Part shown: positions 1-41,103 of the stretch, piece after piece
How the letters are laid out: the number at the start of each line of letters is the position of its first letter
Numbering within the stretch: the stretch's first letter is position 1
Assembly (NCBI GenBank): GCA_025350685.1
Contig: JANXXK010000135.1
Location: forward strand, 1-41,103
Reading direction: 5' to 3'
Origin: Alphaproteobacteria bacterium
GTDB lineage: Bacteria > Pseudomonadota > Alphaproteobacteria > Caulobacterales > Caulobacteraceae
Length of the DNA stretch: 41,103 nucleotides
Made by a program: the position numbers and the translations under genes
Notes under the pieces: generated by a model
Told to the model about the DNA's origin: nothing
Database searches by the model: none
Seen by the model: only the letters and a program-made list of their open reading frames with translations

Positions 1-2
1 TC

Positions 3-884
3 AACGGCGCCGAGTGGCTCTCGAAGAACCGGCGCGACCTGATCGACGCGGCCTTCGCGCTTAACGAGGGCGCCGGCGGCGAACTGGACGACAAGGGCAA
101 GCCCATCGTCCACACGGTGCTGGCCGCGGAAAAGATGAGCCAGAACTACCGGCTCGAGGTCACCAACCCCGGCGGCCACTCCTCCCAGCCGGTCCCCGAC
201 AACGCCATCTACCACCTGATCCGCGCCATCGACCGGATCAGCCAGTACGACTTCCCAGTCCAGCTGAACGACGCCAACCGCGCCTTCTTCACCCGCATGG
301 CTCCAGTGGCCGGCGGCGAGATGGGCGCGGCCATGACCGCCATCGTCGCCAACCCGAACGACGCCCGGGCCAACGCCATCCTGTCGCGTGACAAGGGCTT
401 CCACTCGATGCTGCGCACCACCTGTGTGGCGACCATGCTGGAGGCCGGCCACGCCACCAACGCCCTGCCCCAGCGGGCGCGGGCCAACATCAACTGCCGC
501 ATCTTCCCGGGCGTTTCCGGCGAGGCAGTGATGGCCCAGCTCGTCAGGCTGGCGGCCGACCCGCAGGTGCATGTCTCGATGCCGGAGGTGCGCGGCGCGC
601 CGGTCACCTCGCCGCCGCTGACGCCGCAGATCATGGGCCCGATCGAGAAGCTGTCCGCCGAGATGTGGCCCGGCGTTCCGGTGATCCCGGTACTGCAGAC
701 CGGCGCCACCGACGGCCAGTTCCTGACCAACGCCGGCATCCCCACCTACGGCGTCTCGGGCCTGTTCGGCGACCGCAGCGGCAACGGCGTCCACGGCCTG
801 AACGAGAGCATGCGGGTGAAGTCGCTGATGGACGGCCGCGACTTCCTCTACCGCCTGGTCAAGGCCTACGCGGACCAGCCCTAA
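3..884 (+). CDS. M20 family metallopeptidase, C-terminal part (5' end outside window)
   Basis: The open frame runs from the window edge (first full codon at 3) to TAA at 882-884, so the true start lies upstream. The fragment of about 293 residues reads like the catalytic and dimerisation parts of M20/M25/M40 zinc peptidases of the carboxypeptidase/PM20D1 type. An LNEGAGG segment near the start fits the region carrying the catalytic Glu, GGHSSQP begins the lid (dimerisation) domain, and VHGLNE near the end supplies the last metal-binding His. Substrate cannot be told; the family cleaves peptides, N-acyl amino acids or dipeptides. The N-terminal H-x-D metal motif and any signal peptide are outside the window. 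Its stop overlaps the stop of the convergent thioesterase gene by 3 bases. Confidence 0.9.
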   Translation, partial: NGAEWLSKNRRDLIDAAFALNEGAGGELDDKGKPIVHTVLAAEKMSQNYRLEVTNPGGHSSQPVPDNAIYHLIRAIDRISQYDFPVQLNDANRAFFTRMAPVAGGEMGAAMTAIVANPNDARANAILSRDKGFHSMLRTTCVATMLEAGHATNALPQRARANINCRIFPGVSGEAVMAQLVRLAADPQVHVSMPEVRGAPVTSPPLTPQIMGPIEKLSAEMWPGVPVIPVLQTGATDGQFLTNAGIPTYGVSGLFGDRSGNGVHGLNESMRVKSLMDGRDFLYRLVKAYADQP

Positions 885-1300
885 CCCAGCGCCCGCTTCG
901 CCCCGGCCTCGACCACGTCGCGGGGGATCAACCGGATCGTCGAGCTAGCCTTGGCGAGGATTTCACCCGCCGGCCCCAGCAGCCGACCCTCGGCGAAACA
1001 GGTGGTCCTCCCGCGCCGCTCGATCCAGCCCTCGGCGGTGACCCGGCCGGGGCGGGCGGGCGCGTAGTAGCTGACCTTCAGCTCCAACGACATGGGGGTC
1101 ATGTCGGGCAGGATGGTCAGCGAGGCGTGGGCCATGGCCGCGTCGATCCAGCCGCAGACGAATCCGCCCTGCGCCACCCCGCCGGAGTGGCACATCTGCG
1201 GCCCGACCTCATATTCGATGACCGAGCGGCCGTCGGCGTCGCTGACGATCCGCACCTGGCCCAGGGTGTCGTGCAGGGTGGGGGCAAGGGCGTCGGTCAT
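881..1300 (-). CDS. PaaI-type hotdog-fold thioesterase
   Basis: A 139-residue protein starting MTDALAPTL. An upstream in-frame start at 1333 would add an Arg-rich leader with no family resemblance, so the ATG at 1298-1300 is preferred. The segment CHSGGVAQGG followed by WIDAAMAHA is the usual hotdog thioesterase pattern (H-x-GG-x3-GG, then an Asp on the central helix), and SLELKVSYYAPARPG fits the following beta strands. Family members hydrolyse acyl-CoA thioesters in the cytoplasm; the acyl group here is unknown. The gene is convergent with the M20 peptidase and divergent from the serine hydrolase at 1387, leaving an 86-bp shared upstream gap. Confidence 0.85.
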   Translation of the reverse strand: MTDALAPTLHDTLGQVRIVSDADGRSVIEYEVGPQMCHSGGVAQGGFVCGWIDAAMAHASLTILPDMTPMSLELKVSYYAPARPGRVTAEGWIERRGRTTCFAEGRLLGPAGEILAKASSTIRLIPRDVVEAGAKRALG

Positions 1301-1386
1301 TCGGCAGATCCTTCGGCAGTGACGCCGGACCATTGCCAGCCCTTGCGGAAAGGCGCCATCAAAGACCCAACGGGAGGGATCAGATC

Positions 1387-2679
1387 ATGCACACGGGATT
1401 CATGCGCGCCGTCTTGGCCGCGTCGCTGGCGCTGGGGATCGGCGCCTCGGCCGTCGCCGCGCCCCCCCTCTCCGCGTCCAGGGGCGTCGTCGATCCGAAG
1501 GTCTCCTCGCTGGTCAAGGGCGACCCGGTCACGCTGGGCTTCGACCCGGCCAAGCTGAAGGTGGCCGAGGACGGGCTGAAGGCCGATGTGGCCGCGGGCA
1601 AGCTCGCCGGCGCCTACCTGCTGATCGGCCGCCACGGCAAGATCGCCTTCCAGGAGGGCTTCGGCGCGCAGGGCCCCGGGCAGACGGCCGTGCCCAATGA
1701 GGAATCGATCTTCCGCGTCTTCTCCATGACCAAGCCGATCGTCACGGTGACGGCCATGACCCTGGTGGAGGAAGGCAAGCTCGACCTCGACGCGCCGGTC
1801 TCCAAGTACCTGCCCGAGTACGCGGACTTGAAGGTCTGGCAGGCGGACGGCACGACCAAGCCGGCCACGAAGCCGATGCTGGTCCGCAACCTGATGAGCC
1901 ACACCTCGGGCCTGATCTACGGCTTCATCCAGGCTACCTCGCCGCTGGCCAAAGTCTGGGACGCCGGTGGCGAGAACCGCCAGGACGTGAAGTTGCGCGA
2001 CTACGCGAAGCTCGTCGCCAAGCTGCCGCTCCGCACCGAGCCGGGCGCAGCCTGGTACTATTCGCGCTCCATCGACATCCTGGGCGCGGTCGTCGAGGTC
2101 GCCAGCGGCAAGACCCTGGACGTGGCGGTCAAGGAACGCGTCACCGGCCCTCTGGGGATGACCGACACCGGCTTCTGGCAACCGGCCAGCAGCACGAGCC
2201 GCTTCGACGAGCCGCTGGCCGCCAGCAACCTGCCGGGCATCGGCAACCCCTACTACAACTACACCGTCAAGCCTGTGCAGTTCTCCGGCGGCGGCGGCAT
2301 CTCGTCCACGGCCGAGGACTATCTGCGCTTCGCTCTGATGCTGCAGGGTAGCGGGACCTACAAAGGCGTGCAGATCCTGAAGCCGGAAAGCGTGGCCAAG
2401 ATGCGCGTGGACCAGACCACGCCGGCCATTCGCCAGGCCGGCCTGTTCTTCCCGGGACCCGGCATGGGCTTCGGCCTGGGCGGCTCCGTGGTTATCGATG
2501 ACAAGCTGGCTCGGCCGGGGAACGGCACCTACAGCTGGTGGGGCATCGCCGGCACCGAGTTCTGGGTCGACCCGAAGAACGACCTCTTCATGGTCTTCAT
2601 GATCCAGAACCTGGAGCGGGCCATGGAATACCAGAGGAAGAACCGCGCCTGGATCTACGACGCCCTGGCGAAGCCGTAG
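1387..2679 (+). CDS. Exported class-C beta-lactamase-like serine hydrolase (esterase), copy 1
   Basis: A 430-residue protein. The ATG at 1387 has GGGAGG about 9 bases upstream and gives a signal peptide (MRAVLAASLALGIGASAVAA); an upstream TTG at 1333 in the same frame lacks these. The catalytic SxxK is SMTK (Ser113, Lys116), the Tyr motif is YSRS (Tyr225), and a WWGIAGTEFW segment near the C terminus replaces the KTG box, as in EstB-type esterases of the PF00144 family rather than true AmpC. The likely role is hydrolysis of an ester, amide or lactam in the periplasm. It is a paralogue of the hydrolase at 6295: both share T/SKPIV after the active Ser, an SHTSGL/THTAGL segment with YGF, and a W-x-YS-x-S segment. 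Confidence 0.9.
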   Translation: MHTGFMRAVLAASLALGIGASAVAAPPLSASRGVVDPKVSSLVKGDPVTLGFDPAKLKVAEDGLKADVAAGKLAGAYLLIGRHGKIAFQEGFGAQGPGQTAVPNEESIFRVFSMTKPIVTVTAMTLVEEGKLDLDAPVSKYLPEYADLKVWQADGTTKPATKPMLVRNLMSHTSGLIYGFIQATSPLAKVWDAGGENRQDVKLRDYAKLVAKLPLRTEPGAAWYYSRSIDILGAVVEVASGKTLDVAVKERVTGPLGMTDTGFWQPASSTSRFDEPLAASNLPGIGNPYYNYTVKPVQFSGGGGISSTAEDYLRFALMLQGSGTYKGVQILKPESVAKMRVDQTTPAIRQAGLFFPGPGMGFGLGGSVVIDDKLARPGNGTYSWWGIAGTEFWVDPKNDLFMVFMIQNLERAMEYQRKNRAWIYDALAKP

Positions 2680-2690
2680 ATCAAATCAAC

Positions 2691-2814
2691 CGTCCTCCCC
2701 GGCTTGTCCGGGGGACCCATGAACGCCGGATGGCGCCGGAAGGGGCGGGGTGGCCGCGTAGCTGGCCTTGCTGCGCCGTGATCATGGGTCGCCCGGACAA
2801 GCCGGGCGATGACG
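2691..2814. repeat. Palindromic repeat pair (REP/BIME-like)
   Basis: Two inverted copies of one unit lie between the convergent genes ending at 2679 and 2834. The left copy (2691-2722) contains CCCCGG-CTTGT-CCGGGG; the right copy (2782-2814) contains GCCCGG-ACAAG-CCGGGC. Each copy is a hairpin and each is close to the reverse complement of the other, sharing the ATGGGTC edge. The units have the same layout as those at 30207-30313 and 33860-33981 (TGGGTC, CCGG, short loop, CCGG, GATGA). Such elements are frequent between genes in Caulobacterales. They may fold in mRNA 3' ends and help stop or protect transcripts; that role is inference. Confidence 0.8.
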
Positions 2815-2833
2815 ATCCAATATTTTCCGCGTC

Positions 2834-5134
2834 TCAGATCTTCTTCTTCGCCACCGTCTTCGCCGGCGCACCCTTCAGCGCCGCCAGCACCGCCTTGGGT
2901 CGGATCGGCAGGTCGCGGACCCGCGCGCCGGAGGCGGCGAAGATGGCGTTGCCGATGGCCGGTCCCACAACCGTGGTCGCCGGCTCGCCCAGGCCGACTG
3001 GCGGCTCGGTGCTTTCGACGAAGATCACCTCGATCTCCGGCACGTCGGCCATCCGGAGCGGCGTGTAGCTCGACAGGTTGGTGTCGCGCACCTGGCCGTC
3101 CTGGAACTCAGTGCCCTCGAACAGCGCCAGGCTCATGCCCCACAGCGCCGCGCCCTCCACCTGGGCCTTCGCGCCGTCCGGGCTGACGATGGTGCCGGCG
3201 TCAACCACCAGGGTCAGCTTTTCTACCTTCACCTTGCCGCTGGCCGGATCGACATGGACGCGCGCGGCGCAGGCCGTCCAGGTCGGCATGTCGCGTTCCT
3301 GGCCGAAGCTGGTGGCCATGCCGAGCCCGGTGTTGGCCGGCAGCTTCTTGCCCCAGCCGACCTCCTTGGCCAGCCGCGCGACGACCGCATGCTGGCGCGT
3401 CGCCCCGCCGCGCGCGGTGGGCCCGTCGGCGGCGCCGGAGTTGCGCCCGGCCCCGTCCAGCAGCGAGAGCCGGAAGGCCACCGGGTCCTTGCCCACCGAA
3501 TGGGCCGCCTCGTCCATGAAGCTTTCCAGCGCCCAGTTGGTCCAGCCCGGTCCCACCGAGCGCAGCCAGCCCGGCCGGAAGGTGGCGTTGGCCAGGTCGT
3601 TGCCGACCGCGCGCACCCGCTGCGCGCCGACGCTGTACCAATGGTTCGCGCCATTGATCGCGAAGGGATCGTAGAGCACCCCGTTCGCGCCCTTGGGCAT
3701 GAAGAAGGGGGCCATCGCCTGGGTCGGCCAGCCGGCGCAGGCGGCGTGGTCCATGGCGATTGGTTTGCCGCTTGGCCCGAAGGCCATCTTGACGATCTGG
3801 GTCGAGGCCGAGCGCGGGCTGTCGAAGCGGCTGTCATCGGCCCGCGTGCAGACCATCTTGACCGGCTTGCCGCCGATCGCTTTCGAGGCCAGGGCCGCGC
3901 CGACCGCATAGTCGCCGTTCAGTCGCCGCCCGAAGCCGCCGCCCAGCAGATAGGTGCGGAGCACGATCTTGTCCTCCGGCCGGCCCAGCGCCTTGGAGAG
4001 CCACGGCAACACCAGCGATTGCCACTGATTGCCGGTATGGATCTCGAACATGCCGTCCTTTTCGAAGGCCAGCGCGTTGATCGGCTCCATCTGGAAGTGC
4101 AGGGCTGTCGATGTGGTGTAGGTCGCCGTCAGCGTCGTCTTGGCCCCGGCGAAGGCGGCGTCAACGCCCTTGTCCTCAACCGCCAGTGAGCCGGCCTTGG
4201 GATCGGCCAGCAGGGCCGCGGCGCGGGCCTGCAGGTCGGCCTCGGAGACCTTGGCCCCGGGCCCTGAGGTCCAGGTCACCTTGACCAGGTCGGCCGCCTT
4301 GTTGGCCGCCGGGAAACTGGTCGCATAGACCATCACCCAGCCCGGCACATTGGCCGAGGGATCGTCGAGCGCGATCGAGCGGATGTAGCCGGGCACCGCC
4401 TTGGCGGCGCTGTCGTCGATCGACACGACCGTCGAGTCGTTGCGGGTCGGTGGCAGTTTCGGCCGCGCATAGACCATGCCGTCGACCACCGCATCCAGGC
4501 CATAGTGGGCCGTGCCATTGGTCTTGGCCGGAATGTCGCGTGCGTGGGCCGGCTTGCCGATCAGCCGCCGCTCGGCCGCCGGCTTAATCACCATCTTGGC
4601 CAGCTCCTCGGGCGTATAGCTGCGCTTCAGCTCGCCCTTGGCGACGATGTCGCCATAGCTGATCGACTTGCCGCCGCCCGAGACCACGCCGCCGCGCGCG
4701 GCGCACCCGCTCGCCGGTACGCCCATCAGGCGCGCGCCTTCCTCGACCAGCGCCATGCGCCCCGCGGCCCCCGCCTGGCTATACAGCGGGAAGCTCTGCC
4801 ACACTGACCACGATCCGCCGGTGACCATCAGGCCCCACTTGGGATCGGAATCGACGTGGTCGATCTTCACCTTGGCCCAGTCGACCTCCAGCTCCTCGGC
4901 GACGATGCGGGCAATGGCGGTGCCGACGTGCTGGCCCATCTCGGCGCGGATCACGTGGACGGTGACGGTCCCGTCGCGGTCGATGCCGTACCAGATGGTC
5001 GGCTCGAAGCCCGCGCTAGCGGCGCTCGCCTCAGGCGCGCCGGCGAAGCTGAACAGCAGGCCAGCGGCCGACGAGGCGATCAGGAAGCCTCGGCGTGACG
5101 GCGCGAGTTCGGTGGAGGAGAGATGGCGGTTCAT
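2834..5134 (-). CDS. Molybdopterin-binding large subunit of aldehyde oxidase/isoquinoline 1-oxidoreductase type (IorB-like)
   Basis: A 766-residue protein. The ATG at 5132-5134 overlaps the stop of the iron-sulfur subunit gene (ATGA), and a twin-arginine leader follows ([13 protein letters not shown], Arg14-Arg15), so the folded cofactor-loaded enzyme is probably sent to the periplasm by Tat. The xanthine dehydrogenase/aldehyde oxidase fold is shown by [10 protein letters not shown] in the molybdopterin-binding part and by [18 protein letters not shown] near the C terminus, which carries the catalytic Glu of this family. Length and two-subunit layout match IorB-type enzymes, which pass electrons to cytochromes rather than through an FAD subunit. 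The substrate (N-heterocycle or aldehyde) cannot be told from sequence. No cytochrome or Mo-cofactor chaperone gene lies beside it here. Confidence 0.92.
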
Positions 5135-5592
5135 GCTTTCGCTCCCTCGCCGGCGGCCAGCTTGATGGCCTTTTTGATCCGCACATAGGCCATGCAGCGG
5201 CAGAGGTTGCCGTTCATCGCCGCGTCGATATCGGCGTCGGTCGGGTGCGGCTTGGCCTTCAAGAGCGCCGCGGCCTGCATGATCTGGCCGGACTGGCAGT
5301 AGCCGCACTGCGGCGTCTGCGCCTCGATCCAGGCCTTCTGCAGCGGGTGGTTCCCGCCCGGGTCCAGCCCCTCGATGGTGGTCACCTCGGCGCCGGCCAC
5401 CGACTTCAGCGGCGTGATGCAGCTTCGCACCGCCTTGCCGTTCACATGCACCGTGCAGGCCCCGCAGGCGCCGATGCCGCAACCGAACTTGGAGCCCTTC
5501 AGCCCGATTTCGTCACGGATAACCCAGAGCAGCGGCGTGTCGTCCGCGCTCGTCGGCGACACCTGCCGCCCATTCAGTTGAAACGCCGCCAT
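5131..5592 (-). CDS. (2Fe-2S)-binding small subunit of the molybdenum hydroxylase (IorA-like)
   Basis: A 153-residue protein with the two [2Fe-2S] domains of this family. The N-terminal plant-ferredoxin type domain carries [12 protein letters not shown] with a fourth Cys in VRSC; the C-terminal helical domain carries QCGYC and NLCRC. The ATG at 5590-5592 follows a GGGGGTGGGG stretch; an in-frame GTG three codons upstream is possible but less likely. The subunit carries electrons from the molybdenum centre of the large subunit (next gene, 4-base overlap) to an outside acceptor. It has no signal of its own, so it is probably exported as a complex on the Tat signal of the large subunit. A MarR gene lies 99 bases upstream on the same strand. 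Confidence 0.93.
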
Positions 5593-5691
5593 CAGCCCCA
5601 CCCCCGACCATGTTGTTTGGACAGGAGCGGACGCCAGCGCGAGGGCTCGCGCAACCGTTTTCTTGGTCAGCCCGATCTGTAGACGGCGGGC

Positions 5692-6138
5692 CTAGGGCTT
5701 CTCCCCCAGCCAGGTTCGCAGCGCTTTCAAGAACGGAAGGGCGTCGCGGAACTCCTTCTGGGTGAAGCCGTCGCGCAGGTCCTCCATCTTCGGGCGGATG
5801 GCGGCCATTGACTGGGCGTAGGCGGCGCGGCCGTCCGGCGTCAGCCAGATCACCTTGCGCCGGCCGTCGTTCTCGCAGTGCTCCACGTGGATCAGCTTGC
5901 GCGCGTGCAGCCGTTGCAGGGTGTTGGTCAGCCCGCTCTTGGTCATCTGCAGGGCGCGCGCGATCTCCAGCGGCGAGATCCCGTCGCCGCGCCGCGACAG
6001 CAGGTTCATCACCTCGAACTGCGGATAGGTCAGGCCCACCGGCAACTTGCGCGAGATGGTCGTGCGCACCAGGTGCTCGATGTAGCGGATCTCATCGAAG
6101 ACCTGGACGTCGGGATGGTCTTCCGGTCCGGCACCCAT
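5692..6138 (-). CDS. MarR-family transcriptional regulator
   Basis: A 148-residue protein starting MGAGPEDHPDVQVFDEIRYIEHL. The ATG at 6136-6138 is preceded by GGAGGAG at good spacing; the longer open frame upstream is not coding. The winged helix is visible from LTYPQFEVMNLLSRRGDGISPLEIARALQMTKSGLTNTLQRL through the wing ENDGRRKVIWLTPDGRA. MarR proteins are dimers that leave DNA on binding small aromatic or phenolic compounds. It is divergent from the serine hydrolase at 6295 and lies upstream of the molybdenum hydroxylase genes on the same strand, so it may control both. Palindromes in the divergent gap are listed separately. Confidence 0.92.
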   Translation of the reverse strand: MGAGPEDHPDVQVFDEIRYIEHLVRTTISRKLPVGLTYPQFEVMNLLSRRGDGISPLEIARALQMTKSGLTNTLQRLHARKLIHVEHCENDGRRKVIWLTPDGRAAYAQSMAAIRPKMEDLRDGFTQKEFRDALPFLKALRTWLGEKP

Positions 6139-6150
6139 GGAGGCTCCTCC

Positions 6151-6206
6151 GTTCGTACTCGAACAAGTTACCCGGAACGGCACTGAATCGAAAATTCGAG
6201 ATCGAA
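6151..6206. promoter_or_regulatory. Candidate MarR operator cluster in the marR/serine hydrolase divergent gap
   Basis: The gap holds GTTCG-TACT-CGAAC (6151-6164), and then TCGAA-AA-TTCGA (6188-6199), which shares its right arm with a further TTCGA-GA-TCGAA (6195-6206). So TTCGA/TCGAA half-sites repeat about every 7 bases in an AT-richer stretch. This is what an autoregulatory MarR site often looks like. The link to this MarR is inference. Confidence 0.55.
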
Positions 6207-6294
6207 CTATTTGTGAACACAGCCTGTGAGTTTGACGACGTTCCGCCGGACCTGTCTGAATGGCAAACCCCAAGACGCCCTCGAGGAGCCACCG

Positions 6295-7428
6295 ATGCCG
6301 CATGACCTGACCGCCGCCCTTGACCAGGTCATCGACCGCGCGCTTGCCGAGCAGCGGATCGTCGGCGCCCATGTGCTGGTCGCCCGCGACGGGCAGACCG
6401 CCTACGCCCGCGACGCCGGCCTGGCTGACCGCGAGGCTGGCCGGCCCATGGCGGCCGACACCCTCCTGCGGCTGTCCTCGCTCACCAAGCCGATCGTCAC
6501 AGCCGCGGTGCTGGCCCTCGTGGAGGAGGGCGCCATCAGCCTCGACGACCCCGTGACCAAGTGGCTGCCCGATTTCCAACCCCGGATCGGCGGACAGGCG
6601 CCGCCGATCACCGTGCGCCAGCTGCTGACCCATACCGCGGGCCTTTCATACGGCTTCATGCAGCCGGTCGACGGGCCCTACCTCAAGCTCGGCGTCTCCG
6701 ACGGCATGGACCAGCCGGGCCTGGGCTTCGATAAGCAACTGCCGCGTGTCGTCGAGGCCGGCCTGTTCTTCCCGCCAGGCGCGGCCTGGCTCTATTCCGT
6801 CAGCCTCGATGTCCTCGGCGCGGCGCTGGAAGCCGCGACCGGCAAGCCGCTGGGCGAGATCGTCGCCGCCACGGTCACCCGCCCGCTCGGCATGGCCGAC
6901 ACCGGCTTTGCGGTCACCGCCGCCGCCCGCCTGGCAAAACCCTACGTCGATGGCCAGCCTCCGACGATCATGACCGATCCCCAGGTCGCGCCCTTCGCCG
7001 AGCTCTCCGGCATCCGCTATTCTCCCGGCCGCGCCTTCGACCTCAAGTCCTTCCCTTCCGGCGGCGCGGGCATGGTCGGCAATGCCCGGGAGTTCCTGAG
7101 ATTCCTGGAGGCGATCCGCACGGGTGGCGGCGGGATCGTCAGTGAACAGACGGCCAAGGCGATGATGACCAATCAGACCGGCGAGGCGGCGATCGTCACC
7201 AACGGCCCGGGCTTCGGCTTCGGCTTCGGCGGCGCGGTCCTGCTCGACCCCGCGCCGAGCGCCTCGGTTCACTCGCCGGGAACCTGGCTGTGGGGTGGCG
7301 TCTACGGTCACAGCTGGTTCGTCGATCCGGCAAAGAAGATCAGCGCTGTGGTAATGACCAACACCGCCACCGAGGGGATGAGCGGCCAGTTCGCTCAGGA
7401 CGTCGCCGCCGCCGTACAGGCGGCTTAG
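6295..7428 (+). CDS. Class-C beta-lactamase-like serine hydrolase (esterase), copy 2
   Basis: A 377-residue protein. The ATG at 6295 follows GAGGAG at good spacing. Unlike copy 1 at 1387 it has no signal peptide (MPHDLTAALDQVIDRAL), so it probably acts in the cytoplasm. The SxxK motif is SLTK (Ser62, Lys65), the Tyr is in YSVS (Tyr167), and GGVYGHSW near the end takes the place of the KTG box. It belongs to the EstB-like esterases of PF00144; the substrate is unknown. It is transcribed away from the MarR gene with candidate operators between them, so induction by a MarR ligand is plausible. Confidence 0.9.
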   Translation: MPHDLTAALDQVIDRALAEQRIVGAHVLVARDGQTAYARDAGLADREAGRPMAADTLLRLSSLTKPIVTAAVLALVEEGAISLDDPVTKWLPDFQPRIGGQAPPITVRQLLTHTAGLSYGFMQPVDGPYLKLGVSDGMDQPGLGFDKQLPRVVEAGLFFPPGAAWLYSVSLDVLGAALEAATGKPLGEIVAATVTRPLGMADTGFAVTAAARLAKPYVDGQPPTIMTDPQVAPFAELSGIRYSPGRAFDLKSFPSGGAGMVGNAREFLRFLEAIRTGGGGIVSEQTAKAMMTNQTGEAAIVTNGPGFGFGFGGAVLLDPAPSASVHSPGTWLWGGVYGHSWFVDPAKKISAVVMTNTATEGMSGQFAQDVAAAVQAA

Positions 7429-7437
7429 CGGCCCCCC

Positions 7438-7890
7438 TCAGCGCCCGGCGGCGGCCAGGGTCTCCTCCAGGCCCTGCCGGGCGAGCGTGTCGGCGCGTTC
7501 GTTGTATTCGTGGCCGGCGTGGCCCTTCACCCAGCGCCAGTCGACCTCGTGGCGCAGGCGAGCCTCGTCGAGGCGCTTCCAAAGGTCCTCGTTCTTCACC
7601 GGCTTCTTGTCGGCGGTCTTCCAGCCGCGCTGCTTCCAGCTGTGGATCCACTCGCCGATGCCCTTCTGGACATAGGTCGAGTCCGTGTGCAACTCGACCT
7701 TGCAGGGCCGCTTCAGCGCCTCCAGCGCCTGGATCGCGGCCATCATCTCCATGCGGTTGTTGGTGGTCGCAAGCTCCCCGCCGCGCAGTTCCTTCTCCTG
7801 ATCCTTGAAGTGCAGCACCGCCCCCCAGCCGCCGGGGCCCGGATTGCCCGAGCAGGCGCCGTCGGTATGGATCACCACCTGCGGCGTCAT
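7438..7890 (-). CDS. rnhA: Ribonuclease HI
   Basis: A 150-residue protein of normal length for RNase HI, which cuts the RNA strand of RNA-DNA hybrids. The four acidic catalytic residues are in place: Asp10 ([11 protein letters not shown]), Glu48 (NRMEMMAA), Asp70 (HTDSTYV) and Asp134 (NERADTLA), and His124 lies in the flexible loop GHAGH. The ATG at 7888-7890 overlaps the stop of thrB (ATGA), so the two are translationally coupled. The thrB-rnhA pair is common in alphaproteobacteria. Confidence 0.97.
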
Positions 7891-8843
7891 CCGAACAGCA
7901 CCAGGTCCGGCGAGGCGCGGTGCACCGCCAGCTTTCGCTCGTACTCCAGCGGATCCTTCGGACGGACCAGCGCGCCCTGCGGCGTCGCCCCCCAATCGTG
8001 CAGCCGGGTGAGGAAGAACCGCATCGCCGCCCCGTGGGCGAGCACCGGCAGGGCAGATCGTTCGAGGTCAGACAGCTTTCGATGGCTCTCGTAGCCGGCC
8101 ACCAGCTGGCGCGCCGAAGTGATGTTGAAACTGCCGTCCGGCTCGAAGCACCAGGCGTTCAGCGCGATCGCGATGTCATAGGCGAAGGCGTCGACGCAGG
8201 CGAAATAGAAGTCGATGGCCCCGGCGAATTTCCCGTTCGCGAAGAACACATTGTCCGGAAAGAAGTCCGCATGGATCACGCCCGACGGAAGATCTTTCGG
8301 CCAGCGCAAGGCCAATAGTTCGAGATCGGACGATATCGTCGTCGCCAGCCCGGGCTTGAGGCCGTCGGCCGCTTGGCCCAGTCCGGCGAACAGCCCCGCC
8401 CAAGCGCCCTGGCCCAGGTCGTTGAGCCGGCTAAGCGGAAATCCCTGGGCGGCCAGGTGCAGCCGGGCCAGACCCGCGCCCGCCTCCCGGCAATGCGCCG
8501 CGTTGGGCCGCCGAACCGCCAGGCCGGAGAGGAACGAGACGATGGCGCAGGGCTTGCCGCGCACCTCTTTCAGGAGCCGCCCCTCGCGGTCGGGGATCGG
8601 GGTGGCGCTCGGAAAGCCCCGCGCGGCGATCCAGCGCAGCAGTTCCAGGAAGAACGGCAGGTCGTCCGCCCGCACCCGACGCTCATAGACCGTCAGGAAG
8701 TAGCGGCCCGCCTCGGTCTCCAGCAGGAAGTTGGAATTCTCCACGCCTTCGGCCACGCCCTTCAGGCTGAGGGCGTTTCCCAGGTCGAAGTCGGCCAGCA
8801 GCCCGGCCAGTTCCTCGTCGGTGATGTCGGTGTAGACCGCCAT
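7887..8843 (-). CDS. thrB: Homoserine kinase, type II (APH-fold ThrB)
   Basis: A 318-residue protein starting [22 protein letters not shown]. It is the aminoglycoside-phosphotransferase-fold homoserine kinase of proteobacteria, making O-phosphohomoserine for threonine synthesis. The catalytic loop is [13 protein letters not shown] and the metal-binding Asp lies in [29 protein letters not shown] and FLTVYERR at the N terminus are typical ThrB segments. It overlaps rnhA by 4 bases. In many alphaproteobacteria ispH lies directly upstream; here ispH is about 6.2 kb away. Confidence 0.95.
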
Positions 8844-8875
8844 GGCCTGGGATTGGGGGACGCCGCCCGGACGGT

Positions 8876-8908
8876 CAAGTCGACTTGCCGTATTACGTAT
8901 GTTATTAC
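8876..8908. promoter_or_regulatory. Candidate operator of the toxin-antitoxin operon
   Basis: The gap upstream of the antitoxin holds a perfect 12-bp palindrome CAAGTCGACTTG (8876-8887), directly followed by an AT-rich stretch with TATTAC twice, 12 bases apart (8891 and 8903). Antitoxins of the AbrB and Phd types usually repress their own promoter through such sites. No clean sigma-70 hexamer pair could be assigned. Confidence 0.5.
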
Positions 8909-8932
8909 ACCACTGACAAGGAGGCTCGCACC

Positions 8933-9160
8933 ATGATCGCCCTGAAGCTGACCCAGGTAGGCAATTCGGTTGGGGTCGTCCTGCCTAAGGAGGCGCTCGT
9001 AAAGCTGGGCGTCGAAAAGGGCGATCTGCTCTACCTGACCGAATCCGCGCAGGGCGAGATGCGTCTTTCCGCCTACGACCCCAAGGTGGCCGAGGAGATC
9101 GCGCTCGGGGAAAGCTTCATGGACGACTATCGCGACGCCTTCCGCGTCCTGGCGAAGTGA
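8933..9160 (+). CDS. AbrB/MazE-type antitoxin
   Basis: A 75-residue protein. The ATG at 8933 follows AAGGAGG at good spacing; an upstream in-frame start at 8885 lies in the operator region and is unlikely. The N-terminal half (LKLTQVGNSVGVVLPKEALVKLGVEKGDLLYL) is a swapped-hairpin AbrB DNA-binding domain. The C-terminal tail (KVAEEIALGESFMDDYRDAFRVLAK) is an acidic helix of the kind that wraps the toxin. It is the upstream gene of a pair with the Doc-like toxin and overlaps it at GTGA, the usual antitoxin-first order. Confidence 0.93.
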   Translation: MIALKLTQVGNSVGVVLPKEALVKLGVEKGDLLYLTESAQGEMRLSAYDPKVAEEIALGESFMDDYRDAFRVLAK

Positions 9161-9549
9161 GTGTCGAGCCACGCTGGCCGATCCGAGATAGCCTCACCGT
9201 CCTTCACGACAGGAGCATCGCCCTGCATGGCGGCGCGCCAGGTCTGCGCGACGAAGGGCTGCTCGAGTCTGCGCTCGCGCGGGCGGCCAATCGCTTCCAC
9301 TACGAGAATGTCGATGATGTTTGCGAATTGGCGGCGACCTACCTCGTCGCGGTGGCGAGCAACCACCCCTTCGCAGACGGCAACAAGCGCGCGGCGTTCC
9401 TGGCGGCCGGTCTGTTCCTGCGCCTGAACGGCCGCCGGCTGATCGCCGAACAAGCCGACGCTGCACGCGTGGTTCTGGCCGTGGCGGCCGGCCATCGGGA
9501 CCTGCCGCAGATCGCGGAATGGATTAGAAGCCAAACGATCGCGGCCTGA
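9157..9549 (+). CDS. doc: Doc/Fic-family toxin
   Basis: A 130-residue protein starting at a GTG that overlaps the antitoxin stop. The Fic core is HPFADGNKRAAF, which fits the Doc form of the motif. Doc proteins are kinases of elongation factor EF-Tu rather than AMP-transferases, and so stop translation. Helices before the motif (GLRDEGLLESALARAANRFHYENVDDVCELAATYLVAVASN) are typical. With the AbrB-type antitoxin it forms a type II toxin-antitoxin pair. The module sits just next to thrB at the edge of the block that separates thrB from ispH. Confidence 0.93.
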   Translation: MSVEPRWPIRDSLTVLHDRSIALHGGAPGLRDEGLLESALARAANRFHYENVDDVCELAATYLVAVASNHPFADGNKRAAFLAAGLFLRLNGRRLIAEQADAARVVLAVAAGHRDLPQIAEWIRSQTIAA

Positions 9550-9665
9550 CGGCCAGACCGCGCCAGACGCAACGCGCGGCTGCAGAAAAACTGATTTCGC
9601 CGATTCGCCTTGCCGCCCCTAAACGACGACCAGATAGGATAACGACATAATCGGGGGATCCGACC

Positions 9666-10310
9666 ATGAAGCTTCGTCTCGCTGCGGCCTTTGTCGCGGG
9701 CTCCGTCGCGCTCGCCGCCGCGCCGTCCGTCTCGGCCCACTTCATCCTCATGCAGCCGAAAGGCTGGATCGAGGAGAACCAGCTCGGCGATCCCCAGAAG
9801 GCCGGCCCGTGCGGCGGCGTCTCCACCGACCCCGGCAAGGCCACCGGCGTCGTCACCGAGGTCCCCGGCGGCGAACTGCTGCGCCTGAAGGTGCAGGAGA
9901 CTATCTACCACCCCGGCCACTTCCGTGTGGCGCTCGCGGTCCTCGACCGCAAGGAGCTCCCCGTCGATCCGGAAGACGTCACCAAGGACGGCCCGCACGG
10001 TCCGCTGTCGGTCTCCGCCAAGGTCGACCCGAACCCCAAGCCGCCGGTGATCATGGACGGCTTCTGGGACCACCACGTGCGCCAGCCGCGCCAGGTGTTC
10101 GACACCTATGTGCACATCCCCAACATCAACTGCGACCACTGCACCTTGCAGGTGATCCAGTTCATGGAGGAGCACCCGGTCAACAAGGACGGCCGCTTCA
10201 CCTACCACCACTGCGCCGACCTGAAGATTGTCGCCAATCCGCGCCTGCCGATCGACGCCGCCTGGCCCGGCCAGGGCAAGGTGAAGAAGGCCAAGGCCAA
10301 GGCAAGGTGA
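9666..10310 (+). CDS. Secreted LPMO-like copper protein (SCE4755-type), tail frameshifted
   Basis: A 214-residue protein with a clear signal peptide ending SVSA, so that the mature protein begins with His25 (HFILMQPKGW). An N-terminal His after cleavage is the hallmark of the copper histidine brace in lytic polysaccharide monooxygenases; a second brace His could be His85 (YHPGHFRVAL). Cys49, Cys156, Cys159 and Cys183 could form disulfides or bind metal. From memory this resembles the SCE4755 family of polysaccharide monooxygenase-like proteins; substrate and activity are unproven. The C-terminal end is Lys/Ala-rich. A 26-bp tandem duplication (10275-10326) shifts the frame, so the protein stops at 10310 as KAKAR; without the duplication it would end KAKKV. 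A P450 gene follows after 121 bases. Confidence 0.8.
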   Translation: MKLRLAAAFVAGSVALAAAPSVSAHFILMQPKGWIEENQLGDPQKAGPCGGVSTDPGKATGVVTEVPGGELLRLKVQETIYHPGHFRVALAVLDRKELPVDPEDVTKDGPHGPLSVSAKVDPNPKPPVIMDGFWDHHVRQPRQVFDTYVHIPNINCDHCTLQVIQFMEEHPVNKDGRFTYHHCADLKIVANPRLPIDAAWPGQGKVKKAKAKAR

Positions 10311-10326
10311 AGAAGGCCAAGGCCAA
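10275..10326 (+). repeat. Perfect 26-bp tandem duplication at the end of the LPMO-like gene
   Basis: Bases 10275-10300 and 10301-10326 are identical. The unit begins GGCAAGGTGAAGAAGG and ends GGCCAA. Its length is not a multiple of three, so the second copy is read out of frame and the gene stops early in it. Removing one copy restores a continuous Lys/Ala-rich tail ending at the TAG now at 10340-10342. Confidence 0.95.
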
Positions 10327-10359
10327 GGCAAAGAAGGTCTAGAGCCCGCCGCCTCCTTG

Positions 10360-10374
10360 TCGAACGGCGTTCGA
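10360..10374. promoter_or_regulatory. Palindromic operator candidate upstream of the P450 gene
   Basis: TCGAAC-GGC-GTTCGA is a perfect 6-bp-arm palindrome preceded by TTG. A matching site (same arms, also preceded by TTG) lies at 12863-12877 beside the TetR gene. The length and placement fit a TetR-family operator. Confidence 0.65.
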
Positions 10375-10431
10375 AGGCTTCTGGCTAGGCGTTGACGTCC
10401 CTCAGTCGGGCGCACGCGTGGGAGCGAAGCC

Positions 10432-11718
10432 ATGAATATCGCCGTGAAGGTCGATGAGTCGGCGGCCGCCGCCGAGGCCTATGCGACCCCGCTGGCCGAG
10501 CTGAACCCGGCCCACGCCCAGCGCTTCCAGGATGACACCATCTGGCCGGTGTTCGAGCGCCTGCGCCGCGAGGATCCGGTCCACTTCACGCCCGACAGCG
10601 AGTTCGGCCCCTACTGGTCGATCACCAGGTGGGACGACATCATGGCGGTCGACACCGACCATGAAGGCTTCTCCTCGGCCGACGGCATCGCGCTGGCCAA
10701 CCTGCAGGCCATCGAGGAACAGGCCAAGGTGATGGGCGTGCGCCGCCGCGGCGGGGCCGGCTTCATCACCATGGACGAGCCGGAGCACAGCGTGCACCGC
10801 AAGGCCGTCAGCCCGACGGTGGCCCCTTCCAATATCTCGAGCATGGCGCCGGTGGTCCGCGAGCGGGCCGGCCAGATCCTCGACGCCCTGCCGATCGGCG
10901 AGGCGTTCGACTGGGTCGACCTGGTGTCGAAGGAACTGACGGCGATGACGCTTGCCACCCTGTTCGACTTCCCCTTCGAGGATCGCCGCAAGCTGACCTA
11001 CTGGTCCGACATGGTCACCAACATGCCCGGCCACGGCCCGGTGAAGAGCTGGGAGCACAAGGGCCAGGCGATGTTCGAGTGCTTCGGCGCCTTCCAGGAG
11101 CTCTGGAACCAGCGCCTGGACGGCTCGCCCAACCTCGACCTGATCTCCATGCTGACCCAGAATCCGGCCACTCGGACCATGACGATGGAGGAATACCAGG
11201 GCACGGTCATCCTGCTGATCGTCGGCGGCAACGATACGACGCGGAACACCATCTCCGGCAGCATCTATGCGCTGAACAAGAACCCCGCGCAGTACGACAA
11301 GCTGCGCGCCGACCCGGCCCTGATCCCGTCCATGGTCTCCGAGACCATCCGCTACCAGACCCCGCTGGCCCACATGCGCCGGGTCGCGACCCGCGACATC
11401 GAGATCGGCGGCAAGACCATCAAGGCCGGCGACAACGTGGTCATGTGGTATATCTCGGGCAACCGCGACGAGACGGTCATCGAGCGTCCGAACGACTACA
11501 TCATCGACCGCGAACGCTCGCGCCAGCACCTGTCCTTCGGCTTCGGCGTCCACCGCTGCGTCGGCAACCGCGTCGCCGAGATGCAGCTGACCATCATCTG
11601 GGAAGAGATCCTCAAGCGCTTCCCGGTGATCGATCTGGTGGGGGAGCCGGTCCGCAACTACTCGCCCTTCGTGCATGGCTACGAAACCATGCAGGTGATC
11701 ATCCCGGCGCGGGCCTGA
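10432..11718 (+). CDS. Cytochrome P450, CYP153-like
   Basis: A 428-residue soluble bacterial P450. The I-helix oxygen-binding motif is GGNDTT (265-270), the K-helix ExxR is Glu304-Arg307 and the heme-binding loop is FGFGVHRCVG with Cys376. Segments such as FDWVDLVSKELT, LATLFDFPFEDRRKLT, YWSDM and LAHMRR strongly resemble CYP153 alkane and fatty-acid terminal hydroxylases, recalled from known family members; family assignment needs an alignment. CYP153 genes usually travel with a 2Fe-2S ferredoxin and a ferredoxin reductase; neither is here, so electrons must come from partners elsewhere. It is followed after 22 bases by a globin gene, probably in one operon, and preceded by the palindrome at 10360. 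Confidence 0.93.
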   Translation: MNIAVKVDESAAAAEAYATPLAELNPAHAQRFQDDTIWPVFERLRREDPVHFTPDSEFGPYWSITRWDDIMAVDTDHEGFSSADGIALANLQAIEEQAKVMGVRRRGGAGFITMDEPEHSVHRKAVSPTVAPSNISSMAPVVRERAGQILDALPIGEAFDWVDLVSKELTAMTLATLFDFPFEDRRKLTYWSDMVTNMPGHGPVKSWEHKGQAMFECFGAFQELWNQRLDGSPNLDLISMLTQNPATRTMTMEEYQGTVILLIVGGNDTTRNTISGSIYALNKNPAQYDKLRADPALIPSMVSETIRYQTPLAHMRRVATRDIEIGGKTIKAGDNVVMWYISGNRDETVIERPNDYIIDRERSRQHLSFGFGVHRCVGNRVAEMQLTIIWEEILKRFPVIDLVGEPVRNYSPFVHGYETMQVIIPARA

Positions 11719-11740
11719 TCACCGCGCCTGAGTGGCTGCG

Positions 11741-12196
11741 ATGAGTGACCTCAGGCCGACCGATCCCGCCGACGCCGCGGCCGTCGAAGCGAGCCTGGAG
11801 TTGGCCGCCGAGCGCGGCGGCGACCTCTCGCCTGCCGTCTACCAGCGGTTATTCGAACGCCAGCCGGACATGAAGGCGCTGTTCTGGCGCGACGGGAACA
11901 ACGCCATCAAGGGCGAGATGCTGGCCAAGGTGTTCGAGGCGCTGCTCGATTTCATCGGCGAGCGCCACTACGCCCACCATCTGATCGAGACCGAGGTGAT
12001 CACCCACGAGGGCTACGACGTGCCGCGCGGCGTGTTCGCGACCTTCTTCGGCATCGTCGCCGAAGTGGTCCGCCAGGCCTGCGGCGCGGACTGGACCCCG
12101 GCGATGGACGCGGCCTGGCGCCACACGCTCGCCGACCTCGACCACTACGTCGCCCAGCGCGGCCAGGTCGTGAGCACGCCGGAGACCCAGCCCTAG
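11741..12196 (+). CDS. Bacterial globin-like protein
   Basis: A 151-residue protein starting MSDLRPTDPADAAAVEASLEL (ATG at 11741; an in-frame GTG three codons earlier is possible). The A-B helices (SPAVYQRLFERQPDMKALFW) and the segment ITHEGYDVPRGVFATFFGIVAEVV fit a single-domain globin, with His89 as the likely proximal heme ligand. Globins bind oxygen or NO. Coming 22 bases after the P450 gene, it may supply oxygen, remove NO or act as a redox partner; none of this is shown. The gene ends 1 base before the end of the convergent TetR gene. Confidence 0.8.
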   Translation: MSDLRPTDPADAAAVEASLELAAERGGDLSPAVYQRLFERQPDMKALFWRDGNNAIKGEMLAKVFEALLDFIGERHYAHHLIETEVITHEGYDVPRGVFATFFGIVAEVVRQACGADWTPAMDAAWRHTLADLDHYVAQRGQVVSTPETQP

Positions 12197-12197
12197 A

Positions 12198-12779
12198 CTA
12201 CTGCGGGTGGTTGATCAGGTAGTTGAGCCCGCCCCGGAGCTTTGTCGCGAAATCCTCCGGCAGCTGACCGCCGGGATGCGACGAGGTGATCGCCGCGATG
12301 CCGCGCCCCATGGCCCACAGCGCCGTCGCCACATCGGCCTTGTGCGCGGCGGGAAAGCGGCCGTCGGCCTCCACCGCGGCCTGGAAGGCCAGCATGGTCG
12401 CCCGCTCTGCGTCGCGCAGCGCCTCGTGCCGGGTGAGCAGCCGCTCGCTGAACATCACCGAAAACAGCGCCGGGCGCGTCTCGGCGAACCCGAAATAGGC
12501 CCGCGCCCCGGCGGCCAGCGGCGTCGGATAGCCCGGCGTCGCCCGGTTGCGGACGATGTCGGCGCGGAGGTCCTCGAACCCCCTGAGCGCCAGGCTGAGC
12601 AGCAGGTCCTCCTTGCCGGCGAAGTAGTGGTACATGGAGGAGATGCCGATCCCGGCGCTCTCGGCGATGGCGCGCAGGTTGAGCTCCTCCACCCCCTGCG
12701 AGGCGAGAATCGCCGAGGCCGCGTCCAGCGCCTTGGCCTTGACGCTGGCGATCTCGTGCGCGGCTTTCCTCGCTGCCAT
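12198..12779 (-). CDS. TetR-family transcriptional regulator
   Basis: A 193-residue protein. The N-terminal helix-turn-helix is typical (ALDAASAILASQGVEELNLRAIAESAGIGISSMYHYFAGKEDLL). The C-terminal half is a ligand-binding helical domain of no recognised specificity. It is convergent with the P450-globin pair and divergent from the copper monooxygenase gene, with a palindrome in the divergent gap that matches the one before the P450. The simplest reading is a repressor of itself, the monooxygenase and the P450-globin pair. Confidence 0.93.
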   Translation of the reverse strand: MAARKAAHEIASVKAKALDAASAILASQGVEELNLRAIAESAGIGISSMYHYFAGKEDLLLSLALRGFEDLRADIVRNRATPGYPTPLAAGARAYFGFAETRPALFSVMFSERLLTRHEALRDAERATMLAFQAAVEADGRFPAAHKADVATALWAMGRGIAAITSSHPGGQLPEDFATKLRGGLNYLINHPQ

Positions 12780-12844
12780 GGCCTAGCGTCCCGTCGCCCC
12801 CATTCTGCGTATCTAGTCCGGTTTACGCGGCGGCGACCCGAATC

Positions 12845-12877
12845 TGTCAAAGAATTAAGTTGTCGAACACGGTTCGA
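12845..12877. promoter_or_regulatory. TetR operator candidate and minus-strand -35 in the divergent gap
   Basis: TCGAAC-ACG-GTTCGA (12863-12877) is a perfect palindrome with the same arms and the same preceding TTG as the site at 10360. A perfect -35 hexamer TTGACA on the minus strand (12845-12850) lies beside it, facing the TetR gene; its -10 is not clear. Confidence 0.6.
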
Positions 12878-12966
12878 GAGTCGCGATTGGCCTCGCGTCG
12901 AAGCCCTGCCTTTGAGAGCTGTCGCCGCGTCGATGCGGGACCCTTGGGTTCAGGAGAGGACTTCAG

Positions 12967-14964
12967 ATGATGTCTGCGCGACTTGGCGTATTCGGAGCCG
13001 CGGTCAGCGCGCTCATGATCTATGGCTTCGCCTCGAGCCCCGCGACCAATGCGCCCCAGGCGCAGGCCACGGCAGCCGCGCCGGTCGGCAACTTCCTGTT
13101 GGTGGACGCCAACTTCGAGGCCCACGAGCTCTACCGCCTGGGCGAGGCCAAGGCTGTAGTGATCGTCACCCAGGCCAACGGCGACGCGGTGATGCGGGCC
13201 CAGGCCCCGGCGCTGAAGGCGCTCAAGGTGGCCTACGCCGGCAAGGGCGTCGAGCTGATGATGCTCAATTCGAACCTGAAAGACAGCCGCGAGGCGATCC
13301 AGGCCGAGGCCGCCAAGGCCGGCTATGACGCCCCGATCCTGATGGACAGCTACCAGCTGGTCGGCGAGAGCCTGGGCGTCACCCGCTCGGCCGAAGCCAT
13401 CGTCATCGACCCGAAGACCTGGAGCGTCGCCTGGCGCGGCGACGTCGCAGGCGCCGGCAAGGCGGTGGACGCCCTGGTGGCCGGCCACGCCGTGACCGCG
13501 GCCGCCTCGGCCTCCACGGGCGCGCTGATCGACTTCCCGGCCCGCAAGCAGACCGCCCAGCTCACCTATGTGAAGGACGCGGCGCCGATCCTGGAAAAGA
13601 AGTGCGTCGCCTGTCACGAGGAAGGCGGCATCGGCCCGTTCGCCTTGACCAACTATGCGTTGGTCAAGGGCTTCTCGCCGATGATCAAGGAGGTCATCCG
13701 CACCGACCGGATGCCGCCCTTCCACGCCGATCCGCACGTCGGCAAGTTCAGCAACGACCGGCGCCTGACGGCCGACGAGACCAAGACCCTGGTCCACTGG
13801 ATCGAGCAGGGCAGCGTGCGTGGGGAGGGAACCGACCCGCTCGGCGCCAAGCATCTGGTCGCCACCGAATGGCCGCTCGGCAAGCCCGACGTGGTGCTGG
13901 AGGTGCCGAACTACACCATCCCCGCCACCGGCGTGGTCGACTACCAGCACCCCTGGGTCGCCAATCCGCTGACCGCCGGAAAGTGGCTGAAGGCCTCGAC
14001 CATCAAGGTCGACGCCCGCCAGGCCGTGCACCACGTGCTGACCGGCTTCATGGCCGAGGCGCCCAAGCCCGGCCAGCAGGCCTTCGAGAACCGCTGGGGC
14101 GCGTCGGTCGGCAGCTACGCCGTCGGGGCCGAGAGCGAGGTCGCCCCGACCAACGCCGGCACCTACATCCCGCCCGGCGGCGCCATCGGCTTCCAGAACC
14201 ACTACACGCCCTACGGCAAGGAAGTGACCGAGCACACCAAGATCGGCCTCTACTTCTACAAGGATGGCGATGTCCCGGACATCGTGATGCACAACAACCA
14301 GATCGTGAACAACGCGATCGAGCTGCCGCCGTACGACGGCCATCACCAGGAAGTGGCCTACATGGACTTCCCGAAGGACGCGCTGCTCTATTCGGCCTTC
14401 CCGCACGCCCACTATCGCGCCACGTCCTCGGACCTGTGGATCCGCTATCCGGACGGCAAGCAAAAGCTGCTCATCACCCTGCCGCGCTACGACTTCGGCT
14501 GGCAGGGCCACTACAACTTCGCCGAGCCGATCAAGATCCCGGCCGGCTCGAAGCTGATCGCCCACTACGTCTACGACAACTCCAAGAGCAACCCGCACAA
14601 CCCCGACCCCAGCAAGACCGTGGTCTGGGGCGAACAGTCCTGGGAGGAGATGTTCTTCACCCGCATCCGCTACCGCTGGATGGACGAGACCTCCAAGCAC
14701 CTCGTCAACTATGACGATGCCCTGGAGCAGGGCGCGCTGATGGGCATGCTGGATAGCAACATGGACGGCAAGATCCAGAAGTCCGAGCTGAAGGGCCAGA
14801 TCGGCGCCATGCTGCTCGGCAAGTGGGACATCATCGACGCCAACCACGACGGCGTCATCGATGCGAACGAGCTCGCCGCGGCCCAGAAGATGATGGGTGG
14901 CGGCCACCGCCACGAGGAAGCCGCCGCGCCCGCAGCGAGCGCCCCCGCGGCCGGCGGCAAGTAA
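12967..14964 (+). CDS. Secreted redoxin-cytochrome c-PHM-like copper monooxygenase-EF-hand fusion
   Basis: A 665-residue protein with an N-terminal export signal and AGGAGAGGA upstream. Four parts can be seen. Residues 40-175 have an AhpC/thioredoxin-like fold without the usual active Cys. Residues 205-280 form a cytochrome c module with CVACH (213-217) and Met249 (DRMPPFH) as likely axial ligand. Residues 300-570 resemble type II ascorbate-dependent copper monooxygenases (PHM/DBM): His355-His356 and His412 (QNHY) for one copper, His480-x-His482 and Met562 (WEEM) for the other. Two EF-hand loops follow (596-607 and 624-635), then an Ala-rich tail. The fused cytochrome may feed electrons in place of ascorbate. 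It probably hydroxylates a small molecule in the periplasm; the substrate is unknown. A terminator follows. Confidence 0.88.
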   Translation: MMSARLGVFGAAVSALMIYGFASSPATNAPQAQATAAAPVGNFLLVDANFEAHELYRLGEAKAVVIVTQANGDAVMRAQAPALKALKVAYAGKGVELMMLNSNLKDSREAIQAEAAKAGYDAPILMDSYQLVGESLGVTRSAEAIVIDPKTWSVAWRGDVAGAGKAVDALVAGHAVTAAASASTGALIDFPARKQTAQLTYVKDAAPILEKKCVACHEEGGIGPFALTNYALVKGFSPMIKEVIRTDRMPPFHADPHVGKFSNDRRLTADETKTLVHWIEQGSVRGEGTDPLGAKHLVATEWPLGKPDVVLEVPNYTIPATGVVDYQHPWVANPLTAGKWLKASTIKVDARQAVHHVLTGFMAEAPKPGQQAFENRWGASVGSYAVGAESEVAPTNAGTYIPPGGAIGFQNHYTPYGKEVTEHTKIGLYFYKDGDVPDIVMHNNQIVNNAIELPPYDGHHQEVAYMDFPKDALLYSAFPHAHYRATSSDLWIRYPDGKQKLLITLPRYDFGWQGHYNFAEPIKIPAGSKLIAHYVYDNSKSNPHNPDPSKTVVWGEQSWEEMFFTRIRYRWMDETSKHLVNYDDALEQGALMGMLDSNMDGKIQKSELKGQIGAMLLGKWDIIDANHDGVIDANELAAAQKMMGGGHRHEEAAAPAASAPAAGGK

Positions 14965-14987
14965 TCCGCCCGCACGCGACCTGAATG

Positions 14988-15020
14988 AGGCCCGGCGCTC
15001 ACAAGGCGCTGGGCCTTTTT
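14988..15020 (+). terminator. Rho-independent terminator after the copper monooxygenase gene
   Basis: AGGCCCGGCGC (14988-14998) pairs with GCGCTGGGCCT (15006-15016), an 11-bp stem with one G-T pair, followed by a run of T to 15020. It ends just before the stop of the convergent ispH gene. Confidence 0.9.
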
Positions 15021-15021
15021 C

Positions 15022-15975
15022 CTAGGCCAGAACCCGCGGCAGCTTGAAGGTCACGGTCTCGCGCGCCGCGTCGATCTCCTCGACCGTGACGTCAAAGGTC
15101 GCGCCAAGCCGGTCGATGAGCCCCTGCACCAGCACCTCCGGCGCCGAGGCCCCCGCCGTCACCCCGACCACGCCCACGCCCTTCAGCCAGGCCAGGTCCA
15201 GTCCGTCGGCGTCATCGATCAGATAGGCGGCCGATCCAGCCCGCCGGGCCACTTCGGCAAGTCTGACCGAGTTGGACGAATTGGCGCTGCCCAGCACCAG
15301 CAGCACCTGGCTCCTCGCGGCGACCTGCTTGACCGCCTCCTGGCGGTTGGTGGTGGCGTAGCAGATGTCTTCCTTGTGCGGCGCGGCGATGGCCGGGAAC
15401 CGGGCGCGCAGCGCAGCGACGATCTCGGCGGTGTCGTCCACTGACAGCGTCGTCTGGGTGACAAATGCGACATTGGCCGCGTCGCGGGGGACGAAGCTTT
15501 CGGCGTCCGACACGGTCTCGATCAGGGCCACCGCGCCTTCCGGCAGCTGACCCATGGTGCCCACCACTTCGGGGTGGCCGGCGTGGCCGATCAGCACGAT
15601 CTCGCGCCCGGCGTCGAAGTGGCGGCCGGCCTCCACATGAACCTTGGAGACCAGCGGGCAGGTGGCGTCGAGGAAGAGCATCTTGCGGCTCTTCGCCTCC
15701 GCCGGCACGGCCTTGGGCACCCCGTGGGCGGAGAACACCACCGGCCGGTCGGCGGGGCACTCGTCCAACTCCTCGACGAACACCGCGCCCAGGGCCTTCA
15801 GCCGCTCCACCACGTGGCGGTTGTGGACGATCTCGTGGCGCACATAGACCGGCGCCCCGTACTTGCCGATCGCCCGCTCGACGATCTGGATCGCCCGGTC
15901 GACGCCGGCGCAGAACCCGCGCGGGGTGGCCAGCAGGACGGTCAGCGGTGGGCGATGTGGGGCGGGTTGCGACAT
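15022..15975 (-). CDS. ispH: 4-hydroxy-3-methylbut-2-enyl diphosphate reductase (IspH/LytB)
   Basis: A 317-residue protein starting [25 protein letters not shown]; a longer frame upstream is Arg-rich and not conserved. It makes isopentenyl and dimethylallyl diphosphate in the last step of the MEP isoprenoid pathway with a [4Fe-4S] cluster. The three cluster cysteines are Cys22, Cys106 (DATCP) and Cys205 ([11 protein letters not shown]). Substrate-binding His51, His84 and His134 and catalytic Glu136 ([10 protein letters not shown]) are present. It is divergent from the exported protein at 16101 and no longer adjacent to thrB. Confidence 0.97.
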
Positions 15976-16100
15976 TGCGCGCAACCTAAGGGGTCTGCCC
16001 CGTGGCCGCCAGCCGCGTTGCCGCCGCATTCTCCAGGCTGTACTAGGGCGGCATCCGCGCGCGGTCCTTCGCGCGCAAACCAGTTACACGGACGCCCGCC

Positions 16101-16835
16101 ATGCGCCGCCTCATCCTGCTCGCCGCCTCGGCCTTCATGGTCGCCGCCCCGTTTGCGGCCCACGCCCAATACGGACCTGGCGGTGGCGGTGGCAGTGGGG
16201 GCCCCGGCGGCCGTGGCGGCGGCCCCGGAGGCGGCGGCGGCGGCCAGCAGTCGCAGGACGACTCCAAGAAGAAGAAGCGCGACAAGGACTGGGGCGACAA
16301 TCAGGCTCCGCTGGCCGCACTGAAGAACTCCGGCCCCTGCCCGTTCGTCAAGACGCTCTACGACGCCGGCCGCTACGTGGAGTTCAAGGACGATAAGGAA
16401 GCCTCGGCCAACGTCGGCTTCACCGGTGAGATCCAGGGCGTCTCCGCCGGCTGCGAATACAAGGACGACGAGCCGATCAAGGTGACCATGGATGTGCTGT
16501 TCGAACTGGGCAAAGGCCCGATGGCCGGCGGCGGTTCCAAGACCTTCCACTACTGGGTCGCCGTCACCGACCGCAACCGCGAGGTGATCGCTCGCCAGGA
16601 CTTCGCGTTGCCGGTGAAGTTCCCGGACGGCAAGGACCGCGTCTACGTCACCGACTCGGTGGGCGGCATCGTCATTCCGCGGGGCACGGCCACCACCTCC
16701 GGCGCCAATTTCGAGGTCCTGGTGGGCTTCGACGTCACCCCGAAGATGGCCGAGTTCAACCGGCTGGGTAAGCGCTTCCGGGTTAACGCCGGCACGACCG
16801 CCGTGGCCACCGGGGAGACCGCGCGGCGTCGATGA
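16101..16835 (+). CDS. Exported protein with Gly-rich linker, function unknown
   Basis: A 244-residue protein with a signal peptide ([22 protein letters not shown]). After it comes a Gly-rich stretch (about residues 24-48, [14 protein letters not shown] onward), then a short Lys/Asp segment, then a folded domain from about residue 68. Two Cys residues ([16 protein letters not shown] and [13 protein letters not shown]) may form a disulfide. The domain has alternating beta-like segments ([32 protein letters not shown]). I do not recognise a named family. Its stop overlaps the argS start (ATGA), so it is cotranscribed with argS. The Gly-rich part may be a flexible spacer between membrane or wall and the domain. 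Confidence 0.85.
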
Positions 16836-18619
16836 GCGACCTCAAGAGGGTCTTGAGCGAGGCGGTCGAGGCCGCCTTCGCCGAGCTTGGCCTGCCGCCC
16901 GAACTGGGCCGCGTCACCGCGTCGGACCGCCCCGATCTCGCCGACTTCCAGTCGAACGGCGCGCTGGCCGCCGCCAAGCGCGTGGGCAAGAACCCGCGCG
17001 AGCTGGCGGCCGCCGTAGCCGAACGCCTGGCGGGCGACCCGCGCCTGGCCGCCGTCGAGATCGCCGGCCCCGGCTTCATCAACCTGAAGCTCACCGACGC
17101 CGCGTTGTCGGCCCGCGCGCAGCAGATCGCCGCCGACCCCCGCCTGGGCGCCGAGACGGTGGCTGAGCCGCGCCGCGTGCTGGTCGACTACGGCGGCCCC
17201 AACGTCGCCAAGCCCATGCATGTGGGCCACCTGCGCGCCTCGATCATCGGCGAGGCGATCAAGCGCATCTACCGCTTCCGCGGCGACGAGGTGCTGGGCG
17301 ACGCCCACTTCGGCGACTGGGGCTACCAGATGGGCCTGTTGATCGGCGCGGTAATGGACGAAAAACCGGCGGTCGCCGCGATCGTCGAGGCGCTGAACGC
17401 CGGCGAAACGGCCGAAACCCCTGAAGATGTTGGGGCCGCCTTCGACACGGTCAGCCTAGCCGACCTCGACCGGCTCTATCCGAAGGCGGCCGCCAAGGGG
17501 AAGACCGACACCGACTATCGCGACCGCGCGCGCAAGATCACTGCGGCCCTGCAGGACCGCCAGCCCGGCTACTTCGCGCTCTGGCAGCGGTTCCGCGATG
17601 TCACCCAGGTCGCCCTGGAGCGCGACTTCCATGCGCTGGGCGTCGACTTCGACCTGTGGAAGGGCGAGAGCGACGTCGAGGACCTGATCGACCCGATGGT
17701 GGCCGAGCTCGACGCCAAGGGCCTGCTGGTGGACGACCAGGGCGCCCGGATCATACGAGTCTCCAGGGAAGGCGACAAAAAGCAGCTGCCGCCTCTGCTG
17801 GTGGTCTCCTCCGAAGGCTCGGCCATGTACGGGACGACCGACCTGGCCACCATCCTCGACCGCAGGAAGAGCTTCGATCCGGCGCTGATCATCTACTGCG
17901 TCGACCAGCGCCAGGCCGACCATTTCGAGATCGTTTTCCGCGCCGCCTATCTCGCCGGCTATGCGGGCGAGGGCAGCCTGGAGCATGTCGGCTTCGGCAC
18001 CATGAACGGGACCGACGGCAAGCCCTTCAAGACCCGCGAAGGCGGCGTGCTCAAGCTCAACGACATGATCGAGCTGACCCGCGAAAAGGCCCGCGAGCGC
18101 CTGCACGAGGCGGGCCTCGGCGAGAACCTGCCGGCCGAGGCCTTCGAGGACATCGCCGGCAAGGTGGCCGTGGCCGCGCTCAAATTCGCCGACCTGCAGA
18201 ACTTCCGCGGCACTTCCTACGTCTTCGACCTCGACCGCTTCACCAGCTTCGAGGGCAAGACGGGCCCCTACCTGCTCTACCAGGCGGTCCGGGTGAAAAG
18301 CATCCTGCGCCGCGCCGAAAGCGAGGGCGTGACGCCCGGCCCGATCACCATCTCCGAACCGGCCGAACGCGAGCTCACGCTCACGCTGGACGGCTTCGAA
18401 ACCGCGCTCGCCGAGGCCTACGACAAGAAGGCCCCCAACGCCGTGGCCGAGCACGCCTATCGCCTGAGCCAAGCCTTCTCGAAGTTCTACGCCGCCTGCC
18501 CGATCCTGCAGGCCGAGCCCGCCGTCCGCGCCTCGCGCCTGGCGCTCGCCGCCACCGCCCTGGCCCAGCTCGAGCGAGCGCTGGATGTGCTGGGTATCGC
18601 CGTACCAGAGCGGATGTAG
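16832..18619 (+). CDS. argS: Arginyl-tRNA synthetase
   Basis: A 595-residue class I synthetase. The N-terminal Add1 domain (to about residue 105) is followed by the nucleotide-binding motif [12 protein letters not shown], the HIGH box. The KMSK position reads [17 protein letters not shown], the normal variant in many ArgRS. The DALR anticodon-binding domain follows ([29 protein letters not shown]), ending in [10 protein letters not shown]. It starts inside the stop of the exported protein gene and ends 1 base before the stop of the convergent histidine phosphatase gene. Confidence 0.97.
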
Positions 18620-18620
18620 C

Positions 18621-19175
18621 TCAGAACGCCGCAGCGCGATCATGGGCGAAGATTTGTTGTGTCACCTGGTTGAACCGCCAACCCGCCCCTGGCGTGTCAT
18701 CACGGTCCAGCACCCAGACCACATCGTAGCGATCGTCTGGCCAATCTCTCGGACAGCCGATGTGTGCGCCGCCGATTTGCCTGGCCAGCTCAGGGATATG
18801 GCTGTGATGCCAAACGATCAGCACGGGCCCAGGCGCGCGCAGCGCCGCGGCGGCGACCTCGGCCTCCTCCCCTTCCGGGTGGTTGAGGTTGATCGGCAGG
18901 TCGAGCGCCGCGGCCAGCGGCTCGACGGTGTGTAGCGCCCTCAGGCTCGGGCTCTCCGGAATTGCGGCCGAGGCGAAGATCGAGCGCGGCGTCGAGATCA
19001 GTGCGTTTTCCGGCCGCCCCGCGGCCAGGGTGAAGTAGGCGGCTAACGCCCCGGCGCGTTGCCATCCGCGGACGGTCAACTCGTGTTTGGCCGGTTCTCC
19101 TTGCACGGTGACACCATGGTCCTGGCCGCCGGTAACGTGCTTCTCGGCGTGACGAATGATCATGATGCGAAGCAT
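18621..19175 (-). CDS. Histidine phosphatase superfamily protein (SixA/phosphoglycerate mutase-like)
   Basis: A 184-residue protein starting MLRIMIIRHAEKH (ATG at 19173-19175; upstream frame not conserved). RHAEK carries the phosphorylated His, and the second His is in VWHHSHIPEL. The central segment ISTPRSIFASAAIP stands where phosphatases of the family place the substrate-binding Arg. Cytoplasmic, no signal peptide. The substrate cannot be told; small-molecule or phosphohistidine phosphatase are both possible. It is convergent with argS and divergent from the metallophosphatase. Confidence 0.85.
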   Translation of the reverse strand: MLRIMIIRHAEKHVTGGQDHGVTVQGEPAKHELTVRGWQRAGALAAYFTLAAGRPENALISTPRSIFASAAIPESPSLRALHTVEPLAAALDLPINLNHPEGEEAEVAAAALRAPGPVLIVWHHSHIPELARQIGGAHIGCPRDWPDDRYDVVWVLDRDDTPGAGWRFNQVTQQIFAHDRAAAF

Positions 19176-19275
19176 TGGCGAGGCGATATCCAGGTGACTC
19201 TTGAGGCTCCGGGGACCGCCGCCTTGATGACCTATATCAAGCCCGCGCGCCAGCGGGAGGACCATCCCTTATGCG

Positions 19276-19304
19276 TTGACATCGCGCCGGGCGCCATGTC
19301 CGAT
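19276..19304 (+). promoter_or_regulatory. Candidate sigma-70 promoter of the metallophosphatase/kinase-like pair
   Basis: A perfect -35 TTGACA (19276-19281), a 17-bp spacer and a weak -10 TCCGAT (19299-19304). Transcription would begin near 19311, which would exclude the in-frame GTG at 19310 as start and support the TTG at 19328. Confidence 0.4.
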
Positions 19305-19327
19305 CAACTGTGTTTGGGGACATCTTC

Positions 19328-20437
19328 TTGCGGCGACTGTGGACGCGCCTTGGGGGACTGGTGGCGGCGCTGGGCCTTGCCTTGCCGGTCGCTGCGTGTG
19401 CGCAGGCGCCCTCCACCGCCCCCGCCGTCGCGGCGCCGCATTCCGTGGCCCTTCATCGCATCATTGCGGTTGGTGACCTGCATGGCGACTTCGCAGCCTG
19501 GCGCGCCATCTCCATCGCCTCCGGCCTGACCGACAGGCAGGGCCGCTGGACCGGCGGCCAGGCCGTGCTGGTGCAGACCGGCGACGTCGTCGATCGCGGC
19601 CCGGACGGGCTGAAGATCCTTCAGGACCTCATGCGCCTGCAGCGCGAGGCGGCGCGCGCCAAGGGTCGCGTCGTGGCCCTCGTCGGCAACCATGAAGCCA
19701 TGAACATGACGGGAGACCTGCGCTACGTCTCGGCCGCCGACTTCGCCGCCTACGCCGACCGCAGCTCCGCCCAACTGCGCGAGCGCGTCTATGGGGCGAA
19801 CAAGGCTGCGATCGAAGCCGCCTACCGCCAGCGCGACGCCGCGATGACCCCCGAGGCGATCAGGCAGGCATGGGAAAAGGTCACCCCGCTCGGCGCCCTG
19901 GAGCACCAGGCGGCCTGGCGCCCGGACGGCCGGATCGGCCAATGGGTGGTCGGCAATCCGGCCATTGTGCTGCTCGCCGGCAATCTCTTCATGCACGGTG
20001 GGATCAGCCCGGCCTACGCGCATATTCCGATCGACGAGATCAATCGCCAGGTCGCCGCCGCCCTCGCCGCCCACGCCACCAATCCCGATGCGATCATCAA
20101 CGACGAGGCAGGCCCGCTGTGGTACCGCGGCCTCGCCGCGCGCGATCCCGACCCGGTCCCGCCAACCGGGACGAACCTGCCGGTGCCGCCGCCGGGCCCG
20201 ACGGTCGAGGCCCAGCTCGATGACCTTCTGCCCGCCTTTGGGGCGCGACGGATCATCGTCGGCCACACTCCGATACTGTCAGGCGTCGCAATCGACTACG
20301 GGGGACGGCTCGTGCGCATCGACACCGGCATCTCCTCGGTGTTCGACGGCAAGGTCGCCTATCTGGAAATTCTCGACGGGACCCTGGTCCCGCATGTCGT
20401 CGATCGGCCCAGGCCGGCCTCCAACGGAGCGAGCTGA
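19328..20437 (+). CDS. Exported calcineurin-like metallophosphatase, probable lipoprotein
   Basis: About 369 residues from the TTG at 19328, which has GGGGA about 9 bases upstream and gives a clean leader (RRLWTRLGGLVAALGLALPVAAC). VAAC could be a lipobox, placing the enzyme on a membrane facing the periplasm. A GTG at 19310 in the same frame is the other possible start. The metallophosphatase motifs are all present: GDLHGD, GDVVDRG, GNHE, HGG and GHTP. It resembles Shewanella-like protein phosphatases and ApaH-type enzymes of the PPP superfamily, and includes a long helical insert after GNHE. It shares one base with the start of the next gene, which looks like a CotH-like kinase. Confidence 0.9.
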   Translation: MRRLWTRLGGLVAALGLALPVAACAQAPSTAPAVAAPHSVALHRIIAVGDLHGDFAAWRAISIASGLTDRQGRWTGGQAVLVQTGDVVDRGPDGLKILQDLMRLQREAARAKGRVVALVGNHEAMNMTGDLRYVSAADFAAYADRSSAQLRERVYGANKAAIEAAYRQRDAAMTPEAIRQAWEKVTPLGALEHQAAWRPDGRIGQWVVGNPAIVLLAGNLFMHGGISPAYAHIPIDEINRQVAAALAAHATNPDAIINDEAGPLWYRGLAARDPDPVPPTGTNLPVPPPGPTVEAQLDDLLPAFGARRIIVGHTPILSGVAIDYGGRLVRIDTGISSVFDGKVAYLEILDGTLVPHVVDRPRPASNGAS

Positions 20438-21492
20438 TGCGCACGACAGTCCAGGCGGCGCTTGCCGCGATCGCAGTTGCGGCGGCCGCCGTCCTGAGCC
20501 TGCCCGCCGCGGCGAAGGGGGCCAAGCCCTTGTTCGCGGGCGACGAGGTGATCCACATCACCATCCAGGGGCCGATTTCCAAGCTGCCGAGAACCGGCAA
20601 GGGTCCGAGCCAGAGCGCGCCCGGCACGCTCACGGTCCAGGGCGCCGCGCCCGAGACCCTGCCGATCGTACTCTCGACCCGCGGCATCACCCGCCGCTCG
20701 GCCGACACCTGCAGCTTCCCGCCCCTGCGGGTCGAGTTTCCTGACAAGCCTCCGCAGGGTTCGCTGTTCCATGGCCAGAAGCGCCTGAAGCTGGTCACCC
20801 ACTGCCAGCCGCAGGCGAGCGCTCAGCAGTATGTGCTGCTCGAGTACGCCGGCTACCGGATCTACAACACCCTGACCCCGGTCAGCTTCCGGGCCCGCCT
20901 GGCCAGCGTCGATTATCAGGACGGCGCCGGCCATCCGATGATCTCGCGGATCGGCTACTTCCTGGAGGACATCGACGACGTGGCCAAGCGCAACGATCTG
21001 GCGCGCTACAAGACCACCGCCCGCGTGCCGATCGAGCAGCTCAATCCCCATGACGCCGCCCGCTTCGCCGTGTTCGAGGACATGATCGGCAACCTGGACT
21101 GGGCGATGACCGCAGGTCCGCCCGGCACGGACTGCTGCCACAATTCGCGCCTGCTCAGCACCGACGGCGGGCCGCACAACCTGACCCCGGTTCCCTACGA
21201 CTTCGACTTCTCCGGCATGGTCGACGCGCCCTACGCGACGCCGCCGGCCGCCATCAAGCTGGCGAATGTCCGCATACGGCGCTACCGCGGCTACTGCGTC
21301 CACACCGCCCAGGCCCAGGCCGTGGCGGCGGACTTCGCGTCGCGGCGCGCGGCCTTGCTGGCGGTGTTCAATGGGGTTCCCCAACTCGAGGACGGGCCAA
21401 AGCAGAAGGCGATCGCCTACCTTTCCGGCTTCTTCGACCTGATCGCTACGCCCGCCGATGCGGCCAAGTTGGTATCCGGTTGCCTGGGCTAG
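20437..21492 (+). CDS. Exported protein resembling CotH-like atypical kinases
   Basis: A 351-residue protein with a signal peptide (AALAAIAVAAAAVLSLPAAAKG). I see no characterised match, but the order of motifs recalls CotH/FAM20-like protein kinases: KRLKLVTHC (about 115-123) for the ATP-binding Lys strand, RIGYFLEDID (171-180) for an acidic helix, NLDWAM (219-224) as a catalytic-loop-like segment, HN at 235-236, and PYDFDFSG (253-260) as a DFG-like metal site. Five to seven Cys, including a CC at 233-234, suit a periplasmic protein. It follows the exported phosphatase with a one-base overlap (TGATG), so the two are translationally coupled. Kinase activity is inference. Confidence 0.65.
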   Translation: MRTTVQAALAAIAVAAAAVLSLPAAAKGAKPLFAGDEVIHITIQGPISKLPRTGKGPSQSAPGTLTVQGAAPETLPIVLSTRGITRRSADTCSFPPLRVEFPDKPPQGSLFHGQKRLKLVTHCQPQASAQQYVLLEYAGYRIYNTLTPVSFRARLASVDYQDGAGHPMISRIGYFLEDIDDVAKRNDLARYKTTARVPIEQLNPHDAARFAVFEDMIGNLDWAMTAGPPGTDCCHNSRLLSTDGGPHNLTPVPYDFDFSGMVDAPYATPPAAIKLANVRIRRYRGYCVHTAQAQAVAADFASRRAALLAVFNGVPQLEDGPKQKAIAYLSGFFDLIATPADAAKLVSGCLG

Positions 21493-21616
21493 GGCGGGTA
21501 GTCTAAGCCCTGGCCAAGGTCCGCTTCAGGACGCGAGGTCACTGACCACCCTCGACACCTTGCAGACCTTTGGAGGTTCCGCCTACGGTCACCGCCAGTG
21601 AACCGCTGGGGGCGGC

Positions 21617-22396
21617 ATGGACATCCACAGACCCAAGCCGTGGCGCGGACTGCGCGAGCTCGCCAAGGAGATCGGCGTCATCGTGATCGGCGTTCTGATC
21701 GCCCTCGGCGGCGAACAGGTCGTGGAGACGCTCCACCGAGGCGAGCAGGCGAACCTTGCAGAGCGCGCCATGCGGCTTGAGCTCGGCGACGACGATGGCC
21801 CGCAAGCCTATGGGCGGGTGGTGATCGGCCACTGCCTGGACGATCGGCTGGCGCAGATCCATGACGGCGCCGACACAGCGACAGCGGACGAGCTGCGCCG
21901 GTGGGTGTCTTCCTACGTCCCGCCTATCAGGACCTGGGACAGTGAGGCCTGGAAGGTCGTCGTCTCCTCGGATGTCGGCAATTTCATGGGCGCCGAGCGG
22001 CTCGTCGAGTGGTCGGCCGCCTACCGCAACGTGCCGCTGCTGACCGACATGAACCAACGTGAAGGCCAGCTTGCCGCCGAGCTGCGCAATGCATTGCCAC
22101 GGTCGGGCGAACCCTCCGCGGCCGACCGTCAGAACCTGAGGCGTCTGACGGGGCTGCTGCAGTTCTCGAACATCTGGATCGCCAGGGGATCCGAGCTGTT
22201 TCTCACGCGGACGCAGCGGTTGGGGGCCACGGTGCCGGTCGCCAAGCAGCAGATCCTGCTGAGCAAGGCCCGCACCCTCTATGGCGATTGCGTGGTGGCC
22301 CCGGATCTCGGCGCGCCGCCCGCCGCCCAGAACCCGACGGCGAACTTGCGCGGGTTCGCTGGCTGGCCAATGTCGGCGGCCCCAATACGCCACTAG
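21617..22396 (+). CDS. Single-pass membrane protein of unknown function
   Basis: A 259-residue protein. A basic N terminus (MDIHRPKPWRGLRELAKE) leads into one membrane helix (IGVIVIGVLIALGGEQVV), after which about 220 mostly helical residues lie outside, probably in the periplasm. I recall many small families in alphaproteobacteria starting this way (W-R-x2-LRELAKEI-x-VIVIGVLIALG), but no function is known to me. It comes 124 bases after the kinase-like gene on the same strand. The start is ATG at 21617 after GGGGGCGGC. Confidence 0.8.
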   Translation: MDIHRPKPWRGLRELAKEIGVIVIGVLIALGGEQVVETLHRGEQANLAERAMRLELGDDDGPQAYGRVVIGHCLDDRLAQIHDGADTATADELRRWVSSYVPPIRTWDSEAWKVVVSSDVGNFMGAERLVEWSAAYRNVPLLTDMNQREGQLAAELRNALPRSGEPSAADRQNLRRLTGLLQFSNIWIARGSELFLTRTQRLGATVPVAKQQILLSKARTLYGDCVVAPDLGAPPAAQNPTANLRGFAGWPMSAAPIRH

Positions 22397-22497
22397 GCTG
22401 CAGCGGGCAGGCGATCACGGGGTCTAGGGACGGCTTTCCACCGAAGCGGACAGGGGGATCGGCTGTTCAGCCTGTAGCGCCCGGCGCCGCGCAGCCA

Positions 22498-23259
22498 CTA
22501 CTCGACTTCCCAGTCGATCTCGCCGCGCAGGTCCGCGGGCGCCTCGCTCAGCGCGGCGTGCAGACCATCTCGGGTGGCCTTGCGCGGCATTCGGAAGACG
22601 AACTCGATGCGGTCCTTCCCGAGGGGATTGTGCTCGGCGATGATCCGGCAACCGTGGGCCTGGAGGATCGTGCGGTAGAGGTTGGTGCACTCGTTCACAC
22701 GGCCGGCGGGCAGGGCTCCGATCTTCACGCGGCAGGCCGGATTCGAGTCGAACAAGTAGATCAGCACGAAGGTGAAGACCGCGGTGATCACCGCGAAATG
22801 CGGCAGGCCCAGGCCCGCGATCAACCCCGCCAAGGTCACCGAGATCAGCCGGCCCGTGTCGCGCGTCGACCCGGCGTCGGTGCGGAAGCGGATCAGCCCG
22901 CCGATGCCGAACACCACCACGCCGATGACCATGCCGAACTCGCGCACGGTCACCCCGATCACCGCGCCGATGAAGGCGTACATGATGAAGACCTTGGGCA
23001 GTTCCACCTCGTGCAGCTTGTCCACAGTGCGGCGCGTCGTCGGGTGAAAGCCGATCGCCGCTCCCAGCAGGACCGCCAGCAACAGCGCGCCCAGCGAGTC
23101 GGCCATGAAGTGGGTGTCGAGGAAGCCCGCCCAGCCGACGGCTGGGACATTGGCGTTCGTGGTGTCGAAGAGACCGTGCGCCTGGGCGTGCGCCAAGCTG
23201 GGCGCCAGCAGAATCAGCGCCGCCAAGGCCATCAATCGCTGCATCCCGAAGTCCCCCAT
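22498..23259 (-). CDS. Inner-membrane protein, MgtC/DUF4956-like
   Basis: About 253 residues from the ATG at 23257-23259, which has GGAGG 6 bases upstream; the ATG five codons later is also possible. After a signal-like helix (MQRLMALAALILLAPSLAHAQ) there are four to five membrane helices (SLGALLLAVLLGAAIGF, KVFIMYAFIGAVIGVTV, FGMVIGVVVFGIGGLIRF, TLAGLIAGLGL, FAVITAVFTFVLIYLF). The R-x-RTDAGSTRDTGRL loop after GIGGLIRF resembles MgtC/SapB and DUF4956 proteins. The cytoplasmic C-terminal domain (from about 180) looks ACT-like, as in MgtC. A role in Mg2+ homeostasis or ATPase control is only a family-level guess. Confidence 0.75.
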   Translation of the reverse strand: MGDFGMQRLMALAALILLAPSLAHAQAHGLFDTTNANVPAVGWAGFLDTHFMADSLGALLLAVLLGAAIGFHPTTRRTVDKLHEVELPKVFIMYAFIGAVIGVTVREFGMVIGVVVFGIGGLIRFRTDAGSTRDTGRLISVTLAGLIAGLGLPHFAVITAVFTFVLIYLFDSNPACRVKIGALPAGRVNECTNLYRTILQAHGCRIIAEHNPLGKDRIEFVFRMPRKATRDGLHAALSEAPADLRGEIDWEVE

Positions 23260-23419
23260 CCCACGCCTCCGCACGGTGCAGACGGGTGCGGGCTTTGGCA
23301 AGCCGGCAGAGCCCCGCGCGCCTCCATGCCTTCATCGCCATGGCTCCATCCCCGGCCCGGCCTCGACCGACGGGCGCCCAACCCCTACCCTGCCCGGGCG
23401 GTCATGGGGAGAACGGGCG

Positions 23420-24289
23420 ATGGACAGGCGGAAATCGTTCGGAGCCTGCGCGGCCGCCCTGGCTCTCCTGCCCGCCGTCCCGGCGCTCGCCGCGCCGATC
23501 CCTGAAGGCGCGACCTACGTGGCGCTCGGCAGTTCCTATGCCGCTGGGCCGGGCATCACCGCACTCGCGCCGGACAGCCCGGGCCGCTGCGGCCAGTCGA
23601 CGGACAACTACCCGCGCCAGCTCGCCGCTAAGCTGAAGCTCCATCTCGTCGACCGCAGCTGCGGCGGCGCGACAACCGTCGACATCCTGACGACCGGCCC
23701 GCTTGGCCTGGCGCCCCAGCTCGACGGGCTGAGCGCCGACACTCGGCTGGTCACCGTCACCATCGGCGGCAACGACGTGCGCTACATGGCTGACTTCGCC
23801 GTCGCGGTCTGCCGTCTGCGCGCCCAGGCCCTGCCCGAAGCCGCTCGCGCGCGGGCCTGTGCCGCGCCGGCCGATTTCGATCTCAACCGGGCCTTCGGCG
23901 CCGCCGACGCCGGCCTGCGGGCGATCGCCGCGGAGGTCCGCAAGCGCGCCCCGCAAGCCCGGCTGGTGTTCGTCGACTACGTCACCGTCCTGCCGCCGAA
24001 GGGCGCCTGCGCGACCCTGGCCATTTCTGTCGCCGACGCCGATGCGCTACGCGCCCGCGCCAGCCGCCTCGCCGACCTCACCGCCCGGGTGGCGCATGAG
24101 ACGCACGCCGATCTGCTGAAGGCCTCGGCGCTCACCCAAGCCCACGACGCCTGTGCGCCCGAGCCCTGGGTCGAGGGCTTCGTCCCCCCCGGCGGCCCCC
24201 CAACTGAGCGACCCCGGGCCAGCTTCCACCCGAAGCTGCCGGCGATGACCGCCATCGCCACGTCCCTCGCCAGGCTCTTGCAGGACTAG
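23420..24289 (+). CDS. Exported SGNH/GDSL-family hydrolase
   Basis: A 289-residue protein with a signal peptide (MDRRKSFGACAAALALLPAVPALA). The ATG at 23420 follows GGGGAGAA; the long open frame upstream is not coding. Block I is ALGSSYAAG with Ser39 as nucleophile, block III is IGGND, and the catalytic His is in ASFHPK. Cys pairs suggest disulfides. It resembles secreted esterases/lipases of the Streptomyces scabies type; the substrate is unknown. Confidence 0.92.
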   Translation: MDRRKSFGACAAALALLPAVPALAAPIPEGATYVALGSSYAAGPGITALAPDSPGRCGQSTDNYPRQLAAKLKLHLVDRSCGGATTVDILTTGPLGLAPQLDGLSADTRLVTVTIGGNDVRYMADFAVAVCRLRAQALPEAARARACAAPADFDLNRAFGAADAGLRAIAAEVRKRAPQARLVFVDYVTVLPPKGACATLAISVADADALRARASRLADLTARVAHETHADLLKASALTQAHDACAPEPWVEGFVPPGGPPTERPRASFHPKLPAMTAIATSLARLLQD

Positions 24290-24294
24290 CTGCC

Positions 24295-25284
24295 TTAGCG
24301 CTGGCGCAGCGCGTCGGCCGTGGCGGAGTTCAGCGTGCGGATGCGCTGCTCGTAGAGCCGCGTCAGGCGCTTGGGATCGGCGATGTCGCTGCGCGCGTCG
24401 CGCCAGGCGAGCTGATGCTCGCGCAACAGGGCGCGGTCCTGATGGGCCTGCAGCGCATCGGCGTAGGCTTTATGCAAATCGCGTTGCAGCCGCTGCAGAC
24501 CGGGGGTTTCGCAGATCGTCCGCTCGGCCGGGATCGCCCTGGACGCGCAGCCCTTGGCGGACGCGGGGGCGACGGCGGGCGTCTCGTCGGCAGGGGCGGG
24601 CGCGCTCTCGGCGGTGACTTGGGCGGCGACTTCGGCGTCTGGCGTGGGCGCGGCGGCCTCGGGCGGCGGAGCCGGCTCGGGCTGGGCGCCCGGCGCGGGC
24701 GCGGCGTCTTGCGGGATCGAAGCGGCCGGCGGAAACACCGGCGTTTCAAGCGGGCGGGCGGCGAGCGGCGCAGGGGCCGCGACGGCGGCGACAGGTGTCG
24801 GTCTCTGCGCATCGACGTAGCCCTTCACCGACCAGCCCAGCGCCGCGGCGGCGACCAGGCTCAGGGCGACCCCGGCCATGGCGCCGGCGCGGTTCGGCCG
24901 CCGTGGCGGAGCGTCCTGCGCGGGCGGCATCTGCAGCGGAGCCTCGGCGTCGGCCTCCAGCTCGGCCTCGGCCTCGGGCTCAAAGGCCGGCTCGTCCGGC
25001 GGCCGGCTCCAGGCGGCCAGCGGACGCGGTTCCTCGGTGCGCTCCAGGGGATCGGCGCCAAGATTCATCTCGACGAGGTGCGGCGCGGCGGACCGACGGC
25101 CCTTGAACAGCCCGCCCCGGGCGCTGGTGTCCTCGCGGCGCGAGGCCATCTCCTGGAGAATCTGGTAGCTGAGCTCGGCCTGCCCGCGCCGGCGCGTAGC
25201 GTCGAGCAGGCGCCTGAGCTCCGGCCCGGCCAGGGTGGAGAGGTCGACGTTCGGCGTCATCGAGACTTCGGATCGCTTGGCCAT
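24295..25284 (-). CDS. Membrane-anchored protein with Pro/Ala-rich linker and LprI-like C-terminal domain
   Basis: A 329-residue protein in three parts. A cytoplasmic N-terminal part (MTPNVDLSTLAGPELRRLL onward) has a Glu-rich patch at about 100-115. One membrane helix follows (AGAMAGVALSLVAAAALGWSV, about 133-153). Then come about 100 residues rich in Pro and Ala and a C-terminal domain (CASRAIPAERTICETPGLQRLQRDL) that resembles DUF1311/LprI-like lysozyme-inhibitor domains. The linker could cross the peptidoglycan. The start at 25284 has only a weak ribosome site; the ATG eight codons later is possible. The stop lies 5 bases from that of the convergent SGNH hydrolase gene. Confidence 0.78.
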   Translation of the reverse strand: MAKRSEVSMTPNVDLSTLAGPELRRLLDATRRRGQAELSYQILQEMASRREDTSARGGLFKGRRSAAPHLVEMNLGADPLERTEEPRPLAAWSRPPDEPAFEPEAEAELEADAEAPLQMPPAQDAPPRRPNRAGAMAGVALSLVAAAALGWSVKGYVDAQRPTPVAAVAAPAPLAARPLETPVFPPAASIPQDAAPAPGAQPEPAPPPEAAAPTPDAEVAAQVTAESAPAPADETPAVAPASAKGCASRAIPAERTICETPGLQRLQRDLHKAYADALQAHQDRALLREHQLAWRDARSDIADPKRLTRLYEQRIRTLNSATADALRQR

Positions 25285-25444
25285 CTCCGGTCAAGCCTAC
25301 CGACGCCCGCATGAACGGAGGCTGAAGGCCGGGTTCGGCTCAGCCAGCCCCGCTTTGCCCTTGGCCGGCCCGGGCGCCGATGATGCGCCGGTCCGTCGAT
25401 TGGGGAACACGTCTCGTCGAACGTGATCTTCGAAGCCGGCCGCC

Positions 25445-26305
25445 CTACTTCAGGAACCCCAGCTGTTTGGCGATGGTCCGGTCCACCGTGCGCTTGGGCA
25501 GCAGTTGCGGGATGGTCCAGGCGAACAGCTTGTTCTTGACCACGGCGTAGCGGGTCTTGGGCTTGTCGGTGGTCAGGGCCTCCAGCACCACCCTGCCGAG
25601 CTTCTCGGCCTTCAGGCCCTGGCGGCCGGACTTGATGAAATAGGCGATGAACTGGCTGGCGCTGGCCGCATAGGGCGTGCCCTCCAGATAGCGGGTGTCG
25701 GCGGCCTCGGCCTTGTCCCAGATCTGGGTCACCACCGCGCCGGGGCCGATGATGATCACGTCGATGCCGAACAGCATCAACTCGCGGCGCAGCGATTCCG
25801 ACAACCCCTCGACGGCGTGCTTGGAGCCGGAATAGGCGCCCAGGAACGGCGCGCCGAACTTGCCGCCGACCGAGGAGATGTTGACCACCCGGCCCGACCG
25901 CCAGGGACTGGCGGGGGTCGCCGCCAGCATGGGCGCGAAGGCCTGGGTCACCCTGAGCAGGCCGATGACATTGACCTCGAACACCTGGCGGATCTCATCG
26001 ATCGGCTGGTAGAGCAGCGGCCCGCCCATGCCGACGCCGGCGTTGTTGACCAGGCCGAACAGCGGTGCGTCGCCCAGCGCCGCCTTCACCTGCGCCGCCG
26101 CCGCGGCCACCTGGGCCCCATCGGTCACCTCCAGCAGGATCGGGGTGATCTTGCCGGGAGACCCGGCCGCGGCCGCAACCAGCGGCTCGCCCGCAGCCGC
26201 CGAGCGCACGCCGGCGAACACATCATAGCCGGCCTTGGCCAGCACCTGGCTGGTGGCAAAGCCGATGCCGGTGGAGGCGCCGGTGACGACGACGGATTTG
26301 GACAT
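25445..26305 (-). CDS. Short-chain dehydrogenase/reductase (SDR) family oxidoreductase
   Basis: A 286-residue classical SDR. The NAD(P)-binding motif is TGASTGIG, NNAG follows the fourth strand, the catalytic Ser is in VVNISSVGGKFG, and YSGSK is the YxxxK pair. The stretch after YxxxK (LRRELMLFGIDVIIIGPGAVVTQIW) is typical of SDRs acting on lipid or retinol/steroid-like alcohols, but the substrate cannot be assigned. Divergent from the response regulator gene across 136 bases. Confidence 0.93.
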   Translation of the reverse strand: MSKSVVVTGASTGIGFATSQVLAKAGYDVFAGVRSAAAGEPLVAAAAGSPGKITPILLEVTDGAQVAAAAAQVKAALGDAPLFGLVNNAGVGMGGPLLYQPIDEIRQVFEVNVIGLLRVTQAFAPMLAATPASPWRSGRVVNISSVGGKFGAPFLGAYSGSKHAVEGLSESLRRELMLFGIDVIIIGPGAVVTQIWDKAEAADTRYLEGTPYAASASQFIAYFIKSGRQGLKAEKLGRVVLEALTTDKPKTRYAVVKNKLFAWTIPQLLPKRTVDRTIAKQLGFLK

Positions 26306-26441
26306 GAGGTCGGCCCCTCTGGTTGCAATACCGCTCGGTTATAGCCGTAGTCCCTATTCGTAATCCCTGTCCGAAATGCCCGGTAATCCCGGGCTAACCA
26401 GACTTGCGGCATCTTAGCCGCCCGACCGGTCCAGGCTTCGC

Positions 26442-26936
26442 ATGCAATACGATCTGCTCAAGATTCTCATCGCCGACGACAATCGCTACACGCGGCTTCT
26501 CCTCTCGGAGATTCTCGCCGCCGTGGGCGTGCGGCGCATCTACGAAGCCGCCGACGGCGCGGAGGGCCTCAAGCGCATGGCCGACCACCCGGTCGATGTG
26601 GTGATCACCGACCTGTCGATGGAGCCGATGGACGGCATCGACTTTGTCCGCCTGCTGCGCACCTCGCCGGACAGCCCAAACCAGTTCGCCCCGGTGATCA
26701 TGGTCACCGGCCACTCCACCTTGGCCCGTGTCCGCGAGGCGCGCGACGCCGGGGTGAGCGAGTTCCTGGCCAAGCCGTTCAACGCCCGCGCGGTGATCCA
26801 GCGACTGCACTGGGCGATCGAACGCCCTCGCCCCTTCGTGCAGCGCGACGACTTCACCGGCCCCGACCGCCGCCGACGCGTCGACCCGGGCTTTCGCGGC
26901 CCGGGACGCCGGCCCACCGACGGCGGGGGTTCCTAG
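26442..26936 (+). CDS. Single-domain response regulator with basic C-terminal tail
   Basis: A 164-residue protein. The receiver domain has the acidic pair Asp12-Asp13, the phosphorylated Asp57 (VITDLSM), Thr89 (MVTGHS) and Lys111 (LAKPF). There is no output domain; a tail of about 45 residues rich in Arg and Pro follows (TGPDRRRRVDPGFRGPGRRP), which is typical of stand-alone alphaproteobacterial receivers. No histidine kinase lies nearby, so it belongs to a phosphorelay encoded elsewhere. Confidence 0.92.
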   Translation: MQYDLLKILIADDNRYTRLLLSEILAAVGVRRIYEAADGAEGLKRMADHPVDVVITDLSMEPMDGIDFVRLLRTSPDSPNQFAPVIMVTGHSTLARVREARDAGVSEFLAKPFNARAVIQRLHWAIERPRPFVQRDDFTGPDRRRRVDPGFRGPGRRPTDGGGS

Positions 26937-26945
26937 AGGGCCCCC

Positions 26946-27080
26946 GGGGACACGGTGACAGTGCACTCAACTCGCACCAGCCGAGCGTGAGGCTTTCGAA
27001 GCCATCGAGTTACGGGGAACGTCACCGTCCATAGCTGAAAGCCGCGCTCAGGGGGTTCCTCACGCGCGTTTGCCGCGCGC
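26946..27080. repeat. Nested inverted-repeat element (structured RNA or mobile palindrome)
   Basis: GGAC-AC-GGTGAC (26948-26959) pairs with GTCACCGTCC (27021-27030), a 10-bp stem with a 2-base bulge. Inside it AACTCG (26969-26974) pairs with CGAGTT (27006-27011), and inside that GGCTT-TCG-AAGCC (26991-27003) forms a hairpin. GCGCG-TTTGC-CGCGC (27064-27078) forms another. On the minus strand the region is open and reads LWTVTFPVTRWLRKPHARL, a string I recall as recurring in small hypothetical proteins of many proteobacteria. That suggests conserved DNA or RNA rather than a real protein. It fills the gap between the response regulator and the aspartic protease-like gene. Confidence 0.6.
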
Positions 27081-27242
27081 AGGGCGGCCGCGTTGACCAG
27101 GCGCTCCTGTTTTTCGGCCGGGGCCAAAGGCGGCTAGGCCTCGCACGCTATCGCGGCCTACCCTTCGGCTGCGGGGCGCCGTCCTGGCTCACCGCAAAGC
27201 CTGGCCAGGCGCCCACGAACCCGCAACGGCCGGAGACGACCC

Positions 27243-28139
27243 ATGACCCCTTGCGCCCTCATGCTGGCGGCGGTGCTGGCCGCCGCATCGCCGAACGATC
27301 AGCCCGGCGCCGGGCCGGTCACCTCCGACCCGCGCCACCCGCATGACGTCACCGGGCCGGGCGCGATCCTGCCCATGACGCTGACCCGCGGCATGCCAAC
27401 GCTCGAGCTGATGATCGACGGCAAGGGCCCCTTCCAGGTGGCGTTCGACACTGGGGCGCCGGAAGGCCCGGACCTGTCCGAGCGGGTGGTTCAGGCGCTT
27501 GGCCTGCGGCGCAGCGGCCAGGCGGTGACCGGCGACCCCAGCGGCAAGAACGATGCTGTCGCGCCGCTCTACCGCATCGGCGACCTGGCGTTTGGCGGGG
27601 TGCACGCGAGGGGATGGGACGCCACCGCCGGCGCCGCGCCCGCGGGTCTGGAGGCCATCGACGCGGTGGTCGGCCTTGGGGCGTTCGACGGCTATGTGGT
27701 CACGCTGGACTATGCCGCGGGCCGGTTCACCCTGGCGCGCGGGGCCCTGCCCGCCGCGGACGGCAAGCACGTCTTCGCCTACCGTGGCGACATTCCGCAC
27801 GTCCCGCTGACCATCGAGGGCCGCACGATCGACGCCCATCTCGACACCGGCAACATCGCCCACGGGGTGATCGTGCCGACCGCCGTCGCGAAGGGACTGA
27901 AACGGACGGCGCAGACCAAGCTGATCGGCGAAGCGCGCACCGTGAGCAACACCATGAAGATCTTCAGCACGCCGGTGGAAGGGCCCCTTCGGGTGGGATC
28001 GACGCAGCTGAACGCGACGGACGTCGCCTATCCCGCGCTGATCCCGTTGGCCAACGTCGGCTCCCTGGCCCTGACCGGCGCCGTCGTGCAGATCGACCCG
28101 GCTCATCATCGCGTGGCGTTGCGGGCTGGGCCTGGGTGA
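27243..28139 (+). CDS. Exported retropepsin/pepsin-like aspartic protease-like protein
   Basis: A 298-residue protein with a short signal peptide (MTPCALMLAAVLAAAS). It has two DTG motifs in two similar halves: FDTG (Asp69) and LDTG (Asp201), each with a following hydrophobic-Gly strand. This is the two-lobed arrangement of aspartic proteases of clan AA; both catalytic Asp are present, so activity is possible. Similar exported proteins in alphaproteobacteria are uncharacterised. It lies before the gcv riboswitch with 142 bases between. Confidence 0.85.
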   Translation: MTPCALMLAAVLAAASPNDQPGAGPVTSDPRHPHDVTGPGAILPMTLTRGMPTLELMIDGKGPFQVAFDTGAPEGPDLSERVVQALGLRRSGQAVTGDPSGKNDAVAPLYRIGDLAFGGVHARGWDATAGAAPAGLEAIDAVVGLGAFDGYVVTLDYAAGRFTLARGALPAADGKHVFAYRGDIPHVPLTIEGRTIDAHLDTGNIAHGVIVPTAVAKGLKRTAQTKLIGEARTVSNTMKIFSTPVEGPLRVGSTQLNATDVAYPALIPLANVGSLALTGAVVQIDPAHHRVALRAGPG

Positions 28140-28281
28140 GTGGATTCGAGCCCGCAAGAGTCGCCGAATGGGCCAGAGACCGAGGCTCCCGCCGTTCGAG
28201 GTCGAGCCGAAGACGAGCCGCCACTCAAACGCCCACCCTCCCCATTGACTCCCCGCCCCGCCTCCCGCATCCCTCACGCCA

Positions 28282-28494
28282 ACTCTCGCGGGAGAGATCG
28301 GGCTTCGATTCCAGCTTGGAAAACGGGTCCGGAGCCGAAGGCGCAACCGCCCCGGAAACGCTCAGGCAAAAGGACCGCGACGGGCTGATGCACGCTGGAA
28401 AGTAGCGGCGCGAAAGCGACGCTCGCCGAAGGAGCAGGGGGTCGGCGGGGTCAACCGCCACCCGAAATCTCTCAGGCCCTAAGGACAGCGGGGG
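28282..28494 (+). ncRNA. Tandem glycine riboswitch
   Basis: Two consecutive aptamers with the conserved glycine riboswitch cores. Aptamer 1 has GGGAGAGA (28290-28297), GCCGAAGGCGCAA (28334-28346) and CTCAGGCAAAAGGAC (28361-28375). Aptamer 2 has GCCGAAGGAGCA (28425-28436) and CTCTCAGGCCCTAAGGAC (28470-28487). It lies directly upstream of gcvT, as in other proteobacteria where glycine binding turns on the cleavage system. This stretch and its flanks fill the 414-base gap between 28140 and 28553. Confidence 0.95.
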
Positions 28495-28502
28495 CGCGGG
28501 AA

Positions 28503-28522
28503 GGCCAGGGTTGCCCCTGGCC
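28503..28522 (+). promoter_or_regulatory. Hairpin between riboswitch and gcvT, probable expression platform
   Basis: GGCCAGGG (28503-28510) pairs perfectly with CCCTGGCC (28515-28522) around a 4-base loop. No T-run follows, so a transcription terminator is not evident; control of translation or Rho access is more likely. The ribosome site of gcvT (CGGAG at 28541-28545) lies about 20 bases downstream. Confidence 0.55.
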
Positions 28523-28553
28523 GACCGCCCCATTGTCAGCCGGAGTCGCCCCG

Positions 28554-29675
28554 TTGTCCGCCCCCACTGAAGGCCCGTTGAAGACCACCCCGTTGCACGC
28601 GGCGCACATCGCTGCGGGCGCGCGGATGGTTCCGTTCGCGGGCTATGACATGCCGGTGCAGTACCCCGAGGGCGTGCTGAAGGAGCACCTGTGGTGCCGT
28701 GAGCACGCGGGGCTGTTCGACGTGTCGCACATGGGCCAGGCGCGGTTGCGTGGGGTGGCGCCGCTGTCCGCCTTTGAGGAGATGGTTCCTGGCGACTTCA
28801 TTGGGCTGAAGCCGGGGCGGCAGAAATACTCCGTGCTGCTGAACCGCGCGGGCGGGATCGTCGACGACCTGATGGCGGGCAGGCCAGATGACGACGGGCT
28901 GTTCGTGGTGGTCAACGGGGCCTGCAAGGACAACGACTTCGCGGTGATCGCCGAGGAGCTGGGCGGCCAGGTGAAGATCGAGCGGCTGGAGAACCGGGCG
29001 CTGCTGGCGCTGCAGGGACCGGAAGCCGCCGCGGTGATGGGCGACCTCTGCCCCGCCGTCGCCGGCATGGTGTTCATGGACGTCCGCGCACTGGCCGGTT
29101 TCGGAACCGACCTGATCGTCTCGCGCAGCGGCTACACCGGCGAGGACGGCTATGAGATCTCCATGCCGGCCGCCGAGGCGGCGCGGATCTGGACCGCGCT
29201 CACCGCCGATCCGCGGGTGAAGCCCATTGGCCTGGGCGCCCGCGACAGCCTGCGCCTGGAGGCCGGCCTGCCGCTCTATGGCCACGACCTGGACGAAACG
29301 GTGAGCCCGGTCGAGGGCGACCTGACCTTCGCCATCAACAAGAACCGCCGCGAGCAGCGGGACTTCCCGGGCGCCGCGCGGATCATCAAGGAGCTCGCCG
29401 AAGGGCCCACCCGCATCCGCGTGGCGTTGCGGGTGGTGGAAGGCGCGCCGGCGCGGGAGGGCGCCGAGATTGCCGATGCGGCCGGCGCGGTGATCGGCAT
29501 CGTCACCTCCGGCGGCTATTCGCCGATCCTGAAGGGCGGCATCGCGCTGGGCTTCGTGGGCCCGGCGCACGCGGCCGTCGGAACCCGGCTCAAGGTCATC
29601 GTCCGCGGCAAGGCCCAGGCGGCCGAGGTCGTGAAGGCGCCGTTCGTGCCGCATCGGTATGTGCGGAAGTTGTGA
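28554..29675 (+). CDS. gcvT: Glycine cleavage system T protein (aminomethyltransferase)
   Basis: A 373-residue protein from a TTG at 28554, chosen because CGGAG lies 8 bases upstream; a TTG at 28533 in the same frame has no ribosome site. It moves the methylene group of the H-protein aminomethyl-lipoyl arm to tetrahydrofolate and frees ammonia. Typical T-protein segments are TTPLHAAHIAAGARMVPFAG, FDVSHMGQ, SRSGYTGEDGYEI and GLGARDSLRLEAGLPLYGHD. Controlled by the glycine riboswitch directly upstream. Confidence 0.96.
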   Translation: MSAPTEGPLKTTPLHAAHIAAGARMVPFAGYDMPVQYPEGVLKEHLWCREHAGLFDVSHMGQARLRGVAPLSAFEEMVPGDFIGLKPGRQKYSVLLNRAGGIVDDLMAGRPDDDGLFVVVNGACKDNDFAVIAEELGGQVKIERLENRALLALQGPEAAAVMGDLCPAVAGMVFMDVRALAGFGTDLIVSRSGYTGEDGYEISMPAAEAARIWTALTADPRVKPIGLGARDSLRLEAGLPLYGHDLDETVSPVEGDLTFAINKNRREQRDFPGAARIIKELAEGPTRIRVALRVVEGAPAREGAEIADAAGAVIGIVTSGGYSPILKGGIALGFVGPAHAAVGTRLKVIVRGKAQAAEVVKAPFVPHRYVRKL

Positions 29676-29713
29676 GCCGATGAACCTCCGTCGCGCGTCA
29701 GCGCCGCAAATTC

Positions 29714-29788
29714 GAACCGCGGAGATCGCAGAGATACACGGAGGGCGCGGCCGCGACTCTCTGCGTAGCTCTGCGATCTCCGCGGTTC
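29714..29788. repeat. Long palindromic repeat between gcvT and gcvH
   Basis: A 20-bp perfect inverted repeat (29714-29733 and 29769-29788; arms start GAACCGCGGAGATC) with the inner 35 bases also mostly paired down to a CGCGGCCGCG centre, so nearly the whole 75 bases fold as one hairpin. It sits inside the gcv transcript, between gcvT and gcvH. It differs in sequence from the CCGG-type repeats elsewhere in the window, so it is a second repeat family. Confidence 0.9.
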
Positions 29789-29838
29789 AAACCAACGGCG
29801 CCTGCGGCGCCCACCCCCTTCGCTAGGAGAGACCCCTC

Positions 29839-30204
29839 ATGCGCTTCACCAAGGATCACGAATGGGTCGAGGTCGACGGCGACGTCGCCACCATCGGCAT
29901 CACCGCCTACGCGGCCGAGCAGCTGGGCGACGTGGTGTTCGTCGAGACGCCGGATGTCGGCAAGACGGTGAAGGCCGGCGACGGCTTCGCGGTGGTCGAG
30001 AGCGTCAAGGCCGCGTCCGATGTCTATGCGCCGATCTCGGGCGAGGTGGTGGCGGCCAACGCCGCGCTCAGCGACGCGCCGGAGACGGTGAACGCCGCCC
30101 CCGAAGCCGCCGGCTGGTTCGCCAAGGTCAAGCTCGCCAACCCCGCCGAGGTCGACGCCCTGATGGATCGCCACGCTTACGAGGAATACCTCGCCACCCT
30201 CTAA
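29839..30204 (+). CDS. gcvH: Glycine cleavage system H protein
   Basis: A 121-residue protein of normal length. It carries the lipoyl arm that shuttles the aminomethyl group between the P, T and L proteins. Lys57 in ESVKAASD is the lipoylation site, and YEEYL at the end is a typical H-protein ending. The ATG at 29839 follows AGGAGAG. Palindromic repeats lie on both sides. Confidence 0.97.
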
Positions 30205-30206
30205 CC

Positions 30207-30313
30207 CGCTCGTCCCGGCGAAAGCCGGGACCCAAGCCGAGTCAGCCGTCCTGTCCGCCACATCGCATCATCATCAAGCCCCGCATGGGTCCCGGCTTTC
30301 GCCGGGATGAGCG
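30207..30313. repeat. Palindromic repeat pair (REP/BIME-like) between gcvH and gcvPA
   Basis: Two inverted 28-base units, 30207-30234 and 30286-30313, match as reverse complements at 27 of 28 positions. Each forms its own hairpin: GTCCCGGC-GAAA-GCCGGGAC in the left unit, with a GNRA tetraloop. It lies inside the gcv operon and ends 13 bases before the gcvPA start, close to its ribosome site. Confidence 0.9.
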
Positions 30314-30326
30314 GAGAGTAGAGCAC

Positions 30327-31667
30327 ATGAGATACCTGCCCCTGACCCCCGACGACCGCGCGCAGATGCTGAGCGTGATCGGTGCGCCTGACATCGAGGC
30401 GCTGTTCGCCGACGTGCCGTCCGCGGCGCGGGTGACCGAGCTCTTCAATTTGCCGCTGCACGCCGGCGAGCTGGAGGTGGAGCGCGAGCTTGTCAGCCTG
30501 GCGGCGCGGAACCGGCCGGCCGGCGCGGGGCCGTTCTTCTGCGGGGCCGGCGCCTATCGCCACCACGTGCCGGCGAGCGTCGACCACATCATCCAGCGCA
30601 GCGAATTCCTGACCAGCTACACGCCCTACCAGCCGGAGATCGCCCAGGGCACGCTACAGGTGCTGTTCGAGTTCCAGAGCCAGGTGGCGGCGCTGACCGG
30701 GCTCGATGTGGCCAATGCGTCGATGTACGACGGGTCCACGGCCTGCGCGGAAGCGGTGATGATGGCCAAGCGCGTCACCCGCCGGGAGAAGGCGATCCTG
30801 TCGGGCGGCGTCCACCCGCACTACGCCGCGGTCACCCAGACCATCGCCCACGCCGAGGGCATGGAGATCGTGCGTCAGAAGGCGGCCATTGACGCCGAGG
30901 CCGATGTGATCGCGGCGATCGACTCCACGGTGGCCTGCGTGGTTGTGCAGACGCCGAACGTCTTCGGCGTGGTCACCGACGTCACGCGCATCGCCGAGGC
31001 GGCGCATGCGGCGGGCGCCCTGCTGATCGTGGTGACCACCGAGGCGGTATCGTTCGGCCTGTTGAAGTCGCCGAGCGAGAGGGGGGCCGATATCGCCGTG
31101 GCCGAGGGCCAGTCGATCGGCAATGCGCTGAACTATGGCGGCCCCTACGTGGGGCTGTTCGCCTGCCGCGAAAAACTGGTGCGGCAGATGCCGGGGCGGC
31201 TCTGCGGCGAGACTGTGGATGCCGACGGTCGGCGCGGCTACGTGCTGACGCTGTCGACCCGCGAGCAGCACATCCGCCGCGAGAAGGCGACGAGCAACAT
31301 CTGCACCAACTCCGGGCTCTGCGCGCTGGCCTTCACCATCCACCTTTCGCTGCTGGGCGAAGTGGGGCTGCGCCAGCTGGCGGCCCTGAACCACAGCCGC
31401 GCGCGGGACATGGCCGGGGCGCTGAAGAGCGCGGGCGTCGAGGTCCTCACACCCCGCTTCTTCAACGAGATCGCCGTTCGCGTCCCAGACGCTTCGGCCG
31501 CTGTCGAAGCGTTGCTGGCCGACGGGATCGTCGCCGGCGTGCCCTATTCCCGGCTCGACCCGCACGCGGGCCTGGACGACGTGCTGCTGCTGGCGGCGAC
31601 CGAGACCACGACGTCCGAGGACATCACGGCCTTGGCTGCGGCTCTCAAGAGGAGGGCCGGCCGATGA
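30327..31667 (+). CDS. gcvPA: Glycine dehydrogenase (decarboxylating), subunit 1
   Basis: A 446-residue protein starting [19 protein letters not shown], with GGAGAG upstream. It is the N-terminal half of the split P protein, which with GcvPB decarboxylates glycine using pyridoxal phosphate. Characteristic segments are [33 protein letters not shown] and [11 protein letters not shown]-like [14 protein letters not shown]. Its stop overlaps the gcvPB start (ATGA). Confidence 0.96.
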
Positions 31668-33253
31668 CCATGAACAATGTGGGCCGGCCCACGGGGCCCG
31701 GCGCCGGCGGCGCTACTGCGGGCCACGCCTCGCTGACCGGCGGCCGCGGCCTCTTGCAGGACGAGCCGCTGCTGTTCGAGCTCGGCGGCTGGGACAAGAC
31801 CGGCGTCGACTTCGATTCGGCCGAGCACGATGCCTCGGACCTCGGCGACCTGGTCCGCACGGCGGCGATCGGCCTGGCCGGCCTCTCCGAGCCGGAGACG
31901 ATGCGCCACTATGTGCGGCTCTCGCAGAAGAACCACGCCATCGACCTGGCGCTCTATCCGCTGGGTTCGTGCACGATGAAGCACAATCCTAGGCTCAACG
32001 AGAAGATGGCCCGCCTCGCCGGCTTCGCCGACCTGCACCCGTTGGCGCCGGTCTCGACGGCCCAGGGCGCGCTGGAGCTGATCGACCGCCTGGCCCACTG
32101 GCTGAAGACGCTCACCGGCATGCCGGCCGTGGCCATGACGCCCAAGGCCGGGGCGCATGGCGAGCTCTGCGGCCTGCTCTGCATCAAGGCCGCGCACGAG
32201 GCTGCCGGCCAGGGCCACCGCCGCACGGTGCTGGTCCCGACCTCGGCCCACGGCACCAACCCGGCCACCGCCGCCTTCGTCGGCTATTCGGTGACCGAGA
32301 TCGCCCAGACCGCCGACGGCCGCGTCGACCTGGCCGACCTGGAAGCCAAGCTCGGCGACCATGTCGCGGCGATCATGGTGACCAACCCGAACACCTGCGG
32401 CCTCTTCGAACGCGACGTGATCGAGATCGCGCGCATATCGCACGCGCACGGGGCGTATTTTTACTGCGACGGGGCCAACTTCAACGCCATCGTCGGCCGG
32501 GTGCGGCCCGGCGACCTGGGCGTCGACGCCATGCACATCAACCTGCACAAGACCTTCTCGACGCCGCACGGCGGCGGCGGGCCGGGCGCAGGGCCGGTGG
32601 TGCTGTCGGAAGCGCTGGCGAAGTTCGCGCCCGCGCCGTGGGTCGTCCACGACGGGACGGGGCTGAAGCTGGTCGAGGAAGCGGCGGGTGAGGCCGCCCA
32701 GGCGTTCGGCCGGATGTGCGCCTTCCAGGGGCAGATGGGCATGTTCGTCCGCGCCTATGCCTATATGCGCAGCCACGGCGCCGACGGCCTGCGCCAGGTG
32801 GCCGAGGACGCGGTGCTGAACGCCAACTATATCAAGGCCCGCCTGTCGGCCGAGATGACGCCCGCCTTCCCCGACGGGCCGTGCATGCACGAGGCGCTGT
32901 TCGACGACAGCTGGCTGGAGGGCACCGGGATCACCACGCTCGACTTCGCCAAGGCGATGATCGACGAGGGCTTCCACCCGATGACCATGTACTTCCCGCT
33001 GGTGGTGCATGGCGCGATGCTGATCGAGCCGACCGAGACCGAACCGAAGCGCGAACTGGACCGGTTCTGCGATGCGCTGCTGGCGCTGGCCAGGGCAGCG
33101 AAGGCCGGCGACGCCGCGCGGTTCACCGGCGCGCCGTACCTCGCGCCCCTGCGGCGGCTGGACGAAACGCTCGCCGCGCGGAAGCCTAAACTGACGTGGC
33201 GCCCAGACCCGCCAGCGCTTTCAGAGGAAAGGGCACAAGTCTTGGCTTCTTGA
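31664..33253 (+). CDS. gcvPB: Glycine dehydrogenase (decarboxylating), subunit 2
   Basis: A 529-residue protein, the C-terminal half of the split P protein. The pyridoxal phosphate Lys is in [33 protein letters not shown] and [16 protein letters not shown] are strongly conserved in this subunit. The first 20 or so residues ([17 protein letters not shown]) are longer and more Gly-rich than usual; a start further in is not excluded, but the ATGA overlap with gcvPA supports 31664. The T, H and P proteins work with a dihydrolipoyl dehydrogenase encoded elsewhere. Confidence 0.96.
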
Positions 33254-33256
33254 TGA

Positions 33257-33273
33257 AAGTCCGTGTCGGACTT
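33257..33273 (+). terminator. Hairpin just after gcvPB
   Basis: AAGTCCG-TGT-CGGACTT is a perfect 7-bp-stem hairpin starting 4 bases after the gcvPB stop; GATG and CATC outside it extend the stem past one mismatch. No T-run follows, so it may protect the 3' end or act with Rho rather than be a classic terminator. Confidence 0.5.
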
Positions 33274-33454
33274 GCATCGGGACTGTGGCGCCGGCGCCAT
33301 TGGCGGCCGAATAGGTCGATGTGAGTAAATTTTAACGCGCTGGCGCCTTTACGACTCCTAAGGTCGTTCGCATATCAGGTTTGCACCGCGGGGGTTCGAC
33401 CTCCCCTTGAACCTGCCGCGTGCTTCCAGGTCTTTACTCCCAGTGACTTTCGCC

Positions 33455-33853
33455 ATGCCCTCTCTGCGCGTGCACCGCGCCTCTGACGAGTTTGCCCGCG
33501 AGCTGGCCTCGCGTGTGGCGCGTTGGCTGCTGATCGGGCTGGGGCTGCTGATCATCGCCGCAAGCCTGCCGCTGATGGCGTTCCACGTCGGGCTGCCGTT
33601 CACGGTGATCGGCCTGATGATCGTCCTGCGCAATTCCTTCAAGGCCAAGCGGCAGTTCGTGCGCATGCAACACGCGCACCCGAAGATGGTGTTCCCGCTG
33701 CGCCGGCTGATGCGCCGCGAACCGGAGATCGTCCAGGTGTTCTGGCAGCTCTACCTGCGCGTCGAGCGCCTGGTGCTGCCGAGCCGCATCCGCTTCGCCG
33801 TGAAGAGCCGCCGGTATTTCAAGCGCCGGTTCCGCAAGACCGTAGCGGCCTAG
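33455..33853 (+). CDS. Small membrane protein, PGPGW-like
   Basis: A 132-residue protein starting MPSLRVHRASDEFAREL (ATG at 33455; ribosome site weak). Two membrane helices are packed together (VARWLLIGLGLLIIAASLPLM and GLPFTVIGLMIVL) and the remaining cytoplasmic part is very basic (FKAKRQFVRMQHAHPKM, SRRYFKRRFRKTVAA). The layout is that of PGPGW-type small membrane proteins, though the PGPGW string itself is not present. Function unknown. Confidence 0.72.
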   Translation: MPSLRVHRASDEFARELASRVARWLLIGLGLLIIAASLPLMAFHVGLPFTVIGLMIVLRNSFKAKRQFVRMQHAHPKMVFPLRRLMRREPEIVQVFWQLYLRVERLVLPSRIRFAVKSRRYFKRRFRKTVAA

Positions 33854-33859
33854 CTTTCC

Positions 33860-33981
33860 CGCTCGTCCCGGCGCACGCCTGGATCCATGCGACATGGCAG
33901 AATCGAGAACGCCCCGAGGTTGACCCCGGGGCGCTTTCATTTTCGAACTCAGTTTGGGTCCCGGCTTTCGCCGGGATGAGC
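33860..33981. repeat. Palindromic repeat pair (REP/BIME-like) around a terminator
   Basis: The right unit, TGGGTCCCGGCTTTCG onward (33955-33981), is the same as the right unit at 30286. The left unit (33860-33891) is a decayed inverted copy starting CGCTCGTCCCGGCG. The pair lies between the convergent genes ending at 33853 and 33988, with a terminator hairpin between the units. Confidence 0.82.
33910..33943 (+). terminator. Rho-independent terminator between convergent genes
   Basis: CGCCCCG (33910-33916) pairs with CGGGGCG (33927-33933), followed by CTTTCATTTT. It would stop transcripts of the small membrane protein gene; on the other strand the stem is followed by a weaker T-containing stretch and may also serve the atp operon. 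Confidence 0.7.
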
Positions 33982-33987
33982 TGGGCT

Positions 33988-34479
33988 TTACTGAAGCTTG
34001 CCGGCCAGCTGGCTGATGGCGCTGTCGATCAGCGGGTCGGACTTGGCGCCGGCGATGCGGGCGGTGAGCACCTTCTCGGCGATCTGCGCGGCGAGTTCGC
34101 CGGCGGCGGCCTTCACCTCAGCGGAAGCCTGGGCCTCGGCGGTGGCGATGCGGCGCTCGGCCAGTTGGCCGCGGCGTTCGATCTGCTCGGCCAGGCGCTC
34201 CTGCGCCTCGGCCTGCATCCGCACAGCCTGTTCCTTGGCGTTGGCCAGGATTTCGGCGGACAGCTTCTCTGAGGCCTCTCGGTCGGACTGGATGCGGGCC
34301 AACAGGGCCTGGGCTTCCTCGCGCAGGCGGTTGGCTTCGTCGAGTTGGCTGCGGACCTTGTCGCCCGCGTCGCCGAGGGCCTTCCAGGCGAACTTGTGCA
34401 CGCCGGCGACGACCAGGACGCCCAGGAAGACCACGAAGGCGACGCCGACCCAGAAGTGGGCGTCTCTGAACAGTTCCAT
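33988..34479 (-). CDS. atpF: F0F1 ATP synthase subunit b
   Basis: A 163-residue protein with one N-terminal membrane helix (FWVGVAFVVFLGVLVVAGVH) and a long coiled coil (SQLDEANRLREEAQALLARIQSDREA onward), the stator stalk of the synthase. Last gene of the F0 operon, 5 bases after b'. Confidence 0.94.
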   Translation of the reverse strand: MELFRDAHFWVGVAFVVFLGVLVVAGVHKFAWKALGDAGDKVRSQLDEANRLREEAQALLARIQSDREASEKLSAEILANAKEQAVRMQAEAQERLAEQIERRGQLAERRIATAEAQASAEVKAAAGELAAQIAEKVLTARIAGAKSDPLIDSAISQLAGKLQ

Positions 34480-34484
34480 GGTCG

Positions 34485-35039
34485 TCAGGATCCTCTGGCC
34501 GCGCTGGTCAGCTCTGCGGCGGTGGCGGCCTTGCCGGTGAGCTTGCGGACAATCTGGCCGGCCGCGTCGCCGGCGATGGACGCCACATTGGCCATGGCCG
34601 CGTCGCGGGCCTTGCCGATGCGGGCTTCCGCCTCGGCGCCCTTGGCGGCGAGCTTGGCTTCTTCCGCGGCGAGCTTGGCGGCGACCTCGGCCTGGGCCTT
34701 GGCGCGGGCGTCGGCGGCGACCCGCTGAGCCGCGGCCCGCGCCTGGGCGGTTTCCGCGGCGGCGGCGGCGGCCTGGGCTTCAGCCTCGTCCTTCAGCCGG
34801 CGGGCGTCGGCGATGTCGCCGCTGATCTTGTCTTCACGCGCGTCGATCGTGCCGCCGACCCGTGGGGCCGCGAAGAAGCGGATGAACGCCAGCATCGCGA
34901 CGAAGATGATCAGGAACCAGGCGATCTCGCCTGGCCACCACTGGAACTCCAGCTGGGGCAAGCCGCCCTTGGCCGGTTCCGTCGTGCTTCCCTGGGCTGG
35001 GCTTCCTTGGGCCGTGCTTTCTTGGGTCTGGTCCGCCAT
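34485..35039 (-). CDS. atpG: F0F1 ATP synthase subunit b'
   Basis: A 184-residue protein. A soluble N-terminal extension of about 35 residues rich in Gln, Ser and Thr comes before the membrane helix (GEIAWFLIIFVAMLAFIRFF), followed by an Ala-rich coiled coil. Having both b and b' is the rule in alphaproteobacteria and cyanobacteria. The symbol is also written atpF' or atpX. Confidence 0.93.
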   Translation of the reverse strand: MADQTQESTAQGSPAQGSTTEPAKGGLPQLEFQWWPGEIAWFLIIFVAMLAFIRFFAAPRVGGTIDAREDKISGDIADARRLKDEAEAQAAAAAAETAQARAAAQRVAADARAKAQAEVAAKLAAEEAKLAAKGAEAEARIGKARDAAMANVASIAGDAAGQIVRKLTGKAATAAELTSAARGS

Positions 35040-35068
35040 GGGGCGATCCGTCTCTTACAGAAAGTGGC

Positions 35069-35308
35069 TTAGGAGCCGAACAGGATCAGCAGCGAGACCA
35101 CGAAGGCGAACAGGCCCATGGTTTCGGTCAGCGCCATGCCGAGGAACAGCATGGTCTGCTGGCTGGCGGCGCCGGCCGGATTGCGGATCGCGGCTTGCAG
35201 GTAGTTGCCGAACAGCACGCCGAGGCCGACCCCGGCGCCGATCATGCCCATGGCGGCGAGACCCGCGCCGATCAGCTTGTAGGTGTGAAAGTCCGCAGCG
35301 GCGTTCAT
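35069..35308 (-). CDS. atpE: F0F1 ATP synthase subunit c
   Basis: A 79-residue hairpin of two membrane helices that builds the rotor ring. The first has the Gly repeats GAGLAAMGMIGAGVGLGVLFG, the polar loop is AAIRNPA, and the second carries the proton-binding Glu62 (GMALTETMGLFAFVV). Confidence 0.97.
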   Translation of the reverse strand: MNAAADFHTYKLIGAGLAAMGMIGAGVGLGVLFGNYLQAAIRNPAGAASQQTMLFLGMALTETMGLFAFVVSLLILFGS

Positions 35309-35341
35309 GTCAGGTAGTCCTCTTGCAGATGGCGGTTTCGA

Positions 35342-36169
35342 TTAGTGGCCGTGACCGAAGTTCACGACCTCGTTGAGGTAGACGGTGGCCAGCGCCGCGA
35401 AGACGAAGGCCTGCAGGACCGCGACGACCAGTTCGAGGCCGGTGAGCGCCACGATCATCGTGAAGGAGAGCACGCTGGGGATGAAGGCCAGCGTCGCGAT
35501 GCCGCCGGAGAGACCGACGATGGCCAGGGCGACGACGAACGATCCGAACAGGCTCATCACCACGTGGCCACCCAGCATGTTGCCGAACAGACGAAGCGCC
35601 AGGGTGAGCGGGCGGACGAAGTAGGAAATCATCTCGATCAGCACCATCGCGGCGCCCCCGAAAATGCCCATGCCGGGAACCCAGAACAGGCTGACGAACT
35701 TCGGCCCGTGCTTGATGAAGCCCAGGAAGAAGACGCTGAGGAAAGTCAGCAGCGCCAGCGTCGCGGTCACCGCGATCTGAGAGGTCACCGCGAAGGTCCA
35801 GGACTGGCCGGCGATGTTGCCAACGGCGAACACCACGCTCATCAGGTTGAGCGTCAGGATCACCATGAACAGGGTGAACAGGTAGGGCACGTAGGGGCGG
35901 CCATGCGGGCCCAGGATCGGGCCGACCAGCACGCGGTCGATGATGTTGTAGAGCGCCTCGGCCACGGCCTGGCCACGGTTCGGCACGATCTCGCGCCGCG
36001 CGGTCAGGGCAAAGAACAGCACGATCAGCACGGCGCCGACGAGCATCGTCATGACGGAGGTGTTGATCGACATGTCGATGGCGAGCTTGCCGACATGGAA
36101 GGTCGGCAGATCCACCAGCTTGTGGATCGAAAACTGCTCCATCGGATCGATGGCGGGTTGGTTCGCCAT
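35342..36169 (-). CDS. atpB: F0F1 ATP synthase subunit a
   Basis: A 275-residue membrane protein. It forms the proton channel against the c ring; the essential Arg lies in LALRLFGNMLGGH. Starts MANQPAIDPMEQFSIHKL. It lies 33 bases upstream of atpE and 8 bases after atpI. Confidence 0.96.
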   Translation of the reverse strand: MANQPAIDPMEQFSIHKLVDLPTFHVGKLAIDMSINTSVMTMLVGAVLIVLFFALTARREIVPNRGQAVAEALYNIIDRVLVGPILGPHGRPYVPYLFTLFMVILTLNLMSVVFAVGNIAGQSWTFAVTSQIAVTATLALLTFLSVFFLGFIKHGPKFVSLFWVPGMGIFGGAAMVLIEMISYFVRPLTLALRLFGNMLGGHVVMSLFGSFVVALAIVGLSGGIATLAFIPSVLSFTMIVALTGLELVVAVLQAFVFAALATVYLNEVVNFGHGH

Positions 36170-36177
36170 GGGCGGCC

Positions 36178-36528
36178 TTAGTCCTCGTCTTCGTCATCCG
36201 GAACGCTGGGCGCGGGCGCCTGGCGGTCCAAGGTTATCTTGCTCGCCTTCGCCGCGGTCGAGACCGCGACGGAGATCGAAAGCCCGGCGCCGATCAGCAG
36301 ACCGCCGACCACGCCCCAGGGCGTCGTTCCCGCGAAGTGATCCACAAGCCAGCCTAGGCCGACTCCCCCGAGCACCCCGCCCACCACTTCGCCGACGAAG
36401 CGGTAACCCTGCGCCATGGCCGCGTGAGTATCGCCACTCACCTTGCGGGCTTGCGCCGCCTCCGCCGCTCCCAAGCGCTGATCGAGGCTCGCGAGGGCCT
36501 TCTCTGGCGGATCATGGGAATCTGGCAT
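36178..36528 (-). CDS. atpI: ATP synthase protein I
   Basis: A 116-residue protein with two membrane helices (YRFVGEVVGGVLGGVGLGWLVD and PWGVVGGLLIGAGLSISVAV) preceded by a charged segment (ALASLDQRLGAAEAAQARK). AtpI helps c-ring assembly. First gene of the F0 operon. F1 genes are not in the window, as usual for this group. Confidence 0.92.
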   Translation of the reverse strand: MPDSHDPPEKALASLDQRLGAAEAAQARKVSGDTHAAMAQGYRFVGEVVGGVLGGVGLGWLVDHFAGTTPWGVVGGLLIGAGLSISVAVSTAAKASKITLDRQAPAPSVPDDEDED

Positions 36529-36590
36529 TCGTCGGGAGGCCTAACGACCGCGACGACGCCGCCACGGCTGGGGCTTCAGGTCGCGCGGAA

Positions 36591-36617
36591 CCTATAGACC
36601 GTGCCGCGGCGCGTCAA
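36591..36617 (-). promoter_or_regulatory. Candidate promoter of the atp F0 operon
   Basis: Read on the minus strand: TTGACG (36612-36617), a 15-bp spacer, then TATAGG (36591-36596), giving a start about 55 bases before atpI. The hexamers fit the alphaproteobacterial CTTGAC/CTATA pattern, though the spacer is short. Confidence 0.45.
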
Positions 36618-36741
36618 GGCTGGCCGAACCGCATTTAGGGCGTTGTTTTTGCACGGCATTTGTGAGGTCGCGACACATGGTCCGGTGCGCGGAGCGAAGC
36701 GAAGGCGTGTGGACACCCACGAGGACCAGCGGTTCGCGCCT

Positions 36742-36770
36742 CAATGGCATTGCCAAGAGCAATGCCATTG
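36742..36770. repeat. Perfect 12-bp inverted repeat downstream of the mer-like cassette
   Basis: CAATGGCATTGC (36742-36753) and GCAATGCCATTG (36759-36770) with loop CAAGA. It lies 12 bases beyond the stop of the MerT-like gene. No T-run on either strand, so its use as terminator is uncertain; its base composition is clearly more AT-rich than the surroundings. Confidence 0.85.
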
Positions 36771-36781
36771 AAGTCCGGCGC

Positions 36782-37153
36782 TTAGGCGCGAAGCAGGGTG
36801 ATGATGAGGCCCTCCAGCCGAGGCCAGGCGACCGCGGCCAGCGAGGCGGCGGTCGCGAACGCCATGACGATCATGGTCGACCGCGCCGGACGCTTGCGGT
36901 TTCGCAGGCTCTGCGCGCCGACCCAGGCCCAGGCGGCCGCGACCGCGAGAGCCGCGGCGCCTGTCGCCCAGGGATAGAGACCGCCCAGCCACGCAAGGGC
37001 GCCGCCGGATGCCGCCAGGAGCGCAGCAGGCAACGCGAATGGCAATACACAGCAAGCACCGCAGGCCAGCGCGCCGGTGGCCAAGACGGCCGCCGCGGCG
37101 CCCGCGGCGCGGCCCGATTTGCGATCCGCCACCACGGGGTTCTGCCCAGTCAT
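36782..37153 (-). CDS. MerT-like small membrane protein
   Basis: A 123-residue protein with four predicted membrane helices. The first helix carries Cys31, Cys34 and Cys35 (ACGACCVLPFALPAALLA), like the vicinal Cys pair of mercury transporter MerT (CCVLPLLL type). The start ATG at 37151-37153 overlaps the stop of the Cys-rich partner gene (ATGA). With the divergent MerR regulator it looks like a heavy-metal (probably mercury) uptake or resistance pair. There is no merA reductase or merP in the window, so this is a partial or variant cassette. Confidence 0.75.
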   Translation of the reverse strand: MTGQNPVVADRKSGRAAGAAAAVLATGALACGACCVLPFALPAALLAASGGALAWLGGLYPWATGAAALAVAAAWAWVGAQSLRNRKRPARSTMIVMAFATAASLAAVAWPRLEGLIITLLRA

Positions 37154-37524
37154 GCCGACGCTCCCGCGCAGCATCCGCAGCCCGACACCGTCGGCTGGTC
37201 GTGTGGCGTCGACTGGAAGGGTGCGAACACGGCGTCCATCGCATCGCGCGCGGCTTCCGGCGCCGTGATTGTCAGGAGGACGCCGTCCTCGATGTCGCTC
37301 AGCGTGAATTGCAGGAAGGCGCAGCACTGGCGCTCTCGGGTGATCATCTCTTCCACCTGAGGGCGCGCCGAGCGCCGATAGATCAGGGTGAGCCGCAGGT
37401 CTTCGCGGCGCTCGCCGAGCAGGCTCTGTCGATTGAGGTCCGCGATCCAGGCGACGCGAGCCTGGAAATCGCTGCCGCCAAGGATGCAGGCGATGGGCGG
37501 ATCGTCATTTGGACGCGCGGTCAT
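37150..37524 (-). CDS. Small Cys-rich protein of a mer-like cassette
   Basis: A 124-residue cytoplasmic protein from the ATG at 37522-37524 (GGAG 6 bases upstream; the ATG two codons earlier is less well placed). It has a Cys13, a vicinal pair Cys67-Cys68 (ERQCCAFLQF) and a Cys-rich tail (Cys116, Cys118, Cys119, GCGCC). These could bind a soft metal and hand it to the MerT-like protein. I do not recognise a characterised family; similar proteins occur near MerR-like genes. Confidence 0.75.
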   Translation of the reverse strand: MTARPNDDPPIACILGGSDFQARVAWIADLNRQSLLGERREDLRLTLIYRRSARPQVEEMITRERQCCAFLQFTLSDIEDGVLLTITAPEAARDAMDAVFAPFQSTPHDQPTVSGCGCCAGASA

Positions 37525-37560
37525 AGGCATCTCCAGGGCGTTGATCGCCTAGCTGGCCAT

Positions 37561-37591
37561 AAGATAATTCTTCAAGTAACTTGAAGTTCAA
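37561..37591 (-). promoter_or_regulatory. MerR-type promoter with 19-bp spacer and palindromic operator
   Basis: Read on the minus strand: -35 TTGAAC (37586-37591), a 19-bp spacer, -10 TATCTT (37561-37566). The spacer contains the perfect palindrome CTTCAAG-N3-CTTGAAG (37570-37586). A 19-bp spacer with the operator inside is the mark of promoters activated by MerR-family proteins through DNA distortion. It drives the two mer-like genes and lies in the gap shared with the divergent MerR gene. Confidence 0.85.
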
Positions 37592-37614
37592 GCCCGTCCG
37601 GGAAGGAGATTTCG

Positions 37615-38061
37615 ATGGCCCTGAAGATCGGCGCGCTCGCCGCCCGCACAGGCACGAATACGCCCACGATCCGGTACTACGAGGAAATCGGCCTGCTGCC
37701 GCGCGGCGACCGGCGGGAGGGTGGTCAGCGCAGCTTCGGCGACGACGACGTGAAGCGGCTGACCTTCATCCGCCGCTGCCGCGAGTTCGGCTTTCCCATC
37801 GACCAGGTCCGCACGCTCGTGGCGCTGATGCACGACCCTGATCGATCGTGCCTGGAAGCGCGCGACCTCGCCCAGCAGCACCTCGACGCCGTTCGCGTGA
37901 AACTGGCTGAACTCAAGGCGCTCGAGCGCGGCATCGCCGGCTTTATCGAAACCTGCGAAGGCGGCTGCGTGGGCGGTCCCGCCCCGGACTGCACGATACT
38001 CGAAGACCTCGCCTCGCCCCCGGCGCTCGTCGTCAGCCCTCGTCGCCGGGCGAATGCATGA
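37615..38061 (+). CDS. MerR-family metal-responsive regulator
   Basis: A 148-residue protein. The winged helix-turn-helix is at residues 1-70 (LKIGALAARTGTNTPTIRYYEEIGLLP), a dimer helix follows, then a C-terminal metal loop. Cys79 (DRSCLEAR) fits the first metal-binding Cys of MerR, PbrR and CadR; Cys114, Cys118 and Cys126 (ETCEGGCVGGPAPDC) supply the others, with spacing unlike classical Tn501 MerR. AAGGAG precedes the ATG. The metal is not certain; mercury, cadmium or lead are candidates. Confidence 0.92.
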   Translation: MALKIGALAARTGTNTPTIRYYEEIGLLPRGDRREGGQRSFGDDDVKRLTFIRRCREFGFPIDQVRTLVALMHDPDRSCLEARDLAQQHLDAVRVKLAELKALERGIAGFIETCEGGCVGGPAPDCTILEDLASPPALVVSPRRRANA

Positions 38062-38191
38062 GCAAGGTCGCTCTGGTCTACGCCCTGCCCGCCGCAAACC
38101 GACATTCTCAACGTCCGCGATGGGCGGAAAGTGGTCTTTGCCCCCGGCGGGTCAGGGTCTAATCTTCCTCCGAAGGGAAGTGGATGAAGCG

Positions 38192-38467
38192 ATGAGCGAC
38201 GCTGTCGGCCCTGGCGATCTGGTTCTTTGCGTCAATGCCGCCCCCAACCATGCCACGGGAAGACCGACGCCCCTTCAAGCCGGCGAGACCTACCGTGTCA
38301 TCGCGGTCATGGAATTTGCCTGCCCGTGCGGACGCTCCGATGCTTTGCTCGATGTGGGCATCGACTTCGCGTGGTGCCAGACGCGCTTTCGGCTACTGCC
38401 AAAGCCCAAGACCCAGGCCAGGACGCGCCGAGTTTCGGCTCCGAAGGAGAAGGAAACGATCCGCTGA
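38192..38467 (+). CDS. Small protein of unknown function with four Cys
   Basis: A 91-residue protein starting MSDAVGPGDLVLCVNAAP (ATG at 38192). Cys13, Cys44, Cys46 and Cys62 could bind zinc. The core is GDLVLCV, LQAGETYRVIAVMEF, CPCG, DVGIDFAWCQTRFRLLP, followed by a basic tail. I recall similar small proteins in alphaproteobacterial genomes and phages, without known function. The longer open frame upstream lacks conservation. Confidence 0.68.
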   Translation: MSDAVGPGDLVLCVNAAPNHATGRPTPLQAGETYRVIAVMEFACPCGRSDALLDVGIDFAWCQTRFRLLPKPKTQARTRRVSAPKEKETIR

Positions 38468-38523
38468 CAGCGGACGACGGCTTCGACTTTGTGGGTGACA
38501 GGCGGACGTTTGGGGCGCGGTCC

Positions 38524-38710
38524 GCTCCTCTCCCAAGGGCGCAGCCCTGTGGGAGAGGTTGGGAGAGGGCGGCGCTGTCGTTGAAGACCTGCGCTCCGGT
38601 TGGACCCGCTCGAGATATGGGCGCGACCCGTTCCAACACCTCGCCTGGTATCAACGCCGCGCCGCCCTCACCCAACCTCTCCCTCGATGCTTCGCGTCGG
38701 GGAGAGGAGC
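38524..38710. repeat. Palindromic repeat pair between the small Cys protein and smc
   Basis: The left unit (38524-38575) contains CTCTCCCAAGGGCGCAGC and the mate GTGGGAGAGG. The right unit (38659-38710) is its inverted copy with CCAACCTCTCCC and GGGGAGAGG. Each unit folds on itself and the two could pair with each other (GAGGGCGGCGC with GCGCCGCCCTC). This is a third repeat family in the window, and it fills the 252-base gap. Confidence 0.8.
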
Positions 38711-38719
38711 AGGCTCGCC

Positions 38720-41103
38720 CTATTGGGCGGCCATGGCCTCGGCCTGGTGGAGGTCGACCGACACCAGTTGCGAGACGCCGCGCTCGGCCATGGTGACGCC
38801 AAACAGGCGGTCCATGCGGGCCATGGTCACCGGGTTGTGGGTGATGGCGATGAACCGGGTCTCGGTGCGCCGGCGCATCTCATCCAGCATGTTGCAGAAG
38901 CGGTCGACGTTGGCGTCGTCGAGGGGGGCGTCGACCTCGTCGAGCACGCAGATCGGGGCGGGCTGGGCGAGGAACACGGCGAAGATCAGGGCGGTGGCCG
39001 TGAGCGCCTGCTCGCCGCCGCTCATCAGGCTCATGACGGCCATGCGCTTGCCGGGCGGGCAGGCGAAGATCTCCAGGCCGGCCTCCAGCGGGTCCTCGGA
39101 TTCCACCAGCCTCAGTTCGGCTTGGCCGCCCTGGAACAGGGCCTGGAACAGCGTCTTGAAGTGCTCGTTGATCACCTCGAAGGCGGCGACCAACCGCTGG
39201 CGGCCCTCGGCGTTCAGCTCATTGATCCCGTCGCGCAGGCGCGCGATGGCGCCGGTGAGATCGGAGCGCTCGGATTTCATGATCGCCAGGCGCTCAGCGT
39301 GTTCGACCGCCTCTTCCTCGGCGCACAGGTTGACGGGACCGATGGCGTCGCGCTGGCGCTCCAGGTTGTAAAGGTGGGCCTCAACGCCGCCGGGATCGGC
39401 GGGGATGGCGACCGCCTCATCGGCCAGTTTTCGAGCCAACTCTTCCGGTTCAATACGCGCGGTCTCGCGGATCTGGGCGGAGACTTCGGTCAGGCGGGCG
39501 TCAGCGGCCTCGGCGTGGGCAGCCAGGCTCGCGCGGACTTCACGCGCCTCTGAGGCTGCGGCCTCGGCGGCGCGCAGGCCGCGGTCGGCCTCGGCGCGTT
39601 CGTGCTCGGCGGCGGCCAGCGCATCGGACGACCTGGCGCGGCGGGCCTCGGCGACCGAGAGCTCGTCGAGCAGGGCGGCGCGGCGGGTCTCCAAGGTCTC
39701 CGGCGCAGCCTTGGCCTTGGCCAGGTCGGCCGCGGATTTGGTCCGGGCGGCGGCAAGCGCCTCGAGGCGCTTGGCGGCGGCGGTGGAGCGGCGGGTCCAG
39801 TCCTCGCTGTCGCCCTTCAGCAGTTCGAGGCGCCGTGCGCGGCCGTCGCGGTCGCGGACCTCGACGTCGTAGGCGGCCCGCGCGGTGGCGGCGGCCTCGC
39901 GGGCGGGACCGGCGGCAGCGCGGGCGGCGGCCAGGCGTCCGGCGAGGTCCTCGCCACCGGCTTCGTTGGCGACGTCGGCCTCGATGGCGGCGAGCGCCTG
40001 CTCGTGCTCGGCGAGTTCGGCCTCGAAGCGGCGGATGACATCGTCGAGGGAGGCGGCGTGGGCCTCCTTGCGGGCGGCCTCGCGGTCAAAACGCTCCAGG
40101 GCGGTGCGGGCGGCCAGCGCGGCCTGTTCGGCGGCCGGGGTCTCGCGGCGGGCGGCGCGCAGGGCCTCTTCGGCGGCGGCGAGCTTCGCGGCGGCCTCGG
40201 CCAGGGCTTTGCGGGCCGCGTCGGCCTTCGGGGTCAGGGCCTCGATCTCGTGCTCGACCTCGGCCAGGCGGGTTTTCTGCTCCAGGCGCACGGCGGCTGG
40301 CCGCGGGGCTTCGGCGCGAGACGTGAAGCCGTCCCAGCGCCAGAGGTCGCCTTCCTTGGAGACCAGCCGGCAACCGGGCGCGAGGCCCGCCTGCAGCCTG
40401 TCGCCGTCGGCGCGGTCAACGAGGGCGGTGAAGGCCAGGCGCGCGGCGAGAGCGGCGGGCGCCTTGACCAGCTTGCCGAGCGGGGTCGCGCCAGGCGGCC
40501 ATTCCGGCGCGGTGGCGTCGCGACCACCCCAGAAGGCCGGGGCTTTGTTGTCGAGGGCGGCGTCGAGGTCATCGCCCATGGCGGCGGCCAGCGCCTGTTC
40601 GTAGCCGCGGTCCGGCGAGACGGAATCGAGGGCCGAGGCGAAGCCGCCCCGCCTGGCCTGGGCGACCAGGGCGGCTAGCGCGCGGGCCTCGGCGGTCAGG
40701 CGGCCGAACTGGTCTTCCAGCTTGCGGGCGGCCTCGCGGTTGGCGGCCTCGGTGGCCTGGGCGGCGGTGCGGGCCTCCTCGGCGGTGTCCAGAGCGGCGC
40801 GGGCGGCGGCGAGCGCGGCCTCGGCGGTCTGCAGGTCGGCCTTGGCCTGGGCGGCGCCGGGGTTGGCGACAACGCCGCGGGCCTCGCGCTCGCCGCGGGC
40901 CTGGTGCAGGGCGCGGTGGGTGCGGGAGAGCCGGGCGCGGGCTTCTTCGACGCGGGCGGCGGCGGCGCGGCGGTGGGCCTCCTCGGCGGCGGCCTGGGCG
41001 GCGAGCGCCTCGACCTCGGCGTCGGCGGCGGCGCGGGCGGCTTCGGCGGCCTTGGCTGCGGCCTCCAGTTCGGGGAGACGTTCAGGGGCGGTGGCGATGG
41101 CCT
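38720..41103 (-). CDS. smc: Chromosome segregation protein SMC, C-terminal part (5' end outside window)
   Basis: The frame runs from the window edge to TAG at 38720-38722, about 793 residues of an expected 1150 or so. From N to C there is part of the first coiled coil (very Ala/Glu-rich), the hinge ([26 protein letters not shown] through [17 protein letters not shown]), the second coiled coil, and the ATPase head half with the signature [14 protein letters not shown] and Walker B/D-loop [19 protein letters not shown] condenses and separates chromosomes with ScpA/ScpB. The Walker A half lies outside the window. Confidence 0.96.

What the first reader, a model, noticed from the sequence alone, without database searches (positions are those of the whole stretch)
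9666..14964. TetR-linked copper/heme oxidation island: LPMO-like, CYP153-like P450, globin and a four-domain dicopper monooxygenase
Three different oxygen-activating enzyme types (an N-terminal-His copper protein, a P450, and a PHM-like monooxygenase fused to a cytochrome c) plus a globin lie within 5.3 kb around one TetR gene. The domains are seen directly through their motifs. That they act on one substrate or pathway is inference. No ferredoxin or reductase for the P450 is present, which leaves open whether globin or the exported cytochrome module takes part.
Basis: partly seen in the sequence, partly recalled or inferred. Interest (0 to 1): 0.75.

Follow-up and report, generated by a model that had tools for sequence, protein, structure and literature searches.

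The report
Oxygenase genes gathered beside one repressor
One bacterial chromosome slot holds a P450 gene with a globin gene and a likely repressor, and beside them two separately evolving copper-protein genes; the repressor's predicted DNA switch and the self-wired copper enzyme family are the parts worth following, not the cluster as a whole.

Summary
They are not one conserved island. Three units sit in a variable slot between thrB and ispH.

(1) A CYP153-type P450, a globin after it, and a convergent TetR gene. Homologues of this TetR often lie beside CYP153 genes. A palindrome, CTTGTnGAACnnnGTTCGAAG, 55 bp before the P450 recurs in all five sampled genomes with a close TetR (44% identity or more), mostly before CYP153, aldehyde dehydrogenase, acyl-CoA dehydrogenase or TonB-receptor/transporter genes. 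I read TetR as a repressor of CYP153-type aliphatic catabolism.

(2) A TetR-divergent gene for an exported protein: degenerate thioredoxin-like fold, haem c, PHM/DBH-type dicopper domain with all six ligands, EF hands. It has up to eight or more paralogues per genome, which do not travel with the P450. A weak second operator lies in the TetR–fusion promoter; co-control is possible, unproved.

(3) An orphan LPMO-like SCE4755 gene without the operator.

"One substrate or pathway" is not supported. The TetR–CYP153 operator system and the haem-c-wired dicopper family would be new variants of known kinds. No function was tested.

The parts
7887..8843 (-). thrB (homoserine kinase), left border of the variable slot
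   Evidence: TIGR00938, 418.9 bits; within 1.2 kb of ispH in 24 of 29 other loci examined
8885..9549 (+). Phd-like antitoxin (8885-9160) and Doc toxin (9157-9549); slot cargo, not part of the oxidation genes
   Evidence: TIGR02609 and TIGR01550 above cut-off; phd-doc or doc at the same junction in L314, L317, L320
9666..10310 (+). SCE4755-family LPMO-like exported protein; mature N-terminus expected at His25 (by eye)
   Evidence: NF043005 over cut-off; His25 and Phe26 in 80 of 80 related ORFs, no motif filter; AF2 pLDDT 89.6; Foldseek LPMO hits
10356..10376 (+). O1, predicted TetR operator CTTGTCGAACGGCGTTCGAAG, 55 bp before the P450 ATG; only exact match to the pattern in the genome
10432..11718 (+). 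CYP153-type cytochrome P450
   Evidence: PF00067; CYP153A7 chain 3rwl, 512 bits; 7 matches in this genome at E<=1e-100
11732..12196 (+). single-domain globin, 13 bp (GTG) or 22 bp (ATG) after the P450, probably the same transcript
   Evidence: PF00042; CYP153-like gene within 1.5 kb in 5 of 29 other globin loci, and in a sixth, G067, whose flank was too short to show it (L188)
12198..12779 (-). TetR regulator, convergent with the globin
   Evidence: PF00440, PF13305; CYP153 within 1.5 kb in 7 of 19 homologous loci, one per genome
12859..12879 (+). O2, weaker operator-like site (3 mismatches to the 21-mer) between the divergent TetR and fusion starts
   Evidence: chance of such a site in this 187-bp gap about 3e-4
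12967..14964 (+). four-domain protein with an N-terminal signal-like stretch: thioredoxin-like, haem c, PHM/DBH-type dicopper, EF hands
13087..13419 (+). thioredoxin-like domain (residues 41-151); the Cys position (73) is Asp here, Cys in 21 of 62 copies
   Evidence: PF00578 26.2 bits, cut-off 26
13564..13812 (+). cytochrome c domain (about residues 200-282): C213xxC216H217, Met239 and Met249 in 62 of 62
   Evidence: PF13442 at E<=1 in 45 of 47
13864..14706 (+). dicopper monooxygenase domain (about residues 300-580): H355, H356, H412, H480, H482 in 62 of 62; M562 in 61 of 62 (a gap in the other)
14728..14901 (+). EF-hand pair
   Evidence: PF13202, two stretches
15022..16029 (-). ispH, right border of the variable slot
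   Evidence: NF002190, 483.1 bits

Best explanation
The stretch is a composite of three units in a gene-gain slot between thrB and ispH. The core is an inducible CYP153 module: TetR binds the palindrome O1 and represses the P450-globin transcript until a ligand (substrate or an acyl-CoA-type product) releases it, and TetR limits itself through O2. The P450 hydroxylates an aliphatic or terpenoid compound. Its ferredoxin and reductase come from elsewhere in the genome, and the globin supplies O2 or protects the haem from NO. The fusion gene beside TetR encodes an exported monooxygenase in which the fused haem c passes electrons to the PHM-type copper pair, in the role that ascorbate has in PHM and DBH. 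It belongs to a separately expanding paralogous family and may or may not be under O2. The LPMO-like protein is an independent orphan gene. Shown: domains, ligands, neighbourhoods, motif distribution. Inferred: repression, ligand, reactions, export, electron path, globin role.
For: TetR and CYP153: 7 of 19 TetR-homologue loci have a CYP153 within 1.5 kb; taking five CYP153 per 4 Mb, chance is about 0.6% per locus, P about 1.5e-11, relatedness ignored. Operator: at one mismatch or fewer it occurs 9 times in 149 genomes (reversed-pattern control 4). It is in 5 of 5 genomes with a TetR match of 44% or more and in 2 of the other 144; P 3.7e-8, or 6e-4 without the three genomes used to write the motif. 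Of the 9 sites, 4 precede CYP153 (own, G111, G047, G123), 1 an aldehyde dehydrogenase and 1 an operon with an acyl-CoA dehydrogenase (G098), 1 lies between a TonB receptor and an MFS-like gene (G088; the TonB gene was scanned, the other assigned by its likeness to the scanned G098 gene), and 2 have no informative neighbour (G098, G053). Two-mismatch sites lie at the start of an acyl-CoA synthetase-dehydrogenase operon (G111) and before an MFS gene (G098). P450-globin: homologous pair abutting in G132; pairs within 1.5 kb in G044, G051, G067, G079, G084. Fusion: PHM/DBH fold and ligands. Slot: thrB and ispH adjacent (81-248 bp) in L315, L316, L319; phd-doc or doc in L314, L317, L320; SCE alone in L206.
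Against: The best P450 orthologue in each of 29 other genomes (74-81%) shows neither this TetR within its 1.5-kb flank nor the operator at one mismatch or fewer; 8 of 13 orthologue regions fetched at greater length have a different TetR nearby. So the pairing is not old for this P450. G098's 77% P450 lies in the operator cluster but has no site (two mismatches or fewer) directly before it. O2 has 3 mismatches, and at that level the genome holds about as many sites as the control pattern (8 against 7). G098 and G088 TetR-upstream stretches were in view before the motif was fixed, so the out-of-sample test is not wholly clean. The G132 globin beside the P450 has in-frame stops and looks decayed. 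Several P450-globin cases come from close relatives, so independent events number about three. No binding, expression or activity data exist.
Confidence: 0.6

Rival explanations
1. One pathway: all oxygenases of the block act in turn on one substrate under one TetR.
For: Physical grouping; O1 and O2 both present; SCE-bearing genomes tend to carry fusion genes (5 of 7, against 21 of 149 overall, P 6e-4, relatedness ignored).
Against: No other sampled genome groups them: 1 of 61 other fusion copies has a CYP153 nearby; 0 of 80 SCE loci show the globin or this TetR. No operator-like site before SCE (the window has only O1 and O2). The enzymes probably sit in different compartments (inference).
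Confidence: 0.08
2. TetR controls the P450-globin pair and also the fusion gene through O2 (two oxygenases, not a pathway), so a cytosolic and an exported oxygenase answer the same ligand.
For: O2 lies mid-way in the shared divergent promoter; chance for that place about 3e-4. Other fusion paralogues have a divergent TetR of another subfamily with their own conserved palindrome (L033, L038, L047, L051).
Against: O2 may serve TetR autoregulation only. The nearest fusion orthologue (G118, 81%) has no TetR detected beside it. No operator site at 2 mismatches or fewer in the 969 kb of fusion neighbourhoods. O2 is weak.
Confidence: 0.3
3. The fusion protein is not a monooxygenase but a copper/haem sensor or periplasmic redox carrier using a retired PHM fold.
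For: The thioredoxin-like domain lacks its Cys in 41 of 62 copies, window included, one of them a gap; no substrate known.
Against: The six copper ligands and CxxCH are kept in 62 of 62 copies but for one gap at the Met, at 37-83% identity to the window protein among the 46 others aligned, which points to a working active site.
Confidence: 0.1

Closest known systems
CYP153 alkane/terpene hydroxylase operons (CYP153A7; fdx-cyp-fdr clusters)
   Same: P450 sequence (512 bits to the CYP153A7 chain); operator-linked genes in relatives fit aliphatic catabolism
   Different: No P450-type ferredoxin seen in the window (reductases not searched); a globin follows; the predicted regulator is TetR. The CYP153 regulators characterised in the review PMC8784404 (passages read) are AraC-type CypR; a TetR lies near the CYP153 cluster of strain NBB4 there, but AraC is taken as its regulator
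AlkX of Dietzia (TetR repressor of alkW1; PMC8784404 and PMC12472514, passages read)
   Same: TetR next to an alkane-type monooxygenase, presumed ligand release
   Different: AlkX controls an AlkB-type enzyme; sequence relation not tested; the operator here is derived from Caulobacteraceae
PHM / dopamine beta-hydroxylase (Cu2 type II, ascorbate-dependent)
   Same: Fold (3mll E 1.5e-12, 4zel E 4e-12; TM by target 0.36-0.67) and six ligands
   Different: Fused to haem c, a degenerate thioredoxin-like domain and EF hands; bacterial, multicopy; about 11-16% identity in the Foldseek rows
SCE4755 family / LPMOs / BIM1-like
   Same: His expected at the mature N-terminus; LPMO-like fold at low TM-score (about 0.3-0.44); NF043005 over cut-off
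   Different: Extra invariant Cys and His; PF20238 BIM1-like below cut-off; activity unknown

Membership tests
CYP153 | Sequence close to named CYP153 members | tested here: met
   512.4 bits over 411 residues to the chain named CYP153A7; percent identity not computed. NCBIfam's nearest model, SolI, is below its cut-off (645.8 of 850)
CYP153 | Heme-thiolate signature | tested here: met
   FGFGVHRCVG in the translation, aligned with CYP153A7
CYP153 | Ferredoxin and reductase encoded alongside | tested here: not met
   Only a Fer2+Fer2_2 protein in the window; other Fer2 matches on other contigs; reductase not searched. Common in known operons, not essential for family membership
CYP153 | Terminal hydroxylation of aliphatics | not testable with these tools
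   No assay
PHM/DBH dicopper monooxygenases | CuH (three His) and CuM (two His, one Met) ligands | tested here: met
   H355, H356, H412, H480, H482 in 62 of 62 and M562 in 61 of 62; assignment to CuH/CuM is recalled from PHM
PHM/DBH dicopper monooxygenases | Two-domain fold | tested here: met
   AF2 pLDDT 87.3; first 30 Foldseek rows are PHM or DBH
PHM/DBH dicopper monooxygenases | Pfam Cu2_monoox models | tested here: inconclusive
   Window protein: none at E<=1; PF03712 at E<=1 in 44 of 47 members; PF01082 not among the 25 families shown of 27. A profile of the 47 did not list PHM among the 60 PDB rows shown of 481
PHM/DBH dicopper monooxygenases | Ascorbate-dependent hydroxylation | not testable with these tools
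   No assay
SCE4755 family | NF043005 above curated cut-off | tested here: met
   122.5 bits, cut-off 75
LPMO | N-terminal His available as copper ligand | tested here: met
   His25-Phe26 in 80 of 80; cleavage site judged by eye, no predictor run
LPMO | His-brace geometry with a second His | not tested
LPMO | Oxidative polysaccharide cleavage | not testable with these tools
   No assay
Globin | Pfam Globin over cut-off | tested here: met
   33.1 bits, cut-off 22
Conserved five-gene island | Genes travel together in other genomes | tested here: not met

The most novel reading that the evidence does not exclude
Phenylobacterium and near relatives have evolved a lineage-expanded family (eight or more paralogues in some genomes) of exported dicopper monooxygenases that carry their own haem c as built-in electron donor instead of ascorbate, several of them tuned by their own TetR switch. 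In this genome one of them has been wired, through O2, to the repressor of a cytosolic CYP153-globin operon, so that one ligand would induce an outer and an inner oxygenase together.
Probability: 0.2. Interest if true: 0.75.

Novelty: new variant of a known kind. Interest (0 to 1): 0.45.

Why it matters
A TetR-type switch with a defined operator for CYP153 genes would be directly testable and usable as an alkane/terpene sensor; the passages read name AraC-type regulators for CYP153 (PMC8784404, PMC12472514). PHM and DBH are known mainly from animals with ascorbate as donor (recalled). A multicopy bacterial family with haem c fused to the copper domain offers a simple system to ask how electrons reach the copper pair. 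The work also shows that a striking cluster can be a slot effect.

Tried and rejected
One-island reading: rejected on neighbourhood counts. Fusion as plasmid cargo: no hit in 72,556 plasmid records at E<=1e-20. Fusion spread over Pseudomonadota: 2 of 299 genomes, the own and one of its genus, at E<=1e-30, four candidates scored per genome. In the family, 30 of 149 were reported and I dropped nine whose matches are EF-hand only, leaving 21; eight candidates per genome were scored, so eight copies is a lower bound. SCE4755 as a gene with fixed partners: what recurred near 80 loci was SCE itself, ORFs overlapping it, and contexts shared by five to eight loci, largely related ones. A cytochrome c/PHM-like ORF is beside SCE in L252 and about 5 kb away in L241; a distant P450 (27%) is in L248. 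SCE in the class: 1 of 289, the own genome. In the family 8 of 149 reported; I dropped G122 (48 residues, E 9.8e-4) and count G118 as a fragment. The three 2-mismatch sites in the own genome had no telling neighbours by eye. The weak XopAW match of the fusion (19.4 bits, cut-off 120) is EF-hand similarity only. A first count of the SCE N-terminus had kept only ORFs with the motif AH[FYW] and a fitting start (69 of 80), so it was circular; it is replaced by the unfiltered count. TetR genes near fusion copies were found with a profile built from the window TetR and two neighbouring clusters, so others may be missed. Paper searches: no paper in the library holds CYP153, globin and operon together or SCE4755. 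The rows listed for the fusion or PHM searches and for CYP153 show no title on this system; several lists were cut (for example 15 of 299), and the library lacks most subscription journals. Titles and abstract starts were seen; beyond these only passages of PMC8197338, PMC8784404 and PMC12472514.
Full report
Observation. The five ORFs are real and correctly placed. Family scans give SCE4755 LPMO-like, P450, globin, TetR and AhpC/TSA–cytochrome c–EF-hand. The P450 is closest to CYP153 chains. The dicopper part of the fusion is not seen by Pfam in the window protein, but PF03712 appears at E<=1 in 44 of 47 aligned members. The AF2 model (mean pLDDT 87.3) gives PHM and DBH as the first 30 Foldseek rows. 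The six expected copper ligands and CxxCH are kept across 62 gene copies, with one gap at the Met. The genus is probably Phenylobacterium: a same-genus genome's contig (G108:C109) has the length and the match of a record named Phenylobacterium deserti (L208), and the nearest SCE hit is from Phenylobacterium sp. (L201). This is inference.

Is it one unit? I searched 149 Caulobacteraceae genomes with each gene. The fusion is in 21 genomes (30 reported, nine of them EF-hand only), in up to eight copies with eight candidates scored per genome; the own genome has five matches, one a piece at a contig end. I fetched stretches around the copies; 62 gene copies in 59 stretches resulted, the window's included. 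One other copy (L050) has a CYP153 nearby, and none of the others has an SCE, globin or close TetR match. Some stretches are short contigs. SCE is rare: 8 of 149 reported, one of them spurious and one a fragment, and 1 of 289 (the own genome) in a class-wide sample. Of the 80 SCE loci kept from 152 in public genomes, none shows the globin or this TetR, one has a CYP153-like gene (L204, 53%) and one a distant P450 (L248, 27%). The five genes do not travel together.

The slot. thrB lies within 1.2 kb of ispH in 24 of 29 other ispH loci, those being the best matches of 80 genus genomes; in the window the gap is 6.2 kb. Ten junction regions were fetched, with L203 and L206 added. thrB and ispH are adjacent in L315 (apparently the same contig as L203, by its length), L316 and L319. 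phd-doc or doc is there in L314 (with two more genes), L317 and L320; SCE alone in L206; unrelated genes in L312; two small ORFs in L318. In L311 and L313 thrB was not found on the stretch. In L203 SCE sits two genes beyond thrB. The window's block is one filling of a variable slot.

The TetR–CYP153 module. TetR homologues (21 of 149 genomes at E<=1e-15) lie within 1.5 kb of a CYP153 in 7 of 19 non-self loci. In G111 and G047 the TetR is convergent with a CYP153 and abuts it, as here with the globin in between. The P450 promoter holds a palindrome, and the same motif stands before CYP153 in those two genomes. The motif was written after seeing these three loci. Background in 969 kb of fusion neighbourhoods: no site at two mismatches or fewer. 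In 149 genomes at one mismatch or fewer there are nine sites (reversed control four): in 5 of 5 genomes with a TetR match of 44% or more, plus G123 and G053. Beyond the three source loci, sites precede an aldehyde dehydrogenase and an operon with an acyl-CoA dehydrogenase (G098), lie between a TonB receptor and a transporter-like gene (G088), and precede a CYP153 (G123); one G098 site and the G053 site have no informative neighbour. Two-mismatch sites lie at the start of an acyl-CoA synthetase–dehydrogenase operon (G111) and before a transporter (G098). This looks like an uptake, hydroxylation and acyl-CoA route. Against it: the best P450 orthologue of each of 29 other genomes carries neither this TetR nor the site in its 1.5-kb flanks, and G098's 77% orthologue has no site directly before it.

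The globin. It follows the P450 by 13 or 22 bp, depending on its start. Among 29 other globin loci five have a CYP153-like gene within 1.5 kb, and G067 is a sixth at 1.4 kb (L188). At least three of the six genomes share one layout (L188, L193, L196), so independent events are about three. The abutting G132 copy contains in-frame stops and looks decayed. A role in oxygen supply or NO protection is inference.

The fusion and TetR. O2 lies between the divergent TetR and fusion starts. With three mismatches it is ordinary genome-wide (8 sites against 7 control), but its place is unlikely by chance (about 3e-4). The family is elsewhere sometimes near TetR genes: 13 of 62 copies within three genes, 8 of 62 as immediate neighbours, window included. 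In L033, L038, L047 and L051 a different TetR is divergent from the fusion and a shared stretch, GTTACGAT-N9-ATCATAAC in its best form, lies between. Seven of 62 copies have a same-strand neighbour from a cluster of PQQ dehydrogenases; two cluster members were scanned. These hints fit an inducible exported hydroxylase whose product an outer dehydrogenase oxidises; none is proof.

The SCE gene. His25 and Phe26 are in 80 of 80 related ORFs without any motif filter, as are His82, His170, His181, His182 and four Cys. Two short stretches of the protein were used to find the loci, so part of that conservation (around Cys49 and His82) is by construction. The model's best PDB matches are LPMOs at low TM-score.

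Verdict. The enzymes are as described. The island is not a conserved unit. The best-supported mechanism is a TetR-repressed CYP153–globin operon beside an independent haem-c-wired dicopper enzyme and an orphan LPMO-like gene.

Noticed in passing
window 8843-15022; L311-L320, L203, L206: The thrB-ispH junction is a variable-gene slot in the genus (adjacent genes, doc or phd-doc, SCE, other cargo).
   Followed up: partly
L033, L038, L047, L051 between TetR and fusion gene: A conserved palindrome-like stretch GTTACGAT-N9-ATCATAAC between a second TetR subfamily and divergent fusion paralogues.
   Followed up: partly
L033, L038, L051, L064, L070, L084: PQQ-dehydrogenase cluster gene as same-strand neighbour of seven fusion copies.
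   Followed up: partly
L069:15068-17074, L059:10696-12942: Type II topoisomerase subunit genes (gyrase B and topoisomerase IV/gyrase A type) beside fusion copies in two genomes of one genus.
   Followed up: no
L168:10119-10292: The nearest P450 orthologue (G118, 81%) has a Fer2 ferredoxin about 700 bp downstream, cut by the contig end.
   Followed up: partly
L252:442-1995: A cytochrome c/PHM-like ORF (by the fusion profile; no Pfam hit) directly upstream of an SCE4755 gene in a Gemmatimonadetes MAG, same strand.
   Followed up: partly
window 2834-5601: Molybdopterin-binding large subunit and a Fer2+Fer2_2 small subunit pair.
   Followed up: no
window 1387-2679 and 6295-7428: Two PF00144 (beta-lactamase/esterase fold) genes.
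   Followed up: no
L167:911-1330: Globin homologue abutting a CYP153 in G132 carries in-frame stops; looks decayed.
   Followed up: partly
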